In this document: piece by piece, positions 1 to 54,747 of the stretch
Layout: the number at the start of each line of letters is the position of its first letter
Numbering within the stretch: the first letter of the stretch is position 1
Origin: a virus
Strand: one strand, 5' to 3'
IMG/VR virus record: IMGVR_UViG_3300037071_003643
Span: 1-54,747 of that record
DNA length: 54,747 nt
Position numbers and translations under genes: made by a program
Notes under the pieces: model-generated
The model's input: the letters and a program-made list of their open reading frames with translations, nothing else
What the model was told of the DNA's origin: nothing
Database searches by the model: none

Positions 1-56
1 AAGAAGGACAAGCGGACCTTCCGCCCAGCACCATCGGCAGTCGCGATCGAGCCCAA

Positions 57-152
57 ATCGCTAGCTTTCGGGGTCCCGAGCGCTAGGTTTCCTCGAGGAA
101 TCGCTAGGGTTCCAGGATCGCGGAGCTTTCCGTCCAACATCGCTAGGTTTCA
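57..152. repeat. Phased CGCTAG repeats upstream of terminase
   Basis: Four copies of a motif close to TCGCTAGGTTTC have their CGCTAG cores at about 59, 81, 102 and 141. A degenerate copy (CGGAGCTTTCC) lies near 121. Cores are thus spaced by about 20-22 bases, two helical turns, so all would face one side of the DNA. The array ends directly at the start of the terminase small subunit gene. Such phased sites commonly bind a protein, and terminase recognition (pac or cos-type) is the natural candidate from position. That role is inference; no cleavage site is visible. Confidence 0.7.
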
Positions 153-163
153 GGAGAATCGTT

Positions 164-625
164 ATGGCGCAACACGGACCAACGCCTGCATCGCGCAAGC
201 TCAGAGCCCTCAAGGGCGACAAGGTGGACGGCATCGAGATCGAGCCGACCAAGAAGGGTGTGCCGCGCCCGCCGAGCTACCTGTCGACGGAGGCGCTGAA
301 GGTCTGGAAGCGCATCTCCACGGACCTCTACAAGGCGGGGCTGCTGACGTGGTGGGATCGCGACTCGTTCGCGCAGTACTGCACCTCGGTCGATCTCGCT
401 CGCCAGGCGTATATGCACATCCAGCAGCACGGGATGATGATCACGGCGTACTCGAAGCAGGGAGACGAGTACGAGGTGCGGAATCCGATGGTGACCGTGT
501 ACAAGGAAGCGACGTCGCAGACCCGAGCGCTTGCCCGTGAGTTCGGTTTGACGCCTTCGTCGCGCTCTCAGATCTCGATCGAGGCGCCGCAGGCGGAGCG
601 AGACGGCGCGGCGTACCTGTCGTGA
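164..625 (+). CDS. terS: Terminase small subunit, P27-like
   Basis: The 153-residue product opens with a basic segment (MAQHGPTPASRKL) and continues with the LSTEALKVWKRIS-type helix and a mid-region around DSFAQYCTSVDLARQA. Both are typical of P27-family small terminase subunits of HK97-like phages. The family binds the packaging site and hands DNA to the large subunit. An AGGAG at 152-156 lies 7 bases before the ATG. It is first in the late operon and overlaps the next small gene by GTGA. The phased repeats immediately upstream are a plausible binding site. Family assignment is by pattern and gene order. Confidence 0.8.
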   Translation: MAQHGPTPASRKLRALKGDKVDGIEIEPTKKGVPRPPSYLSTEALKVWKRISTDLYKAGLLTWWDRDSFAQYCTSVDLARQAYMHIQQHGMMITAYSKQGDEYEVRNPMVTVYKEATSQTRALAREFGLTPSSRSQISIEAPQAERDGAAYLS

Positions 626-771
626 GCTGCGGCCCTCGGCACCGCTATCGGGGGCGATTCCACGGTCGGGGCGCGTGCGCGACCGATGAATGGTCGCACT
701 GGCACGTCACCTGCCGGCGCTGCGGCTTCGAGTGGCTGCAGCTCACCCTCTTCGAGATCGAGGCAGCATGA
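622..771 (+). CDS. Small zinc-ribbon-like protein between the terminase genes
   Basis: A 49-codon frame starts with GTG at 622, overlapping the terS stop (GTGA), and ends in an ATGA overlap with the large subunit start. The product has a Cys-Gly at the N-terminus and HVTCRRCGFEW near the C-terminus, so a CxxC pair and scattered His could bind one metal. Both ends are translationally coupled, which supports a real gene although it is very short. Function is unknown; small HNH or zinc proteins beside terminase genes often help packaging. Confidence 0.6.
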   Translation: MSCGPRHRYRGRFHGRGACATDEWSHWHVTCRRCGFEWLQLTLFEIEAA

Positions 772-2375
772 CGCCGAAGGTTCGCGAGCGATTCGACGAC
801 GAGAGCGCGGATCACGCGGTCGGATTCTTCCAGAAGGCGCTCGTGCACACGATCTCCCCATATGCGAGGAAGCCGTTCATCCTCGCGCCGTTCCAGCGAG
901 ACGAGATCGTCAGGCCGCTCTTCGGTACGCAGGTCTGGGCCGACGACCTCGAGCGGTGGGTGCGGAGATACACGCTCGCGTGGCTCGAAGTAGCGCGCAA
1001 GAACGGCAAATCCGAGCTATTGGCCGGTTTCGCGCTGCTCCTCACCGGCGCCGACGACGAGGAGGGCGCGGAGGTCTACGGCGTCGCGAAGGATACGGAC
1101 CAGGCGGGTCGCGTGTTCGGCGTCGCTCGCCGGATGCTCGAACTGGGCGGGCTCGGCGGTCCTCCGCGATCTGGACTGCCATTCACCATCTATCCGACCA
1201 ACAAGCGCATCGTGTACGCCAAAACAGGCTCGTATTACCGCGTGATCGCGTCGGATGCGCTGGGGAACCTAGGTCAGAACCCCCACGGCATCATCTTCGA
1301 CGAGGTCATCGCGCAGCCGAACTCGGAGCTCTGGGACGCGCTGCGCACCGGCTACGGGACGCGCGCGCAGCCCCTCATGATCGCGGCGACGACGGCCGGC
1401 GACGACACCACCAACTTCGCGCTCCAGGAGCACGACTTCAGCGAGAAAGTGGCTGAGGACCCGTCTCTCGATCCCCGGAGGTTCGTCTACATCAAGGGTT
1501 TGCCGCGCGACGCCGACTGGCGAGACGAGAGCAGATGGCCCGAGGCCAACCCCGCGCTCGGGATCTTCCTTCGGAAGCAGGTCTTGCGCGACGAGCTGAT
1601 CAGCGCGCAGTCGAACCCGCGCGAGGAACGGCGCTTCCGGATGTTCCGGCTGAATCAGTGGCAGGACGGCGGAACCGTCGGTTGGGCAGGCTCGGAGAGC
1701 TGGAAACAGCAGGGAAACAGCGGAATGGTCGTCGAATCGAAGCTCTCGGGGCAGCCCTGCTGGGCGGGCGTCATGGCGGCGAGCGCTACGGACGTCGCTT
1801 CGATCGCGTTCGTGTTCCGCGCGCCGGAGGGCGAGGGCGTCTGGACTCGCTGGCAGCACTTCATCCCCGAGGATCGACTCGACGACCTCGAGCGGCGATC
1901 GAGCGGCGCGGCGACGCAATGGAGCAAGAAGGGCGGTTCCCTCCGCGTCACAGAGGGCAACGAGCTGGATATCGACGCGATCGTGCAGACGATCCGCGAC
2001 GCGGCAGAGCTGTACGACCTGCGAGAGCTGGCCTACTTCACCGGGAACGCGCTCGGTATCGTCCAGCCTCTCGTCGCTGACAAGGTCGTCGAGGTTGTCT
2101 CGATCGGAGTGAACGCAGCCGGCTCGGCGCTCGTGGACTGGGAACGGATGCTCTCGCGCGGCGAGTTCAACCACGGCGGGGATCCCTTGGCAGCGTGGCA
2201 GGTCGCGCACCTGCGGGTTCGGGACTCCTCGGCCGGTTTGACCAGGATCGACGTGAAAGCCTCGCCCGAGAACGTCTACTCGATCGTTGCCGCCGAGCTG
2301 GCCATGCGGCGCTATCTGATCGCGAAGCCCCCGCGGAAGAGCGTGTACGCCTCGCGCGGCCTCATGCAGGCATAA
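768..2375 (+). CDS. terL: Terminase large subunit
   Basis: The 535-residue packaging motor and nuclease. The Walker A segment VARKNGKS is at about residues 75-82 and the Walker B segment GIIFDEV ends near 180 with the Asp-Glu pair at 178-179. The C-terminal half should hold the RNase H-like nuclease that cuts concatemers. I start it at ATG 768, which overlaps the preceding stop as ATGA; the frame is open upstream to 690 but that part collides with the small zinc protein. It is followed 8 bases later by the portal, the standard order. Confidence 0.93.
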   Translation: MTPKVRERFDDESADHAVGFFQKALVHTISPYARKPFILAPFQRDEIVRPLFGTQVWADDLERWVRRYTLAWLEVARKNGKSELLAGFALLLTGADDEEGAEVYGVAKDTDQAGRVFGVARRMLELGGLGGPPRSGLPFTIYPTNKRIVYAKTGSYYRVIASDALGNLGQNPHGIIFDEVIAQPNSELWDALRTGYGTRAQPLMIAATTAGDDTTNFALQEHDFSEKVAEDPSLDPRRFVYIKGLPRDADWRDESRWPEANPALGIFLRKQVLRDELISAQSNPREERRFRMFRLNQWQDGGTVGWAGSESWKQQGNSGMVVESKLSGQPCWAGVMAASATDVASIAFVFRAPEGEGVWTRWQHFIPEDRLDDLERRSSGAATQWSKKGGSLRVTEGNELDIDAIVQTIRDAAELYDLRELAYFTGNALGIVQPLVADKVVEVVSIGVNAAGSALVDWERMLSRGEFNHGGDPLAAWQVAHLRVRDSSAGLTRIDVKASPENVYSIVAAELAMRRYLIAKPPRKSVYASRGLMQA

Positions 2376-2383
2376 GGAGCAGC

Positions 2384-3748
2384 ATGGCACTACTCGAACG
2401 CATCGAGAACAGGATGGCACGGCGCTTGACGCCCGCGCCGCAGGCCAACAGCTCGCCCTTCGGTGGGAGTGACGGCGATCTCGCCATCGTGGACTTCACA
2501 CCCGAGGTCGTCGAGACGATCCGCCTGAGCGCAGCGAGCGTCGCCTACGATGCGCTGTACCGCACGCAACCGGCCGTGCGCACCTGCGTCTCGTTCCTGG
2601 CGTCGTCGATCGCTCCACTGAACCTGAAGGTCTATCGGCGCAGCGCCGGCGACGACGCGCCCGAGCACCTGCGCGACCATCCTCTGCAGCTGCTGCTCGA
2701 TCGACCGAACGATCGCACCCCACGCTTCGACATGATGCGGGATACGGTCAGCGATCTCGCCATCTACGCCAACGCCTTCTGGCTCAAGCAGACGGTGGGA
2801 CAGCAGAGACGGCTCCTGCGCCTCCCCCCGTCGTTCGTGCAGCCCCGCGGCGGCGACGTGTTCACCGGCGCGAGCGCGTACATCGTCACGAGCCCGACCA
2901 CCGGTAAGTACCTCACGTTCCAGCCGGAGGACATCATCCACTTCGTCGGGTACAACCCGATCGACAGCCGCATCGGCGTCTCGCCGCTCGAGGCGCTGCG
3001 CTACGTCCTGAACGAGGACTCCGAAGCCTCTCGGCATCGCGCTCGGTTCTGGAAGAACAGCGCTCAGCGCGATGGTGTGATCGAGCGCCCGCCGGAAGAG
3101 GAGAGCGGCGTCTGGGACGACAAGGACCGCGAGCGCTTCCGTGCCGACTGGTCGAACCGACACACGGGCACGGCGAACGCGGGCGATACGCCGGTCCTCG
3201 AGGACGGCATGAAGTGGAACCCCAGCTCCTTCAGCCCGAAGGACTCGGAGTTCATCGAGGGTCGCGAGTTCACGTTGGATACGGCCGCGACCGTCTACCA
3301 CATCCCGCTCGCGATCCTGTCGCGGAAGGGCACTGCGACGTTCGCCTCGATGAAGGAGTTCCGCAAGATGCTCTACGTCGATACCCTCGGGCCGTGGAAC
3401 GCGGCGATGGAGGGCGTCGTGAACCTGCAGCTCGTCCCCGACTTCGGGGATCCCGACCTGTACGTCGAGTTCAACATCGACGAGAAACTGCAGGGCGACT
3501 TCGAGGAACAGACGGTCGCCGCGCGGCAGAGCGTCCAGGTCCCCTGGATGAGCGTGGACGATATGCGAGGCAAGCGCGGCATGCCTCCCCTCGGGGGCAT
3601 CTACGCCGAGCCCGCGCGACCCGCCAACTACCGATATGGAGATGAGGACGCGATCGACCAACAGATGAGCGCTTCGGCCGAGCAGATCGACCTCGAGCTG
3701 GCAGCGCTCTCGGAGAACGGGTACCACGGGCCCGGGGAGGCACCATGA
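2384..3748 (+). CDS. Portal protein, HK97 family
   Basis: The 454-residue product forms the dodecameric ring at the packaging vertex. Typical HK97-type portal features are seen: VRTCVSFLASSIAPLNLKVYRR near the N-terminus, LLDRPN, ANAFWLK, and a central segment around ISRKGTATFASMKEF in the form LSRKGTATFASMKEF. The start is ATG 2384 after AAGGAGC at 2374-2380; the longer upstream frame overlaps terL and is not used. The end overlaps the protease gene by ATGA. Order terL-portal-protease-capsid confirms the call. Confidence 0.92.
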   Translation: MALLERIENRMARRLTPAPQANSSPFGGSDGDLAIVDFTPEVVETIRLSAASVAYDALYRTQPAVRTCVSFLASSIAPLNLKVYRRSAGDDAPEHLRDHPLQLLLDRPNDRTPRFDMMRDTVSDLAIYANAFWLKQTVGQQRRLLRLPPSFVQPRGGDVFTGASAYIVTSPTTGKYLTFQPEDIIHFVGYNPIDSRIGVSPLEALRYVLNEDSEASRHRARFWKNSAQRDGVIERPPEEESGVWDDKDRERFRADWSNRHTGTANAGDTPVLEDGMKWNPSSFSPKDSEFIEGREFTLDTAATVYHIPLAILSRKGTATFASMKEFRKMLYVDTLGPWNAAMEGVVNLQLVPDFGDPDLYVEFNIDEKLQGDFEEQTVAARQSVQVPWMSVDDMRGKRGMPPLGGIYAEPARPANYRYGDEDAIDQQMSASAEQIDLELAALSENGYHGPGEAP

Positions 3749-4977
3749 CAGACGCAGAGCAGCAGTTCATCGAGCTGATGCGCGAGCCAGAGGCACGGCA
3801 GGCCTTCGTCGAGCTGAAGTCACGCGAGGCGCAGCGCGGCGTCGGTCGCAGCTACCAGAACGTGCTGCGTGCAGTGAGCTCGCGGCCATGGGCGATCCTG
3901 GAGCCGATGTTCCTGGTCGTCGTGGACGTCCTGACCCGTCGGGTCATGGGCGACCCGTTCTCAGCCGAAGAGATAGAGGCGCGCGTCGCCGCGGCTCGAC
4001 GACCCGAACCCGCTCCTTCTCAGGGAGGGGTAGCAGTCATCCCGCTCTCGGGCGTCATCGTCCCGAAGGCGGACATGTTCAGCGAGATGAGCGGCGGTAC
4101 GTCGGTCGCGTCGTTCCGCGAGAACTGGCGCTCGGCGATGGCAGCCAACGAGGTCACGGGGATCGTGCTCGACGTCGATAGTCCCGGCGGGATGGTCGAT
4201 GGAGTACCCGAGATGGCCGCCGAGATGCGCGGGGATCGCGGCCGCAAGCCCGTCGTCGCCGTCGCGAATACCGAGATGGCCTCCGGCGCCTACTGGCTCG
4301 CCTCACAGGCGGACGAGATCGTCGTCAGCGCGAGTTCGCGCGTCGGCTCCATCGGCGTATTCGTCGAGCACGTGGATGAATCGCAGTCGAACGCGATCAG
4401 CGGCAAGGTTCCTGAGCTCATCTACGCCGGCAAGCATAAGGTCGATACGGCGCCGCACGGGCCCCTGAGCGACGAGGGCCGCGCGACGCTCCAGGCGATG
4501 GTGGACGACTACTACACGATGTTCGTCTCGGACGTTGCAGCGGGCAGGCGCGCCAGCGTACGGGCCGTCCGGTCGGGCTACGGCGAGGGCCGCGTCGTCG
4601 GTTCGGCGCAGGCGATCGAACTCGGTCTCGCGGATCGCTCCGGTAGCGTCGAGTCGGTCGTGCGCGATCTCCTCGCCCGTGGAGGCGATCGACAGGTCGT
4701 AGCGCAGCTCGGGGGAACGTCGCAGGCCGTCGATTCGACGCCGCTGCAGTACTTCGTCGGCCCGGCGTTCGACCATTCCGGGACCACCACCAACCAGGCA
4801 CAAGATTCCATCGGCTTCATCGAGGTCGATGACGAGATCGTTCCCGAAGCCGCCGATGAGGAGATCCCTCCGCAGGCGGACACTCCCTCGGACGAGGACA
4901 GCGTGAGGTCGGACCGCGCGCTCTCGCCCGCCGAGGAAGAGGAAGCGCGGCTGCGAGCCACGCTGGCGGGACTCTAG
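3745..4977 (+). CDS. S49-type (SppA-like) prohead protease
   Basis: The 410-residue product has an S49 peptidase core. VIPLSGVI near 98-105 and LDVDSPGG near 142-149 form the clp-like fold. The nucleophile lies in NTEMASGAYWLAS (Ser about 180), followed by SRVGSIGVF and the lysine-bearing segment YAGKHKVDTAPHG (Lys 232 as partner). SppA-like enzymes between portal and capsid act as capsid maturation proteases and degrade scaffold. The acidic, low-complexity C-terminus (about 340-400) may itself serve as scaffold. The start ATG overlaps the portal stop. Confidence 0.88.
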   Translation: MTDAEQQFIELMREPEARQAFVELKSREAQRGVGRSYQNVLRAVSSRPWAILEPMFLVVVDVLTRRVMGDPFSAEEIEARVAAARRPEPAPSQGGVAVIPLSGVIVPKADMFSEMSGGTSVASFRENWRSAMAANEVTGIVLDVDSPGGMVDGVPEMAAEMRGDRGRKPVVAVANTEMASGAYWLASQADEIVVSASSRVGSIGVFVEHVDESQSNAISGKVPELIYAGKHKVDTAPHGPLSDEGRATLQAMVDDYYTMFVSDVAAGRRASVRAVRSGYGEGRVVGSAQAIELGLADRSGSVESVVRDLLARGGDRQVVAQLGGTSQAVDSTPLQYFVGPAFDHSGTTTNQAQDSIGFIEVDDEIVPEAADEEIPPQADTPSDEDSVRSDRALSPAEEEEARLRATLAGL

Positions 4978-5045
4978 GACTCCGTAGGCGAGCAGATCGC
5001 TCGCCGAGTGACGCATCCGACAGGTACGGTACTGGAAAGGAAGTC

Positions 5046-6257
5046 ATGGGAGACGTTCTCTCGTACTTCGAGCACGAGAAAGACAAGCACGTCAAGGCAG
5101 CGCAGGCGATCATCAAGCAAGCCGATGACGAGAACCGCGCGCTGACCGAGGGCGAGCGCGCCCTGGTGACCGAACACACCAACGCCGCGCAGGACTTCGC
5201 GCAGAAGGCCCAGGACGCGCGCGACAACCAGGAGCTGAAGGAGAACATCAGCCGCCTGGGCGAGCAGCTGGCGAGCGAGCCGGAGGCCGTGCCGTCGAGC
5301 ATGGCGCACACCCCGGGCGACGCCTTCGTGAACAGCGAGGGCTACAAGGCCCTCATGGTCGCGGGGATGTCGGGCTCGTGGAAAACGCCGACGATCGAGT
5401 TCATGGGCGCCGCGGGCGACCCGGTCCTCGAGCGCACGTCGAACAACGACGACGTGATCTTCGAGCAGCAGATCCAGGGCCTCAAGACCCCGAGCCTGGT
5501 GCAGGAGGTCCCGTCGTTGGCAGGGCTGTTCGCGCAGGGCACGGCGACCGGTGGCGTGATCAAGTACATCATCGTCACCACGCGGAACGCCCCTGCCGAT
5601 GCAGCCATCATCGAGGCCGAGAACAAGCCGGGCGCGGAGTTCGCGTTCGACGACGCGACCGAGACGTTGGAGAAGCTGGCCGTGTTCATCCCGGTCTCGG
5701 AAGAGATGCTGGAGGACTCGCCGGCCGTTCGCGACTACATCAACCAGCAGTTGCCCTTCATGGTGCGTCAGGCCGAGGACAAGAAGCTGGCCGCCGAGGT
5801 TTACGGCGCCGCGACCGGAGTTGGTCTCTCGACCGACATCGGTGGCACCGACGCCAACGGCTTCGACGCGATCGCGGCCGGGATCAACGACGTCCAGGTC
5901 AGCGGCCAGGTCGATCCCGACGGACTGTTCATCCACCCGACGGACTGGTGGAGCATGGCGGTCAAGAAGGACTCGGTGGCGGGTCAGTACTACAGCGGCG
6001 GGCCCTACGCCTCGCCGTCTCGCAACCCCTGGGGCGTGCGCGTCGTCATCAGCCAGCGCGCACCTCGTGGGTTCCCTCTCGTGGGGAACTTCGCGCAGGG
6101 TGGGCAGGTCTGGCGTAAGGGCGGAGTGCGCCTCCAGGCCAGCAACTCGCACGACGACTACTTCCGCAAGAACCTCGTGGCGATCCGGGCCGAGGAGCGC
6201 GTCGCGCTCACGGTCTACTACCCCGAGTTCTTCAGCGTCGTGAACCTCGCGTCGTAA
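5046..6257 (+). CDS. Major capsid protein, HK97 fold
   Basis: 403 residues. The N-terminal 80 or so residues are helical and charged (coiled-coil-like delta region), as in HK97-type capsid precursors, then the fold begins. Segments such as EVPSLAGLF, ATETLEKLAVFIPVSEEML and NQQLPFMVRQAEDKKLA are characteristic of HK97-family capsids. A ribosome site GGAAAGGAAG lies just before the ATG. The protease upstream is expected to remove the N-terminal region. The C-terminal part (IRAEERVALTVYYPEFF) matches the usual end of this family. Confidence 0.92.
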   Translation: MGDVLSYFEHEKDKHVKAAQAIIKQADDENRALTEGERALVTEHTNAAQDFAQKAQDARDNQELKENISRLGEQLASEPEAVPSSMAHTPGDAFVNSEGYKALMVAGMSGSWKTPTIEFMGAAGDPVLERTSNNDDVIFEQQIQGLKTPSLVQEVPSLAGLFAQGTATGGVIKYIIVTTRNAPADAAIIEAENKPGAEFAFDDATETLEKLAVFIPVSEEMLEDSPAVRDYINQQLPFMVRQAEDKKLAAEVYGAATGVGLSTDIGGTDANGFDAIAAGINDVQVSGQVDPDGLFIHPTDWWSMAVKKDSVAGQYYSGGPYASPSRNPWGVRVVISQRAPRGFPLVGNFAQGGQVWRKGGVRLQASNSHDDYFRKNLVAIRAEERVALTVYYPEFFSVVNLAS

Positions 6258-6269
6258 GGGAGCAGTCGG

Positions 6270-7532
6270 TTGCAAACACGCGTTGGCGTACCGTGGCGGC
6301 CAGATGGCGGTTACCGAGATCGTCTCTGGTCGTTCGCACGAGAGCGGTGGCAGCGCGCGGGGTTCGGGCAGGGGATCGTCGAGGGGCGATCTCCTGCCGG
6401 ACCGTTCAACAGGTCTGCCGCGATCAACGACGCCGCGCACGGCGACTGGGACGTGTTCATCGTCGCTGACGCCGACGTGCTGATCGACGGAGCTCAGGTT
6501 CGCGAAGCGATCGAACGCGCGCTCTCTTCGGGGCGGGTCGTTCTGCCGTTCACCCACTACGTCGGGCTGACGCCGAACATGACCAAGCGCGTCCTCGACG
6601 GGTACGACGGGGACTGGGATCGCGGAGCACGGTTCAGGTCGCAGAAACACGAATCGTCCTGCGTCGTCGTACCTCGAGCGGCGTGGGAGACGACCGGAGG
6701 GTTCGATGAGCGCTTCATCGGGTGGGGACAAGAGGACGTCGCCTTCATCCAGTCGGCCCGGCTGCTCGTCGGCGAAGTCGAACGCATCGACGGCCACGTC
6801 TGGCACCTCTGGCACCCTCGCGCTCCTGAGCGCGACCCGAAACACGTGGAGTACCAGGCCAACCAGGCACTCGGGCAGCGTTACCGTGACGCACGCAGCA
6901 GTCGAGACATACGCGCGCTGATAGGGGAGAAGCAGATGGAGCAGAGCGAGCGCGCGGCGAGGTTCGCGCGCATCTACGACGTGAACGAATGGCAGGGCCG
7001 CGGTGGTGTTCGGGCGGGTCCTGGATCGAGTCTCGCGGCGACAGAGGAACTCGCGCGATCGCTGCCGAAGATCATCGAGGATATGTCGATCTCGTCGGTC
7101 CTCGACGCCGGATGCGGCGACGGGCAGTGGATGCCCGACCTGCCGGGCTATCTCGGCGTCGATATCGTCCAGCGCGCGGTCAAGACGTCCCAGAAGCGCT
7201 ACCCCGAGCGCGAGTACCAGGTGCTCGATATCTGCATCGACGATCTCCCGTATCGAGAGGCGATCATCTGCCGAGACGCGCTCCAGCATCTCTCTCTCGT
7301 CGATGGTCTCTCGGCCCTCAACAACTTCCGCCGCTCGGGTGCCAAGTACCTCCTGGCGAACACCCACCGAGACGGCGATAACGTCGATATCACCAGCGGC
7401 GAGTTCTACGAGGACGACCTCGAGGCAGCGCCGTTCTGGCTCGGTTCGCCGATCCTGGAGATGTTCGACGGACGCTGGGAAGGCAACGCGCATCGCTATC
7501 CCGGCAAGGTCTTCGGAGTCTGGGAGCTATGA
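6270..7532 (+). CDS. Glycosyltransferase-methyltransferase fusion
   Basis: A two-domain enzyme of 420 residues. The N-terminal GT-A domain carries a DxD-type motif (VADADV, 66-70) and FDERFIGWGQED ending near 156. That GWGxED signature is shared with polypeptide-GalNAc and galactosyl transferase families. The C-terminal domain has SAM motif I VLDAGCGDG (about 278-285) followed by YLGVDIV, a class I methyltransferase. TTG at 6270 is the start, after GGGAGCAG. It heads a block of five overlapping genes inserted between capsid and neck genes. Likely work on virion or cell-surface glycans; the substrate is not visible. Confidence 0.8.
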   Translation: MQTRVGVPWRPDGGYRDRLWSFARERWQRAGFGQGIVEGRSPAGPFNRSAAINDAAHGDWDVFIVADADVLIDGAQVREAIERALSSGRVVLPFTHYVGLTPNMTKRVLDGYDGDWDRGARFRSQKHESSCVVVPRAAWETTGGFDERFIGWGQEDVAFIQSARLLVGEVERIDGHVWHLWHPRAPERDPKHVEYQANQALGQRYRDARSSRDIRALIGEKQMEQSERAARFARIYDVNEWQGRGGVRAGPGSSLAATEELARSLPKIIEDMSISSVLDAGCGDGQWMPDLPGYLGVDIVQRAVKTSQKRYPEREYQVLDICIDDLPYREAIICRDALQHLSLVDGLSALNNFRRSGAKYLLANTHRDGDNVDITSGEFYEDDLEAAPFWLGSPILEMFDGRWEGNAHRYPGKVFGVWEL

Positions 7533-8188
7533 GGGTCGTCACCCTCGTTCCTTGGCGGCCCGGCGACGCTCGCCGAGAGGAACTATGGCAGCACGTCCAC
7601 GGCAAGCTCAAGCAACTCGGCTTCCCCGTCGTGACAGGCGACGCGGAGGGTCCGTGGAGCCGCGCCTCCGCCTGCAACGCTGCTGCGCAGAGAGCGGGTG
7701 GCTGGGACGTCGCGCTGATCGCGGATGCCGATACGATCCCCGAGGCAGCGCCGGTGATGACGGCGGTCGAGCGCGTCGCGGCTCACGGCGGAGCGATCCG
7801 GCCCCACGACAAGCTCTGGTTCCTCTCGCAGGGTGAGACACGGCTCTACTTCATGCGCGGGAGGGTCAACTTCAAGCCGCGGATGGTCAACCGAGGCGGG
7901 GGTCTCCTCGTCGTCTCGCGGGACGCCTGGGATCGAGTCGGAGGGTACGACGAGCGATACATCGGCTGGGGCCACGAGGACTCGCACATGAGCACGATGC
8001 TCCTAGCGCACGCCAACTGGGATCGCATCGAGGGCAACGCGTGGCACCTGTTCCACCGGCGCGACGCCACGGATACGCCGGAGCGCCGAGCGAATCGAGC
8101 GATGATGCAGAAGGCGCAACGGCAGTACCGCGCCGAGATCGAGCACGCGAGCCTCGAGCGCGGCTACGACGTCGGAGCGATCCTGTGA
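7529..8188 (+). CDS. GT-A glycosyltransferase
   Basis: 219 residues closely paralleling the N-terminal half of the preceding fusion: RVVTLVPWRPGD at the start, IADADT (DxD, 65-69) and YDERYIGWGHED near 150. This is probably a tandem duplicate without the methyltransferase half. The GWGxED motif points to the same retaining or inverting GT-A superfamily used for galactosyl/GalNAc transfer, but sugar and acceptor cannot be read. ATGA overlap with the previous gene and GTGA with the next indicate coupled translation. Confidence 0.8.
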   Translation: MRVVTLVPWRPGDARREELWQHVHGKLKQLGFPVVTGDAEGPWSRASACNAAAQRAGGWDVALIADADTIPEAAPVMTAVERVAAHGGAIRPHDKLWFLSQGETRLYFMRGRVNFKPRMVNRGGGLLVVSRDAWDRVGGYDERYIGWGHEDSHMSTMLLAHANWDRIEGNAWHLFHRRDATDTPERRANRAMMQKAQRQYRAEIEHASLERGYDVGAIL

Positions 8189-8793
8189 GACGCCTCCCGG
8201 ATCGAGACGTCGCGTGGCTGGAGAACACCCAGGGTCTGATCGAGTCCGAAGAGGGTAAGGCGCTCGCTGAGCAGGCGGTCCACGTCGATCCGAACCTGGC
8301 GATCGTCGAGATAGGTTCGCACACCGGCCTCTCCTCCTGCTGGCTCGCGCTCGGAGCGATGGAGGGCAAAGGAGCTCACGTCACCTGCGTCGATCCATAT
8401 CCTCCGCCCCGACCTGGCAGCGACGACGACCCCTGGGAGTTGGGCCCCGACGGCGTCCTCGAGCGCTTCAAGGAGAACATCGCGGGTACGACGCAGGACG
8501 TGAAACGTCGCAGCTACTGGCGTCAGGTGACCATGCTCAGAGCGACATCCGAAGAGGTCGCGGCCCAGTGGGTGCAGCCCATCGGTCTCCTGTTCATCGA
8601 CGCCATCCATACCTACGCGGGGGTCATGGCCGACTGGACGGCCTGGCAGCGACACGCGGTCGATCTCGTCGCGTTCCACGACTACGGCGAGACGTACAGC
8701 GGCTGTCGAGAGGCTATCGACGCGATCTCGCGGCGCGAATCGTTCAGAGACGTGCAGGTGACGGGCTCGCTCTGGCTCGGTAGGCGCGCATGA
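8185..8793 (+). CDS. Class I SAM-dependent methyltransferase (Methyltransf_24-like)
   Basis: 202 residues from GTG 8185, which overlaps the previous stop. Motif I is IVEIGSHTGLSS, followed by the acidic motif II TCVDPYP and a later LLFIDAIHTYAGVMADW segment. The latter is typical of the Methyltransf_24 family, common in surface polysaccharide and glycan-decorating clusters. HDYGETYSG may contribute metal or substrate contacts. Position among glycosyltransferases suggests sugar O-methylation. The frame is open further upstream but that overlaps the previous gene. Confidence 0.78.
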   Translation: MRRLPDRDVAWLENTQGLIESEEGKALAEQAVHVDPNLAIVEIGSHTGLSSCWLALGAMEGKGAHVTCVDPYPPPRPGSDDDPWELGPDGVLERFKENIAGTTQDVKRRSYWRQVTMLRATSEEVAAQWVQPIGLLFIDAIHTYAGVMADWTAWQRHAVDLVAFHDYGETYSGCREAIDAISRRESFRDVQVTGSLWLGRRA

Positions 8794-9407
8794 TCCCGAA
8801 GGTGTTCCATCGCATCTTCCTCGACGATCCGATACCGACTCGATTCGAGGAGTACTGGCAGGGCCTGCGGGCGCTGCACCCGACGTGGGAGTTCGTCACC
8901 TGGGATCGAACCGACGAGCTGTTCCCGCTAACCTGTCGTCGAGAGTTCGACGCGGCCGATACGCACGCTGGTCGCTCCGACGTTCTGCGGTACGAGATCA
9001 TCGCGAAGTTCGGCGGCGTGTACGTGGACACGGACGTCGAAGGACTACGCCCGTTCGACGACCTGTTGGACGGGGATCCATTCGCCGGCTGGGAAGATCA
9101 GCGCTTGATCTGCCCGACGGTGATGGGCGGCGAAGCGGGCCACCCCGCACTCCTGGCGCTCTTGGACAAGCTGCCGGAGTGGGTCGCTCGCTATGCGGGC
9201 TCGCCGCCCAATCGTCAGACCGGGCCCTACTTCATTACGAGGCAGTGGCGCATGAGGAGAGACGTTCGGCTCCTCCCTCCGGTCGCGTTCTATCCCGTCA
9301 AGTGGGACAACAAAGCAGCCCTCGGCGGCCCCTACCCGCCGGAGTCATACGCGGTCCATCACTGGGCAGCTCAGTGGCTCCCCAACGGACCACCTCAGCG
9401 CACGTGA
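8790..9407 (+). CDS. DXD-type glycosyltransferase (Gly_transf_sug family)
   Basis: 205 residues with the classic layout of capsular/OCH1-like sugar transferases. It starts IPKVFHRIFLDDPIP, has a WEFVTWDRTDE segment, then AGRSDVLRYEIIAKFGGVYVDTDVE, where DTD is the nucleotide-sugar metal site. These enzymes transfer hexoses onto glycans or glycolipids. It overlaps both neighbours by four bases. The C-terminal SYAVHHWAAQW motif is also usual for the family. Confidence 0.82.
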   Translation: MIPKVFHRIFLDDPIPTRFEEYWQGLRALHPTWEFVTWDRTDELFPLTCRREFDAADTHAGRSDVLRYEIIAKFGGVYVDTDVEGLRPFDDLLDGDPFAGWEDQRLICPTVMGGEAGHPALLALLDKLPEWVARYAGSPPNRQTGPYFITRQWRMRRDVRLLPPVAFYPVKWDNKAALGGPYPPESYAVHHWAAQWLPNGPPQRT

Positions 9408-10363
9408 AGATCGACCTCGTGGCGAGCGAACCGCATTACGCGGCGCACATGCTCCCGATCTGGAGCGCGCTCGAAGAACGAGGAGACATCTGGGCCTCCG
9501 GGCGTGCGATCGACTTCCTCGAGAGGGTCGGCCATGCCCCTCAAACGTCCCGGAGGCCCTCCAACGGTCCCGCGATGGTCGCGGGCTCGCTCGATCTCTG
9601 GAAGCTGGGCGGTACGGGGCACGTGTTCGTCGAGCACGGGGCGGGCCAGACGTACTCGAACGGTTCGCACGGCTACGCCGGCGGTCGAGATCGGGAGAGC
9701 GTCGCGCTCTTCATCTGTCCGAACGAGCACGTGGCGGAGCTCAATCGAACGGCGTACCCGCGAGCTCACTCCGTCGCCGTCGGGTGCCCGAAGATGGACC
9801 CGTGGCATCGCGGCGAGAGAGGCGTTCACGTCCCCGGCACGACCGTCGCGATCTCGTTTCACTGGAACTGCACGACGCAGCCCGAGGCTCGGACGGCGTT
9901 CGCGCACTATCGAGACGCGCTCTCGAGGCTCGCGAAGGCGTACCCGAACGTTATCGGGCACGGTCACCCTCGCATCTTCAATCGCCTCGCGACCGTCTAC
10001 GAATCGGCAGGTATCGAGTCGGTGGCCGACTTCGATGAGGTCCTCGATCGCGCCGACGTCTACGTTTGCGACAACAGCTCGACCATCTACGAGTTCGCGA
10101 GCGTCGGGAAGCCGGTCGTGGTGCTCAACGCTCCGTGGTATCGCCGCGAGATCGAACACGGGCTCCGCTTCTGGGAGTTCGCCGACGTCGGGATCCAGGT
10201 AGACCACCCGAGACAGCTGATAGCGGCGATCGACGGCGCACTCGCCGACGCACCAACGACAGCGCTACGTCGCGCGGATATCGTTCGAGAGGTTTACGCG
10301 ATGACAGACGGGCAGGCGTCGCTTCGCGCGGCTGCCTCTATCGACGCTCTCGAAAGGAGCTAG
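9404..10363 (+). CDS. GT-B-like glycosyl/glycerophosphotransferase
   Basis: 319 residues from GTG 9404 (GTGA overlap). The second half resembles CDP-glycerol glycerophosphotransferase and related GT-B enzymes: GHGHPRIF, DFDEVLDRADVYVCDNSSTIYEF and GKPVVVLNAPWYR. The last two are the usual donor-binding region that guards against transfer to the wrong surface (DNSS, YEF). N-terminal parts (VEHGAGQTY, GCPKMD) match the first Rossmann domain. It closes the glyco-cassette. Donor could be CDP-alditol or a nucleotide sugar; not determinable. Confidence 0.72.
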   Translation: MKIDLVASEPHYAAHMLPIWSALEERGDIWASGRAIDFLERVGHAPQTSRRPSNGPAMVAGSLDLWKLGGTGHVFVEHGAGQTYSNGSHGYAGGRDRESVALFICPNEHVAELNRTAYPRAHSVAVGCPKMDPWHRGERGVHVPGTTVAISFHWNCTTQPEARTAFAHYRDALSRLAKAYPNVIGHGHPRIFNRLATVYESAGIESVADFDEVLDRADVYVCDNSSTIYEFASVGKPVVVLNAPWYRREIEHGLRFWEFADVGIQVDHPRQLIAAIDGALADAPTTALRRADIVREVYAMTDGQASLRAAASIDALERS

Positions 10364-10369
10364 GGCCAG

Positions 10370-10573
10370 ATGGGCAAGTGGAAGGAGACGGTCGGCGAAG
10401 GCTTCGGTACCGGGCGTCACAAGGGTGAGAAGCGCGAGCACCCCGTCACAGACGAACGGGACGGTACGGTCGGCGGTAAGCACGTCGAGCACTGGGATGG
10501 TCGGCAGGACGCGATCGTTCAGGTCAAGCCGGTGAACGCGAAGTCCAAGACACAAGGAGATGAGAACGCATGA
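10370..10573 (+). CDS. Small basic hypothetical protein
   Basis: 67 residues, charged and Gly/Lys-rich, no hydrophobic segment. GAAAGGAGC at 10351-10359 is a good ribosome site, and its stop overlaps the next ATG. It contains a short GKWKETVGEGFG opening and a histidine-bearing middle. No family recognised. Position between glyco-genes and virion surface genes suggests a minor structural or assembly role, but that is only inference. Confidence 0.6.
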   Translation: MGKWKETVGEGFGTGRHKGEKREHPVTDERDGTVGGKHVEHWDGRQDAIVQVKPVNAKSKTQGDENA

Positions 10574-11007
10574 CGATGGCCTCCGGGCTCTACGTGGTCA
10601 CCTGGCGGGACGCAACCGACACGTCGGACGCGGTGCTGAACCTGCTGCTGTCCACGAATAAGGTGGACCTCTACACCGACACCAAGACACCCAACTTCGA
10701 TACCGACGCGGCGTATAGCTCGACGAACGAGCTAGCGACGACGGGCGGCTACACGCAGGACAGCAAGACGGTCGGCGGCACGCCGACGTATGCGCTCGGG
10801 AACGCGGGGCAGCTCAAGTACAGCTGGTCGGCTTCGGTCGATTGGACGTCGGCGACGTTCACGGCTCGCGGGATGATCCTGCACACTGCAGCGGCCAACC
10901 TCCCGTTCTGCGCGGTCACCTTCGGCGCGGACTACACCGCCACCAACGGCACCTTCTCGGTGACGGCTCACGCCAACGGGATCTTCGTCATCGACCTGGT
11001 TCCCTGA
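10570..11007 (+). CDS. Predicted virion structural protein
   Basis: 145 residues rich in Thr, Ala and aromatic residues with alternating beta-like pattern: LYVVTWRDATDTSDAVLNLLL, then DTDAAYSSTNELA and VDWTSATFTARG. It resembles small phage beta-sandwich proteins that sit on capsid or neck, in which a value and a time-like ramp region recur. No catalytic motif. ATGA overlap with the upstream gene. Role as capsid decoration or head fibre component is inferred from position. Confidence 0.55.
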   Translation: MTMASGLYVVTWRDATDTSDAVLNLLLSTNKVDLYTDTKTPNFDTDAAYSSTNELATTGGYTQDSKTVGGTPTYALGNAGQLKYSWSASVDWTSATFTARGMILHTAAANLPFCAVTFGADYTATNGTFSVTAHANGIFVIDLVP

Positions 11008-11019
11008 TAGGAGCAGCGC

Positions 11020-12531
11020 GTGGCTATCGAGTTCGTTGAGATCGCGAACCCCGGAGGAGACCCGGACCCATACGTCGTCGCGGTGGATCGTGGTGCTGAC
11101 GGCGACATGCAGCTGTTCAAGCTCGCGTACTCCGCAGACGGCGTCGAGACGCTGGTCCCGGCGACCGCGAACGGGCTTCACGTCATCATCCAGGGCTCCG
11201 ACCTCATCCAGGAGGGCAACGAGCTAGTCATCCAGGGCAGTGTGGACATCAGCAGCGGCATCGTCCAGGTGAACGGCTACGAGGTGGACGGCAGCACCTT
11301 CACGCCGAACGCCTCGAAGGTCTTGCAGGTCGGCGGAGCCTACGAGTCCACGCCGAGCACCGTGCCCGATAACGACCTCGGCGTGGCGGGGATCACGTCC
11401 ACCCGGGAGTGGAAAGCCAGCGACGCCGGGACCCATACCAAGCTCGACACCCTGCACTCGGACGTGGACGGGCTCGAAGCGAAGCTGGACACCATCATCG
11501 CCTCGATGTCGGTGATCGACGACTGGGACGCCTCGGACCGCGCGATGGTCAACCCCATCGTGGGTCAGGCGGGGATCGCCGCAGGGACCGGAGTAGACGG
11601 CGCGACCGTACCTCGCATGACTCTCGCGACGAACGTAGGTCTCCCGGCCGGAACGAACAACATCGGCGACGTGGACGTCCTGACCCTGCCGGCGCTGCCG
11701 ACGGGGACGAACAACATCGGCGACGTGGACGTGCTCACCGTACCCGCCGACCCGTTCGGCGCGAACGCCGACGCTGCCGTAGCCGCGGGCGCGACGGGTT
11801 CGATCCAGGCGAAGCTGCGCAGGATCAGCTCCGATCTCGACGCGGTCAAGACTTCGGTCGAGGCGATGGACGACTGGGACGAGACGAACCGCGCCGCGGT
11901 CAACCCCATCTCGGGTCAGGCTGGCGTCGCTGCGGGTGCCGGCGCTGTGAGCGCGACCGTTCAGCGCGTCACTCACGCCTCGGACGATCCGGTCACGACG
12001 TCGGTCCAGCTCATCGACGATGTGATCGCGACCGACGACACCACGACCCACACCCCCGCGACGACCAAGGCAGCCAACGTCGCCTTCGTCGCCGACGACA
12101 CCAGCACCGATTCCGTGGACGAGGGCGACATCGGCATGGCGCGGATGACGCTCAGTCGTATGCAGATCACGACCCTGCGCCCGGACGCTACGGGTGAGGG
12201 CCTCACGCCGATCATCAACCTCGATATCGACGAGAGCGAAGATGACATCAAGACCAGCCCGGGCAAGGTCTACGGTTGGGACCTCTACAACCTCGCGACG
12301 TCGAACCGATACGTGCGCATCTACAACGCGACCGCGGCGAACACCACGGTCGGCTCGACCGCGGCTCTCTGCTTCATCCCGATGCCACCCGGCGCGAAGG
12401 TCAACATCGAGTTCACTAACGGGATCAAGTTCGACACGGCGATCTGCATCGCGGCCACGACCGGATTCGCGGCGAACGATACCGGCGCGCCTGGGACCAA
12501 CGAGGTCATGGGAACGGTCTACTACCAGTAG
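11020..12531 (+). CDS. Repeat-containing virion surface protein
   Basis: 503 residues from GTG 11020, after TAGGAGC. The centre contains duplicated modules. DDWDASDRAMVNPIVGQAG and DDWDETNRAAVNPISGQAG are two copies of a unit with a preceding coiled linker, and GTNNIGDVDVLT occurs twice in tandem. This type of modular protein is common in environmental siphoviruses and looks like a trimeric fibre or appendage. The C-terminal 120 residues (GWDLYNLATSNRYVRIYN...) look like a beta-domain. Catalysis is not evident. Confidence 0.6.
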   Translation: MAIEFVEIANPGGDPDPYVVAVDRGADGDMQLFKLAYSADGVETLVPATANGLHVIIQGSDLIQEGNELVIQGSVDISSGIVQVNGYEVDGSTFTPNASKVLQVGGAYESTPSTVPDNDLGVAGITSTREWKASDAGTHTKLDTLHSDVDGLEAKLDTIIASMSVIDDWDASDRAMVNPIVGQAGIAAGTGVDGATVPRMTLATNVGLPAGTNNIGDVDVLTLPALPTGTNNIGDVDVLTVPADPFGANADAAVAAGATGSIQAKLRRISSDLDAVKTSVEAMDDWDETNRAAVNPISGQAGVAAGAGAVSATVQRVTHASDDPVTTSVQLIDDVIATDDTTTHTPATTKAANVAFVADDTSTDSVDEGDIGMARMTLSRMQITTLRPDATGEGLTPIINLDIDESEDDIKTSPGKVYGWDLYNLATSNRYVRIYNATAANTTVGSTAALCFIPMPPGAKVNIEFTNGIKFDTAICIAATTGFAANDTGAPGTNEVMGTVYYQ

Positions 12532-12540
12532 GAGGCCGTC

Positions 12541-13233
12541 GTGACGATCCGAGCTACCAACATCGCGGCGGCAGGTAGCACGTCGAACGTCGCCGCTGCT
12601 TCCAGCTACTCCGTGGGATCGCAGCAGCCGCTACCGCGCCGGCTGTACCTGCTGGCCGTTCAGCTCTCGCAGGGCACGACGACGGTCAAGCCGACGATCA
12701 ACCACACGGGCTTCACCTGGGACGACGTGACGAACGTAGGGTCGGGCAACGACCAGATGTGGATCTTCCGGTGTATGCCCAACACGCTCATCTCGGCAGC
12801 TACGCTCGACATCACGATGAACACGTCTACGCACACCGGGTGCAACTACTCGCTGGACGAGTTCGACAACGTGTGGCTCGGCGGGACGAACGGCGCCGAA
12901 GCGATCATCCAGACCACGACGGGCTCGGCTGCTTCGGGGACCGCGTCGGACCTAACGGACCTGGCGGCGTTCAAGAACCCGAATAACCTCGGGTACGTCG
13001 CCGCCTACCACCGCGCGGCCGAGGCCACGAACGGGACTGCTGACTCGGTGACGATCCTGAACGGGACCGGCACCAGCTACTCGACGCCGACAGTTGCTCT
13101 CGGGGTCGGGGTCAAGCTGAACGATGTCGACCCGGTCCTCGGGTGGACGACCTCGGCGACCTGGCGCGCGGCCGGGATCGAGATCAGGGCCGCGGCTCGT
13201 GAGCTCGCGATCGCGGGAGCAGGTCGGCAGTGA
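12541..13233 (+). CDS. Virion protein with the same domain as the giant tail protein
   Basis: 230 residues from GTG 12541, nine bases after the previous stop with GGAGG present. The fold pattern (LYLLAVQLSQGTTTVKP, NGAEAIIQTTTGSAAS, WRAAGIEIR) follows the three N-terminal domains of the 1496-residue tail protein at 21735. Those carry NGANAIRN in the same place and end in an ...IELKE/EIKD strand. So this is a single-domain paralogue. A glycan-binding jelly-roll-like role is possible but unproven. Confidence 0.6.
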   Translation: MTIRATNIAAAGSTSNVAAASSYSVGSQQPLPRRLYLLAVQLSQGTTTVKPTINHTGFTWDDVTNVGSGNDQMWIFRCMPNTLISAATLDITMNTSTHTGCNYSLDEFDNVWLGGTNGAEAIIQTTTGSAASGTASDLTDLAAFKNPNNLGYVAAYHRAAEATNGTADSVTILNGTGTSYSTPTVALGVGVKLNDVDPVLGWTTSATWRAAGIEIRAAARELAIAGAGRQ

Positions 13234-14852
13234 GCCTCCTCCTGCTACTACGCCCGAAGGCGGCCGGCGGCGACGTCGCGATCACCACCACGACGGTCAA
13301 CGCGACGACCGCCGTAGCCTCGCCGACGACGACCGCTGCGGCGGCGATCGCGACGACGACGGTCAATGGCACCACCGCGATCGCGACTCCGTCCGTGACC
13401 GCTGCTGGACGTCCGACCACGACCACGGTCAACGCCACCACGGCGGTCGCCACGCCGAGTATCAGCGCTGGCGTCTCGATCACGCGGGGAGACGTTCAGG
13501 CCACCACGACCATCCCATCGCCGACCAAGACGGCCGGCGCGTCCGTGACGACGACCACGGTCAACGCGGTCGTGACGATCCCGACGCCTAACATGGCGAG
13601 CAACATCGCGATCACGACGACGACGGTCAACGCCGTCACGTCGGTCGCGACGCCGACCACGACGGCGGGGGCCCGAGCTCCGCCTAACGAGGTCGCCGCC
13701 TTTGCGGCGATCGCGACGCCCGCTATCACCACCAGCGCGTCGGTCACGACGACGACGGTCAACGCGACTACTGCGGTCGATACGCCTACGGTCGTCGTCT
13801 CGGGCGACGTCAATATCACGACTGCTACGGTCGTCGCGGTCGCTTCGATCCCCACACCGACCGTCTCGGCGCAGCAGTTCGTTGCGCTCACGACCACTAC
13901 GGTCAACGCGACGACCGCGATCCCTACTCCGAGCGTCGCCGCTTCGGCGTCGGTCACCACGACCACGATCAACGCGGTCGTCTCGGTCCCGACTCCGACC
14001 GTCACGGCGGTCCGCAACGTCGCGATCACGACGGCGACCGTCTCGACGACTACGGCGGTCGCATCCCCGAGCATCAGCGCGGGCGTCACGCGAACGCCTA
14101 CGACGGTCTCCGCAACCACGGCGATCGCGACGCCGACGACGACCGCGCGAGCGAACGTCACCACCACGACGGTCAACGCGGTTACGACGATCGCCACGCC
14201 GAGTATCTCGGCCGGTATCTCGGTCACGCCGACCACGGTCAATGCGACCACGGCGGTCGCTACTCCGGTCGTCACGGCAGCGGGCCGTCCGACGACGACG
14301 ACGGTCAACGCGACGGTCTCGATCTCGACCCCGACGGTCGCGGCACAGCAGAACCCGGTCGTCACACCGACGACGGTCCTTGCGGTCGCGAGCGTCCCGA
14401 CGCCGACCGTATTCGCGGTGTCGAACGTCTCCATCACGACCTCGACGGTCGCCGCTACAACGAGCATCCCCGGCGCGAGCGTTACGGCGTCGGTAGACGT
14501 GGTGCCGACGACCATCGCCGCTTCGGTCTCGATCGATGCGCCGGACGTCTACGTCACGCAGAACGTCGATATCGAGACCGCGACGGTCGAGGCGTTCGTC
14601 ATCGTCGATGGTGTCGTCGTCGTCACGACCGTCGCGAATCCCGGCTATCCGGTGGATGGCGCGAACGTCACGGTCCTCCCGTCCGGAAACGATGCGGTCG
14701 TGGACGGTAGCTCGGGTCGAACGGCGGCGAGCGTCGAGAACGGAGCTCCGAACGACGCGCTGACGACCAGCGGCGCTGCTCGATCGAGCGTCGATTCGAG
14801 CGGCAGTCCGAATGAAGCCGAGCGGAGGTACACGTGGCAGACTTCTGGATAA
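13230..14852 (+). CDS. Thr/Ala/Val-rich tandem-repeat protein
   Basis: 540 residues. After 16 residues the sequence is 19 consecutive units of 22-24 residues plus a partial one. Consensus is roughly VTTTTVNATTAVATPTVTAxA, up to about residue 460; a non-repetitive 80-residue tail follows. Each unit has a Thr cluster, frequent N-A-T sequons and a conserved Pro. The pattern suits an extended beta-repeat fibre, and the Thr density is mucin-like. Five glycosyl/methyl transferase genes lie 3 kb upstream, so glycosylation is a reasonable inference. The GTG start overlaps the upstream stop; the end overlaps the next gene by 19 bases. Confidence 0.72.
   Translation: MSLLLLLRPKAAGGDVAITTTTVNATTAVASPTTTAAAAIATTTVNGTTAIATPSVTAAGRPTTTTVNATTAVATPSISAGVSITRGDVQATTTIPSPTKTAGASVTTTTVNAVVTIPTPNMASNIAITTTTVNAVTSVATPTTTAGARAPPNEVAAFAAIATPAITTSASVTTTTVNATTAVDTPTVVVSGDVNITTATVVAVASIPTPTVSAQQFVALTTTTVNATTAIPTPSVAASASVTTTTINAVVSVPTPTVTAVRNVAITTATVSTTTAVASPSISAGVTRTPTTVSATTAIATPTTTARANVTTTTVNAVTTIATPSISAGISVTPTTVNATTAVATPVVTAAGRPTTTTVNATVSISTPTVAAQQNPVVTPTTVLAVASVPTPTVFAVSNVSITTSTVAATTSIPGASVTASVDVVPTTIAASVSIDAPDVYVTQNVDIETATVEAFVIVDGVVVVTTVANPGYPVDGANVTVLPSGNDAVVDGSSGRTAASVENGAPNDALTTSGAARSSVDSSGSPNEAERRYTWQTSG
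13278..14615 (+). repeat. Coding tandem repeat, about 66-72 bases per unit
   Basis: Nineteen units of 66-72 bases encode the Thr-rich repeats. Copies are diverged at DNA level, with synonymous changes (ACC/ACG/ACT swaps), so they are old or under protein-level selection rather than recent slippage. The strong periodicity also produces a long antisense open frame on the minus strand. Confidence 0.85.
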
Positions 14853-15196
14853 AGCAGGGGGATAGCAGCCCCAGCTACCGAGCGACCCTCCGCGACGGTG
14901 ACGGCAACGCGGTCGATATCGCTGGAGCAGATGTCAGGTTCCTCATGCGTAGGCAGCGCGGCACGCTCCTCGTCGTCGATGCTGAGGCAGATATCGACCA
15001 GGACGTAGACGGCGACGACGCTCCTATCAACATCGGCCAGGTCCACTACGACTGGCAGGTAGGCGACACCGACGAGGAGGGCGGGTTCCTCGTCGAGTTC
15101 GAGGTCACGTTCGAGGGTAGCCTCATCGAGACGTTCCCGAACGACGGTTACCTCACGGTCGCGATCCTGGAGGACCTGGAGGCCGATGCATCGTGA
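14834..15196 (+). CDS. BppU-N-like structural protein
   Basis: 120 residues from GTG 14834. The opening FWIKQGDSSPSYRATLRDGDG, then AVDIAGADVRFLMR, resembles the N-terminal domain of baseplate upper proteins (BppU) and similar Ig-like attachment domains of siphoviruses. In those it docks a fibre onto the virion. It sits just after the repeat-fibre gene and before the head-closure gene, so it might anchor the fibre. It overlaps the upstream gene by 19 bases. Confidence 0.6.
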   Translation: MADFWIKQGDSSPSYRATLRDGDGNAVDIAGADVRFLMRRQRGTLLVVDAEADIDQDVDGDDAPINIGQVHYDWQVGDTDEEGGFLVEFEVTFEGSLIETFPNDGYLTVAILEDLEADAS

Positions 15197-15528
15197 GCCT
15201 CGAGGGCATGATGACCTACGAGGTTCGCGTCCTGAAGCGTGTCGCCGGTGCCGAAGATCGCTACGGCGTCGAGACCGTCTCGTGGACGACCGGCTCGACG
15301 ATCAACGCATGGGTACAGCAGGACCCGCGAGGTCGTGAGTACCTGCAGGGACGCGAGACGATCATGGCAGACTGGCTGATCCTCCTGCCGGTCGATACCG
15401 ACGTGGATGCCTACGATCGCATCTCGTACGACGGGATGACGCTCGAGGTTATCTCGAAGCCCCCGCCGGCGCCGACGCCGCGCGGAGATAATCACCTGGA
15501 GCTGCACGCTCGACTCTTGGAGGGATAG
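15193..15528 (+). CDS. Head closure / head-tail joining protein
   Basis: 111 residues from GTG 15193 (GTGA overlap). The pattern EVRVLKRVAGAEDRYGVETVSW, GREYLQGRE, DWLILLPVDTDVDAYDRISYDG and final HLELHARLLEG is that of SPP1 gp16/HK97 gp7-like head-closure proteins. These plug the connector after packaging. The upstream connector partner (gp6-like) is not here but at 49039. The next gene starts immediately after the stop. Confidence 0.75.
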   Translation: MSLEGMMTYEVRVLKRVAGAEDRYGVETVSWTTGSTINAWVQQDPRGREYLQGRETIMADWLILLPVDTDVDAYDRISYDGMTLEVISKPPPAPTPRGDNHLELHARLLEG

Positions 15529-15825
15529 ATGCCAGCAGGCTACGTCTACACGAGGAACCCGTTCCTGCGTCCTCAGGTCCAGGCGAGCGCCGAGCTGCAC
15601 GCGGCCGTCAATACGCTCACGAACCGTATCTCGACGAGAGCGAAGGCGCTAGCACCGTTCCGTACAGGTGACCTGAAAGATTCGATAGGGCCGTCCATGA
15701 TCGGCCCCGCCGTAGGACAGGTCCTCGCAGACATCCGATACGCGGCCTATGTCGAGTACGGTACGGGCGACACGCCCTCGCAGCCGTACATGCGGCCCGC
15801 CGCAGACGAGTTCGGTCTCGGATGA
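15529..15825 (+). CDS. HK97 gp10-like neck protein
   Basis: 98 residues. The diagnostic segments are ISTRAKALAPFRTGDLKDSI and YAAYVEYGTGDTPSQPYMRPA, the standard signature of the HK97 gp10/SPP1 gp16.1 family of tail-completion proteins. GAGGG precedes the ATG. It overlaps the following gene by ATGA. It acts at the head-tail interface. Confidence 0.85.
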   Translation: MPAGYVYTRNPFLRPQVQASAELHAAVNTLTNRISTRAKALAPFRTGDLKDSIGPSMIGPAVGQVLADIRYAAYVEYGTGDTPSQPYMRPAADEFGLG

Positions 15826-16247
15826 GCGACCTCATCTACGTCCTACCCGACACCGAATCCATCTGTGTGTACTACCTGAAGCACCACGACGACGTACTCG
15901 CGCTCATCCCCGCGACAGCGATCGCGGCCGAGCTACCGCCGAGAAACTCGACGCTCTTCCTCCAGGTCGTACTGGACGGCGGAGTGGTCCCGGTGGAACG
16001 TCGTCTCGTTGCGGCCCGAGTTCGGATCGAGAGCTGGGGAGGCACGAGAGAGGACGCACGCGACCTCTGCGCGACCGCGCATGCCGCACTCGTGGAGATG
16101 GCAGGTGTCCAGCTCCCCGATAACGACGTGGTGACGGCAGTCCTGACGCTCACCGCGCCGCGCAAGTTCGAGGACATCGAGAACGATCGACCTCGGTACC
16201 AAGCCGAGGTTCGGGTCTACTCGCATCCCGGCGAGTCCGTGTCCTGA
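15822..16247 (+). CDS. Tail terminator protein (candidate)
   Basis: 141 residues: an N-terminal helix (TESICVYYLKHHDDVLALI), then strands VRIESWGGTREDARDLCATAHAAL and a final RYQAEVRVYSHP. Size, position before the major tail protein and this layout fit the tail terminator (gpU/gp17-like). It caps the tail tube and binds the neck. The sequence itself has no unique motif, so the call rests on synteny. Confidence 0.65.
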   Translation: MSDLIYVLPDTESICVYYLKHHDDVLALIPATAIAAELPPRNSTLFLQVVLDGGVVPVERRLVAARVRIESWGGTREDARDLCATAHAALVEMAGVQLPDNDVVTAVLTLTAPRKFEDIENDRPRYQAEVRVYSHPGESVS

Positions 16248-16306
16248 CTCCAAGCGTCGATCGCGACCGCGATCAGAGATAGGGGCGACCGCCCCAAGGA
16301 GGCATC

Positions 16307-16888
16307 ATGGCTGGGAACGATACCGGCGAGATCGTCATCGCCCTGGATGGACGGTTCTGGGCCGCGCCCTACGGCGCCGATCTCCCAGACCAGGCGGACT
16401 TCGATACGGGCGTCGGCTCCATCGACGCCGACTACATCGAGCTGGGGTACTTCGACGAGAACGGCGTCACGATCGGGCGCGCGCGCACGATCAACGACGT
16501 TCCTCTCTGGCAGTCGAAGTATCCCGGACGTCGTACCGTCGCGACCGAGGACCTGACGCTCGCGGGCGCGCTGCGCCAGTGGAACGATCAGAACTTCAGC
16601 TTTGCCTTCGGTGGAGGCGAGACGACCGACAGCGGGGGCGTGTACATGTACAGCCCGCCGTCCGAGTCGGAGATCATCGAATCAACGGTGATCCTGGAGT
16701 GGATGGACGGCACGCGGAGCTACAGGCTCGTCGTGCCGAAGGGGATGGTGACCGAGACGGCCGACGTGAACCTGGTGCGTACGGACGCGGCAAACCTCGG
16801 CTTCACCTTCGGGATCACGCCAGACGGGACCAACCTCCCGTTCTACCTGCTCTCAGACGATCCCTCGTTCGATCCGGCGACGTCGTAA
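16307..16888 (+). CDS. Major tail protein
   Basis: 193 residues following the terminator and preceding the tail assembly chaperones, the fixed place of the tail tube gene. ALDGRFWAAPYGADLP and GYFDENGVTIGRARTINDVPLWQS are typical of actinophage tail tube proteins, as is the final FYLLSDDPSFDPATS. AAGGAGGC at 16295-16302 is a strong ribosome site, expected for a highly expressed gene. No Ig-like C-terminal domain is present. Confidence 0.85.
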   Translation: MAGNDTGEIVIALDGRFWAAPYGADLPDQADFDTGVGSIDADYIELGYFDENGVTIGRARTINDVPLWQSKYPGRRTVATEDLTLAGALRQWNDQNFSFAFGGGETTDSGGVYMYSPPSESEIIESTVILEWMDGTRSYRLVVPKGMVTETADVNLVRTDAANLGFTFGITPDGTNLPFYLLSDDPSFDPATS

Positions 16889-16914
16889 TCGACGTCCGAT
16901 AGGGGAGAAACCAG

Positions 16915-17286
16915 ATGCCAAAGCTCGACCTCGACGCCGCCCGGGCGGAGGTCTCAGGTGATCCTGTCGTCGTCACTGTCGGCGGGAAAGACTGGACCTT
17001 GCTCGGGCGGCCTACGCTTGCCCTCAGCGACGCGCTCGACAAGGGCGATACCGTCGGCGCTGTCCGTCGGTTGCTCGGTGATCAGTTCGATGAGTTCGCC
17101 GAAGTCGCGACGATCGACGATATCCAGCACCTGTTCGAGGGCTGGGAGGTTCTCTACGGAGCAACGGTGGGGGAATCCGAAGCCTCGGACGGCTCATCCA
17201 CGAACGGTTCGGGGCGCTCGAAGCAGACTTCCAGCGCTCGTACGGGATCGACCTCGGCGAAGCGCTCTGGGGCGAAGCGCCGCTGA
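16915..17286 (+). CDS. Tail assembly chaperone, zero-frame product
   Basis: 123 residues; N-terminal part (VTVGGKDWTLLGRPTLALSDALDKGD, LLGDQFDEFAEVATIDDIQHLFEGW) is the G-type tail assembly chaperone. The zero-frame C-terminus is low-complexity Ser/Thr/Lys (the last 40 residues). The minus-1 frame over the same bases encodes a well-formed conserved chaperone region. This is the usual G/GT arrangement that chaperones the tape measure. GGGGAGAAACC precedes the ATG. Confidence 0.82.
   Translation: MPKLDLDAARAEVSGDPVVVTVGGKDWTLLGRPTLALSDALDKGDTVGAVRRLLGDQFDEFAEVATIDDIQHLFEGWEVLYGATVGESEASDGSSTNGSGRSKQTSSARTGSTSAKRSGAKRR
17166..17174 (+). other. Probable -1 ribosomal frameshift site
   Basis: The zero-frame codons are GTG-GGG-GAA, giving a run of five G at 17169-17173. 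Slipping back one base after GGG (17170-17172) continues with GGA at 17172 in the frame that ends at 17468. The run of G followed by A resembles the GGGGGA-type slippery sites of many phage chaperone genes. The exact slip position is my inference. Confidence 0.65.
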
Positions 17287-17468
17287 GCCTGCGACGCATG
17301 CTCCAGCTTGTGCGATACCTCCCGGAGGACTCACACGTGCGCGCTCTCGAAAGTGCGGCTGAGAATGTCCGGGAAGAGATAGAGACTCCGACGCGACGTA
17401 TGAGCACGCCCGCGGAGATCGCGAAGTTTGCTAGCAGCACTGGTGGGGCTATCAGGAAGGTGGGGTGA
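17172..17468 (+). CDS. Tail assembly chaperone, frameshift extension
   Basis: This stretch has no good start of its own. It reads in the -1 frame relative to the chaperone gene and encodes GRLIHERFGALEADFQRSYG, then DLGEALWGEAPLSLRRMLQL and a helical tail ending GGAIRKVG. These are the usual T-domain features of siphovirus chaperones. Joined after the G-run, the fusion would be about 184 residues. Its stop overlaps the tape measure start as GTGA. Confidence 0.75.
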   Translation, partial: GIRSLGRLIHERFGALEADFQRSYGIDLGEALWGEAPLSLRRMLQLVRYLPEDSHVRALESAAENVREEIETPTRRMSTPAEIAKFASSTGGAIRKVG

Positions 17469-20275
17469 GGATGGCTGTCTCTGCAGGCGCATTAGTCCTT
17501 ACCGTCCACGCCGATACGACCCTGCTCCAGAAGGAGCTATCGGCAGGCATAGGTGCAGCTGGTACGGCTGCCGCGGCTACGGCCAATAAGTCGCTCACGA
17601 CGAGCCTCAAGTCCGTCGGGAGCAGGATGCAGGCCACCGGTCGCTCACTCACGAGGAACCTGACCCTCCCGATCGTCGGTCTCGGCGTCGTCGCTACCAA
17701 GTTCGCGCTCGACTATCGCTCGGCGTTCGCGCAGATCGACGCTTCGACGAACGCGAGCCAGGAACAGATCGAGGAATGGCGCAGGGGCGTTCTCTCGCTG
17801 TCGGGTCGTACGGCGCAGGCTCCGGTCGAGCTGGCTCAGGGCCTGTACATCCTCGCCTCGGCTGGTCTGCGCAACCGAGAGATATTCCCGACGCTAGCCG
17901 CTTCGGCGAAGGCTGCTGCCGCGGGCTACGGCGAGGCAGCTGATATCGCGAAGATCGCGGGCGCGGTCCTGAACGCCTACGCCGATGAAGGTCTCCACGC
18001 CGCCGACGTGACGGACATCCTCGCCGCGGCCGTGCGAGAGGGTCGAGCCGCACCGGACGAGTTCTCCGGAGCCATCGGACGTATCATCCCGATCGCGTCG
18101 AAGGCACAGGTCAGTTTCGCGCAGGTCGCCGCGTCGCTCGCGTCGGTCTCGAACATCGGTCTTGACGTGAACGAAGGCGTGACCGCCATGCGAGGTCTGT
18201 TGCGCTCGCTGACGGCCCCGACCGAAGAGACGATCGACACCCTCAAGAAGCTGGGGCTGACGGCAGGTGGAGTTCGGAAGACGCTCGCGGAAGACGGCTT
18301 GCTCGCCGCGCTCGACCTGCTCGATGAGAAGTCCAACGGAGAGATCCAGACCCTCCAGCATCTCATCCCGAACGTGCGAGCGCTGACAGGGTTCTTCGCG
18401 TTGCAGGACCAGGAGGTTCGGAAGGTGGATGGGGCGTTCGATCGCGTCATCCACTCGAAGGGAGACCTGGACGAGGCCTTCGGCGTCATCAAGAAGGACC
18501 CTCTGTTCCAGTTCAACAAGGCGCTCAATGAGCTCCGAGTCCAGGCGATCAAGCTCGGGAACGAGATCATCCCGGTCCTTACCGATACCGTTGTCCCGGC
18601 GATCCATGACGTCGCGCGCGCCTTCAACGATCTCTCGCCGGCGATGAAAGACTTCATCATCAAGGGCGCTGCGGTCGCTGCCCTCGCCGGACCGTTCATC
18701 TATCTCGCCGGATCGCTCCTGAAGATCGTGAGCGTCGGCGCTCGTGTCGCGACGGTTCTAACGGGTATCGGTACCGCAGCAGCAGGGTCTACGGGTAAGG
18801 TCGCAGGTCTCGGCGGCGCGCTCGCCAAGATCGGTTCGGGTAGCGCGCTCGCGGGTACCGCGATCGCGGGACTGACCGCTATCGGCACCGCCGGACTCGC
18901 GGGCGCTGCTATCAGCTTGAACGATCTCATCAAGTTCGATCCTAAGGAAGCCGCTAACGAGTTCGTGCCGCAGTTCCAGACTGAGACGATCCGCGCGGTC
19001 GTCGCCGAGAACACCGGTTTCTGGGACGCCTTCATGAACCCGACGAAACCTATCGGCGCCTACACGGACGATGTCGTCGCGGCTATTACCGAAGAGGCGA
19101 ACAGAGCGATCCAGAAGGGCGCCGACCCCGAGAAGGTCGCCGGTATCCTCCAGGCCAACTTCGCGGCGATCGAACGCTCGATCGGTGGCGTGAACGAGGG
19201 CACCGAGGGCGTGCGACAGGCGACACGAGATATCCTCGGGCTCGGTGGGGCAGCAGGACTGAGCGCTACCACGCTCCTCGAGGCGGGCGACGTCGCCGAC
19301 CGGTGGACCCGAATCCTGATCAACTCCGGTGACGCCGAGACGAACGCCGGGCGGAAGCTCGCGCAGCTCTTGACGGGTATCGAGCATACGAGCGACGGTC
19401 TGAACGACCTTACCGCGAATCAGGTGGAGAACCTCCTGGCGGTCGGCGATACAGCAGGCGCGCTCGCGCTGTTGCAGAAGGCATACGATCGAGCGATGAA
19501 TCGGCAGAACGACTGGACCGAGGGTACGGCGAAGGAGCGCGAGGAGACCAACAAGGCGGCGATCGCTCAGAAGGCGCATACAGGCGCGATGAATAATGCC
19601 AGCGACGCTGCTAAGAATGCCGCGCTGAAGGGCAAGAAGTACAGCGACTACATCAAGGGTCTCCCGCCGAACCTACGGAGGGTCGTCGAAGCGCAGCGCG
19701 CGGCGAGCGCGAGCGGGAATGAGGCAGCCGAGTCTGCGCGCAACGCGGGCAAGGCCATGGGCGATAGCGGGAAGCAAGCGCAGGAGGCGGGCGGGAAGGT
19801 CGTCGAGTACGGCGGGAAGCTGGATAACCTCCCTCCCGAGGTGCGTACGAAGGTGACGGCTGAGACGGGTCAAGCCAACGCGGCGATCGCAGCGTTACAG
19901 CGCAAACTCGCGATCTTGCAGCAGCAGACCTATACGGTATTCCTGAACGTCGTTCAGGGTGGCTCGGCGCCGAAGCCACCGAGTGGTCCTCCCTCGGTTC
20001 CGGGACATAAGGACGAGGCGTCTGGTACGGACGACTTCCCCGGCGGCATGGCGTACGTCGGCGAGCGCGGTCCCGAGCTGGTATTCCTGCCGCAGCACTC
20101 GAAGGTCGTCCCGCATAACGAGCTGCGTACGGTCGGCGGTCCCGAAGGTCGAGGCTCCCGGATGGTGATCCTCGAGGGCGTCGTGGACGTCGATACAGGG
20201 CGTATCCGCGCGATCGCTCGTGAAGAGGTCGATGACGATCATCGGTACCAGGCAGCGCTAGGGAGGATGCGATGA
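17465..20275 (+). CDS. Tail tape measure protein
   Basis: 936 residues, the longest gene before the tail tip, as expected. Residues about 80-300 contain the TP901-type core: ASTNASQEQIEEWRRGVLSL, LAQGLYILASAGL, FSGAIGRIIPIASKAQVSF. Hydrophobic segments at about 395-480 may form the membrane-passing part. The C-terminal end has FPGGMAYVGERGPELVFLP, a common tape measure ending. GTG 17465 overlaps the chaperone stop; ATG 17471 two codons later is an equally good start. Length predicts a tail on the order of 140 nm. Confidence 0.92.
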   Translation: MRMAVSAGALVLTVHADTTLLQKELSAGIGAAGTAAAATANKSLTTSLKSVGSRMQATGRSLTRNLTLPIVGLGVVATKFALDYRSAFAQIDASTNASQEQIEEWRRGVLSLSGRTAQAPVELAQGLYILASAGLRNREIFPTLAASAKAAAAGYGEAADIAKIAGAVLNAYADEGLHAADVTDILAAAVREGRAAPDEFSGAIGRIIPIASKAQVSFAQVAASLASVSNIGLDVNEGVTAMRGLLRSLTAPTEETIDTLKKLGLTAGGVRKTLAEDGLLAALDLLDEKSNGEIQTLQHLIPNVRALTGFFALQDQEVRKVDGAFDRVIHSKGDLDEAFGVIKKDPLFQFNKALNELRVQAIKLGNEIIPVLTDTVVPAIHDVARAFNDLSPAMKDFIIKGAAVAALAGPFIYLAGSLLKIVSVGARVATVLTGIGTAAAGSTGKVAGLGGALAKIGSGSALAGTAIAGLTAIGTAGLAGAAISLNDLIKFDPKEAANEFVPQFQTETIRAVVAENTGFWDAFMNPTKPIGAYTDDVVAAITEEANRAIQKGADPEKVAGILQANFAAIERSIGGVNEGTEGVRQATRDILGLGGAAGLSATTLLEAGDVADRWTRILINSGDAETNAGRKLAQLLTGIEHTSDGLNDLTANQVENLLAVGDTAGALALLQKAYDRAMNRQNDWTEGTAKEREETNKAAIAQKAHTGAMNNASDAAKNAALKGKKYSDYIKGLPPNLRRVVEAQRAASASGNEAAESARNAGKAMGDSGKQAQEAGGKVVEYGGKLDNLPPEVRTKVTAETGQANAAIAALQRKLAILQQQTYTVFLNVVQGGSAPKPPSGPPSVPGHKDEASGTDDFPGGMAYVGERGPELVFLPQHSKVVPHNELRTVGGPEGRGSRMVILEGVVDVDTGRIRAIAREEVDDDHRYQAALGRMR

Positions 20276-21735
20276 CGACCACGGTCCTCCGGCGGTGCGC
20301 CGATAGCTTCGTCATCCAGAATCGTCCCTCGGAGAACTTTGGTGCGCTGCCCAAGCTGGTCATCTCGAACGCTTCGAGTCAGAACAAGCTGGCCTACCTG
20401 TTCTTCGGTGGAGGGCCGACGCGCGGCGTCTACGTGACCCGCGCACTCCTGCGTGTCTACGCTCGCGGCGCCTGGTCGGGATCCCACACCATCACGGCTC
20501 GTCGCGTAACCGAAGAGTGGAAAGAGAACAGCATCACGTATAAGCGCTCTCCCGCTGATACGGCGACGGACGCAGCGACCGAAGCGGTCGTGGGGATGAG
20601 CTCAGGCGATCCGATCGAGATCGACGTGACCGATCTCGTGCGTGCCGCGTTCCTCGGTGCTGGCGCGCCCTACACCGGCATCCGGCTCTCGACGTCGGGC
20701 ACGAACGACTACCCGATCCACTCGCACGAGGCGAAGGACCCCGACCTGCGCCCCGTTCTCGAAGTGGACTACACGACGACGCCGTTCCAGGCGTTCGATC
20801 TCTTCCCCGGCGACGGGGCGGTCGTCTCGATCCCCGCCCCGTTCCTGCGCTGGACGTTCTATGACGCCGACGAGAACGAGCAGGCCGCGTACCAGGTGCA
20901 GATCGACAGCAGCGACACGTTCCCTACGCCCGACTTCGATACCGGCTGGGTCGATAGTACGGACCCGGAGATCGACCTGGGTGCGACGGCGTACACCGGG
21001 ATGAGCAACGGGCAGACGATCTTCTGGCGCGTTCGGGTACAGAACGCCGAAGGGATCATCGGCGAGTGGAGCGATCCCGCCGAAGTCACGAGGACGGCCA
21101 AGGGGACGTTGGTGATCAACGCGCCGACGAGTACGACCGTCGATCACACCCCCGAGATCGCGACGACGCTCACCGGCCAGGCGCAGGTCGCGATCCGCTA
21201 CGTCATCGAGGGACCCGATATCCAGAGCCTCGCCGACTTCCTCGAGAACGGCGTCGAGCTATGGAACAGCGGCAGGATGCGCGCTCACGCGGTCGACGGC
21301 GAGCGGATCGAGTACGAGGTTCCGAAGCACATCGTGCGGGCGCGCGAGCGGCTGTATCGACTCATCGTGCGCTCCTGGGATGACGTCGAGAACCGCGTTG
21401 CGACGCCCGGCGATCCCCGCTACGCCGAGGCCATCGTGGACTTCCAGGTGGTCGAATCGTCCGGCGCTCCCGGCGCGCCAGGTGCGCTGACGGTGACGCA
21501 GGAGCAGGTGACGCTCCCCGACGGACATACGGTCTACGGCCCAGGGGTCCTGCTCTCGTGGACACGCTCTGCGGTTCCCGACTTCTGGGCGCTGTACGTG
21601 GACGGCGTTCTGCAGGAGGACAAGATCGACGCGCTGGACTGCCAGGTGAGCGGTACGTCCTACTCGCTCAGGTGGTACGGCGCAGAGCCCGGCTTCGCCC
21701 ATGAATACGAGATCGCAGCCCTGGAGGTGACGTAG
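20272..21735 (+). CDS. Minor tail protein with DNRLRE-like and FnIII-like domains
   Basis: 487 residues. The first 165 residues (VLRRCADSFVIQNRPSENFG ... YLFFGG ... GSHTITARRVTEEW ... NSITYKRSP ... GIRLSTSGTNDYPIHSHEA) match the DNRLRE-domain pattern found in surface and phage tail proteins. Then FnIII-like segments follow (FLRWTFYDADENEQAAYQVQ ... FWRVRVQNAEGIIGEWS). It follows the tape measure by ATGA overlap, the place of the distal tail or adsorption protein. No enzymatic motif. Confidence 0.68.
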   Translation: MTTTVLRRCADSFVIQNRPSENFGALPKLVISNASSQNKLAYLFFGGGPTRGVYVTRALLRVYARGAWSGSHTITARRVTEEWKENSITYKRSPADTATDAATEAVVGMSSGDPIEIDVTDLVRAAFLGAGAPYTGIRLSTSGTNDYPIHSHEAKDPDLRPVLEVDYTTTPFQAFDLFPGDGAVVSIPAPFLRWTFYDADENEQAAYQVQIDSSDTFPTPDFDTGWVDSTDPEIDLGATAYTGMSNGQTIFWRVRVQNAEGIIGEWSDPAEVTRTAKGTLVINAPTSTTVDHTPEIATTLTGQAQVAIRYVIEGPDIQSLADFLENGVELWNSGRMRAHAVDGERIEYEVPKHIVRARERLYRLIVRSWDDVENRVATPGDPRYAEAIVDFQVVESSGAPGAPGALTVTQEQVTLPDGHTVYGPGVLLSWTRSAVPDFWALYVDGVLQEDKIDALDCQVSGTSYSLRWYGAEPGFAHEYEIAALEVT

Positions 21736-24700
21736 TGGCACTGAGTACGCCGACCGTCGTTTCGACGCTCAGCAGTAGCGCGTCCGGTCCGACGCATACG
21801 ACGAGCCCTGCGTTCACGCCGACGAACGGGAAGCTGATCCTCGTCTCGGTCTCGCTGGAGTCCTCGTCGGGGACGGGGAACCCCCCGCAGCCTTCTCTCG
21901 CAGGGAACGGCTTCACATACGACGTGATCTTCGACCACATCTATGACGGCGCCGGCGGCACGCGAGGTCGGCAGACGATCTTCGCCGCTCTGGGCACCGG
22001 CGGGACGAATACGGTGCTCACGGTCACTTCCTCTGCCGACGTCATCGGGGCCGAGGCGATCGCCCTGGAGTGCGCGGGCTCGATCACCACAGGCGCGAAC
22101 GGGGCGAACGCGATCCGGAACATCAACAACAACTCGGGTGCGGCCGATAACGTCGCGACCGCGACCCTTTCCGAGACGCCGTGGACGCTTGACGGAACGG
22201 TCCTCTTCACGACGTCCAACTCGCAGAACGTCGCGGTGACCGCGGGCGGGGCAGAGACGCTGCTGCAGTCGCTGAATCACTCCGGGCCTAGCTCGAACGC
22301 TGCAGCGCTCTGGGTCGCTCCCGACGGCGACGACACGATGAGCGCGACCTGGACCGGGAACGCCGACTGGGGCGCGGTCATCATCGAGCTGAAAGAAGCG
22401 TCGGCTGTCGCTCCCGGCGGGGGAAGTCCGACCGGTGTGAACGTCGCGGGTGAGCTGAGCGATAACGTCGATCGTTCGACCTATACCGTGTCGGTCACCA
22501 CCACGGTCGCGTCGCCGCTCCTGCTCATGTTCGTGCATACGCAGCAGTCGAACACGGTACTCAACCCTCTCGGGAACCCATCGATCCCCGTGGCGACAGC
22601 GTCGAATGCGGTCGTGCTTGCGCGAGAGACGGCTGCGGAGAACCTCTATGACGTCGATGGAGGGACGACCGCTCGCCTATCGTTCTTCCGAGGGATCGGT
22701 CCCGTCTCGCCGGGGACTTTCACGATCGACGTAACGCTCGGGGGAATCGTCCACCTGGGCTGCGAGGTCATCGTCATCGAGATCGAGGACGACTTCGACG
22801 TGAGCAACGCCAACGGCGCGAGCGCGATCCGCCAGGTGGCCTTCGACGCGAACGGCACCCTGCTCTCGATCAACGCGAGCGTGGACGCGGGCGAAGCATG
22901 CTGGGATCTCGACCGCGCGTTCGTCGCGCTAGCGAGGAACACGGGCAACGACGTCCCGACAGCCGATACTTCGGCGTGGGTCGATCTCGCGACCGAATCA
23001 CATAGCGGTCCCATCTCGGGCCTCGATGTGTTCTTCGCTGCAGCGACCGCGCCGTCGAGCGTCGGCGCCGGCTGGGGTACTCCGGCGTACTGGGGCGCGA
23101 TCTTCGTGGAGATCAAGGACCCGGCCGCGGTCGCTCCCACCGACCCAGGGGGCGACGGGATCCCCGACCCGGAGCTGGTCGGGTTCGTCTACTCGAACCA
23201 GGACAGTACGGGCGGTGCGGCGAGCGCGTATCAGACGAACTCGTTCACGCCGGAGGCGAGCGCCCTCCTCGTGGCCTGCGTGACGAACGAGCAATCCAGC
23301 GCGGTCGGCGCCGCTGCGACGCCATCCTCGCTCACGGGACACGGCACCTGGACGCTCGTGGAGGACAATAACTACGACCAGGACGGCGGTACTCGTGGCC
23401 GACAGACCGTCTGGCGGTGCAAGGTCGGCGGGTCTCCCTCGAGCGCGGGCGTCTATCCGACGTTCGGTGTCGCTCAGCTCGGCTGCTCGGTGCAGGTCGT
23501 GCAGTTCTCGGATTCCGGCGATCTCGATACAGGCGGGACGAACGGAGCGAACGCGATCAGGAACAGCGCGCAGGCCGAGGCCATCGGCGTCCATACGATC
23601 GCCGCATCGCTGGACGAGACGGTCTGGTCCCTCGATACCACGCTCGCGTTCGTGCAGCACCAGGCGGTCGAGGACGTCACGCCCGGGTCGGGCTTCACGA
23701 TCCTCGGACAGGGCTCTCACCCCGGGCCGGTGAGCGCGCTCGCATCGATGTACGCACCTTCGGGACCGCAGGCGGCGCTCGCGACATGGGTGTCGAACGT
23801 CCCCGTCGGCGTGATCGTCCTGGAGATGAAGGACACGAATAGCGTCCCGCCGACGACGACTCCGACGACCGGGCATCCGTGGATCGACCTCATCGGCTAC
23901 TCGACGTCGCGCCGGCTGCGTCCCACGAGCCCGTACGATCCCCAGTTCACCGGCGAATGCCAAGAGCACACCGAGAGCTACGTCGGCGCGACCGACGTCA
24001 TCGAGCAGATCATGGGCCGACCGTTCAACGGCCAGCGCGAGTACCACGACATCGGCGGGCGCTTCCCCGCTCCGAAGGACCCGCCCTCCGGCGGCGATAT
24101 CGGAGGTCGTACGCCTTCCGGTGGCTGGTACGACACGATGAGCGATCTCGACATCCTCTGCTCGACCGGCCCTCCTGCTGCTGGTACCGGCCCCCACGTG
24201 CTCGCCGATCCCGGTAACCTCTTCGAGGCGGGACACCGCGCGGCGTACCTCTCGCTGCACTCGCACGGTGGAGGCTCGTTCTCGGCGGACATGATCGTCG
24301 CGAACGATACCGGCGTCACCGAGCACGCTCCTGGAGGCGAGACGGCGGAGGCCTACTTCAAGTGGATCGGCGGGTTGATCCTCGCCGAGACCACGCCGCG
24401 CTACCGGTTCTGGATGAGCTATACGCACGAGCCCGAAAACGACTTCTTTCACCGGGACGCCTCGAACACGTACATCAAGTGGCAGGACATCAACGTGCGA
24501 GGCGGTGGGACGGGGCGGAACAGCCGGGTGAACTTCGGTCCGGCGTTCGAGCAGATCATCGACTGGTGGGCCGAGATCGGGCTGGTCCCGCGTCGAGACG
24601 ATCCCGACTCGCCGCTGCTCGGCTACACCGTCCATCTCCTGCAGGGCACGTATAAGGGAGGCCAGCACGGGCCGCTCGAGGAATGGATCACGCCGAGCCT

Positions 24701-26225
24701 TGCCGCGAAGATCCACTCGGTCGGCGCGTCCGGCTACTCGCGCTGGAAGAGCCCGACGCGGGCGAAGGCTCTCATGGACCCGGTGCACAACGCGGGCCTA
24801 GCGATGACGGGCGCTCCCTGGAACCTCGCGACGCCGCTCAAGTGCTCGTTCGGCGAGTTCGGTATCGCCGAGGGCTTCGTCGGAGTGACCGCGATCCCCG
24901 ACTACCCCGAGACCTGGGCCGAGGTCGCGCTGCTGACGCCGACGCCGTTCAAGGCGACGTTCTGGGCCGAGCTGGCCTCGACGCTGAAGAGCGCGGCGTA
25001 CAACAACAACGTCGTCTCGGGCGAGCCCGACGTCGAGTTCATCTCGGTCACGGACCACTTCGCGCGCTATCCCGGCGACAACGCGCCGATGCTCTATCCG
25101 GTGACCAGCTCGACGGGTTCGACCTCAGCGTTCACGACCTTCATGAACGACACGACCGCGCTCGATACGACGCATACCATCTTCGGGAAGCCGCTCACCA
25201 CGCCAGAGATCGACGCGTGGAGCGGGACGACGAGCCCCGGCGTCGATCCTCCGGTCGTGACGTCGTTCACGCCGACCTCCGGGCCTCCCGGCACGAGCGT
25301 GACGATCACCGGCCAGTTCCTCAGTGGCGCGACCAGCGTGGAGTTCGGCGGCGTCGCCACGGCCAGCTTCATCGCGATCGACGATTCGACGATCACCGCG
25401 ACGGTTCCTGCGGGCGCGGTCGATGGTGTGATCACGGTCACGAGCGATGGTGGCTCGGATGACTCGTCTGGTTCGTTCGACGTGACGAGTACGCCTCCGG
25501 CGAACCCGCCCACTATCTCGTCGTTCTCGCCGAGCACCGGCGTCGTCGGCGTTACGGTCACGATCACCGGCCAGTACTTCACCGGCGCGTCCTTCGTGCG
25601 CTTCAACGGAGTAGCCGCGACGTTCGTGGTGAACAGCGATACGTCGATCTCGGCGACGCTACCTTCCGGCGCGACCGACGGCGTGCTCTCGGTCCAGACG
25701 AGCCAGGGTATCGGATACTCCTCGGCGTCGTTCGACGTCACGGTCCCTGCAGGGCCTCCCGTCGGCGATGTGCCTTCGACGTTCAACCCGACCGACGATC
25801 TCATGACGACCGTACAGGGCATCTGGCTCATCGACGCAGACTTCGCGATCCCGACCGACGAGATCACGCAGGTGCGCCTCGAGGATACCCAGGAGCTACC
25901 CGAGCAGTTCGGCGCGTCCGTGACGACGCTGTACCCCATCGGTTCGCAGCGCCCGGTCTCGATCAGGGAGAACCTCCGCGGCTACGAAGGCACGATCTCG
26001 GGCCTCGCCGTCTCGCGGACCGATCGTCGCGCGCTCGAACGCCTCGCGACGCCCCTGGGACGACACCTGCGCCTGGTCGTGATGGATATGAACATCTCGA
26101 TCGAGCTGATCAACCTCTCGATCGGACGGCTGAACCCGCAGCTCGGTATGCACCCCGTCTCGCTCGAGGTCGTTCAGGTCGATGACTACACCACCGCGAG
26201 GACTCGGCACGGAGGCAGCCAGTGA
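21735..26225 (+). CDS. Giant tail protein: three repeats, GH26-like barrel, two TIG domains
   Basis: 1496 residues from GTG 21735. Residues 1-710 hold three copies of a roughly 235-residue domain, each with NGANAIRN or NGASAIRQ and ending in an IELKE/EIKD strand. Residues about 711-1168 look like a TIM-barrel glycosidase: SYTHEPEN (Glu about 899) and SFGEFGIAEG (Glu about 1041) are placed like the acid/base and nucleophile of GH26-type enzymes. Two IPT/TIG domains follow at about 1169-1250 and 1256-1337 (FTPTSGPPGTSVTITG, FSPSTGVVGVTVTITG). The last 150 residues resemble a tail-tip attachment module. Probable receptor-binding depolymerase; the substrate is unknown. Confidence 0.75.
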   Translation: MALSTPTVVSTLSSSASGPTHTTSPAFTPTNGKLILVSVSLESSSGTGNPPQPSLAGNGFTYDVIFDHIYDGAGGTRGRQTIFAALGTGGTNTVLTVTSSADVIGAEAIALECAGSITTGANGANAIRNINNNSGAADNVATATLSETPWTLDGTVLFTTSNSQNVAVTAGGAETLLQSLNHSGPSSNAAALWVAPDGDDTMSATWTGNADWGAVIIELKEASAVAPGGGSPTGVNVAGELSDNVDRSTYTVSVTTTVASPLLLMFVHTQQSNTVLNPLGNPSIPVATASNAVVLARETAAENLYDVDGGTTARLSFFRGIGPVSPGTFTIDVTLGGIVHLGCEVIVIEIEDDFDVSNANGASAIRQVAFDANGTLLSINASVDAGEACWDLDRAFVALARNTGNDVPTADTSAWVDLATESHSGPISGLDVFFAAATAPSSVGAGWGTPAYWGAIFVEIKDPAAVAPTDPGGDGIPDPELVGFVYSNQDSTGGAASAYQTNSFTPEASALLVACVTNEQSSAVGAAATPSSLTGHGTWTLVEDNNYDQDGGTRGRQTVWRCKVGGSPSSAGVYPTFGVAQLGCSVQVVQFSDSGDLDTGGTNGANAIRNSAQAEAIGVHTIAASLDETVWSLDTTLAFVQHQAVEDVTPGSGFTILGQGSHPGPVSALASMYAPSGPQAALATWVSNVPVGVIVLEMKDTNSVPPTTTPTTGHPWIDLIGYSTSRRLRPTSPYDPQFTGECQEHTESYVGATDVIEQIMGRPFNGQREYHDIGGRFPAPKDPPSGGDIGGRTPSGGWYDTMSDLDILCSTGPPAAGTGPHVLADPGNLFEAGHRAAYLSLHSHGGGSFSADMIVANDTGVTEHAPGGETAEAYFKWIGGLILAETTPRYRFWMSYTHEPENDFFHRDASNTYIKWQDINVRGGGTGRNSRVNFGPAFEQIIDWWAEIGLVPRRDDPDSPLLGYTVHLLQGTYKGGQHGPLEEWITPSLAAKIHSVGASGYSRWKSPTRAKALMDPVHNAGLAMTGAPWNLATPLKCSFGEFGIAEGFVGVTAIPDYPETWAEVALLTPTPFKATFWAELASTLKSAAYNNNVVSGEPDVEFISVTDHFARYPGDNAPMLYPVTSSTGSTSAFTTFMNDTTALDTTHTIFGKPLTTPEIDAWSGTTSPGVDPPVVTSFTPTSGPPGTSVTITGQFLSGATSVEFGGVATASFIAIDDSTITATVPAGAVDGVITVTSDGGSDDSSGSFDVTSTPPANPPTISSFSPSTGVVGVTVTITGQYFTGASFVRFNGVAATFVVNSDTSISATLPSGATDGVLSVQTSQGIGYSSASFDVTVPAGPPVGDVPSTFNPTDDLMTTVQGIWLIDADFAIPTDEITQVRLEDTQELPEQFGASVTTLYPIGSQRPVSIRENLRGYEGTISGLAVSRTDRRALERLATPLGRHLRLVVMDMNISIELINLSIGRLNPQLGMHPVSLEVVQVDDYTTARTRHGGSQ

Positions 26226-27376
26226 TCGACGTCGGCCTGAAGGCCTCGGACCGGCGCAAGTTCCACGACGCGCTGAAGCACTCGCACGATATCCGCTCAC
26301 GCGTCGAGGTCCTGGATCGTGACGAGCAGATCGTCTCGACGCTCGATGACATCGTCCTGCCAGGATCGACGGTCGATATAGACGCGAGCCAGCGTCCGGA
26401 TCGCGTCCTGCAGCTCCAGCTCGCCGACGTCGATCGAGGATTCCACTTCGCGCCTAGCTCGGCCGCTCGCTCGTCGATGTTCGCCGACAACTTCCTCCGT
26501 GTCTCTCGGCTCCACTGGGTCGCTGAGCTGGATAGATGGATCGACGTGGACCTGTTCACAGGGCCGGTGACGGCGGTCGCTCGCGACGGCGAGACGATCT
26601 CGGTCACGGCGGTCGGCAAGGAATCGCTCGCGCTCGATCCCGCGTTCGCGTGGAAGCCTCAGCACTACCATCGGCGCTCTCTCGTTACGGACGTGATCCG
26701 TTCGATCCTGCGCGAGCAGGGCGAGCATCGCTTCGATCTCCCGCGACTCGACGCCAAGACCCGCCACCCGGTGTCGCTAGGACGACAGTCGGAGCCCTGG
26801 AGGGTCTGCCGACGTCTCGCCGATAGCGTCGATCGCCAGCTGTTCTATGACGGGCACGGGCGCGTACGGCTCAGGGTCCTCCCCGATGCAGTCGCATGGG
26901 ACTTCCGCTCTGGCAAGGACGGGACGGTGACGAGCCCGCCGGCGCTGACGTTCGATACTACGGAGCTCCGCAACACGATCGAGGTCCTGGGGCCCGAGCC
27001 CGAGAGCAAGAAGGAGAACCGGATGCGCTACGTCGCGATGCCCCCGAAGGGCAACGCGCTCTCGCCCTGGACGCTCGCGCGGAACGGCCAGCCGCGATTC
27101 CTCGTCGAGCGCGTCGAGCTGTCGCACGCTCGCGATATGGAGGTCCTCCGGCGCAAGGGCGATCGCACCCTGAGCGATCGTCTCTCCGCGGTCTTCGATG
27201 TGCAGTTCGAGGCGCTCCCGATGCCGACGCTGGAGCCCGGCGATAAGGTCGCGCTCGTGGACGACGGCGAGCGCTACGTGTTCCGTATCCGGTCGATGTC
27301 GATCCCGCTCGGGGCCGAGCCGATGAGTATCGGCTTCCATCGGCGCCCGAATCATCGACCGAAGGGACGCCACTGA
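26222..27376 (+). CDS. Tail hub-like minor tail protein
   Basis: 384 residues from GTG 26222 (GTGA overlap). The layout IRSRVEVLDRDEQIVSTLDD, LQLADVDRG, DLFTGPVTAVARDGETISV and the later LSDRLSAVFDVQF/LEPGDKVALVDDGER fits tail-associated baseplate hub proteins (gp27/gp44-like ring) of siphoviruses. These form the ring under the tape measure. No catalytic site seen. TGATG joins it to the next gene. Confidence 0.6.
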   Translation: MIDVGLKASDRRKFHDALKHSHDIRSRVEVLDRDEQIVSTLDDIVLPGSTVDIDASQRPDRVLQLQLADVDRGFHFAPSSAARSSMFADNFLRVSRLHWVAELDRWIDVDLFTGPVTAVARDGETISVTAVGKESLALDPAFAWKPQHYHRRSLVTDVIRSILREQGEHRFDLPRLDAKTRHPVSLGRQSEPWRVCRRLADSVDRQLFYDGHGRVRLRVLPDAVAWDFRSGKDGTVTSPPALTFDTTELRNTIEVLGPEPESKKENRMRYVAMPPKGNALSPWTLARNGQPRFLVERVELSHARDMEVLRRKGDRTLSDRLSAVFDVQFEALPMPTLEPGDKVALVDDGERYVFRIRSMSIPLGAEPMSIGFHRRPNHRPKGRH

Positions 27377-28332
27377 TGCCGCTCGTGGGGAGGGTCGTCG
27401 GCGTCGAGGACGTCTCGATCGGCTCCTCGGTCGTGATCGCGGCGAGCGCGACCGATACCGAGCTGGAGGTCGAGGACTCTCTCTGGTATCCGCAGGACGG
27501 GGGCACGCTGCAGGTCACGCTCGCGGCCGACGGCTCGGTCTTCACGATCGACTATGACTCGGTCGATGACGCGACGGACATCATCACGCTCTCGGACCCG
27601 CTTCCCTCGAACGTCGCGGTGGACGATCTCGTGGTGGTCTACCCTCCCGCGTATGAGCGCCTCGCGACGATCGAGCTGGAAGGCGCCGACGGCGTACCCG
27701 TCGCCGCGCTCGTACCCCACGCACTGCGCCTGCAGATCTTCCCCGGTGTGCGAGGCGAGGTCGAGAGCGCCGAAACGGTCATCGTCCACGAGGACGAGCC
27801 AGGCTCGTTCGTCATCACCGATGTTCTTGGCGAGCAGCCCTCGATCGCGACCGGCGACGACCCGATCATCAGGCCGAACGGCTTTCCTCGTCTCGTTGCC
27901 GGCGCCGAGGCCGTCGCGACGACGACGGCGACCGATACGTCGATCGACTTCACGATCATCGAGATCGACACGGACCTGTTCGTCACAGCGAATACGGCGC
28001 GGTTCCGTATCCCGTTCGATGGTCAGTACGACATCAGGATGAGCATCCAGTGGGCACTAGGCGGGGGCGATCGCCGCATCTGGGCGGAGCGCTCGATCGA
28101 CGACGGCGCCAACTTCACCGACCTACGGGAAGAGGGAGCGGCAGACGATCGAGACGCGGTCGGAGGCTCGCCGACCATCCACGGCTTCGCGCCGCCGAGC
28201 ATCACGCTCCAGGCCGGAGACCTCGTGCGCTTCCGGCGCAGGCAGGAGTCGGGCTCGGGCGTCGCGCTCCAGAGCGCGCGCTGTCAGATCATGTTCATCG
28301 GCCCGTCTGGGCAACAAGGCAACGCACCCTAG
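27376..28332 (+). CDS. Minor tail protein
   Basis: 318 residues, mostly beta-pattern. The N-terminal 100 residues (VVIAASATDTELEVEDSLWY, DDLVVVYPP) resemble short beta-modules of tail tip proteins. The C-terminal 120 residues (FRIPFDGQYDIRMSIQWALG ... GDLVRFRRRQESG) look like a C1q/TNF-like jelly roll often used for receptor binding. It begins on the stop of the hub gene and ends 15 bases before the endolysin. Confidence 0.6.
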   Translation: MPLVGRVVGVEDVSIGSSVVIAASATDTELEVEDSLWYPQDGGTLQVTLAADGSVFTIDYDSVDDATDIITLSDPLPSNVAVDDLVVVYPPAYERLATIELEGADGVPVAALVPHALRLQIFPGVRGEVESAETVIVHEDEPGSFVITDVLGEQPSIATGDDPIIRPNGFPRLVAGAEAVATTTATDTSIDFTIIEIDTDLFVTANTARFRIPFDGQYDIRMSIQWALGGGDRRIWAERSIDDGANFTDLREEGAADDRDAVGGSPTIHGFAPPSITLQAGDLVRFRRRQESGSGVALQSARCQIMFIGPSGQQGNAP

Positions 28333-28347
28333 GAAGGGGAGAACGAG

Positions 28348-29064
28348 ATGAGTGATGAGTATCAGTTCTCAGTAGGGGACGGGGATCCCGACTGGTCTCC
28401 CGGCAAGAAGGAGTTCCGCGACGTCTACGACAACGTGTTCGACCGACTGCGGTTCCACAAGGGCGAGGGCTTTACGATCAAGGAGCGTCCGGACGGCGAG
28501 GAGGGGCCGAAGCGTCGGCTGAGCGAGATCGACGACAAGCTCTTCCCTCAGCTGAAGCAGTCGAAGTACGGGACCGTGTTCGCGGTAAAGGCCAAGAGCG
28601 ACGGGTTCACGATGCTGATGCGGCGCAAGGAGGTCAAGGAGACCGATAAGGGGCAGCTCGTGATCGCGCAGGCCGCGTCGCGCGAGGGAACCCCGTACGT
28701 ATTCGGTGCGACCGACTGCTCGTGGCTCACACAGCAGTGCGTGAACGCCGTCACCGGTCTCCTGCTCCCGCACAACGCCGCGATGCAGCGAGCCGACGGT
28801 CGAGTGAAGCGCATCTCTCGCGCGCAGCTCAAGCCCGGCGATCTCGTGTTCATCGACGACCTGCACCACGTCGCGCTGTTCCTGGACGACAAGTACGGCG
28901 GGCGCGTCTGGGACACCGAGCCGCATAACACGAGCGTCCCTGGCAACTGGATGAGCGATAACGACGGGATGCTCGGCGTGGGAGTACGCATCCGCCCGAT
29001 GTTCCTCCCGTGGTACTGCGGCAGGATCGACAGCTTCGGTCGTATCCCAGAGGTCAACGGTTGA
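28348..29064 (+). CDS. NlpC/P60-type endolysin or tail hydrolase
   Basis: 238 residues. The peptidase half starts near 105: GTPYVFGATDCSWLTQ supplies the nucleophile (Cys 124), and LKPGDLVFIDDLHHVALFLDD the His (173 or 174). A third polar residue may come from WDTEPHN. NlpC/P60 enzymes cut gamma-D-Glu-diaminopimelate bonds. The first 100 residues are charged and may bind wall. Three membrane-type genes follow at once, so a lysis role is likely; no signal peptide, so holin-dependent. AAGGGGAGAACGAG precedes the ATG. Confidence 0.8.
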   Translation: MSDEYQFSVGDGDPDWSPGKKEFRDVYDNVFDRLRFHKGEGFTIKERPDGEEGPKRRLSEIDDKLFPQLKQSKYGTVFAVKAKSDGFTMLMRRKEVKETDKGQLVIAQAASREGTPYVFGATDCSWLTQQCVNAVTGLLLPHNAAMQRADGRVKRISRAQLKPGDLVFIDDLHHVALFLDDKYGGRVWDTEPHNTSVPGNWMSDNDGMLGVGVRIRPMFLPWYCGRIDSFGRIPEVNG

Positions 29065-29065
29065 G

Positions 29066-29215
29066 GTGGCCACCGACTGGCAGAGCGTACGGCTGATCAT
29101 CGCCGTATGCGCTGGTACGGCCGTTCTCGTCCTCGGCGTCCTCAAGAACGAACCCGCCGCGATGACCGTCGGCGCGGGTCTCATCGGCTTCTCCCCAGCT
29201 GCGAAGGGACCTTGA
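29066..29215 (+). CDS. Small membrane protein of lysis cassette
   Basis: 49 residues from GTG 29066, immediately after the endolysin stop. One or two short hydrophobic segments are visible: RLIIAVCAGTAVLVLGVL and a second weaker AAMTVGAGLIGF. Size and place suit a holin or antiholin. The frame is too short to be certain, but its fit between two coupled genes supports it. Confidence 0.6.
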   Translation: MATDWQSVRLIIAVCAGTAVLVLGVLKNEPAAMTVGAGLIGFSPAAKGP

Positions 29216-29216
29216 C

Positions 29217-29489
29217 GTGGTGGATGCGGACGAACGACGCGGCGCGTTCTGGTTCGCCTGGTGGTTCATGGTGTTCGTTGTCACCGTGGGGTTCTACATC
29301 CAGGCCCGTACCATCCATCGCCTAGCCGAGGACGAGCGAACGCACGCCGCCCAAGTGGAGCGAGTGCAGGCACGCACCACCAACAACGCCGAGCAGCTGT
29401 GCGCGATGTTGGTCGAGATCGCCGACCCGAGCGACGCTCAGGTGATCATCACGGTGTTCCGCAACCTGGGGTACAGCTGCACCGCCTAG
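29217..29489 (+). CDS. Membrane-anchored coiled-coil protein, lysis cassette
   Basis: 90 residues; two GTG codons (29217, 29220) can start it. A single strong transmembrane segment (FWFAWWFMVFVVTVGFYIQA) is followed by a helical, charged region and two Cys near the C-terminus. This looks like a spanin-like or holin-accessory protein: N-terminal anchor, outward domain. A role in lysis is inferred from place between two membrane genes. Confidence 0.6.
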   Translation: MVDADERRGAFWFAWWFMVFVVTVGFYIQARTIHRLAEDERTHAAQVERVQARTTNNAEQLCAMLVEIADPSDAQVIITVFRNLGYSCTA

Positions 29490-29504
29490 AGCAAGGAGGG
29501 CAAC

Positions 29505-29849
29505 ATGCTGGAAGTCGTTGCAGTGGTCGGCGCTCTGTCGCTGACCGTCACGAAGGTCGTGGACTTCATCCGCAACCTCGTCGATAAGGGCGACACCAAA
29601 CCGAAGTGGTTCTGGAACGTCGCCGCGCTCGTCGTGGGGTTGGCGTTCGCGCTCGGTTGGCAGCTCGATATCTCCGAGGCGGTACTGAAGTTGGTGCCAG
29701 CTCTGAGCGAGAACGCCGACCGCCTCGCCGGTATCTCGGGTCAGATCCTGAGCGGCGTCGTCATCGGCATGGCGGCTGGCTTCTGGCACGAGCTGCTAGA
29801 CGCGCTATCGAGCGTCGCGAACAAGAACAACGCGACAGTCGTTCGATAG
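29505..29849 (+). CDS. Holin (candidate)
   Basis: 114 residues with two to three hydrophobic stretches: LEVVAVVGALSLTVTKVVDF, FWNVAALVVGLAFALGW and ISGQILSGVVIGMAAGFW. The latter pair with the short hydrophilic turn resembles actinophage holins. AGGAGG precedes the ATG. It is the last gene of the rightward late operon, 8 bases before the terminator stem begins. Confidence 0.7.
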   Translation: MLEVVAVVGALSLTVTKVVDFIRNLVDKGDTKPKWFWNVAALVVGLAFALGWQLDISEAVLKLVPALSENADRLAGISGQILSGVVIGMAAGFWHELLDALSSVANKNNATVVR

Positions 29850-29857
29850 CACAATAG

Positions 29858-29902
29858 GGACCCCCGGCGTTCGGTTCTCCCCTAGCGCCGGGGGTCCTTC
29901 TT
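29858..29902. terminator. Strong rho-independent terminator between convergent operons
   Basis: A perfect 12-base-pair stem, GGACCCCCGGCG at 29858-29869 with its complement at 29886-29897, has a 16-base loop and is followed by TTCTT. It lies between the last plus-strand late gene and the last minus-strand early gene, so it can stop both. Only the plus side has a visible short T-rich tract. Confidence 0.85.
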
Positions 29903-29913
29903 GCTGTCTGGGG

Positions 29914-30102
29914 TCAGGAGGCGAATCGACCGCGCACTTGCTCCAGCTCGCGGATCATCTGCCGTAGCCCGTTCGCGACGATGAGCTCCTCGGGTCGATC
30001 GAATCCGGTACGACGCTGAAACTGGTAGCAGGCGGTGCATCGAGCGTTCGCGCGCGAGACTCGACCGCAGTAGGGGTTCGCGCACTTACGAGAGAGGGTC
30101 AA
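29914..30102 (-). CDS. Small CxxC zinc-finger protein
   Basis: 62 residues from TTG 30102, overlapping the upstream gene stop (TTGA). CANPYCG and CTACYQF form two Cys pairs about 14 residues apart, a small zinc knuckle; the rest is helical (EELIVANGLRQMIRELEQV). It is the promoter-distal gene of the early operon, next to the terminator. Function not known. Confidence 0.6.
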   Translation of the reverse strand: MTLSRKCANPYCGRVSRANARCTACYQFQRRTGFDRPEELIVANGLRQMIRELEQVRGRFAS

Positions 30103-31274
30103 CCGTTCTGCTCCATCGCGTCGATCAGCTCGAGGAGGTCCATAGGCTCTGCGCTGGAGTGTAGCGCTTCGTCTACTCGCTCGTCCCAGGATGGTCCAGA
30201 GGCAGCTGGCACCAGGGCCTCGACGATCTCGCTCTGCTCGTCGCTGGCCTCCTGCGGCGTGAGCATGTGCTCGGGACCGATCTCCACGCCGTCGATCTCC
30301 ACGATGGTCTTACCGGTGAAGTCGCTCGCCGGTGGCTCGACGATCTCGGGCTTGCGCAGCCCCTCGTGGCGGCGCGGCCAGTAGTCGGGACGCGGGATCC
30401 ACTCGCCGTTCTCCAGGACCTCGAGACCCATGCCGAAGTCATCGACCTCGGGTAGCGGCTCGCTCTCGTCCTTGCGCTTCAGCGTCTGCTTGAACACGCT
30501 GTAGTCCACGTGGTGATGGTCGCGCCCGAACTTGAACGCGAGCCGTGCGACGTCCGGATGGAGGTCCACGATCATCTGCGACTTCGGCATCGTGCCCTCG
30601 GCCGCGTAGAACGCCTCCGTGTTGCCCCCGCCGATCACCTGCGTCCTGATCTTGTCGGCCAGGAACGCATTGAAGAGGACGGTGCAGAGACCGTCCTTCA
30701 GGATGCGCAGCGAGAGGTCCGTGTCCTCGTTGTAGCGCCCGCGCCACCGGTAATCGACGTCGTTGCGATTCAGTATGCAGGAGTAGATACGGGTGTTCAG
30801 GTAGTACGGCGATCGCGGCGGGACCTTCGAGACGATGAACATGAAGTATTGGAAGCCCGCCTGCCCGATGTTCTCGAAGCGATCGCAGAAGACCTCGGCC
30901 GCACGCATGATCGTCCCGTCGGCCACGGGTGTCTTCAGGTTGCGGTTGAAGCGATGGAAGTTCAGGATGTTGTCGTCCATCACCCAGTGCCACGCGTGAC
31001 CCTCGGCGATCGAGTGCTCCCACACGAAGTTGCGCGCGGGACCCGGGCCCTTCGACTTCGTGTCGCCGAGATCGTCGCACGTGTCGTACTGCCGCTGGTA
31101 TTCGGGATCGAGCACGAGCAGCCGCTCTCTCGGGAGGTACAGCGCGTAGTCCTCCAGCTGCTGCTCTTCCACGACGACACGATACGGGACGCCGATCTTG
31201 TCGAGCGCCTTCGGCGTGAGCATCGTCTTGGCGCGCGACTTCGAGACGATGTAGACCGGTGCGACGGGGTTCAC
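30099..31274 (-). CDS. TET-associated-type DNA base glycosyltransferase (TAGT)
   Basis: 391 residues from GTG 31274. The first 220 residues match the GT-A fold family known as TET-associated glycosyltransferase: YIVSKSRAKTMLTPKALDK, WHWVMDDNILNFHRFN (DDN as metal motif, about 100-102), NTRIYSCILNRN, RWRGRYNEDTDLSLRILKDG and NAFLADKIRTQVIGGGNTEAFY. In the family it adds sugar to 5-hydroxymethyl-pyrimidines in phage DNA. The C-terminal 120 residues are acidic and poorly conserved. A C5-cytosine methyltransferase lies 3.2 kb upstream in the same operon; no TET/JBP hydroxylase is seen. Family known, substrate here inferred. Confidence 0.75.
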   Translation of the reverse strand: MNPVAPVYIVSKSRAKTMLTPKALDKIGVPYRVVVEEQQLEDYALYLPRERLLVLDPEYQRQYDTCDDLGDTKSKGPGPARNFVWEHSIAEGHAWHWVMDDNILNFHRFNRNLKTPVADGTIMRAAEVFCDRFENIGQAGFQYFMFIVSKVPPRSPYYLNTRIYSCILNRNDVDYRWRGRYNEDTDLSLRILKDGLCTVLFNAFLADKIRTQVIGGGNTEAFYAAEGTMPKSQMIVDLHPDVARLAFKFGRDHHHVDYSVFKQTLKRKDESEPLPEVDDFGMGLEVLENGEWIPRPDYWPRRHEGLRKPEIVEPPASDFTGKTIVEIDGVEIGPEHMLTPQEASDEQSEIVEALVPAASGPSWDERVDEALHSSAEPMDLLELIDAMEQNG

Positions 31275-31441
31275 TGATCGTCTCCCTCAAGGCAGTCGTC
31301 GTGTCGTCGAGCGAATCCGCCGAATACGTCGGCCGCTTGGACGAGTAGCAGCCCGATGGGTAGCGGCTCGCTCGCGCCGCATCGCTTGCACTCCATCTGC
31401 TGCGTGTTCGCGTTCGCGACGGCCCAGGTATTCTCGCTCAT
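31271..31441 (-). CDS. Small zinc-ribbon-like protein
   Basis: 56 residues. The ATG at 31441 overlaps the upstream stop (ATGA) and its own stop overlaps the glycosyltransferase start, so the longer frame was rejected. MECKRCGASEPLP is a CxxC knuckle; the C-terminus ends RRHDDCLEG with a further Cys. Possible DNA-binding accessory of the modification operon; this is positional inference. Confidence 0.6.
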   Translation of the reverse strand: MSENTWAVANANTQQMECKRCGASEPLPIGLLLVQAADVFGGFARRHDDCLEGDDQ

Positions 31442-31722
31442 CGCTGCGGCTCCTCGCTGCGGTACTGCTTGTCCACGAACTTCACGTGCTCCAGCTTCGG
31501 GTACCAGATCGACGGCGTGATGCTGTGATCGGTGTTCGCGAGCGATTCCTGCCCGACCAGGATGAGGAAGGCGCGGCGATCGTCCTTGCTCGCGAAGTGC
31601 ACCAGCATCGAGCAGTCGGGTTCGAGTACGTCGTTGGCGTACTCCGGCATGCCCTTCCAGTCGTCGGCCCATCGGTCGTACTCCGAAGCGTCGAACATCC
31701 CGCCCGTGCCCTCATCGCTCAT
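31438..31722 (-). CDS. Conserved phage protein, MPEY/SIWYPK type
   Basis: 94 residues containing DDWKGMPEYANDVLEP, MLVHFASKDDRRAFLILVGQ and TPSIWYPK. This arrangement is a widespread small phage protein often seen beside DNA-modification genes or ParB-like genes; its activity has not been established to my knowledge. GGGGGAGAACTGCG precedes the ATG. It couples to the zinc-ribbon and glycosyltransferase genes, which suggests it serves DNA modification. Confidence 0.65.
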   Translation of the reverse strand: MSDEGTGGMFDASEYDRWADDWKGMPEYANDVLEPDCSMLVHFASKDDRRAFLILVGQESLANTDHSITPSIWYPKLEHVKFVDKQYRSEEPQR

Positions 31723-31879
31723 CGCAGTTCTCCCCCTCGACGCACTCGCTGTGATCGTCGGCGTCGTGCTTCGCGAGGATTGCGAACCCGCGCGGGTCGC
31801 CTATCTCGCCGTGTCCCTGGCAGTAGTCGTAGGGATCCCCGCATACGGGGCATCGTCCCACGTACTCCTCTTCCATCAT
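31712..31879 (-). CDS. Small Cys/His zinc-binding protein
   Basis: 55 residues from ATG 31879, overlapping the upstream stop. GRCPVCGDPYDYCQGH carries three Cys and a His, and AKHDADDHSECVEGENC adds more, enough for one or two metal sites. GGGGAGA lies 10 bases before the start. The upstream in-frame extension lacks support. It overlaps the next gene by 11 bases. Confidence 0.6.
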   Translation of the reverse strand: MMEEEYVGRCPVCGDPYDYCQGHGEIGDPRGFAILAKHDADDHSECVEGENCDER

Positions 31880-32061
31880 CGCCAGTATTCTCCCCTCATC
31901 TTGTCGTGCCACTTCGGGCTCCAGCCGATGCATACGCACTTCGAGCATCCCTGGAGGATAGCCCATGTTCCGGCGTTCGTCGTGTGAGCGTGCGCGTCGT
32001 GCTTGCACCTGCAGTTCGGGACCTTCGGCGCATCGAGGCCGAGCTCACGCGTGTCTACCAT
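31876..32061 (-). CDS. Small Cys/His-rich protein
   Basis: 61 residues. NCRCKHDAHAH and GCSKCVCIGW are two Cys/His clusters that could coordinate zinc; the spacing between them is about 20 residues. It starts with ATG directly after the preceding stop and ends in an ATGATGG overlap with the next gene. Family resembles short phage zinc proteins with no assigned role. Confidence 0.6.
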   Translation of the reverse strand: MVDTRELGLDAPKVPNCRCKHDAHAHTTNAGTWAILQGCSKCVCIGWSPKWHDKMRGEYWR

Positions 32062-32520
32062 CTAGAGATCGCCGCCCGCGAGCCGCTGCGCCTGCTTCAG
32101 TGCGGTCTCTGCTCGTTCAGCTCTCGTCGCGATCGCGTCCTCATCGCTCGCCTTCCAGGCCTGCTCGTACGGGTCGGCCCCCGGCATCGCCTCGACGAGC
32201 GCCGAGTGCGCCTGGTGCGCGGCATCGACCATCCGATTCACGGCGCGGCCGGCGCGCTCCACCTGAGATCGCGTCCGGTCCTTGCTCTCGGCGAGCGCGG
32301 CGTCCTCGGTCGGCCTGCTGTACTTGATATCGGTTCGACTCCCACCCGCTGCCATCGCTCCCCCGCCGAGCGAGTAGGCGAGATCGTAGGCGTGCGAGTA
32401 GCGAGCGCGGAGCTCCTTGATCATCCGCTCGACCTCGATCAGATCCTCCATGACGACGCGCGGCGATCGCGGGTGCTTCACCGACTTCGCCTTGCGCGTC
32501 GTCTCGCCGTTGTTCGTCAT
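32062..32520 (-). CDS. Helical hypothetical protein
   Basis: 152 residues from ATG 32520, which overlaps the HNH gene stop (ATGA). The first 20 residues are basic; the rest is mostly alpha-helical with heptad-like charge, e.g. MEDLIEVERMIKELRARYSH and RAERAETALKQAQRLAG. No cysteine and no membrane segment. The in-frame extension to 32847 is a shadow of the HNH gene. Function unknown. Confidence 0.62.
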   Translation of the reverse strand: MTNNGETTRKAKSVKHPRSPRVVMEDLIEVERMIKELRARYSHAYDLAYSLGGGAMAAGGSRTDIKYSRPTEDAALAESKDRTRSQVERAGRAVNRMVDAAHQAHSALVEAMPGADPYEQAWKASDEDAIATRAERAETALKQAQRLAGGDL

Positions 32521-33041
32521 GCTGCTTGTCTCCCCCTGAAGTTGCGGATGATCGCGGCCAGGTCGGGCTCGGGCGCCTTGCCTTTCAGTTCGATCTCCAG
32601 CGCGATCAGATCGCCGTAGAGACCGGGCCACTGCTCCTCGACGAACACCTCCCAGCGCGCTTGGTGATTCGTGAACGCGAAGTGATGTCCGCGGCAGAGC
32701 GTCGTCGAGTTTCCCGGGTTGTCGGGCTCGGGACCGACGTACCAGTGGAGCGCGGGGTGAGCTCCGCGCGATCGGATGTGCGCCCACTCGAGGTCCTGGT
32801 CGGTCCCGCAGTAGCGGCAACGGAGATCGCGGAAGCGCTTCACCCACGTCCCGACCGTGAGATCAGCGACGACGCGAGCGTGCTTCTTGCAGTAGCGCTC
32901 GACGCCCTCCTCGATGACGACCGGCGCCGCGTTCTTGCATACGAGCGACCAGGAGCACGGCTTCCCGGGGCGCGACTTCGCCTTCTTGCTCGACTTCGCC
33001 TTCATCGGCGTCTTGCGCTTGATGGGTTGCGATCGCTTCAC
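32517..33041 (-). CDS. HNH endonuclease-like protein
   Basis: 174 residues from GTG 33041. A very basic N-terminus (KRSQPIKRKTPMKAKSSKK) is followed by CSWSLVCKNAA and a CKKHAR pair. Next comes the HNH-type centre CRYCGTDQDLEWAHIRSRG, with NSTTLCRGHH completing the Asn-His positions. This matches phage HNH/NinG-like nucleases that resolve or nick recombination intermediates. The ERF recombinase is in the same operon. Confidence 0.72.
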   Translation of the reverse strand: MKRSQPIKRKTPMKAKSSKKAKSRPGKPCSWSLVCKNAAPVVIEEGVERYCKKHARVVADLTVGTWVKRFRDLRCRYCGTDQDLEWAHIRSRGAHPALHWYVGPEPDNPGNSTTLCRGHHFAFTNHQARWEVFVEEQWPGLYGDLIALEIELKGKAPEPDLAAIIRNFRGRQAA

Positions 33042-33358
33042 GCGTCCACCAGCTGCGCTTCGAGCCAGCGGCGCGCTTCGGCTCTCGTGCTCGCGGCGTT
33101 CCAGCGCTCGAGGAAAGCGTGACGACGGAGCGCGCGTGCTTTATTCGTCTGTCGCTTGCGATACCCGCCCTCCCATACGTGACCGCAGCCGCTGCATTCG
33201 ATCTCCGTGTCGTACCAGACCCAGGCCTGTACCAGGTGGCGAGTACGAACCTCGCAGTAGGGGCAGTAGCTCACAGCTCGGTAGATGAATCCTCGAGGCG
33301 CGCAGATCGCGAGCGTCCCGCTCTCGTTGATAGCGCAGCCGAACCCCGTCTCGCTCAT
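33038..33358 (-). CDS. Zinc-ribbon protein
   Basis: 106 residues with a clear four-Cys ribbon, YCPYCEVRTRH about residues 31-41 and IECSGCGHVW about 53-62, and a basic helical C-terminus (RKRQTNKARALRRHAFLERW). Likely binds nucleic acid. Both ends overlap neighbours by four bases. Proteins of this kind occur in many actinophages without assigned role. Confidence 0.68.
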   Translation of the reverse strand: MSETGFGCAINESGTLAICAPRGFIYRAVSYCPYCEVRTRHLVQAWVWYDTEIECSGCGHVWEGGYRKRQTNKARALRRHAFLERWNAASTRAEARRWLEAQLVDA

Positions 33359-33471
33359 CGCCTCTCCCCCGGGTACAGGACCCCGTAGCTGATAATCCAG
33401 AACGCGAGCATCGTACTCCCGAGTAGCAGCCCTATCGCGAAGCCGAGTGCGAACGCTCGATCGCGCTTCAC
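33355..33471 (-). CDS. Tiny membrane protein
   Basis: 38 residues from GTG 33471, overlapping the upstream stop, and ending on the next gene start. After MKRDR there is one long hydrophobic stretch (ALGFAIGLLLGSTMLAFWII). Too short for standard gene callers, but both junctions are coupled in the operon style. Function unknown; early membrane peptides of this sort often affect host envelope or superinfection. Confidence 0.55.
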   Translation of the reverse strand: MKRDRAFALGFAIGLLLGSTMLAFWIISYGVLYPGERR

Positions 33472-34448
33472 TCGTCCTCGGTCCCGGTGGGGTCGGGCGC
33501 GGGGTCGCCTATCTGCGGTTCGTCCGCGGCGACGAAGGCTATCCCACTCTCAGCTTCGTACCACTCGCCTCCTGGGGTCCCGGTGGGGTCGGGCGCGGCG
33601 GGGGGTGCGGCATGATGCCCGCCGTCGTGTCCCACAGGCTTCATGCAGACCATCTCCGCCCCGCAGGTCCCGGTGGGGACGGTGTGCCAGGGGTCGTGAC
33701 AGGGTTCGGACTCCCCGTGTTTCGGCCTGAGCCCTTCTGCTGTCGCCTCGAATACGCTCCCCTGTTCATACAACTGACGGGTCATGCCGTCCCAGGACGC
33801 CTTCTCGTCCTCGCTTACCTCGCCACACGTCGGGCAGGTCGGTGGGGTGGGGTCGGTGTGCCACGGAGGTAGGTCAGCGTGCGTTGCATCGGTCCAGTCG
33901 GCACCGCCGCCGCTATGGGCATCGGTGTGACCCGTAGCTTTAGTGCAGGTGAACGTTTGGTGTTCGAGGGCACGTTCGGTGATGGTGTCGCCGCAAGTCT
34001 TCTCCGGCTCCCCCTCCTCGGAAGCTAGAGCAGCGCGGGCGGCGGATAGGGCAACGCGACCGTCCTTCTGCGCCGCCGCAACTAGCCGCTCGAACATGGT
34101 GGTCCCGGCGTTCTGCGTGTTGTTCAGGACCCATAGCATCGACCCGATGCCCTTCTCGGATTCCTCCAACGCTTCGGTGAGGGATACGACACGGGCCTCG
34201 GCAACGCTGGCACGCCGGGCGTTGTCGCTGGCCTGCTTGTGAACCGCGTCGGCGCTGTGCCTCGCTGCGTCCCTCTCGGCCTCTAGCTTCGTGCTGTCGT
34301 GCAGCATCGCTCGCCATTCGTTGTCGCGCTTCTCAATCTCGGCCTCTAGGGATGCGACGTGGGCGACGGCAAAGCACACGAAGCACCGGCCCCCGGGTTC
34401 GTGTTTGGGATGTGCCCGCATCATCGCCTCGAAGTCCGGCTCGTTCAT
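33468..34448 (-). CDS. Coiled-coil and Cys/His-rich protein
   Basis: 326 residues from ATG 34448 (overlap with methyltransferase stop); the longer frame is a shadow. Residues about 1-30 have HPKHEPGGRCFVCFAVAH, then a coiled coil (SLEAEIEKRDNEW ... EALEESEKGI). After that come Cys/His-containing stretches (FTCTKATGHTDAHSGGG, CPTCGEVSEDE, CMKPVGHDGGHH) resembling degenerate repeats for metal. The tail is Pro/Gly-rich with PDPTGT repeated. No family recognised. Confidence 0.6.
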   Translation of the reverse strand: MNEPDFEAMMRAHPKHEPGGRCFVCFAVAHVASLEAEIEKRDNEWRAMLHDSTKLEAERDAARHSADAVHKQASDNARRASVAEARVVSLTEALEESEKGIGSMLWVLNNTQNAGTTMFERLVAAAQKDGRVALSAARAALASEEGEPEKTCGDTITERALEHQTFTCTKATGHTDAHSGGGADWTDATHADLPPWHTDPTPPTCPTCGEVSEDEKASWDGMTRQLYEQGSVFEATAEGLRPKHGESEPCHDPWHTVPTGTCGAEMVCMKPVGHDGGHHAAPPAAPDPTGTPGGEWYEAESGIAFVAADEPQIGDPAPDPTGTEDE

Positions 34449-35149
34449 TCGGCCTCCCCTGGGGACGTGGATACGCGGGCGATCGCGAGCAACTGCTCTC
34501 CGATGAAGCGCGTATAGGCGGGCGGGATCGACTCGCTTAGTTCGTGCCCCGTCATCTCCCAGTCCACCCCCATCGCTGCTTTGTGCTCTTCGAGATCGAC
34601 CGCGCCGGTGTAGCCTCCCGAGATCGAGAGGACGCGGAGCGGCGTCGTGCGGTTCCACGCCGGAGGGTAGATGCGCGGGTAGGCGCCATGGATACAGGGC
34701 GGTGCCATCAGTACGACGTTCGACTCGAACTTCCGGTGGCGACGTATCGGGAGACCGAACGACGAGCCGCAGAGCTTGATCGCGTCGATGAGCGGAGCGC
34801 GCGGGACGTTCTCGATGACGTACGGCAATCCCGTACTGCGCAAGATCGTGCGCGTCGGCTCGATCAGGTCGGGATAGTTCTCGCGATTCTTGATCTTGAC
34901 GGCCTGGGAGAACGACTGGCACGGCGGGCTCGCGTGGATCGCCGAGACGGGTCGACCGTCGAACGTCACGACGCCGCTCGCGGGCCCGTCCCAGAGCGCG
35001 GTGAGTTCGAGCGCGTCGCCCTGATAGAACTCGAACGGGTAGTGCGGCTGGGGGTCGAGATCGACGCCGATGACCTCGTAGCCCGCCTGGTGATATCCCA
35101 TCGACGCGCCCCCTGCGCAGCAGAAGAGATCGACGAGGAGCGGCTTCAT
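34445..35149 (-). CDS. DNA C5-cytosine methyltransferase
   Basis: 234 residues from ATG 35149. Motif I is VDLFCCAGGASMGYHQAG with the acidic VD afterward. Motif IV ASPPCQSFS carries the nucleophile Cys (77). Motif VI is YVIENVP (about 110-116). Motif VIII-like RRHRKFES and a short end IPPAYTRFIGEQLL complete the fold. The protein is compact, with a short target-recognition region, as in phage Dcm-like enzymes. It makes 5-methylcytosine at an unknown site. With the glycosyltransferase in the same operon it may feed a hypermodification pathway. Confidence 0.85.
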   Translation of the reverse strand: MKPLLVDLFCCAGGASMGYHQAGYEVIGVDLDPQPHYPFEFYQGDALELTALWDGPASGVVTFDGRPVSAIHASPPCQSFSQAVKIKNRENYPDLIEPTRTILRSTGLPYVIENVPRAPLIDAIKLCGSSFGLPIRRHRKFESNVVLMAPPCIHGAYPRIYPPAWNRTTPLRVLSISGGYTGAVDLEEHKAAMGVDWEMTGHELSESIPPAYTRFIGEQLLAIARVSTSPGEAE

Positions 35150-36330
35150 GGACGCCACACGGAATCGCGCGAGAGCGTGGCGAACGCCGCGTCGGTCTCC
35201 GGCGTCGAGCTGACGCGATAGTGCTGGTACCACGTGCCGCTGAAGATCGCATCGACGTTGCTGCGGCAGTAGAGGACGAGGATGCCGTCCTTCGCGGCCT
35301 GGACGATCTTCGGTTGCTGAGCGGCCTCGCGACCCTTCTGGTATTCGGGGTCGCGCGGGTCCTCGTGCCACGCCGTCTCCAGGATCGCGGCGGTTCTGCC
35401 TTCCTTCGCGCAGAGAGCGAACAGCTCGTCGGCCATGCCCTTCCCGTCGGCCTGGGTGAAGTCTTGCCACTTCTCGCCGAGGGTCTTGGAGCGATCCTTG
35501 TTCTTCGAGCCGTAGCGGTTGTAGAGATCGGCGGCGAAGGGCGCGTTGGGACCGAACTGGTCGTCAGGGAACGCGAGCCACGCCAGGCCGCGCTTCGCGC
35601 CGTCCTTGTAGTAGGCCTCGGTGAGCGCGGGCCACGTCCAGAGCCCGCCCTGCGCTTCGATCGCGGCGGGTGTGACGCCGACGCTCGCCATGACGTCCAT
35701 CACGTGCTTGGTCATGGCGACGAACCGAGCCGCGCGCTGCGCTTCATCCGGGATCTTCGACAGCTCGTCGTTCTCGGGCTCGTGCTGGATGTTGTGAGCT
35801 GCCAACAGGCCGAGGTCCATGACGGGCTTCAGTACGCCGGTCGCGTACGCCTTGATCTGCGCGTCGTAGGTGCCGCTCGCCACGGCTGCGAAGTCGTACG
35901 GGAGATGCGTCGAGATGTACAGCGGGTCGTTGCGACCCTTCGCGGCCGCGATGCGCGCGAGATCGCCGGAGTCGGTGCCGACCGCGGTCGGGTAGACGCG
36001 CCACATCCAGTGTCGGTCCTTGTTGATGCGCTCCATCTCGGCGATCGTGACGGCGGGGTTGTCGACGCCTCCCTCGCCGGCGACGCCCGACCGGAAGAAC
36101 TGCCCCAGGACGGGCTTGCGCGCCTTCGGGAGCTGCGCTTCCAACTCCTTCACGCGAGCCTCGAGGCGCGCGATCTCGTCGTGCAGTAGCGCGTTCTCCT
36201 CGAGCGCGGCGTCTCGCTCATCGACCGCCGAGAGGAGGAGCTCCTTCGTCGTCGCCAGCTCCGTTTCGAGGTCGTTGATGCGCTTCACTGCAGCGCCGGA
36301 TGCTTTGGTGAGATCGTCCTGAACGGTCAT
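35146..36330 (-). CDS. GH26-like glycosidase with coiled-coil N-terminus
   Basis: 394 residues from ATG 36330. Residues 1-70 form a coiled coil (INDLETELATTKELLLSAVD ... LEARVKELEAQLPKA). The rest looks like a TIM barrel: RVYPTAVG, GTYDAQIKAYATGVL, then HNIQHEPEND with Glu 184 placed as acid/base, and AAILETAW with Glu 318 as candidate nucleophile. This parallels the barrel in the 1496-residue tail protein (HEPEN motif). Finding such an enzyme in an early operon is unusual. No signal peptide. It might be virion-attached or act on surface or DNA-linked sugars; not settled. Confidence 0.6.
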   Translation of the reverse strand: MTVQDDLTKASGAAVKRINDLETELATTKELLLSAVDERDAALEENALLHDEIARLEARVKELEAQLPKARKPVLGQFFRSGVAGEGGVDNPAVTIAEMERINKDRHWMWRVYPTAVGTDSGDLARIAAAKGRNDPLYISTHLPYDFAAVASGTYDAQIKAYATGVLKPVMDLGLLAAHNIQHEPENDELSKIPDEAQRAARFVAMTKHVMDVMASVGVTPAAIEAQGGLWTWPALTEAYYKDGAKRGLAWLAFPDDQFGPNAPFAADLYNRYGSKNKDRSKTLGEKWQDFTQADGKGMADELFALCAKEGRTAAILETAWHEDPRDPEYQKGREAAQQPKIVQAAKDGILVLYCRSNVDAIFSGTWYQHYRVSSTPETDAAFATLSRDSVWRP

Positions 36331-36665
36331 ACCGAAGTCCCTTCCGTCTGTCGGTCGATGATGATGCCGCAGATCGAGCACTCGCGCGCGCCGATCAGCT
36401 GGTGGTGTTGCGCGAGCGCGACGACGACGCCGCTAGGTGAGGGCGCGAGCTGGCGCAGGAGCGCCTCTGTTCGACGAGATGCCCATATCGCGGTCGCTTG
36501 TGCCATCGTCTTGGCGCCGAGCGTAGCCCGTATCGCCGTCGCGTGTGTCCGAACCGTCTCGTTCGAGATGTACAACGCCTCGGAGATCGAGCGCGAGTTG
36601 CCGCCGCGTGCGTACAGTTCGAGGATCTGGATCTGCCGCGGCCCGAGCTGCGCGGCGCCCCTCAT
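36327..36665 (-). CDS. LuxR-type HTH regulator with terminal CxxC
   Basis: 112 residues from ATG 36665. LGPRQIQILELYARGGNSRS and ISNETVRTHATAIRATLGA form the GerE/LuxR helix-turn-helix without any receiver domain. The C-terminus has ARECSICGIIID, a CxxC that may bind metal. Stand-alone LuxR HTHs are known regulators in actinophages. Overlaps both neighbours by four bases. Confidence 0.75.
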   Translation of the reverse strand: MRGAAQLGPRQIQILELYARGGNSRSISEALYISNETVRTHATAIRATLGAKTMAQATAIWASRRTEALLRQLAPSPSGVVVALAQHHQLIGARECSICGIIIDRQTEGTSV

Positions 36666-36889
36666 AGGAGGACGATCTTCCTGCAGTCGCGACAGAGCGG
36701 AGCGTTGGATCGAACCTTGCCGGTGACGCCCGAGGTGGACGTCGTGATCGTGAACAGCTCGCCGACGCCGATGACGTGATCGTTGAGACACCAGTGCTCG
36801 TGCAGGGCCTGGTAGGTCATGCGCCCGTTCCCGTCGCGACCGTAGCGACGTCGTGACGCCGCGGGTCGCTCGTGCAGTCGTTCCCTCAT
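36662..36889 (-). CDS. Small hypothetical protein
   Basis: 75 residues. The first 25 are very basic; the remainder (EHWCLNDHVIGVGELFTITT ... APLCRDCRKIVLL) has a Cys plus a terminal CxxC, so a weak zinc site is possible. Coupled at both ends to an HTH regulator and a helicase-loader candidate. Function unknown. Confidence 0.58.
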   Translation of the reverse strand: MRERLHERPAASRRRYGRDGNGRMTYQALHEHWCLNDHVIGVGELFTITTSTSGVTGKVRSNAPLCRDCRKIVLL

Positions 36890-37527
36890 GCGTCGATCTC
36901 CTCCCCTTCACGAGCGCGCTGCGGTGCGCACCCGTCCTTGATCGGACTCCTGCAGCGCGGGCACACCCACGTGCCTGAGGCGTCCTGCACCGCTGCCGTA
37001 CCCGCACGCACCCCGCATGCCGTGTAAACGACGTCGAACATCTCCTGCTTGTTGTCCTCGGCCTGTAGGAGCCGCTCCTTCGGCTCCAGCGGCTTCGCTG
37101 CCTCCTGCGCTGCTGCGAGAGCGCGCGCTGCCTTGTCCCGTGCCGCGGGATCCCCGTGAGCCGCGCCGTGTCGTAACCGAGCGCCGTCCATGCCGAGCGC
37201 TTCGACGCGAGCGCGGTAGTCGGGCCGCATCGAGAGGAACTCCTCGAGGGTGATAGCGGGCTCGACCATCCCCGATTCGAGCGCTCGCCGCTCGCTCTTG
37301 CGCAGTCGATCGTTGCGGCATTCTCGGATCGTGTCGCGCAGGTCGGGGAGCGTCGGCATATACGCCGAGCCCTCGCCGAGCAGCTGGACGGCTTCGGCGA
37401 TATCGACGAACTCGAACTCGCTGATGCTCTCGGCCCAGAGGACGGCGGTCTGATCGCTCAGCTCGACGCGGCGATAGCTCGCCAGGATCGCGAGCTGCTT
37501 CAGTGCTTCGGCGATCGACGTGGTCAT
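36886..37527 (-). CDS. Helicase-loader-like replication protein
   Basis: 213 residues. The N-terminal 75 residues (LKQLAILASYRRVELSDQTA, WAESISEFEFVDIAEAVQLL, MPTLPDLRDTIREC) have the pattern of phage loader/inhibitor proteins (G39P-like) that bring the host replicative helicase. The C-terminal end has VCPRCRSPIKDGC, a zinc knuckle. It follows the replisome organizer gene directly, the usual pairing. Confidence 0.62.
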   Translation of the reverse strand: MTTSIAEALKQLAILASYRRVELSDQTAVLWAESISEFEFVDIAEAVQLLGEGSAYMPTLPDLRDTIRECRNDRLRKSERRALESGMVEPAITLEEFLSMRPDYRARVEALGMDGARLRHGAAHGDPAARDKAARALAAAQEAAKPLEPKERLLQAEDNKQEMFDVVYTACGVRAGTAAVQDASGTWVCPRCRSPIKDGCAPQRAREGEEIDA

Positions 37528-38276
37528 ATGCCCTCCTCACGGGCTCGTTCGGCTAGGTCCAGGATGTTACCGACGCCCTTGGCCGAGGAGCCTCGAGCGG
37601 GTAGCGGGCCGTCATCCCAGCACCCGTTGTTGAGCCAGGTCGTGGGGAGCATCGTGTAGCGGGGATCGCGGTTCGGGTCGTCTCGGTAGCGCGACGCTCC
37701 GGCGATGATCACACCGGGATCGACGCCGCGTTTGACCGCGGCCTTGAACTTGGCCTCGGCGCCCAGCTTCTTGTCCCGACGTGGATATTCCCGCCAGAAC
37801 TCGGCGAAGGAATGAGCAGCAACTCGAACAAGATTCAAAGGCTCTTGCTCTTGGGGTAGGGGTAGGGGTTCGGGTAGGGGTTGGGGTAGGGGTAGGGGTA
37901 GGGGGCTATGCTGTTGCTTCCCGTTTGCTACAGCCGTGCTATCCGTTTGCTTTCCCCAACGTACCTGCGCGCCCTTGCGACCTGCCCTGACCTTCGCGTC
38001 GTGCTTCTCTCGACTTTGCGCTAGTACCTCCGCGCGTTGCGGGTTGTATTCGAGGTAGTCGTGGATCGTCGGACCCTTGTCCCAAAGACCCGATCTGGTC
38101 AGCTCGTCTGCTATCGCTGTTCCGTATCTCTCGACGATAGCACGCGGGATAGCACCATCGGTGAGGTTACGGGCGACGTAGCAGAGCGTTTCGACGTAGC
38201 ATCTGAACGCTTGGTCACTGAGATCGACCACCTTCGGAGACTCGGCGAAGCGATCGTCGAGACGGACCCAGCTCAT
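37524..38276 (-). CDS. Replisome organizer / replication initiator
   Basis: 250 residues. The N-terminal winged-helix domain reads WVRLDDRFAESPKVVDLSDQ and YVETLCYVARNLTDGAIP. A basic segment (KHDAKVRAGRKGAQVRWGKQ) follows, then a linker of repeated Pro-Leu/Gln/Glu (about 125-145). The C-terminal DnaT-like region has FAEFWREYPRRDKKLGAEAKF and YTMLPTTWLNNGCWDD. This class binds the phage origin and recruits the helicase loader. The linker is encoded by a G-rich tandem repeat that may itself be the origin, as in lambda O. Confidence 0.75.
   Translation of the reverse strand: MSWVRLDDRFAESPKVVDLSDQAFRCYVETLCYVARNLTDGAIPRAIVERYGTAIADELTRSGLWDKGPTIHDYLEYNPQRAEVLAQSREKHDAKVRAGRKGAQVRWGKQTDSTAVANGKQQHSPLPLPLPQPLPEPLPLPQEQEPLNLVRVAAHSFAEFWREYPRRDKKLGAEAKFKAAVKRGVDPGVIIAGASRYRDDPNRDPRYTMLPTTWLNNGCWDDGPLPARGSSAKGVGNILDLAERAREEGI
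37852..37906. repeat. Telomere-like GGGGTA repeat within replication gene
   Basis: On the plus strand nine runs of three or more G are separated by TA, TT or TTC (GGGGTA mostly), giving strong G-quadruplex potential on that strand. On the coding minus strand it yields CCCCTA codons for the Pro-Leu linker of the initiator. Location in the middle of an initiator gene mirrors origins of other phages. Confidence 0.75.
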
Positions 38277-38594
38277 CTACTGTGCCACCGGCGTCATCGC
38301 AGTTGCCGATATCCACGTCATCCATTCGACGGTGAATCGGTACTCGGGGATAGCTAGCTCAGCGAGACTCGTTCCGTCGCTGGCTAACTCGATAACTCCT
38401 CGACCTTCTAGGCGCGCGACCGCGTGTCTCCACTCGTTCGGCGTTAGTCCCGTCATGCGCGCTAGTCGAGCGGTCGTGGTGGGGAAGATCCAGGTGCCGT
38501 CGTCCTTCGCCTCGAACGCAAGAACGAGCGCGGCGAGACGATCGACGTACGGAAGTGAAGAGGCGAATACGAGGTCGGTGACGCTCTCGCTCAC
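38277..38594 (-). CDS. Winged-helix DNA-binding protein
   Basis: 105 residues from GTG 38594 after GAGAGGAG. VLAFEAKDDGTWIFPTTTARLARMTGLTPNEWRHAVARLEGRGVIELASDG is a typical winged HTH (here described by pieces): ATTTARLARMTG-type recognition helix and RGVIEL wing. It lies just upstream of the replication initiator and may regulate it or assist at the origin. First gene after the hairpin at 38649. Confidence 0.62.
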   Translation of the reverse strand: MSESVTDLVFASSLPYVDRLAALVLAFEAKDDGTWIFPTTTARLARMTGLTPNEWRHAVARLEGRGVIELASDGTSLAELAIPEYRFTVEWMTWISATAMTPVAQ

Positions 38595-38648
38595 TAAGGC
38601 TCCTCTCTGTCACCGCGAGAGGAGAATGGATAGACTCGACCCGCGTTA

Positions 38649-38685
38649 GACGGTCCGATCGCCCCGGAAGGATGGTCGGGCCGTC
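38649..38685. terminator. Hairpin in intergenic gap of early operon
   Basis: GACGGTCCGATC (38649-38660) pairs with GGTCGGGCCGTC (38674-38685) with one mismatch and one possible G-U, loop 13. On the plus strand TCTCTCT follows; on the minus (transcribed) strand no T-run follows. It may attenuate or process the early transcript rather than end it. Gap 38595-38705 holds no gene. Confidence 0.45.
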
Positions 38686-38705
38686 TCTCTGTGTGGAGCA
38701 CGATA

Positions 38706-38861
38706 CTACTCCTGTTCGTCGTCGTCGTGTCGAGCGCGCCACTCGTCGTCCTTCTCGTGACCGATATCGCTCACGATGACAGCGACCGCGATGCAGACGG
38801 CGACGCCGAAGATCGAGAGCACGATGATCCAACTGTCGAGCTTGCTCATCGCTCCGATCAT
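38706..38861 (-). CDS. Small membrane protein
   Basis: 51 residues from ATG 38861 (ATGA overlap upstream). One transmembrane segment (LDSWIIVLSIFGVAVCIAVAVIV) is followed by a charged cytoplasmic tail rich in Asp, Glu, His and Arg. The longer frame to 38978 is a shadow. Function unknown. Confidence 0.58.
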   Translation of the reverse strand: MIGAMSKLDSWIIVLSIFGVAVCIAVAVIVSDIGHEKDDEWRARHDDDEQE

Positions 38862-39244
38862 GGTCCCATCACCTCCGATGGTGCGGTTCGATCGAAGCGA
38901 GCCTCTTCCTTCGCGAGGCTCGCGTAGGACTGGAGCGCGCTCAGCTCCTGCATCCTGGCCTGGAGCGCGAGCTTGCAAGCGTTCATCATATTCTCGGCGA
39001 GGTGCGCTTCGTAGCGAAGATCGCCGACGGTCTGCTTGTCCTCGAATGGTAGCAGCTCGACTTGCGCCTCTCGATCCGCCGCGTTGCGGAACTCGGTCAC
39101 GTTCGTCGTCGCGATCGCCTGCCTGCGCTTGTAGAGGCGCTCGGCCGTGGCCCAGCGCTCGATCGCTCCGCGATACTCGTCCTCTGCCGCCGAGATCGCG
39201 CGCGCAGACTGGATCAGCTTGCCGCTAAACTCGCCGGCATTCAT
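38858..39244 (-). CDS. Helical hypothetical protein
   Basis: 128 residues from ATG 39244. Mostly alpha-helical with long amphipathic helices: LIQSARAISAAEDEYRGAIE, WATAERLYKRRQAIATTN and LRYEAHLAENMMNACKLALQ. Immediately downstream of the HicA-like and ERF genes in transcription. Possibly an accessory to recombination, by position only. Confidence 0.6.
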   Translation of the reverse strand: MNAGEFSGKLIQSARAISAAEDEYRGAIERWATAERLYKRRQAIATTNVTEFRNAADREAQVELLPFEDKQTVGDLRYEAHLAENMMNACKLALQARMQELSALQSYASLAKEEARFDRTAPSEVMGP

Positions 39245-39453
39245 TCGATCCACCCGCGAGCGCGCCAGACCTTCTTGACGTTAGCCATATCGTGACGACC
39301 CTCATAGCCCGACTTCCCGCCGCGATGAAAGACTCCGACCAGCTCGTGCCCGTCGTACACCTTCAGGTGCTTTGAGCCGTTCTCGATCGTCGCGCCGTGC
39401 TGTTTCGCCGCCTTGATGAGCGCCCTCGCCTTCTTGGGAATCTGGTCCATCAT
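39241..39453 (-). CDS. HicA-like dsRBD-fold small protein
   Basis: 70 residues from ATG 39453 (overlap with ERF stop). ARALIKAAKQHGATIENGSK, HLKVYDGHELVGVF and DMANVKKVWRARGW fit the HicA-type fold. No HicB partner is adjacent, so a toxin-antitoxin pair is not evident. It may be a phage RNA-binding protein using the same fold. Confidence 0.6.
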   Translation of the reverse strand: MMDQIPKKARALIKAAKQHGATIENGSKHLKVYDGHELVGVFHRGGKSGYEGRHDMANVKKVWRARGWIE

Positions 39454-40166
39454 GCGCTCCCTTCTGTGAGCGATGGGTGCTCCTCTTGCCACGCGGCGAT
39501 CGCGTACTCCAGCTCTTCGGCTGTCGCGTTCACGATCGTGCGAGCCGTGTACGGCGCCTGCCCCTCGGGGATGATCGCGTTCACGATCTCGCGCGACTTC
39601 GACGCCGAGCCGGTGAGCTCACGCAGCTGCGTCTGGAGCTGGGATTGGTCGGTCGATGGTACGGGCGGTGGGGAGGGCGGGGGTGTCCCGCTTGACCCCC
39701 CGCCCTCCGTCGCCTTCGAGACCGTCGCGGTCGAATGACCCTCACGCCCCTCGTCCTGACGTGGTCTCGAAGCTTGCTGCCCGTCGTCGTCCTCGGCTGC
39801 GAGTCCTAACGCTGCTAGCAACTGATAGCGCCTGCCGTAGGTGATGGCACTCCCAACCGACTGCGCGTCGCTTGCATGTGGAACTGCTAATGGGCCGAAC
39901 TCGATCCACTCGCCCGACTTGTGCATCAGTCGCGTGACGATCGACGTACGACCCTCGATGGTGACCGTATCCTGTAGCAGCATGATGCGCTGCGCCGAGA
40001 GCGTCGGCACGATCGCCCCGAGGATCGTCGGCAGGTCGGCGTAGTCGTACGAGAACGAGCCTCCCGACTTGGTGGGGATGTTCGCTCGCGCCGACTTCGC
40101 CGGGTTCTGCAGGTCGGCCGCCTGGAGCGCGTCCAGTAGCTCGCCGATGGTGTCGCTCGTTCTCAT
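39450..40166 (-). CDS. erf: ERF-family single-strand annealing recombinase
   Basis: 238 residues. The diagnostic part is TIGELLDALQAADLQNPAKS, SFSYDYADLPTIL, LMHKSGEWIEFGPLAVP and DAQSVGSAITYGRRYQLLAALGLAAEDDDG, the conserved core of ERF annealing proteins. The C-terminal half is a linker with a run of Pro/Ser, then a small domain. It acts in phage recombination and end repair. HNH nuclease at 32517 may work with it. Confidence 0.88.
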   Translation of the reverse strand: MRTSDTIGELLDALQAADLQNPAKSARANIPTKSGGSFSYDYADLPTILGAIVPTLSAQRIMLLQDTVTIEGRTSIVTRLMHKSGEWIEFGPLAVPHASDAQSVGSAITYGRRYQLLAALGLAAEDDDGQQASRPRQDEGREGHSTATVSKATEGGGSSGTPPPSPPPVPSTDQSQLQTQLRELTGSASKSREIVNAIIPEGQAPYTARTIVNATAEELEYAIAAWQEEHPSLTEGSA

Positions 40167-40543
40167 GCTCGCTCCTCGATCTTCCAGAGACGTCCGCCGT
40201 AGGTTCGCTCGCCGTTGACCGCCACGACCATCGCTACCCTCGTGCCGTACTTACCTCCGGCCTGAACTCGCTCGCCGACTTCGAGATCGCCGAGCGCGTC
40301 GATGTAGTCGTAGGCCTGTTGAGCCTCGAGGGCCGCGATGTCTGTGATCCCGTACTCCGAGAGGAACTTGACCTGAACGATGCGCGGTTCCTCTACTGGA
40401 TGGTCGTGGTAGTTGTCGCCCTCGGCGTGATGGTGGTCCCAGGAGGCGAGGCCGTGTACGTGCGGGATGATCGCGATCTCCTCGAGATGCGCTTCGATGG
40501 CGTCTACGCGCTTCGCCAACTCTGCTACCGTCGTCCTGCTCAT
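40163..40543 (-). CDS. His-rich hypothetical protein
   Basis: 126 residues. The N-terminal coiled segment (AELAKRVDAIEAHLEEI) is followed by a cluster of seven or more His (HVHGLASWDHHHAEGDNYHDHP) that could bind metal. The rest (VKFLSEYGITDIAALEAQQA, GGRLWKIEER) is beta-like. Overlaps ERF by ATGA. No known family. Confidence 0.58.
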   Translation of the reverse strand: MSRTTVAELAKRVDAIEAHLEEIAIIPHVHGLASWDHHHAEGDNYHDHPVEEPRIVQVKFLSEYGITDIAALEAQQAYDYIDALGDLEVGERVQAGGKYGTRVAMVVAVNGERTYGGRLWKIEERA

Positions 40544-40704
40544 CGCGTCTCCCCTATCCGAACGTCGCTAGGTGGACGTCCAAAGTCGGCTACCTGCCAG
40601 CGCCCGCGGTGGTCTATCTCCCAGCGAGCGCCGCACCGGTCGCACCACGCGGCGCTCTCGGTGTACTGCATGTACGGTGCATGATCGCAGCTAGACTTCG
40701 GCAT
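40540..40704 (-). CDS. Small zinc-ribbon-like protein
   Basis: 54 residues from ATG 40704, inside a longer frame that is a shadow. SSCDHAPYMQY and WCDRCGARWEID supply Cys and His for one zinc site. Its start lies 14 bases inside the upstream gene. Probably nucleic acid-binding. Confidence 0.55.
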   Translation of the reverse strand: MPKSSCDHAPYMQYTESAAWCDRCGARWEIDHRGRWQVADFGRPPSDVRIGETR

Positions 40705-41083
40705 CTGAGAGCGCGCCTCGATCGAATCGGTCCTTGATGAACGCGCCCCACTCGTCGGTGAGGACGACGTAGGCGTCATCGACTGCGGCGTCTCGATCGT
40801 GCATGCCGAGACCCTTGAACCTGGGGTCGTCGTACTCGACCGAGAAGCCGAGAGTGGCGACGCGGCCGTGTAGCTCGAACACTTCGACCGCCCAGTTGAA
40901 CCCGTCCATGTTGGCGGGGAAGGCGTAGCCGTCGGTCTGCGCCTGCTCCAGGAATGTCTGACCGAGGACGCAGACCGAGCAGTCCTGCAGTCGGAGCTTC
41001 CCGACGTCGATGCGACGCTCCCATCCCGGCTCGTTCTCGTCGAGCCAGGCGGCTCCACGTTCGATCTCCTGCTGATAGCTCAT
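40691..41083 (-). CDS. Conserved actinophage-type hypothetical protein
   Basis: 130 residues. The opening QQEIERGAAWLDENEPGWER and then CSVCVLGQTFLEQA are recognisable in many actinophage small proteins of unknown role. The remainder (FELHGRVATLGFSVEYDDP, YVVLTDEWGAFIKDRF) reads as a compact alpha-beta protein. ATG 41083; end overlaps next gene by 14 bases. Confidence 0.62.
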   Translation of the reverse strand: MSYQQEIERGAAWLDENEPGWERRIDVGKLRLQDCSVCVLGQTFLEQAQTDGYAFPANMDGFNWAVEVFELHGRVATLGFSVEYDDPRFKGLGMHDRDAAVDDAYVVLTDEWGAFIKDRFDRGALSDAEV

Positions 41084-41439
41084 AGTCCCTCCTGATCCAG
41101 CTTGGCCTGGTACCAGCGTGCCTGTTCGTTGTCCAGTTGCATCTCCCAGCTACAGAACGAGCAGGGCGCTCCCTCGCCCGTATCGGCTGCCGCCTTGCAC
41201 GCCGGATGGACGCGCAGAGGCTTGGGCCGTAGCTCGATGACGACGCCCGCGCGGTTCGTCTCGCTCTGATGTTGCGCCGAGCGGCGGAGCTCCTCGGCTT
41301 GGACCGTGCGATTCGCGGGCTCGACCACGTTCCTGATCTTCTGCCCACGACCGATAGGGCAGTCGCGCTCGTGGAACCACGCGAGTCCCGACGGGGAATG
41401 GAACTGCTGCGGGCTGCAGCAGGTCGGGAGCGGTGTCAT
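41080..41439 (-). CDS. Cys-rich hypothetical protein
   Basis: 119 residues from ATG 41439. It has Cys at PTCCSPQQFH, RDCPIGRG and GAPCSFCSWE, enough for a zinc site, with His at LRVHPACK. The end is helical (MQLDNEQARWYQAKLDQ). Coupled by ATGA. Unknown function. Confidence 0.58.
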   Translation of the reverse strand: MTPLPTCCSPQQFHSPSGLAWFHERDCPIGRGQKIRNVVEPANRTVQAEELRRSAQHQSETNRAGVVIELRPKPLRVHPACKAAADTGEGAPCSFCSWEMQLDNEQARWYQAKLDQEGL

Positions 41440-41636
41440 GCGATCTCCTTTCGTCGTCGGATGTCCTCGCCGGCGCACCTCCACGCCCAACGCGCGTTCC
41501 ATCGCCAGGCGCCGAATCGAGTAGCGCACTCGGGCCCGGGATGAGCGCGGCAGACGCCCTGCCAGCCGTTCGGTTGAATGACTCGCCAGGTGTAGCTCCA
41601 CCTGAGCGAATCGATGAAGTAGGCGAGACGTCTCAC
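41436..41636 (-). CDS. Trp/Arg-rich small protein
   Basis: 66 residues from GTG 41636 (overlaps the stop upstream). Unusually aromatic and basic: FIDSLRWSYTWRVIQPNGW, WNARWAWRCAGEDIRRRKE. Two Cys. The junctions are coupled, supporting translation. Could bind membranes or nucleic acid; no family known. Confidence 0.52.
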   Translation of the reverse strand: MRRLAYFIDSLRWSYTWRVIQPNGWQGVCRAHPGPECATRFGAWRWNARWAWRCAGEDIRRRKEIA

Positions 41637-41824
41637 CGGCTGAGCTTCCTTCTGGCCGCTGCCGCGATCGCCGCGACGCCGACTACGGCGAAGAGCGGGA
41701 TGGCGACGAACGCGCCGCTGAGATCGGCACCCGTCTCCGCCGTCGGGGGCGGGGGCGTCGTTGAGGTGCAGGTGACGGGGCTGGGCGGGTAACCGCTGAC
41801 GCAATCGCTGTTGCCGAACTGCAT
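41633..41824 (-). CDS. Small peptide with sortase-signal-like C-terminus
   Basis: 63 residues from ATG 41824 after AAAGGAACG. N-terminal part has two Cys and Ser/Thr/Pro (SDCVSGYPPSPVTCTSTT). The end reads TAETG, then a hydrophobic run (GAFVAIPLFAVVGVAAIAAA) and RRKLSR. This is the layout of an LPxTG/LAxTG cell-wall sorting signal. No N-terminal signal peptide is obvious, which weakens the idea; a plain tail-anchored membrane peptide is the alternative. Confidence 0.58.
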   Translation of the reverse strand: MQFGNSDCVSGYPPSPVTCTSTTPPPPTAETGADLSGAFVAIPLFAVVGVAAIAAAARRKLSR

Positions 41825-41835
41825 GTGCGTTCCTT

Positions 41836-42192
41836 TCAGTAGGGCGCCGAAGCGCGACAGACCATCCGTTCTGAACCCGATTCTCCCCTCCTCGTCTCGC
41901 TCGTGGGTACGATCTCGCCGGTGTCGCGGAGCTCCGAGCAACGCTTCCACCAGCTGGCGGTGCGCAACTCGTACAGACCGGCGATCTTCGCTGCCTCCTC
42001 GTCGGTGAGACCGGCGGGGTACGCATCGACGTACGCAGCGAGCAGGCGCGCCTTCTGGCTACCTGCTCGATAGGCGACGTCGTGCGCCCCCGCTAGGCTC
42101 GTCGCGGGATCGCTCGTACGGACACGAGCGCGCGTTTCATCGACAGCCTCGTTGGGGAACAGCGGCGTCTCGATGTACTGTTCGTCCATCAC
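41836..42192 (-). CDS. Winged-helix-like hypothetical protein
   Basis: 118 residues; two ATGs (42192, 42189), the first coupled to the XRE stop. SDPATSLAGAHDVAYRAGSQ, LLAAYVDAYPAGLTDEEAAK and SWWKRCSELRDTGEI look like the winged-helix phage protein commonly found near HTH repressors and holliday-junction nucleases. Probable DNA-binding role. Confidence 0.6.
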   Translation of the reverse strand: MMDEQYIETPLFPNEAVDETRARVRTSDPATSLAGAHDVAYRAGSQKARLLAAYVDAYPAGLTDEEAAKIAGLYELRTASWWKRCSELRDTGEIVPTSETRRGESGSERMVCRASAPY

Positions 42193-42419
42193 GACGCCTT
42201 CCGTTTGAGAGGCCGGATGAGGTCGTCCACGAGGATCTCATCGTCCCTTTCGGACAGCGCCTTCGCGAGTCGCTGGAACGTCTCGACGCGTGCGCCGGGG
42301 CGGGAGTCAGCCTCGATATCGTGGATCGTGACCCAGTGGACGCCCGAGGCCGCTTCCAGCTCTCGGACGCTCAGGCCGCGCTCTTCCCGAACGACGGTCA
42401 GTGGGTGCTTCTTGGTCAT
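42189..42419 (-). CDS. XRE-family repressor-like protein
   Basis: 76 residues from ATG 42419 after AAAGGAGG. VVREERGLSVRELEAASGVH, WVTIHDIEADSR and TFQRLAKALSE make a standard Cro/cI-type HTH. No dimerization domain. The inverted repeat TCACGG...CCGTGA 20 bases upstream of the start lies over a promoter-like sequence, suggesting self-regulation. Serves as a cut point in the early operon. Confidence 0.78.
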   Translation of the reverse strand: MTKKHPLTVVREERGLSVRELEAASGVHWVTIHDIEADSRPGARVETFQRLAKALSERDDEILVDDLIRPLKRKAS

Positions 42420-42438
42420 CTTCCCTCCTTTCGATCGC

Positions 42439-42470
42439 TCACGGTAGCATATCCGTGAGACGGTTGCTAG
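42439..42470 (-). promoter_or_regulatory. Promoter with inverted-repeat operator upstream of XRE gene
   Basis: On the minus strand an extended -10 (TGC-TACCGT) is at 42441-42449. TAGCAA at 42464-42469 is a weak -35 with a 17-base spacer. TCACGG/CCGTGA (42439-42444 and 42453-42458) is an inverted repeat with an 8-base spacer overlapping the -10, so a dimeric HTH bound there would block transcription. Confidence 0.55.
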
Positions 42471-42790
42471 CGGCGTCGTGCGCCTTCTCGAACCGCGGTC
42501 ATGAAGCGCTCGCGGTCGAAGCGACGGTCGCCCTCGATGGTCCACTCGTTGCGCTCCTGGAACGAGTCGGCGAGCGCTTCGGCTGCCTTCTCGATTCCCG
42601 CGCGCGTCGTCCCTCCCGTCGGCGCGGTGCTCTTCAGCGCGTCGTTCAGTGCGTTCGCGATCACGCGGAAGTCTCGTTTCTGCATGGCCATATCGTCGTT
42701 CTCCTTATCTCTTCCAAGCTTCGAGAGCAGCACGCCTGTACCGAGGCAGAGAGCGCCGAAGGCCATGCCGAGAGAGAACTCATCGGTCAA
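42467..42790 (-). CDS. Membrane-anchored small protein
   Basis: 107 residues if begun at TTG 42790, which overlaps the preceding stop (TTGA). This adds a membrane segment (FSLGMAFGALCLGTGVLLSK). A shorter start, ATG 42691 after AAGGAG, gives 74 residues of soluble helix (FRVIANALNDALKS, GIEKAAEALADSFQE). Both may be made. Function unknown. Confidence 0.55.
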   Translation of the reverse strand: MTDEFSLGMAFGALCLGTGVLLSKLGRDKENDDMAMQKRDFRVIANALNDALKSTAPTGGTTRAGIEKAAEALADSFQERNEWTIEGDRRFDRERFMTAVREGARRR

Positions 42791-42897
42791 CCCCACCACC
42801 CCCAGTGATTCGTGAGCACCAGTAGCGTCGCGAGCGCGATCGTGATCGCGAACACGTTGGTGATCCAGGTGAAGAAACTCGGCTCGTGATCCATCAT
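42787..42897 (-). CDS. Tiny membrane protein
   Basis: 36 residues from ATG 42897, coupled to the upstream stop (ATGA) and to the downstream TTG start. One hydrophobic stretch, FFTWITNVFAITIALATLLV, then NHWGWWG. Too short for routine gene calling, but junctions match the operon style. Confidence 0.52.
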   Translation of the reverse strand: MMDHEPSFFTWITNVFAITIALATLLVLTNHWGWWG

Positions 42898-43550
42898 CCC
42901 TCTCTCTGCCAGGAGTAGCCCCCAGCGGTGTCAAAGTTCATCTCGGCTTCCACGTGCCAGTCGGCGTAGCAGAACGTGAGGCACATGTTCATCGTGCGAT
43001 ACGTCCTGATCGACCACCAGCGCACGCCGGATCCCTCGTGTCGACCTCGCTGATGACGAGGGTCGTTCTTGGTCCCGCCGTCCTGCCAGATGTTCCAGAC
43101 GTCGTTCCCGATCTCGGTCCAGACGACGACGCGGTTGAACGTGAACTGGTCGCTGCCGGGTTGCCAGCAGACCGTACGTTTCATGTTGTACGTCCACATC
43201 CAGTAGCCGGTGGCGTTGTCGGCCCAGACCTCGACCTCCTTCGCCTGGCACTGGTCACCGCGTAGCAGTCTCGTCTCGATGAACGGCGAGATCGCGACGG
43301 GTGCATCCTTGGACCGCCAGTGCAGCGGCCTGTCGACCTTGGACCGTCGTTTCTTGCACGCGGGGCCGCATCGACCTTGGGCCGTGTCGGTGTCGGGGAC
43401 GCGCGCGCCGACCGGCGACGTCTCGACGGGTACCTCCTTCGAGCTGCCCTGCAGGTTCGTTGGCGCGTTGAAGATCATCAGTAGCAGGAACAGACCGACC
43501 GCGACGAGTATCCCCACGACGATCGCTACCGCCAGACGTTTCCTATCCAT
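42894..43550 (-). CDS. Membrane-anchored secreted protein
   Basis: 218 residues. MDRKR then a transmembrane segment (LAVAIVVGILVAVGLFLLLMI) indicates an uncleaved anchor. The outside domain has about seven Cys and many Trp (WADNATGYWMWTY, VVWTEIGNDVWNIWQDGG) and a beta pattern. The DNA contains three copies of the dispersed GGTCCAA/GGCCCAA element within codons for Arg-Ser-Lys or Ala-Gln-Gly. Function not known; maybe surface exclusion. Confidence 0.6.
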   Translation of the reverse strand: MDRKRLAVAIVVGILVAVGLFLLLMIFNAPTNLQGSSKEVPVETSPVGARVPDTDTAQGRCGPACKKRRSKVDRPLHWRSKDAPVAISPFIETRLLRGDQCQAKEVEVWADNATGYWMWTYNMKRTVCWQPGSDQFTFNRVVVWTEIGNDVWNIWQDGGTKNDPRHQRGRHEGSGVRWWSIRTYRTMNMCLTFCYADWHVEAEMNFDTAGGYSWQREG

Positions 43551-43562
43551 CTCGTTCTCCCC

Positions 43563-44036
43563 CTAACAGAAGCGCTCGAAGGCCGCGTCGTACAGCTCGG
43601 TCATGCCCACGTGGTAGTCACGAGCGGCGATCTGCCACGCTTCCCCGTTCGTGTTCGGGTCGGCCTTCTGTTCGAGTGCGTCGAGCCAGAGGCGCTTCGC
43701 CTGCGCGAGCGTGATGTACGGGTCGATGATCGTGTTGCACCACTTCTCAACGTACATCTGCGTGCGCAGGTAGTCCACGGCCTCGTCCACCTGGCTCGTC
43801 TCGACCACCGGCTCGGGATCGACGATCGGGCTAGGCGGGTTCGGGCTGAACGTCTCGCTAGGAGACGGTGCCGCGCTTGCGGGCTCGTTGGAATCGAACA
43901 CGTGCGCGAGATCGAGCCCGACCGCGAGTAGCACTGCGGCTGCGATCGCGATGAGCACGAGCTTGGACGTCGAGCTACCCTTCGGCGGCTCAGGTGCGGG
44001 CGTAGCTGGCATCGGTGGAACGGGTGGCATACTCAT
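43563..44036 (-). CDS. Membrane-anchored protein with Pro-rich linker
   Basis: 157 residues from ATG 44036 after GGGGAGAAAC. Residues 1-25 are Pro-rich (PPVPPMPATPAPEPPKG). A transmembrane segment follows (LVLIAIAAAVLLAVGLDL), a second Pro/Ser linker, then a helical extracytoplasmic domain (AVDYLRTQMYVEKWCNTIID ... LYDAAFERFC). It resembles host secreted DUF-type proteins. Sits beside the other anchored protein, perhaps a pair. Confidence 0.6.
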   Translation of the reverse strand: MSMPPVPPMPATPAPEPPKGSSTSKLVLIAIAAAVLLAVGLDLAHVFDSNEPASAAPSPSETFSPNPPSPIVDPEPVVETSQVDEAVDYLRTQMYVEKWCNTIIDPYITLAQAKRLWLDALEQKADPNTNGEAWQIAARDYHVGMTELYDAAFERFC

Positions 44037-44068
44037 AGCTGTTTCTCCCCTATCGTTGTCGTGGCGCG

Positions 44069-44308
44069 TCACTCGACGCGCTCCGGGTGCATCGTGTGCC
44101 AGTAGGTGATCGCGGCCGCGGTGCGGTTCGTGACCTCCATCTTCAGGTACACCCTCTGCAGGTGAACCTTGACGGTCTTTTCCGCCAGGTATAGCTCCCG
44201 GCCAATCTGCCGGTTGGTGCGCCCCTCGGCGACTTCGGTTAGGACGTCGATCTCTCGCGACGTCAGGCCGTAGCGCGTCTGGAGCGGGTGTCGTACCTCT
44301 GTCTGCAT
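44069..44308 (-). CDS. LuxR-type HTH regulator
   Basis: 79 residues from ATG 44308 after AAGGAGGG. YGLTSREIDVLTEVAEGRTN, RQIGRELYLAEKTVKVHLQR and VYLKMEVTNRTAAA are the full GerE/LuxR HTH. It lacks any sensory domain. Second such regulator in the early operon (the other at 36327). May direct phage or host promoters. Confidence 0.78.
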   Translation of the reverse strand: MQTEVRHPLQTRYGLTSREIDVLTEVAEGRTNRQIGRELYLAEKTVKVHLQRVYLKMEVTNRTAAAITYWHTMHPERVE

Positions 44309-44321
44309 CTTCCCTCCTTCC

Positions 44322-44552
44322 TCAACCTTGGACCGTGTCGGGATCTTGGACCGTGTGAACCTGCCCCGCGGGAATCGAGAGCGTGATGTCATCGTCGCGC
44401 TCGATCTCGACCCACCAGCCGGACAGGTGTGACCACTTCACGGCGCGTACGACGCCGCGCCACGGGCGGATGTTCTCCTCCGTGACTTCGACCTCGACGC
44501 CTCGTGCGAATGGCTGTTCGGTGTGCACCGGCTTGGACCGCGTGCGATTCAT
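44322..44552 (-). CDS. Small hypothetical protein
   Basis: 76 residues from ATG 44552 (ATGA overlap). VEVTEENIRPWRGVVRAVKW and SGWWVEIERDDDITLSIPAG suggest a small SH3-like beta barrel. The C-terminus TVQDPDTVQG comes from two copies of the CGGTCCAAG element in the DNA, and another lies at the start. Unknown role. Confidence 0.55.
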   Translation of the reverse strand: MNRTRSKPVHTEQPFARGVEVEVTEENIRPWRGVVRAVKWSHLSGWWVEIERDDDITLSIPAGQVHTVQDPDTVQG

Positions 44553-44764
44553 CGCTTGTCTCCTGCCTCGATGACCAGGTCGGGTGCGAGGTTCTCCTCG
44601 TCTCCCGATGCCTCGTACGTCGCGTGCCGATAGACCTCGACGCGCTCGAACGTCCCCAGGAACTTGCCCTGGCCGTCGCTCGCCTCGAACGAGTAGCCGT
44701 GGCCCTCGATCTCGTGTAGGCGCAGCGTCCACTTCGGGTCCTTCACCGTTATGGCGTCTCTCAT
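44549..44764 (-). CDS. Small hypothetical protein
   Basis: 71 residues: KDPKWTLRLHEIEGHGYSFE, GKFLGTFERVEVYRHATYEA and an acidic end. Probably a small alpha-beta protein. Coupled at both ends by ATGA overlaps. No family seen. Confidence 0.55.
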   Translation of the reverse strand: MRDAITVKDPKWTLRLHEIEGHGYSFEASDGQGKFLGTFERVEVYRHATYEASGDEENLAPDLVIEAGDKR

Positions 44765-44937
44765 CGTGCCTCCTTCCTCGATCGCGAGAACGTGCGACGA
44801 ATCGCGCCGCGCTCGTCCAGCTGGCTCCGTGCTGTCAGCAGCTGGGAGATCACCCAGCCGTAGTAGCTCTCGCTACCATCGGTGCACCGCCACTCGGCTT
44901 CGAGCGCGCGGCGATCTCGAACCGCCTTTCTGGTCAT
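44761..44937 (-). CDS. Small hypothetical protein
   Basis: 58 residues from ATG 44937, rejecting a longer shadow frame. It is basic and helical (MTRKAVRDRRALEAEWRC, YYGWVISQLLTARSQLDERG). Overlaps neighbours by four bases. Function unknown. Confidence 0.52.
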   Translation of the reverse strand: MTRKAVRDRRALEAEWRCTDGSESYYGWVISQLLTARSQLDERGAIRRTFSRSRKEAR

Positions 44938-45173
44938 CGTGCTCCCTCCTCGATCGGCTCCATCTGGACGGCTCGATACGTCCCGAGCCCGTCGCGCTCG
45001 TTCATCCGGAACGACGCGAGACACGCGTGCTCGTAACAGTGGCTCGCGCGTCCTAGCGGAGCTCCGTACGGGTCGAATCGACCGAAGGCTCCCTCGCCCG
45101 CGATCGTGAACGTGGCTCGCTGTTCGCACTGCTCGCGCCCGAGTACCCAGACGCACTGCTCGATCCCTTTCAC
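44934..45173 (-). CDS. Small Cys-containing hypothetical protein
   Basis: 79 residues from GTG 45173 after AAAGGAGAC. CVWVLGREQCEQRATFTIAG and SHCYEHACLASF look like a zinc-binding fold with four Cys and a His, akin to small phage proteins that begin by reading a Cys pair around REQC. Unknown role. Confidence 0.55.
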   Translation of the reverse strand: MKGIEQCVWVLGREQCEQRATFTIAGEGAFGRFDPYGAPLGRASHCYEHACLASFRMNERDGLGTYRAVQMEPIEEGAR

Positions 45174-45202
45174 GACGTCTCCTTTCCTTGGACCTTGGGC
45201 CG

Positions 45203-45400
45203 CTAGTGGGTCGCGCGCGGCGTCTGCGCGATGCGCTCGACCGGCGCGCTGATCCACGCCGACGCGATCTCGGGTCGCTCGAGGAACCTGAACGCGAACG
45301 CTTCAAGCTCGCCTCGACCGACGGGGGTATCTTCGCGCGTCTCTGCGCAGATGACGGTGCCGTCGATCGCCATCTTGACGAATAGCTGGCGGTACTTCAT
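45203..45400 (-). CDS. Small hypothetical protein, first gene after internal promoter
   Basis: 65 residues from ATG 45400 after GAGGAGACG. RQLFVKMAIDGTVICAETRE and GELEAFAFRFLERPEIASAW suggest a compact alpha-beta fold. It is the first gene downstream of the promoter at 45427-45455. Between its end and the next gene lie two heptamer elements. Confidence 0.58.
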   Translation of the reverse strand: MKYRQLFVKMAIDGTVICAETREDTPVGRGELEAFAFRFLERPEIASAWISAPVERIAQTPRATH

Positions 45401-45426
45401 AACGTCTCCTCTCTGTCCGTGCGCTC

Positions 45427-45455
45427 AGGATAGCAGACTCGCTAACGAGCGTCTA
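45427..45455 (-). promoter_or_regulatory. Early promoter
   Basis: Minus strand: TAGACG (45450-45455), 17 bases, then TGC-TATCCT with the -10 at 45427-45432. The spacer contains GTTAGCGA. The same elements occur at 47468-47497 and, on the plus strand, at 50508-50536. This is a promoter family specific to this phage, extended -10 type. It overlaps the end of the upstream gene. Confidence 0.68.
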
Positions 45456-45618
45456 GCGGGGTCGCTAGCACGCCGACCTCTTCGAGCTGCTGTCGAGCGC
45501 CGCTCTCGACGTAGTTCTGTACGTCCTCTCGGATCGCTCGCGCGTCGAGCCCGGTGCCGTAGTTCATCGACCAGGCCTCGCGGTCGATCTCGACGGTGAA
45601 CGAGACTCGAACCTTCAT
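45442..45618 (-). CDS. Small hypothetical protein
   Basis: 58 residues from ATG 45618 (ATGA overlap). VRVSFTVEIDREAWSMNYGT, then DARAIREDVQNYVESGARQQ: a strand followed by a helix, as in small phage ferredoxin-like folds. The last codons overlap the promoter -35 of the next operon part. Confidence 0.55.
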   Translation of the reverse strand: MKVRVSFTVEIDREAWSMNYGTGLDARAIREDVQNYVESGARQQLEEVGVLATPLDAR

Positions 45619-46043
45619 CGTGCTCCCTCTCTCTCCATCCGCGCGTTCTCGTACGTCGCGCTGGCGTACGTCGTCTCGACGTGCTCGACGCAGCCGCAGT
45701 AGCGTCCTCGCTCGATCAGCGAGTGGCCAACGATCGCGTCTCGCACCATGAACGTGTACACCTGGAGCGAGTACGTCGTCGGCTCGTCCACGGGCTTCTG
45801 GAAGTCGCCGCCACCGGTCATGACCCCGCCGAAGAGCGAGGGCGTATGCGTCTCGACGACGTGGCCCGGTAGGCTCGCGATCTCGAAGCTGGACCAGTTG
45901 CGCATCGGGTAGCGCCCGCCGTCGAGCACGATGCGCTGGTACCACGCGGCGACCTCGAACTGCCGCGTGACCTCTGCGCCTGGCTCGACGACGACCACGT
46001 AGGTGCCGTCCTCGTCCTGCTCGTACCGAATGGCGTCGTTCAT
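45615..46043 (-). CDS. Hypothetical protein
   Basis: 142 residues from ATG 46043 after AAAGGAGGGG. Beta-rich: GTYVVVVEPGAEVTRQFEVA, TPSLFGGVMTGGGDFQKPVD, TTYSLQVYTFMVRDAIVGHS; two Cys in RYCGCVEH. No domain recognised. A heptamer element lies just upstream in the gap to the next gene. Confidence 0.58.
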   Translation of the reverse strand: MNDAIRYEQDEDGTYVVVVEPGAEVTRQFEVAAWYQRIVLDGGRYPMRNWSSFEIASLPGHVVETHTPSLFGGVMTGGGDFQKPVDEPTTYSLQVYTFMVRDAIVGHSLIERGRYCGCVEHVETTYASATYENARMEREGAR

Positions 46044-46071
46044 GCTCGATCCCCTCCTTTGGGCCGTGCTA

Positions 46072-46431
46072 TCAGATGGCGACGTGCCCGCACTCCAGGA
46101 TGTACGTCTGGGTAGGGTCGGCTCGGTCGACGACGGGACCTTCCTTGACGACGACGCGTTGGACGCCTTCGACGTTCGCGACGTCGCAGAGGTAGCAGGT
46201 GAGCATCCAGGCTGCCTGGATGCTGTAGCCCTCGTACGTCGTGGCCCAGGACACGCTCTGTCCCTGGTGGCGATGCAGCCACGCGTAAGCCTCCAGCTCG
46301 CTATCGAACGCGGGTGAGACGGGCTCACCGTCGCGGTACACCTGGACTGGAATCTGCGCGTCGTCTGTCATCTCGTCCTCCATCGTGCTCTCGATCTCGC
46401 TCCTGCGGTACTCGCTGAACGTCTCGCTCAT
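46072..46431 (-). CDS. Hypothetical protein
   Basis: 119 residues. Mixed pattern: QIPVQVYRDGEPVSPAFDSE and EAYAWLHRHQGQSVSWATTY, then AWMLTCYLCDVANVEGVQRV and a final ILECGHVAI. A CxxC-like pair plus later Cys-His could form a zinc site. ATGA coupled to upstream gene. Unknown role. Confidence 0.57.
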   Translation of the reverse strand: MSETFSEYRRSEIESTMEDEMTDDAQIPVQVYRDGEPVSPAFDSELEAYAWLHRHQGQSVSWATTYEGYSIQAAWMLTCYLCDVANVEGVQRVVVKEGPVVDRADPTQTYILECGHVAI

Positions 46432-46739
46432 CGCTCGTCCTCCTCCTCGTTGAGCTCACGACGCAGGCGGTCGATTGCGCCGGGCTGGTAGCCGTCGCGA
46501 TCTTCCTTCCACGTCTCGATCCAGGGAATCGTGTAGGCCCGGAGCTGTCCGTGGACCGTGAGTCCCGCGTCCTCGGACTTACGCGCGGCCCGCTCCAGCA
46601 GTTCGAGCGCGTCGTTGAGCTTGTCCTGAGCGCTCTCCAGCAGGTCGTCGATCTCGTCTCGCGTCTCGACGTCGTACTCGATCTCGGGGTTGCAGGCGGT
46701 GCAGTCGTCCTCGTGCTCGCAGTTCGTCCAGGTGGTCAT
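46428..46739 (-). CDS. Helical hypothetical protein
   Basis: 103 residues from ATG 46739. NCEHEDDCTACNPEIEYD near the start has three Cys and a His. A long amphipathic helix follows (IDDLLESAQDKLNDALELLE). The C-terminus is acidic (ELNEEEDER). Unknown function. A heptamer element is in the upstream gap. Confidence 0.58.
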   Translation of the reverse strand: MTTWTNCEHEDDCTACNPEIEYDVETRDEIDDLLESAQDKLNDALELLERAARKSEDAGLTVHGQLRAYTIPWIETWKEDRDGYQPGAIDRLRRELNEEEDER

Positions 46740-46777
46740 CGTCTCGTTCCTCTCTACTCGATGGAGCTTGGACCGTG

Positions 46778-47086
46778 CTAGCGGAGAATCGGCGGGACGC
46801 TCTTCCCGTCTGCGACGTAGGTGAGCATCTCCATCGTGATGTCGCTGCCGTCGCTCGCTCCGCGATCGAAGCCGAACACGTCGAGCACGTACCGCGTGAT
46901 GGCGGCGTCGAGGTCGGCCAGCTCTTCGGGCGTGAGGTACACGCTGTACTCGCAGAGCTGGTCGTGGGCGCAGTCGGCGACTTCGGCGACGCACGTGAGT
47001 CCGGTGTAGTCCAGGATCGCGGCCGACTCGCGTACGGCGTTCGGGACGCTCTCGATCGCTGCGCGGTACTCTGCGGTCTGTGTCAT
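46778..47086 (-). CDS. First gene of the long early operon, hypothetical
   Basis: 102 residues from ATG 47086 after GGAAGGAGA. NAVRESAAILDYTGLTCVAE, LCEYSVYLTPEELADLDAAI and VLDVFGFDRGASDG: alpha-beta with several Cys. It is the promoter-proximal gene of the leftward operon, about 380 bases from the promoter at 47468. Early-first genes often target the host; no specific hint is seen. Confidence 0.6.
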   Translation of the reverse strand: MTQTAEYRAAIESVPNAVRESAAILDYTGLTCVAEVADCAHDQLCEYSVYLTPEELADLDAAITRYVLDVFGFDRGASDGSDITMEMLTYVADGKSVPPILR

Positions 47087-47467
47087 CTCGATCTCCTTCC
47101 GTCTCGCTCTCTAAGAGCGTGTCGCTCGTTGCGACTACAGAGAGCGCGAACGACTAGCGCTCGCGCTCTCGAAGTTGAAACGAACTATTGCGGGTCGTTC
47201 TCCGGCTCCATCGGCGACGCTGCCAGGATCGCTGGTGGCTAGTTTCGGACCCGCTCGGACGCGCTCTCTCTTCGGCGCTCGCCGGTATCCCGGCTCGTCT
47301 CTCGACGTCCTCGAGGCTTCACGGCTAGAGCGGTCTCGGCGAGCGTGGCGCGTACTCGCTGAGGTTGGCCTTTAGGCCCCTCGATTCCCTTAGCTCGGGA
47401 GGGCTGTTCTGCGAGGTCCGGAGGGTCTCTCTCGGCGCTTGCCCTGTTCGCTTATTGCGTTAGACGC
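47087..47467 (-). promoter_or_regulatory. Long 5' leader of the early operon
   Basis: About 380 bases without a convincing gene lie between the promoter at 47468 and the first ATG. A perfect 10-base-pair hairpin GAGAGCGCGA/TCGCGCTCTC (47140-47149 with 47161-47170, loop 11) lies 55 bases from the start. The region near the gene is poor in CA and CC like the right-end segment. A leader of this size may act as an RNA regulator or packaged control element; nothing more is visible. Confidence 0.45.
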
Positions 47468-47497
47468 ATCGTAGCAGAAGCGCTAACGCTACGTCTA
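47468..47497 (-). promoter_or_regulatory. Main leftward early promoter
   Basis: Minus strand: TAGACG (47492-47497), 18 bases including GTTAGCG, then TGC-TACGAT (-10 at 47468-47473). Matches the promoter at 45427 in both boxes and in the GTTAGCG spacer element. It would transcribe all genes leftward. Confidence 0.68.
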
Positions 47498-47601
47498 GTC
47501 TTTCCGCTAACTTTCTGTCCCGACTTTCACGCGGAGTTCCGCCACTTCGCGAGATCGCTCGCGAAACAGTCGTCGTAGAGAGCGGCTAGCAGCGTCGGTT
47601 C

Positions 47602-47630
47602 TCGACGTTCGAGCGCGTCTCTGCTATCGT
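47602..47630 (+). promoter_or_regulatory. Divergent rightward promoter
   Basis: Plus strand: TCGACG (47602-47607), 17 bases, TATCGT (47625-47630) preceded by TGC, the same extended -10 as the leftward promoters. It would drive the transglycosylase gene that starts at 47754. Confidence 0.6.
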
Positions 47631-47753
47631 GCTCGCATCCCGAGAGCGCGATAGCTCTCGACGTGGAACGAGGGGAGGCGATCGAACACAGACCACACCG
47701 TTCGCCGTGGTCGCGCAAGTCGCGCGATCCAACGACCCACGGAGGTGCCACTC

Positions 47754-48221
47754 TTGAAACGCTCTCTCACCCTCGCCCTCGTCGCCGGGCTGCTCTTCGG
47801 AGCGATGACGACGACGTACGCATCGGCGTACGAGCACCACGACTACTCCAGGTGGGAACGACGCCAGTGCAGGATGGGTCCGTTCGGCGCCGACTCGCGC
47901 GTTCGCGATCTCATCCGCTGCGCGCATCGACGAGCAGGTCAGGTCTCGGACATCGGGATCTCCCTGTACATCGCGAACCGCGAGAGCGGGTACGAGCCGG
48001 GCGCGCAGAACCCCAGCTCGACTGCAGGCGGGCTGTACCAGTGGCTCGCCTCGAGCTGGCCCGGACATCGCTACCCCGCCCTGATACGGCGATTCCATCT
48101 CTCCAACTCTCGACCCGAGTATGACGGCAGCGGCGATCGCTTCGACGCTCGTACAGCAGCGTTCGTCTCGGCGCTCGTCATGCAGCGCTACGGGTGCGGA
48201 GCCTGGTCCGAGAGCTGCTGA
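47754..48221 (+). CDS. Secreted lytic transglycosylase-like protein
   Basis: 155 residues from TTG 47754, eight bases after GGAGG (47741-47745); an upstream GTG is less well placed. MKRSLTLALVAGLLFGAM and TTTYASA form a signal peptide with a plausible cleavage after ASA. SLYIANRESGYEPGAQN with Glu 77 and STAGGLYQWLASSW match the SLT/lysozyme-like fold of transglycosylases or resuscitation-type muralytic enzymes. Placed in a separately promoted unit away from the lysis cassette, so it may act early at the wall or be host-like cargo. Confidence 0.75.
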   Translation: MKRSLTLALVAGLLFGAMTTTYASAYEHHDYSRWERRQCRMGPFGADSRVRDLIRCAHRRAGQVSDIGISLYIANRESGYEPGAQNPSSTAGGLYQWLASSWPGHRYPALIRRFHLSNSRPEYDGSGDRFDARTAAFVSALVMQRYGCGAWSESC

Positions 48222-48237
48222 AGGAGCCGTTGCGAGG

Positions 48238-48423
48238 ATGCTGCCGATACTGATCGTCTCCCTCTGCTCGCTCGTCGCGCAGCTCGTCGTCGTCAAGCTC
48301 ATGTGCATCGCCGACGACGCGCGCCTGGTGGATCGACACTGGGCGCGCGTCGTCGCTCGACGTCGAGCCGTCGCCTGGGACCCCTGGTGGTCGCAGCACC
48401 GAGGAGCCACTGGACGCGAATGA
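48238..48423 (+). CDS. Small membrane protein
   Basis: 61 residues from ATG 48238. One hydrophobic helix (LPILIVSLCSLVAQLVVVKL) and then a basic, Trp-containing tail (RHWARVVARRRAVAWDPWW). AAGGAG at 48221-48226 precedes it. Upstream in-frame extension is within the transglycosylase gene. Function unknown, maybe accessory to the secreted enzyme. Confidence 0.57.
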   Translation: MLPILIVSLCSLVAQLVVVKLMCIADDARLVDRHWARVVARRRAVAWDPWWSQHRGATGRE

Positions 48424-48449
48424 CACCGATGTTATTATCTGCCTAATCT
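48420..48449 (+). promoter_or_regulatory. Candidate promoter of HNH/connector genes
   Basis: ATGACA at 48420-48425 (five of six to TTGACA), 18 bases, TAATCT at 48444-48449. The local sequence is AT-richer than its surroundings. It precedes the HNH gene at 48477. Different from the TAGACG family, so perhaps a host sigma-70-type promoter. Confidence 0.45.
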
Positions 48450-48476
48450 CCACTCTCCTCCTCTCCGCGAGGTCGT

Positions 48477-48827
48477 ATGCCACGAGCAGCCCAGCGCGCA
48501 TGTGCACAGCCGGGCTGCGGGGGCTTCGCGATCGCCGGTCGCTCTCGCTGTCGAGAGCACGGAGCGTCCCAGCAGCCGCGTCGCCACGACCCGACGCACG
48601 CCGTCTACAAGTCGCCGAGATGGAAGGCGCTGCGGCGTCGAGTACTGAGCGAGGAGCCGGTCTGTCGTCACTGCGGCTCTCGCCCGTCGGTCGTCGTCGA
48701 TCACCTGACGGAGCTCACGGACGGGGGCGACCCGTTCGATCGAGCGAACCTCGCGGGATCCTGTAACGAGTGCAACGTCTCGAAGGGCCAGCGAGCGGCC
48801 CAGCGTCGTAGGAAGGCCTCGGCATGA
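48477..48827 (+). CDS. HNH endonuclease
   Basis: 116 residues. CAQPGCGGFAIAG and CREH form a first Cys/His site. Then YKSPRWKALRRRVLSEEPVC, RHCGSRPSVVVDHLTELTDGG and NLAGSCNECNVSKGQR contain the HNH elements (DH, then N and the final CxxCN). HNH proteins of this type are coupled to terminase in many HK97-like phages. Here it sits before a connector gene at the far end from terminase; on a circular map the two come close. Confidence 0.85.
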   Translation: MPRAAQRACAQPGCGGFAIAGRSRCREHGASQQPRRHDPTHAVYKSPRWKALRRRVLSEEPVCRHCGSRPSVVVDHLTELTDGGDPFDRANLAGSCNECNVSKGQRAAQRRRKASA

Positions 48828-49042
48828 AGGTGAAGCAGATCACGAGAGAGGTACGAGAGCGCGGCCAGCTCGCCGATCGCACCTGGCCTGCCCAGCGCCG
48901 GACGACCTACGTGCCAGGGCGCATCTGCGTCTACGCCGGCTGCCGATTCCAGCTCTCCCGCTATAACCCCAACCCGACCTGCTGGCAGCACACCAAGCCG
49001 AAGATCGTGACGCGCACCCCGCGCAACGGAGCGACCCTATGA
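48824..49042 (+). CDS. Small Cys-containing hypothetical protein
   Basis: 72 residues, basic (KVKQITREVRERGQ). ICVYAGCRFQLSRYN and TCWQHTKPK make a possible zinc site (three Cys, one His). ATGA overlaps at both ends with HNH and connector genes. Unknown function. Confidence 0.6.
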   Translation: MKVKQITREVRERGQLADRTWPAQRRTTYVPGRICVYAGCRFQLSRYNPNPTCWQHTKPKIVTRTPRNGATL

Positions 49043-49653
49043 CGACGCTCGCGACGCCCCAAGCGCTCGCGGCGATGCGCGGCACGACGTACGACCCGAC
49101 CGATCTCGTGCAGGCGATCTCGCTCGAAGCTGCCTCTGCCGCTGTCCGCGGCTACTGCGATCGCCAGTTCGATTACGTCGAGGACGATGAACTCACGATC
49201 GACGGGAGCGGAGGAGAGGCCCTCCTCCTGCCCGAGCTACCGGTGTACGACGTCGCCGTGACCTACGTGGATCCCGACGGGGACGAGGACGAGGTCGACA
49301 CCGAGGACTACGCGATCGACTTCCCGAACGGCATCCTGTACCGGCACAACGAGGGCTGCTGGACGAGAGGCAGGCAGAACGTTCTCGTGACCTACAGTCA
49401 CGGCTACGTCCTCCCCGACGAGACTCCTCCCGATGGCGTCCAAGCGCTCCCCGACGACCTGCAGATGGTCGTCCTCCAGATCGCGTCTCGCGTCGTCGCG
49501 AATCCCGATGGACGAGCAGCGAGCGCCGAGACCATCGGCAGCTACTCGGTCACCTACGGAGATCGCTCGTCGAACGGCTCGACCGTCCACGCGACGATCC
49601 TGCCGCTGGAGAGCAGCGTCCTCGATCGCTACCGCCTACGGAGCCTGGTATGA
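49039..49653 (+). CDS. Head-tail connector, gp6-like (displaced)
   Basis: 204 residues. LATPQALAAMRGTTYDPTDL, LEAASAAVRGYCDRQFDYVE, LLLPELPVYDVAVTYVD, VLVTYSHGY and DDLQMVVLQIASRVVANPDG are the features of HK97 gp6/SPP1 gp15-type connectors that bind under the portal. In most relatives this gene is next to head-closure; here it is about 34 kb away from that gene (15193). Coupled with small neighbours. Confidence 0.75.
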   Translation: MTTLATPQALAAMRGTTYDPTDLVQAISLEAASAAVRGYCDRQFDYVEDDELTIDGSGGEALLLPELPVYDVAVTYVDPDGDEDEVDTEDYAIDFPNGILYRHNEGCWTRGRQNVLVTYSHGYVLPDETPPDGVQALPDDLQMVVLQIASRVVANPDGRAASAETIGSYSVTYGDRSSNGSTVHATILPLESSVLDRYRLRSLV

Positions 49654-49925
49654 CGCTCGCTCCCGACCTGCAGTTCGAGTTCGCGCACCGCGGTCCCTAC
49701 GCCGTCCTCCTCAGGCGGTCCGAGCCCTGGCCCCGCCACGTGACGATCGGCCACGACTGGCTCGAATGGGCGGGCAACTCCGCCTGGGTGCAGCGCGAGC
49801 CGAACGGCGGAGTCTGGCTCCGTCCCACCGATACGGCGCCCGCTCTCTATCGCTTCGAGCACGCGGCAGACGGCGACGATCACTACCGGCTCGTGGCGGT
49901 CGGCGATCCACCGAGGTTCGTGTGA
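49650..49925 (+). CDS. Small hypothetical protein
   Basis: 91 residues: PDLQFEFAHRGPYAVLLRRS, then HVTIGHDWLEWAGNSAWVQR and a beta-like end RFEHAADGDDHYRLVAVGD. May be a minor virion or neck protein because of coupling with the connector gene (ATGA). Family not recognised. Confidence 0.58.
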   Translation: MTLAPDLQFEFAHRGPYAVLLRRSEPWPRHVTIGHDWLEWAGNSAWVQREPNGGVWLRPTDTAPALYRFEHAADGDDHYRLVAVGDPPRFV

Positions 49926-50128
49926 CTGAGCTCCGCGTCGTCGGCGAGACGTCCTGGAGCGGCTGCGCCATCTGCGATCGAGCGGACGAGCACTACCACT
50001 CGATGGAAGAGCTGGGACGCGCGTTCGCCGAGACGACGGGCCTGACGATCCACGATTCCGACTCGCAACGTAACTGGGCAGCCGCGATCGACCTTGGACC
50101 TTCCGTGGACCTTGGACCTTCGGACTGA
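49922..50128 (+). CDS. Small protein running into the heptamer array
   Basis: 68 residues from GTG 49922 (GTGA overlap). SGCAICDRADEHYHSMEELG is a Cys/His metal site, then helical. The last residues IDLGPSVDLGPSD come from TTGGACC units, so the array has grown into this gene end. Unknown function. Confidence 0.58.
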   Translation: MTELRVVGETSWSGCAICDRADEHYHSMEELGRAFAETTGLTIHDSDSQRNWAAAIDLGPSVDLGPSD

Positions 50129-50207
50129 CAGTCGGCTTGGACCTTGGACCTTTGGACCTTGGACCTTGGACCTTGGACCTTGGACCTTGGACCTTGGACC
50201 TTGCCCG
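50094..50207 (+). repeat. TTGGACC tandem array
   Basis: Two separated copies (50094, 50112) are followed by ten nearly head-to-tail copies (50137-50207; one extra T at 50151). The array is the boundary: the base just after it (about 50213) begins the dinucleotide-restricted segment. The heptamer itself contains TG, GG and CC, the very steps absent afterward. Confidence 0.85.
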
Positions 50208-50212
50208 CGTCT

Positions 50213-50507
50213 CGCGCGCTCGTCTCGATCGACGCTCGCGCGCTCGACGTCGCGATCGCGATCGCGCGCTTCGCTCGCTTCGACGTCTCGCGAGCTTTCG
50301 AGCTTTCGACGATCTCGCGCGCTCGACGCTTCGACGTCGCGATCGCTCGACGCGACTTCGACGCGCTCGAAGATCGACGACGCGCTAGCTCGTCTCGCGC
50401 TCTCTACTAGTAGTCGCTCGACGCGCTCTCTCTAAGCGCTCGTCTCTCGCTCGAACGTACGAGCGCGAAGCGTAAGCTAGAACTAACGCTTTCGTTAGCG
50501 AATACGC
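50213..50507 (+). other. Gene-free restricted leader
   Basis: Nearly 300 bases between the heptamer array and the promoter at 50508. It is a string of TCG, CGC, GACG-like words with stop codons in all frames near its end and no ribosome site. Inverted pieces of CGTTAGCG and GCTAGA occur at 50480-50530. I see no gene. Confidence 0.6.
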
Positions 50508-50536
50508 TAGACGTTCGTTAGCGACTTCGCTAGTCT
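50508..50536 (+). promoter_or_regulatory. Promoter of the 1118-codon gene
   Basis: TAGACG (50508-50513), 17 bases containing GTTAGCGA, then TAGTCT (50531-50536). This equals the leftward early promoter at 45427 in both -35 and spacer. The TGC before the -10 is replaced by CGC, and TATCCT by TAGTCT. Both changes remove excluded dinucleotides. Predicted start is about 46 bases before the ATG at 50589. Confidence 0.65.
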
Positions 50537-50588
50537 CTCGTTAGTCGCTCGTATCGAGACGAGCGAACGAGAGAAAGAGAGACGAGCC

Positions 50589-53500
50589 ATGATCGAGAAC
50601 GAGAACGAGACGCGAGACGCGATCGAAGCGACGATCGAAGAGCTACGAAGCGAGCGCTACGCGAAGTCGAACGAGCGCGACGCTCGCGACGACGACGTAG
50701 ACGCGATTAGCGAGTCGATCGTAGACGAAGAGACGTACGTCGCGAACGTCGCGAAGCTCTCGAACGTCGAGCGCTTCGACGTCGAAAGCTCGATCGCGTC
50801 GAAGCGCGTCGAGCGCGAGCTAGCTAGTCGCGCGAGCGACGATCTCTCGCGCGAGATTCGCGCGCTCGACGAAGAGATCGAAGAGAAAGTCGCTTATCTC
50901 GCGACGCTCGCGAGCGTCGAACGCGACGTCGCGAGCTACGTCGAAGAGACGCTCGACGACGACGCGCTCGCTCGCGTCGCTCGCGCTTCGCTCGACGACG
51001 CGAAGAGCGAAGAGAGCGACGACGCTTTCGATCGCGAAGAGAGCGACGAAGAGCGCGCGACGCGCGAAGAGATCGAGCGCGAAGAGAACGAGTCGAAGAT
51101 CGACTATCGCGATCTCGACGCTTTCGATCGCGCGTTCGATCGAAGCGACGCTCTCGACGTTCTCGCGAGCGAGCTAGACGCGCTTCGCGATCGCGAGATC
51201 GACGAAGAGCTAGCGCTCTCTCGTTCGCTCGCGATCGTCTACGACGTCGTAAAGAGCGCGCGCGTCGAAGCGACGAACGCTACGAACGTCGCGCGTCGCG
51301 TCGCTCGCGATCGCTTCGACGTCGAGCGCGAAGTCTCGAAGCGCTCGCGCGTCGAAGCTCTCGATCTCGCGCTCTCGATCTTCGAGAGCGTCTACGCGAG
51401 CTACGAATACTCGCGCTACGCGATCGACTTCGAGCGCGTCTACGTCGCTCTCGCGACGATTCGCGACTTCGAGATCGAGAACGAGCGCGACGACGACGAA
51501 GCGACGCTCTCGCTCGAAGAGAGCGACGCGCTCGCTAGCTCGATCGTCTCGAAGAGCGCTTACGAGAACGCGACGACGCGCGAAGAGCGCGACGCTCGCT
51601 CGCTCGCTCGACGCGACGCGATCGCGAACGACGCGAAGCGACGCGAGATCGACTCGACGCTCGAAGAGACGCGCGCGAAGATCGACGAAGCGCGTAAGCG
51701 CTCGATCGCGTTCGCGCGCGAGAGCGAGCGAGCGTTCGAGAACGAGACGAGCGACGCGCTCTCGACGTTCGACGTCGAAGAGTACGCGCGAGACGAAGCG
51801 CGCTACGACGCTTATATCGTCTCGCTCGCTACTCGCGTCGTCGAGACGTTCGACGACGACGCGCTCGACTACGATATCTTCGCGTTCGTCGCTCGCTCGC
51901 TCGACGTCGTAGACGTCGAGAGCGCTCGCGAGAACGAAGCGAGCGAAGAGTATCTCGTCTCTCGCGAGACGTTCGTTAGCGTCGCGAGCGACGTCGTACG
52001 AGTCTCGATCTCGCTCGTCTACGACGAAGCGCTCGAAGAGAACGAAGCGCGCGACGTCGAAGCGATCGTCGCTCGTAAGATCGAAGAGCGCGAGCGCGAA
52101 GAGTTCGCGCGCTCGTTCGAGTTCGTCGATTCGCTCTCGAAGATCGAGCGCGACTACTACGACGCTTTCGAGCGCGACTACTACGAGCGCTACGGCGCTA
52201 ACGAGTACGTAACGACGTCGAGCGACGATATTCTCGGTCGCGTCGTCTACGTAGACGACGATCGAGACGAGACGACGACGCGCGAAGAGCGCGAGAACGA
52301 GACGACGACGCGCGTCTACTTCGAGCGCGATTCGTTCGCGAAGCTCGTTAGCGAGACGACGACGAAGAACGACTCGACGACGCTCGACGAAGCTCGCGCG
52401 CTTATCTCGAAGCTCGAAGCGAGCGTCGCGCTCGTCTCGAAGAGCGACGACGACGAAGCGCTCGACGCTACGCGAGACGAGAGCGAGTACGTCGTCGTAG
52501 AGAACGACGACGCGCGCTCTTACGACGTCGTAGCGCGAGACTCGATCGCGAAGCGCGCGACGCGCTCGTTCGACGACGACGACGACGACGAAAGCGAGAA
52601 CGTCGCGAATAACGACGCGATCGCGACTTACGCGAAAGAGAACGACGTCTCTCTCGCGAGCGCTATCGAGACGTTCGACGTCGTCGAAGAGATCGTCGCG
52701 AACGACGATCGCGTAAGCGACGCGCTCGCTACGAGCGTCGCTCGCGAAGAGCTACGCGAACGCGAGATCGACTTCGACGACGAAGCTCTCTCGAAGCTCG
52801 TAGACGAAGCGATCGCGAAGCGCGACGCGACGACGTACGAGACGAAGCGCGAGAGCGCGCGAGACGTCGCTACGCGAGCGCTCGAAGTCGCGAGCGACGA
52901 AGAGCGCGAAGTCGCGATCGAGATCGAAGCGAAGATCGAGAACGCGCGAGACGTCGAGCGTACGAAGCTCGCGAGAGATCGCGCGCTCGATCGTCTCGAC
53001 GCGCTTACGAGCGCTCGCGAAGTCGTCTACGAGCGACAGTTCGAGCTAGACGAGAGCGAAGAGCGCGACGCTTACGCGCTCGTTCTCGACGATCTCGAAA
53101 GCGCGCTCGACGAAGCGCGCGACGACGTAGACGCGAAGCGCGAACGTCTCGCGTCTCTCTACTTCGTCGAGACGAACGACGACGACGCGAAGAGCGACGA
53201 CGCGAAAGCGAGCGACGCTCTCGAAGCGATCGAGCGCGAGAACGCGAAGATAGACGAAGAGACGAAGCGCGACGACGACGCGACGCGCGAGAGCGCTTCG
53301 ACTTCGTTCGCTCGCGCGATCGCGAGCGCTAACGTCGAATACGCTTACGACGTCGCGTTCGATAACGCGATCGACTTCGAGAACGACGACGACGTAGCTA
53401 TCGACGTCGAAGCGCTTATCGACGATCTCGAAGTCGTCGTCTACGAAGCGTCGCGCGAGATCGAGAACGAGTACGAGCGCGACGTCGTTCGCGAAGTCGT

Positions 53501-53945
53501 CGTCGAGTACGTCGAGACGATTCGCGCGCTAAACGCGACGTCTACGACGAGCGAAGAGACGAAGAGCGCGTCGAGCGTCTCGCTTCGCGACTTCGACGAC
53601 GCGCTACGTATCGAGAACGACGAAGAGCGCGTCGCGAAGCTAACGTCGTTCGCGTCGCGCTCGAAGTCGAAGAGCGATCGAAAGAGCGCGAGCGACGAAG
53701 TCGTGCGCGAGTACGTCGCGAAAGCGCTCGACGATCTCTACGCGAGCGAGATCGAAAGCGCGATCGCGAGCGAGCTAGACGCGAACGACTACGAGAGCGA
53801 CGAAGCGCGACGTATCGCGAAGCGCGAAGCTCTCGTTAGCGCGATCGTCGATACGTCGTCGCTCGCTCTCTACGACGCGAACTACGACGTAGACGAGATC
53901 GAAGAGAACGACGCGCTAGAACGATTCGCGCGCGAGATCGTCTAG
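50589..53945 (+). CDS. 1118-residue protein of reduced amino acid alphabet
   Basis: Open from ATG 50589 to TAG 53943. There is no Pro, His, Cys or Trp, one Met (the start), two Gly and one Gln; those rare residues arise exactly where the dinucleotide rule is broken. It is rich in Asp, Glu, Arg, Ala, Val, Ser and looks helical and highly acidic, with coiled-coil-like stretches. Codon third bases follow the next base: Asp is GAC before G/T but GAT before C; Glu is GAA before G and GAG otherwise; Lys AAA before G. The ribosome site is weak (AAAGAGAGACGA), as GG is excluded. The long open frame amid frequent TAG/TAA in other frames favours true translation. No homology is recognised; function unknown. 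Confidence 0.7.
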   Translation: MIENENETRDAIEATIEELRSERYAKSNERDARDDDVDAISESIVDEETYVANVAKLSNVERFDVESSIASKRVERELASRASDDLSREIRALDEEIEEKVAYLATLASVERDVASYVEETLDDDALARVARASLDDAKSEESDDAFDREESDEERATREEIEREENESKIDYRDLDAFDRAFDRSDALDVLASELDALRDREIDEELALSRSLAIVYDVVKSARVEATNATNVARRVARDRFDVEREVSKRSRVEALDLALSIFESVYASYEYSRYAIDFERVYVALATIRDFEIENERDDDEATLSLEESDALASSIVSKSAYENATTREERDARSLARRDAIANDAKRREIDSTLEETRAKIDEARKRSIAFARESERAFENETSDALSTFDVEEYARDEARYDAYIVSLATRVVETFDDDALDYDIFAFVARSLDVVDVESARENEASEEYLVSRETFVSVASDVVRVSISLVYDEALEENEARDVEAIVARKIEEREREEFARSFEFVDSLSKIERDYYDAFERDYYERYGANEYVTTSSDDILGRVVYVDDDRDETTTREERENETTTRVYFERDSFAKLVSETTTKNDSTTLDEARALISKLEASVALVSKSDDDEALDATRDESEYVVVENDDARSYDVVARDSIAKRATRSFDDDDDDESENVANNDAIATYAKENDVSLASAIETFDVVEEIVANDDRVSDALATSVAREELREREIDFDDEALSKLVDEAIAKRDATTYETKRESARDVATRALEVASDEEREVAIEIEAKIENARDVERTKLARDRALDRLDALTSAREVVYERQFELDESEERDAYALVLDDLESALDEARDDVDAKRERLASLYFVETNDDDAKSDDAKASDALEAIERENAKIDEETKRDDDATRESASTSFARAIASANVEYAYDVAFDNAIDFENDDDVAIDVEALIDDLEVVVYEASREIENEYERDVVREVVVEYVETIRALNATSTTSEETKSASSVSLRDFDDALRIENDEERVAKLTSFASRSKSKSDRKSASDEVVREYVAKALDDLYASEIESAIASELDANDYESDEARRIAKREALVSAIVDTSSLALYDANYDVDEIEENDALERFAREIV

Positions 53946-54686
53946 CGCGCTCGATCGCGCTAGAACGAGCGAGCTAAGAGCGACGCGAGAGCGTCGCTCT
54001 CTCGCTGTCTAAGCTCGTCTAAGCGTCGCGCGATACGTCGTTAGTCTCTCGTACTAGCTCGCGCGCTCGACGTCTCTACGTCGCTTAGAGAGCGCTACGC
54101 GCGATCTCGCTTCGCGCTCTCTCGACGTCTCTAAGCGATCGACGCTCGCTCGCGTACGTCTACTCGTCTCGCGATCGCGCGTCGCTTAGACGCGCTCTCG
54201 TAGCGCTACGCGCTCGCTCTCGATCGACGACGCGATCTCGAAGCTCTACGCGCTCGCGCTAGAACGCGCGCTCGATCGTCTCTCGCTCGACGCGCGCTTC
54301 GCTTCGTCGCGCTCTCGATCTCGACGCTACGCGCTCGTCTACGTCGAACGTCTACTCGTACGCGCTCGCTCGCTCGTCTAGCGTAGAGAGCGGCCTAAGC
54401 GACGCTACGACGTCGAGACGCGACGCTCGTACGAGACGCGACGACGCTATCTCGATCGCTTAGAACGCTCGGCCTAAGCCACGAGGCGCGAAAGCTAGCG
54501 ACGATTCGACGAAACCTAGCGCTAGCTTCGACGTCGAGAAAGCTAGCGATACGTATAGCTTCGCGATCGAGAGTAGCTAGCTTCGAGACGTTCGCGAGAT
54601 ACGTTCTAGCGTAAGCGATACGAGAGAACGAGAGATCGTAAGCGACGCTAAGCGACGACGGCCGAGATAGCTTACGTCGTAAGAGA
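53946..54686. other. Gene-free part of restricted segment
   Basis: About 740 bases after the long gene keep the same dinucleotide rule while being full of TAG and TAA in all frames, so the rule is not caused by coding. Direct repeats CGGCCTAAGC are at 54391 and 54470, 79 bases apart, and are the main exceptions. No ribosome site and no convincing gene are seen. Confidence 0.7.
54490..54583. repeat. Inverted copies of left-end CGCTAG repeats
   Basis: GAAAGCTAGCGA (54490), GAAACCTAGCG (54511) and GAAAGCTAGCGAT (54538) are reverse complements of the left-end motif (TCGCTAGCTTTC, CGCTAGGTTTC). Forward-like GCTAGCTTCG occurs at 54520 and again near 54574. If the molecule is circular or permuted, these face the left array across the junction upstream of the terminase genes. 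Confidence 0.62.
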
Positions 54687-54747
54687 TATCCCAGGGCGGG
54701 GTCGAATCTCTCGGTCCGCCGCGCGGGGATCAGCAAGTCTCTCCTTC

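Follow-up and report, generated by a model that had tools for sequence, protein, structure and literature searches.

Which process could remove four dinucleotides almost completely from one end of a phage genome that is otherwise normal? The question is raised by the virus record IMGVR_UViG_3300037071_003643, the 54,747 bases of which (classed as linear) make up the window analysed here, and in particular by a segment close to its right end in which CA, CC, GG and TG are nearly absent. The data consist of one metagenomic contig. The segment and its immediate surroundings comprise the following features:

50090–50205, no strand assigned: GACCTTG heptamer array, rich in the excluded steps, at the left boundary of the segment
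50206–54686, no strand assigned: segment nearly without CA, CC, GG and TG (C is then followed only by G or T, and G preceded only by A or C), delimited by dinucleotide counts and run lengths
50206–50588, no strand assigned: 5′ non-coding flank, obeying the rule, with stops in all plus-strand frames and, 5′ of the gene, TTCGTTAGCGA-like elements in tandem
50589–53945, plus strand: sole gene of the segment, 1,118 amino acids, recognised by its open reading frame, composition and strong period 3
53946–54686, no strand assigned: rule-obeying 3′ non-coding flank, the last 295 bp of which hold most of the exceptions

A terminal segment nearly devoid of four dinucleotides

Between positions 50206 and 54686, the four steps occur 18 times in total, against approximately 1,100 expected from their rate in the rest of the window and approximately 1,380 expected from base composition, so that the exclusion described in an earlier note on this DNA is real. 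That note placed the start at 50213, from which point there are 3 CA, 6 CC, 6 GG and 3 TG; the clean stretch begins seven bases earlier, at 50206. In the remainder of the window, the same steps account for 4.7% (CA), 7.3% (CC), 8.0% (GG) and 4.5% (TG) of all steps. The longest runs free of them within the segment measure 1,603, 800 and 666 bp, compared with 42 bp elsewhere in the window and 62 bp among 282 control loci (2.65 Mb). Likewise, the lowest fraction of these steps in any 1-kb stretch is 0.145 in the controls and 0.18 in the window outside the segment, compared with 0.000 in the segment.

The left boundary is abrupt and falls at the heptamer array, which starts in the 3′ end of the upstream reading frame (49433–50128) and reaches the segment. 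The right limit lies 61 bp from the contig end, and those last 61 bp are exempt from the rule. No tRNA or Rfam RNA was found in the segment; across its right boundary, inverted arms (GGCCGAG...CTCGGTC) around CTTACGTCGTAAG at 54660–54715 look tRNA-like, with no match in ARAGORN or Rfam.

The G+C content of the segment is 61.7%, and the observed/expected ratios are 0.01 for CC/GG, 0.01 for CA/TG, 2.07 for GA/TC and 2.43 for CG. The steps that replace the excluded ones are mixed: CG gains most, followed by GA, AG and AA. Four-base palindromes built from allowed steps are abundant (GATC 72, TCGA 154, GCGC 153, CGCG 241 and CTAG 24 occurrences) and, because every context of the four steps has been removed while these palindromes abound, the avoided unit is two bases long. 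Classic avoidance of restriction sites, which span 4–6 bp and are typically palindromic, does not describe such a pattern. Repeated 14-mers number 141, a mild excess over the 70 ± 16 obtained under a phase-aware Markov model. Expansion by tandem repetition or slippage was rejected as the origin of the segment: its arrays are short and degenerate, without long near-identical units.

The constraint acts on duplex DNA

The single open reading frame of the segment is a real gene. Its 1,118 codons include no stop, whereas 11 to 32 stops interrupt each of the remaining five frames, and in period 3 it matches the signal strength of a control phage gene. The product has a pI of 4.2, a net charge of approximately −167 and a D+E content of 28%, compared with 10–17% in other phage proteins. 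It lacks P, H, W and C altogether and contains only 2 G, 1 Q and 1 M, with essentially 13 amino acids in use. Its hydrophobic residues display a weak helical period (lag 4, about three standard deviations), and the AlphaFold2 model from the single sequence is mostly helical at low confidence (mean pLDDT 43), with no structural match (best Foldseek E=1.0). There were no sequence matches in Pfam, PADLOC or the PDB, and protein and sensitive DNA searches of IMG/VR, phages and plasmids recovered no relatives of the gene, some of which the BLAST low-complexity filter may hide.

The rule is strand-symmetric, with each excluded step exactly as frequent as its complement. At the codon junctions of the gene, none of the four steps occurs, compared with approximately 438 expected. 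Codons are chosen by the next base, as previously noted: in two-fold NNY codons, a final C appears only when G or T follows, and the last base is always T when the next is A or C; NNR codons before G end in A in 61 of 61 cases. Given that only GCG and GCT remain for Ala, and only ACG and ACT for Thr, neither residue can precede a codon starting with G, and dipeptides of Ala or Thr followed by A, V, D, E or G number 0 against 106 expected. Phe, in turn, is followed by a G-starting codon in all 32 cases. Thus, even the order of residues follows the DNA. The two non-coding flanks, which lack period 3 and contain stops, also obey the rule, consistent with the first description of the segment. Taken together, strand symmetry, coverage of coding and flanking DNA, clean codon junctions, next-base codon choice and lost dipeptides demonstrate that the pressure targets duplex DNA rather than protein, mRNA or codon usage, in agreement with the earlier note, which placed it on DNA, and that it overrides both codon choice and amino-acid content. 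Codon junctions and non-coding flanks rule out a protein-level or codon-preference cause, and strand symmetry rules out an mRNA-level cause, i.e., avoidance of RNase targets, start codons or ribosome sites.

The same evidence bears on the proposal that the four steps are harmful to some physical or regulatory role outside defence, such as protein coating, flexibility, spurious starts or ribosome sites, or topoisomerase or primase sites. Without TG and GG, there is indeed almost no ATG, GTG or TTG start and no GG for ribosome binding. However, translation-based reasons are one-stranded, yet both strands are purged equally, and the flanks show no unusual RNA structure (z of −1.4 and −0.2), so that we regard this explanation as improbable. 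The tandem TTCGTTAGCGA-like elements, located at 50482–50544 just 5′ of the gene, are possible operators written in the restricted dinucleotide set.

Exceptions to the rule

The rule was initially worded in terms of steps that never occur, with four exceptions in the reading frame. The depletion is near-total, but with 18 exceptions the rule is close to absolute, not absolute. Two groups of exceptions stand out:

50587–50591, plus strand: CC, CA and TG exceptions at the start codon (GCC ATG)
54392–54479, no strand assigned: GGCCTAAGC in duplicate, with exceptions in each copy and the second copy part of an inverted repeat

All exceptions inside the gene lie within codons, namely, the ATG start, GGC, GGT, CAG and GTG; the initial count of four in-frame exceptions is correct if the start codon is left out and falls short once it is included. 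Three of the four internal cases are two Gly and one Gln, residues without any rule-allowed codon. Ten of the 18 exceptions fall within the last 295 bp of the segment (54392–54686), mostly at repeated or inverted-repeat elements. Exceptions therefore sit where function can demand them: at the start codon, at two Gly and one Gln, and at terminal sites.

Position of the segment in the phage genome

The location of the segment at a genome end was absent from the earlier note, as were the site array shared between the two ends and the mild avoidance of the same steps elsewhere in the genome. The relevant features are:

59–151, plus strand: four CGCTAGSKTTC sites at the opposite genome end, 5′ of the putative small terminase gene
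164–625: putative small terminase gene, assigned by position
690–2375, plus strand: large terminase subunit gene, heading the structural genes and marking the left end (phrog_9, E=3e-109; PF20441)
48477–48827, plus strand: HNH endonuclease gene, 116 amino acids, of the kind accompanying cos terminases (PF01844, E=4.9e-6)
54490–54548, minus strand: three CGCTAGSTTTC sites inside the segment, two rule-compatible (GCTAGC) and one with an exceptional CC
54742–54747, no strand assigned: left half of the dyad TCCTTC/AAGAAGGA across the contig ends (continuing at 1–8), a candidate cos

From position 1, the gene order is putative small terminase, large terminase, portal, maturation protease, major head protein, tape measure and tail proteins, followed by mostly minus-strand genes, including those for a LuxR-type HTH protein, an Erf annealing protein and a Cro/C1-type HTH protein, and then by the HNH gene, with the segment last. 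In the head-gene region, the halves of an open frame at 6270–7532 match galactosyl transferase and methyltransferase PHROGs, and a GGGGTA hexamer is repeated 8.7 times at 37853–37904, in the minus-strand gene region.

The 11-bp site CGCTAGSKTTC is present in seven copies that form inverted arrays at both ends, a paired pattern that occurred 0 times in shuffles of the window; elsewhere among viruses, the site-array pattern was found in two unrelated contigs of lower G+C. Contigs L011 and L012 (terminases 61% identical) start at the same sequence, approximately 500 bp before the large terminase gene. In HK97-like phages, cos cutting takes place with a small-terminase site nearby and is stimulated by an HNH protein (PMC11331095). 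From these features we infer that the contig ends are the physical cos ends of a tailed, probably cos-type phage, with the segment as the right terminus. In phage lambda, packaging finishes at the end that lies opposite the terminase genes, and injection starts there. Since the segment occupies the corresponding end here, gene order suggests that it would be packaged last and would enter the host first. Furthermore, the segment adjoins the probable cos end and has the 11-bp site in common with the far end, so that it looks like a native part of the phage rather than chimeric or recently imported DNA.

These observations are pertinent to two alternative explanations. The packaging nuclease of the phage itself (large terminase plus HNH protein) could prefer such steps, in which case the last-packaged stretch, where the motor would slow near a full head, would have been purged so that cutting occurs only at cos. 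The location at that same genome end, the nearby HNH gene, the terminase-like site arrays flanking the join, the exemption of the last 61 bp and the stimulation of HK97 cos cleavage by an HNH protein (PMC11331095) all agree with this proposal. Nevertheless, the phages found via the same terminase lack such a segment. We know of no dinucleotide specificity among terminase- or HNH-type nucleases, and overall a packaging origin appears to be a long shot. The other alternative, an assembly error, a chimera or a synthetic sequence, could be entertained given that the segment comes from a single metagenomic contig and that a second copy was not found. However, the intact 1,118-codon frame with its strong period 3, the exceptions at functional positions and the 11-bp site array common to the segment and the far contig end render an artefact very hard to believe.

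Background bias and the search for a second case

The rest of the genome leans the same way, with observed/expected ratios of 0.72 for CC/GG, 0.81 for CA/TG, 1.51 for GA/TC and 1.38 for CG, and so do synonymous sites genome-wide: NNC is used in 63% of cases before C and 73% before A, compared with 88–90% before G or T. Other GC-rich phages and bacteria also show mild avoidance of these four steps, and their signature has the same sign as the segment (CC/GG about 0.7, CA/TG about 0.8, GA/TC about 1.5 and CG about 1.4). Such signatures, however, are partial and roughly uniform along a genome, whereas the segment reaches 0.01 within an otherwise normal one. The direction of the bias is thus ordinary; its degree and its local confinement are not. 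Moreover, in intergenic and sparsely coding stretches elsewhere in the genome, the four steps make up a normal 0.22–0.29 of the total, so that a local force is still needed.

A local mutational process, such as context-dependent deamination, biased repair or gene conversion, could set its own equilibrium, with only the positions that cannot be lost escaping. The subordination of protein content to the DNA rule, the weak form of the same bias at synonymous sites genome-wide and the roughly 2.1-fold increase in GA/TC are in line with such a process. By contrast, plain C-to-T change predicts gains of approximately 12 points each for TC+TA and GA+TA and a sharp fall in G+C, yet relative to the rest of the window TC+TA rises by only 3 points, CG gains 8.5 points, the largest increase, and G+C stays at 62%. 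One-way C-to-T decay is thereby ruled out as a sufficient cause, as the initial argument from high G+C had it. The normal intergenic DNA elsewhere and the sharp boundaries also argue against a mutational origin, which we consider unlikely, if worth keeping in view. The hypermutation caused by RIP or deaminases also removes CA-type steps within a bounded tract and leaves A+T-rich, stop-ridden DNA with raised TA/TC; the segment, with its 61.7% G+C, open 1,118-codon frame and CG raised 2.4-fold, does not show this pattern.

Alternatively, the segment could be foreign DNA from a replicon whose whole genome obeys the rule. The sharp left boundary at the heptamer array would suit an import, and in some phage contigs the bias is stronger throughout the genome (L050, L146 and L023, with CA/TG and CC/GG at about 0.5–0.6 of expectation). 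However, no rule-obeying donor appeared in the viral, phage and plasmid collections or in genomes among the matches listed, and the terminal sites of the phage itself, mostly rule-compatible, lie inside the segment. A foreign origin is accordingly rather unlikely in our judgement. The same three contigs and L108 possibly carry a milder form of the same bias, with CA/TG and CC/GG at about 0.5–0.65 of expectation and CG at about 1.6 throughout their genomes.

Dinucleotide counts over the genome and in related phages, called for at the outset, locate the depleted tract in the segment only: there is none in the nine viral relatives found through their terminases (nearly full length) or in G013, a circularly permuted relative of 43.5 kb. 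A strict pattern, which does not match the segment itself, had 7 matches in viral contigs, and a looser one, which matches the segment 7 times, had 49, all of them background; over genomes, the looser pattern likewise gave only background among the matches listed. Given the limited sensitivity of these scans for GC-rich tracts of this kind, uniqueness here means that no second case was found. DNA searches in 397 Actinomycetota genomes and in 284 genomes from the phylum to which a Byssovorax MAG belongs revealed no other rule-obeying segment, and searches for close relatives with the portal and neighbouring genes yielded nothing useful. The host was not found; terminase matches in the sampled genomes reach 43% identity at most. 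Five loci with spacer-like short matches, from a comparison of 20 kb of the phage with 377 Actinomycetota genomes, were inspected, and none lies in a repeat array.

Discussion

Our tentative preference is that the leading end of the genome has been under local selection to lose a two-base motif that is read on double-stranded DNA, be it a PAM-like motif or the target of a two-base nuclease. Under this scenario, strong local selection would clear the leading stretch of the motif, which a host CRISPR system would use as its PAM or a nuclease of very short specificity would recognise. Such machinery would meet the incoming end at a time when neither the acidic protein encoded there nor later genes can act. 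Counter-measures would already be expressed by the time the remaining DNA enters, and its dinucleotides would stay normal. The 1,118-residue product may then be a sequence-tolerant, helix-rich acidic protein, perhaps a counter-defence factor. The mixed replacements, the exceptions at functional positions and the leading-end location fit local selection: strand symmetry points to duplex DNA as the target, and the gains of CG, GA, AG and AA with G+C held at 62% are those expected if any escape is accepted, not those of one type of mutation.

CRISPR spacers reportedly derive from early-injected DNA near cos and are concentrated upstream of it (PMC11619364, citing Modell 2017). PAMs, a known case of short motifs with a strong selective effect, can have as few as two bases (5′-CC for type I-F), and targeted phages carry fewer of them (PMC12174588, PMC4246573). 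As proposed for the segment, phages whose hosts carry CRISPR are under selection against a motif of 2–4 bases on both strands (Kupczok and Bollback 2014, PMC4246573; Ortega-Sanz 2025, PMC12174588), and depletion on both strands beyond codon bias, a trait of such phage DNA, is found here as well. Known PAM depletion, however, is genome-wide and amounts to a few per cent (8.27% vs 8.74% CC in PMC12174588), whereas the segment has lost about 99% of its motifs, over 4.5 kb only, CA/TG included, with a changed amino-acid alphabet. Hence, the statement that no described process gives this pattern needs qualification: motif avoidance by phages is described, but the literature that we found holds nothing near such strength (PMC4246573, PMC12174588).

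Restriction-site avoidance offers a second parallel. Among phages, including T5 with its first-step-transfer DNA, it is strongest in the DNA that enters first, which resembles the favoured reading of the segment. The sites avoided there are nevertheless 4–6 bases long and usually palindromes, whereas the unit here is a dinucleotide and allowed 4-bp palindromes abound.

Several points count against selection at the leading end: the abrupt left boundary, the derivation of first-injected polarity from gene order, the lack of a second example, and the coincidence of the excluded set with the ordinary signature of GC-rich genomes, which a defence motif need not follow. No CRISPR array, matching spacer or PAM for the segment was found in the sampled genomes, and to our knowledge no system recognises 5′-C(A/C)-3′.

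Motif avoidance in phages has so far been seen only as a slight statistical depletion. Here, a residual of approximately 1% across coding and non-coding DNA, with both the residues of a protein and their order bent to the rule, implies a force on duplex DNA beyond most selection at the protein level, and one confined to a single genome end. It is a fair wager, if somewhat short of an even one, that an unrecognised host or phage process reads 5′-CM/KG-3′ on double-stranded DNA at the leading end, purging about 99% of these steps and forcing a 13-letter protein. What the segment points to is either a two-base-specific activity in defence or packaging, or a local mutational process yet to be described.
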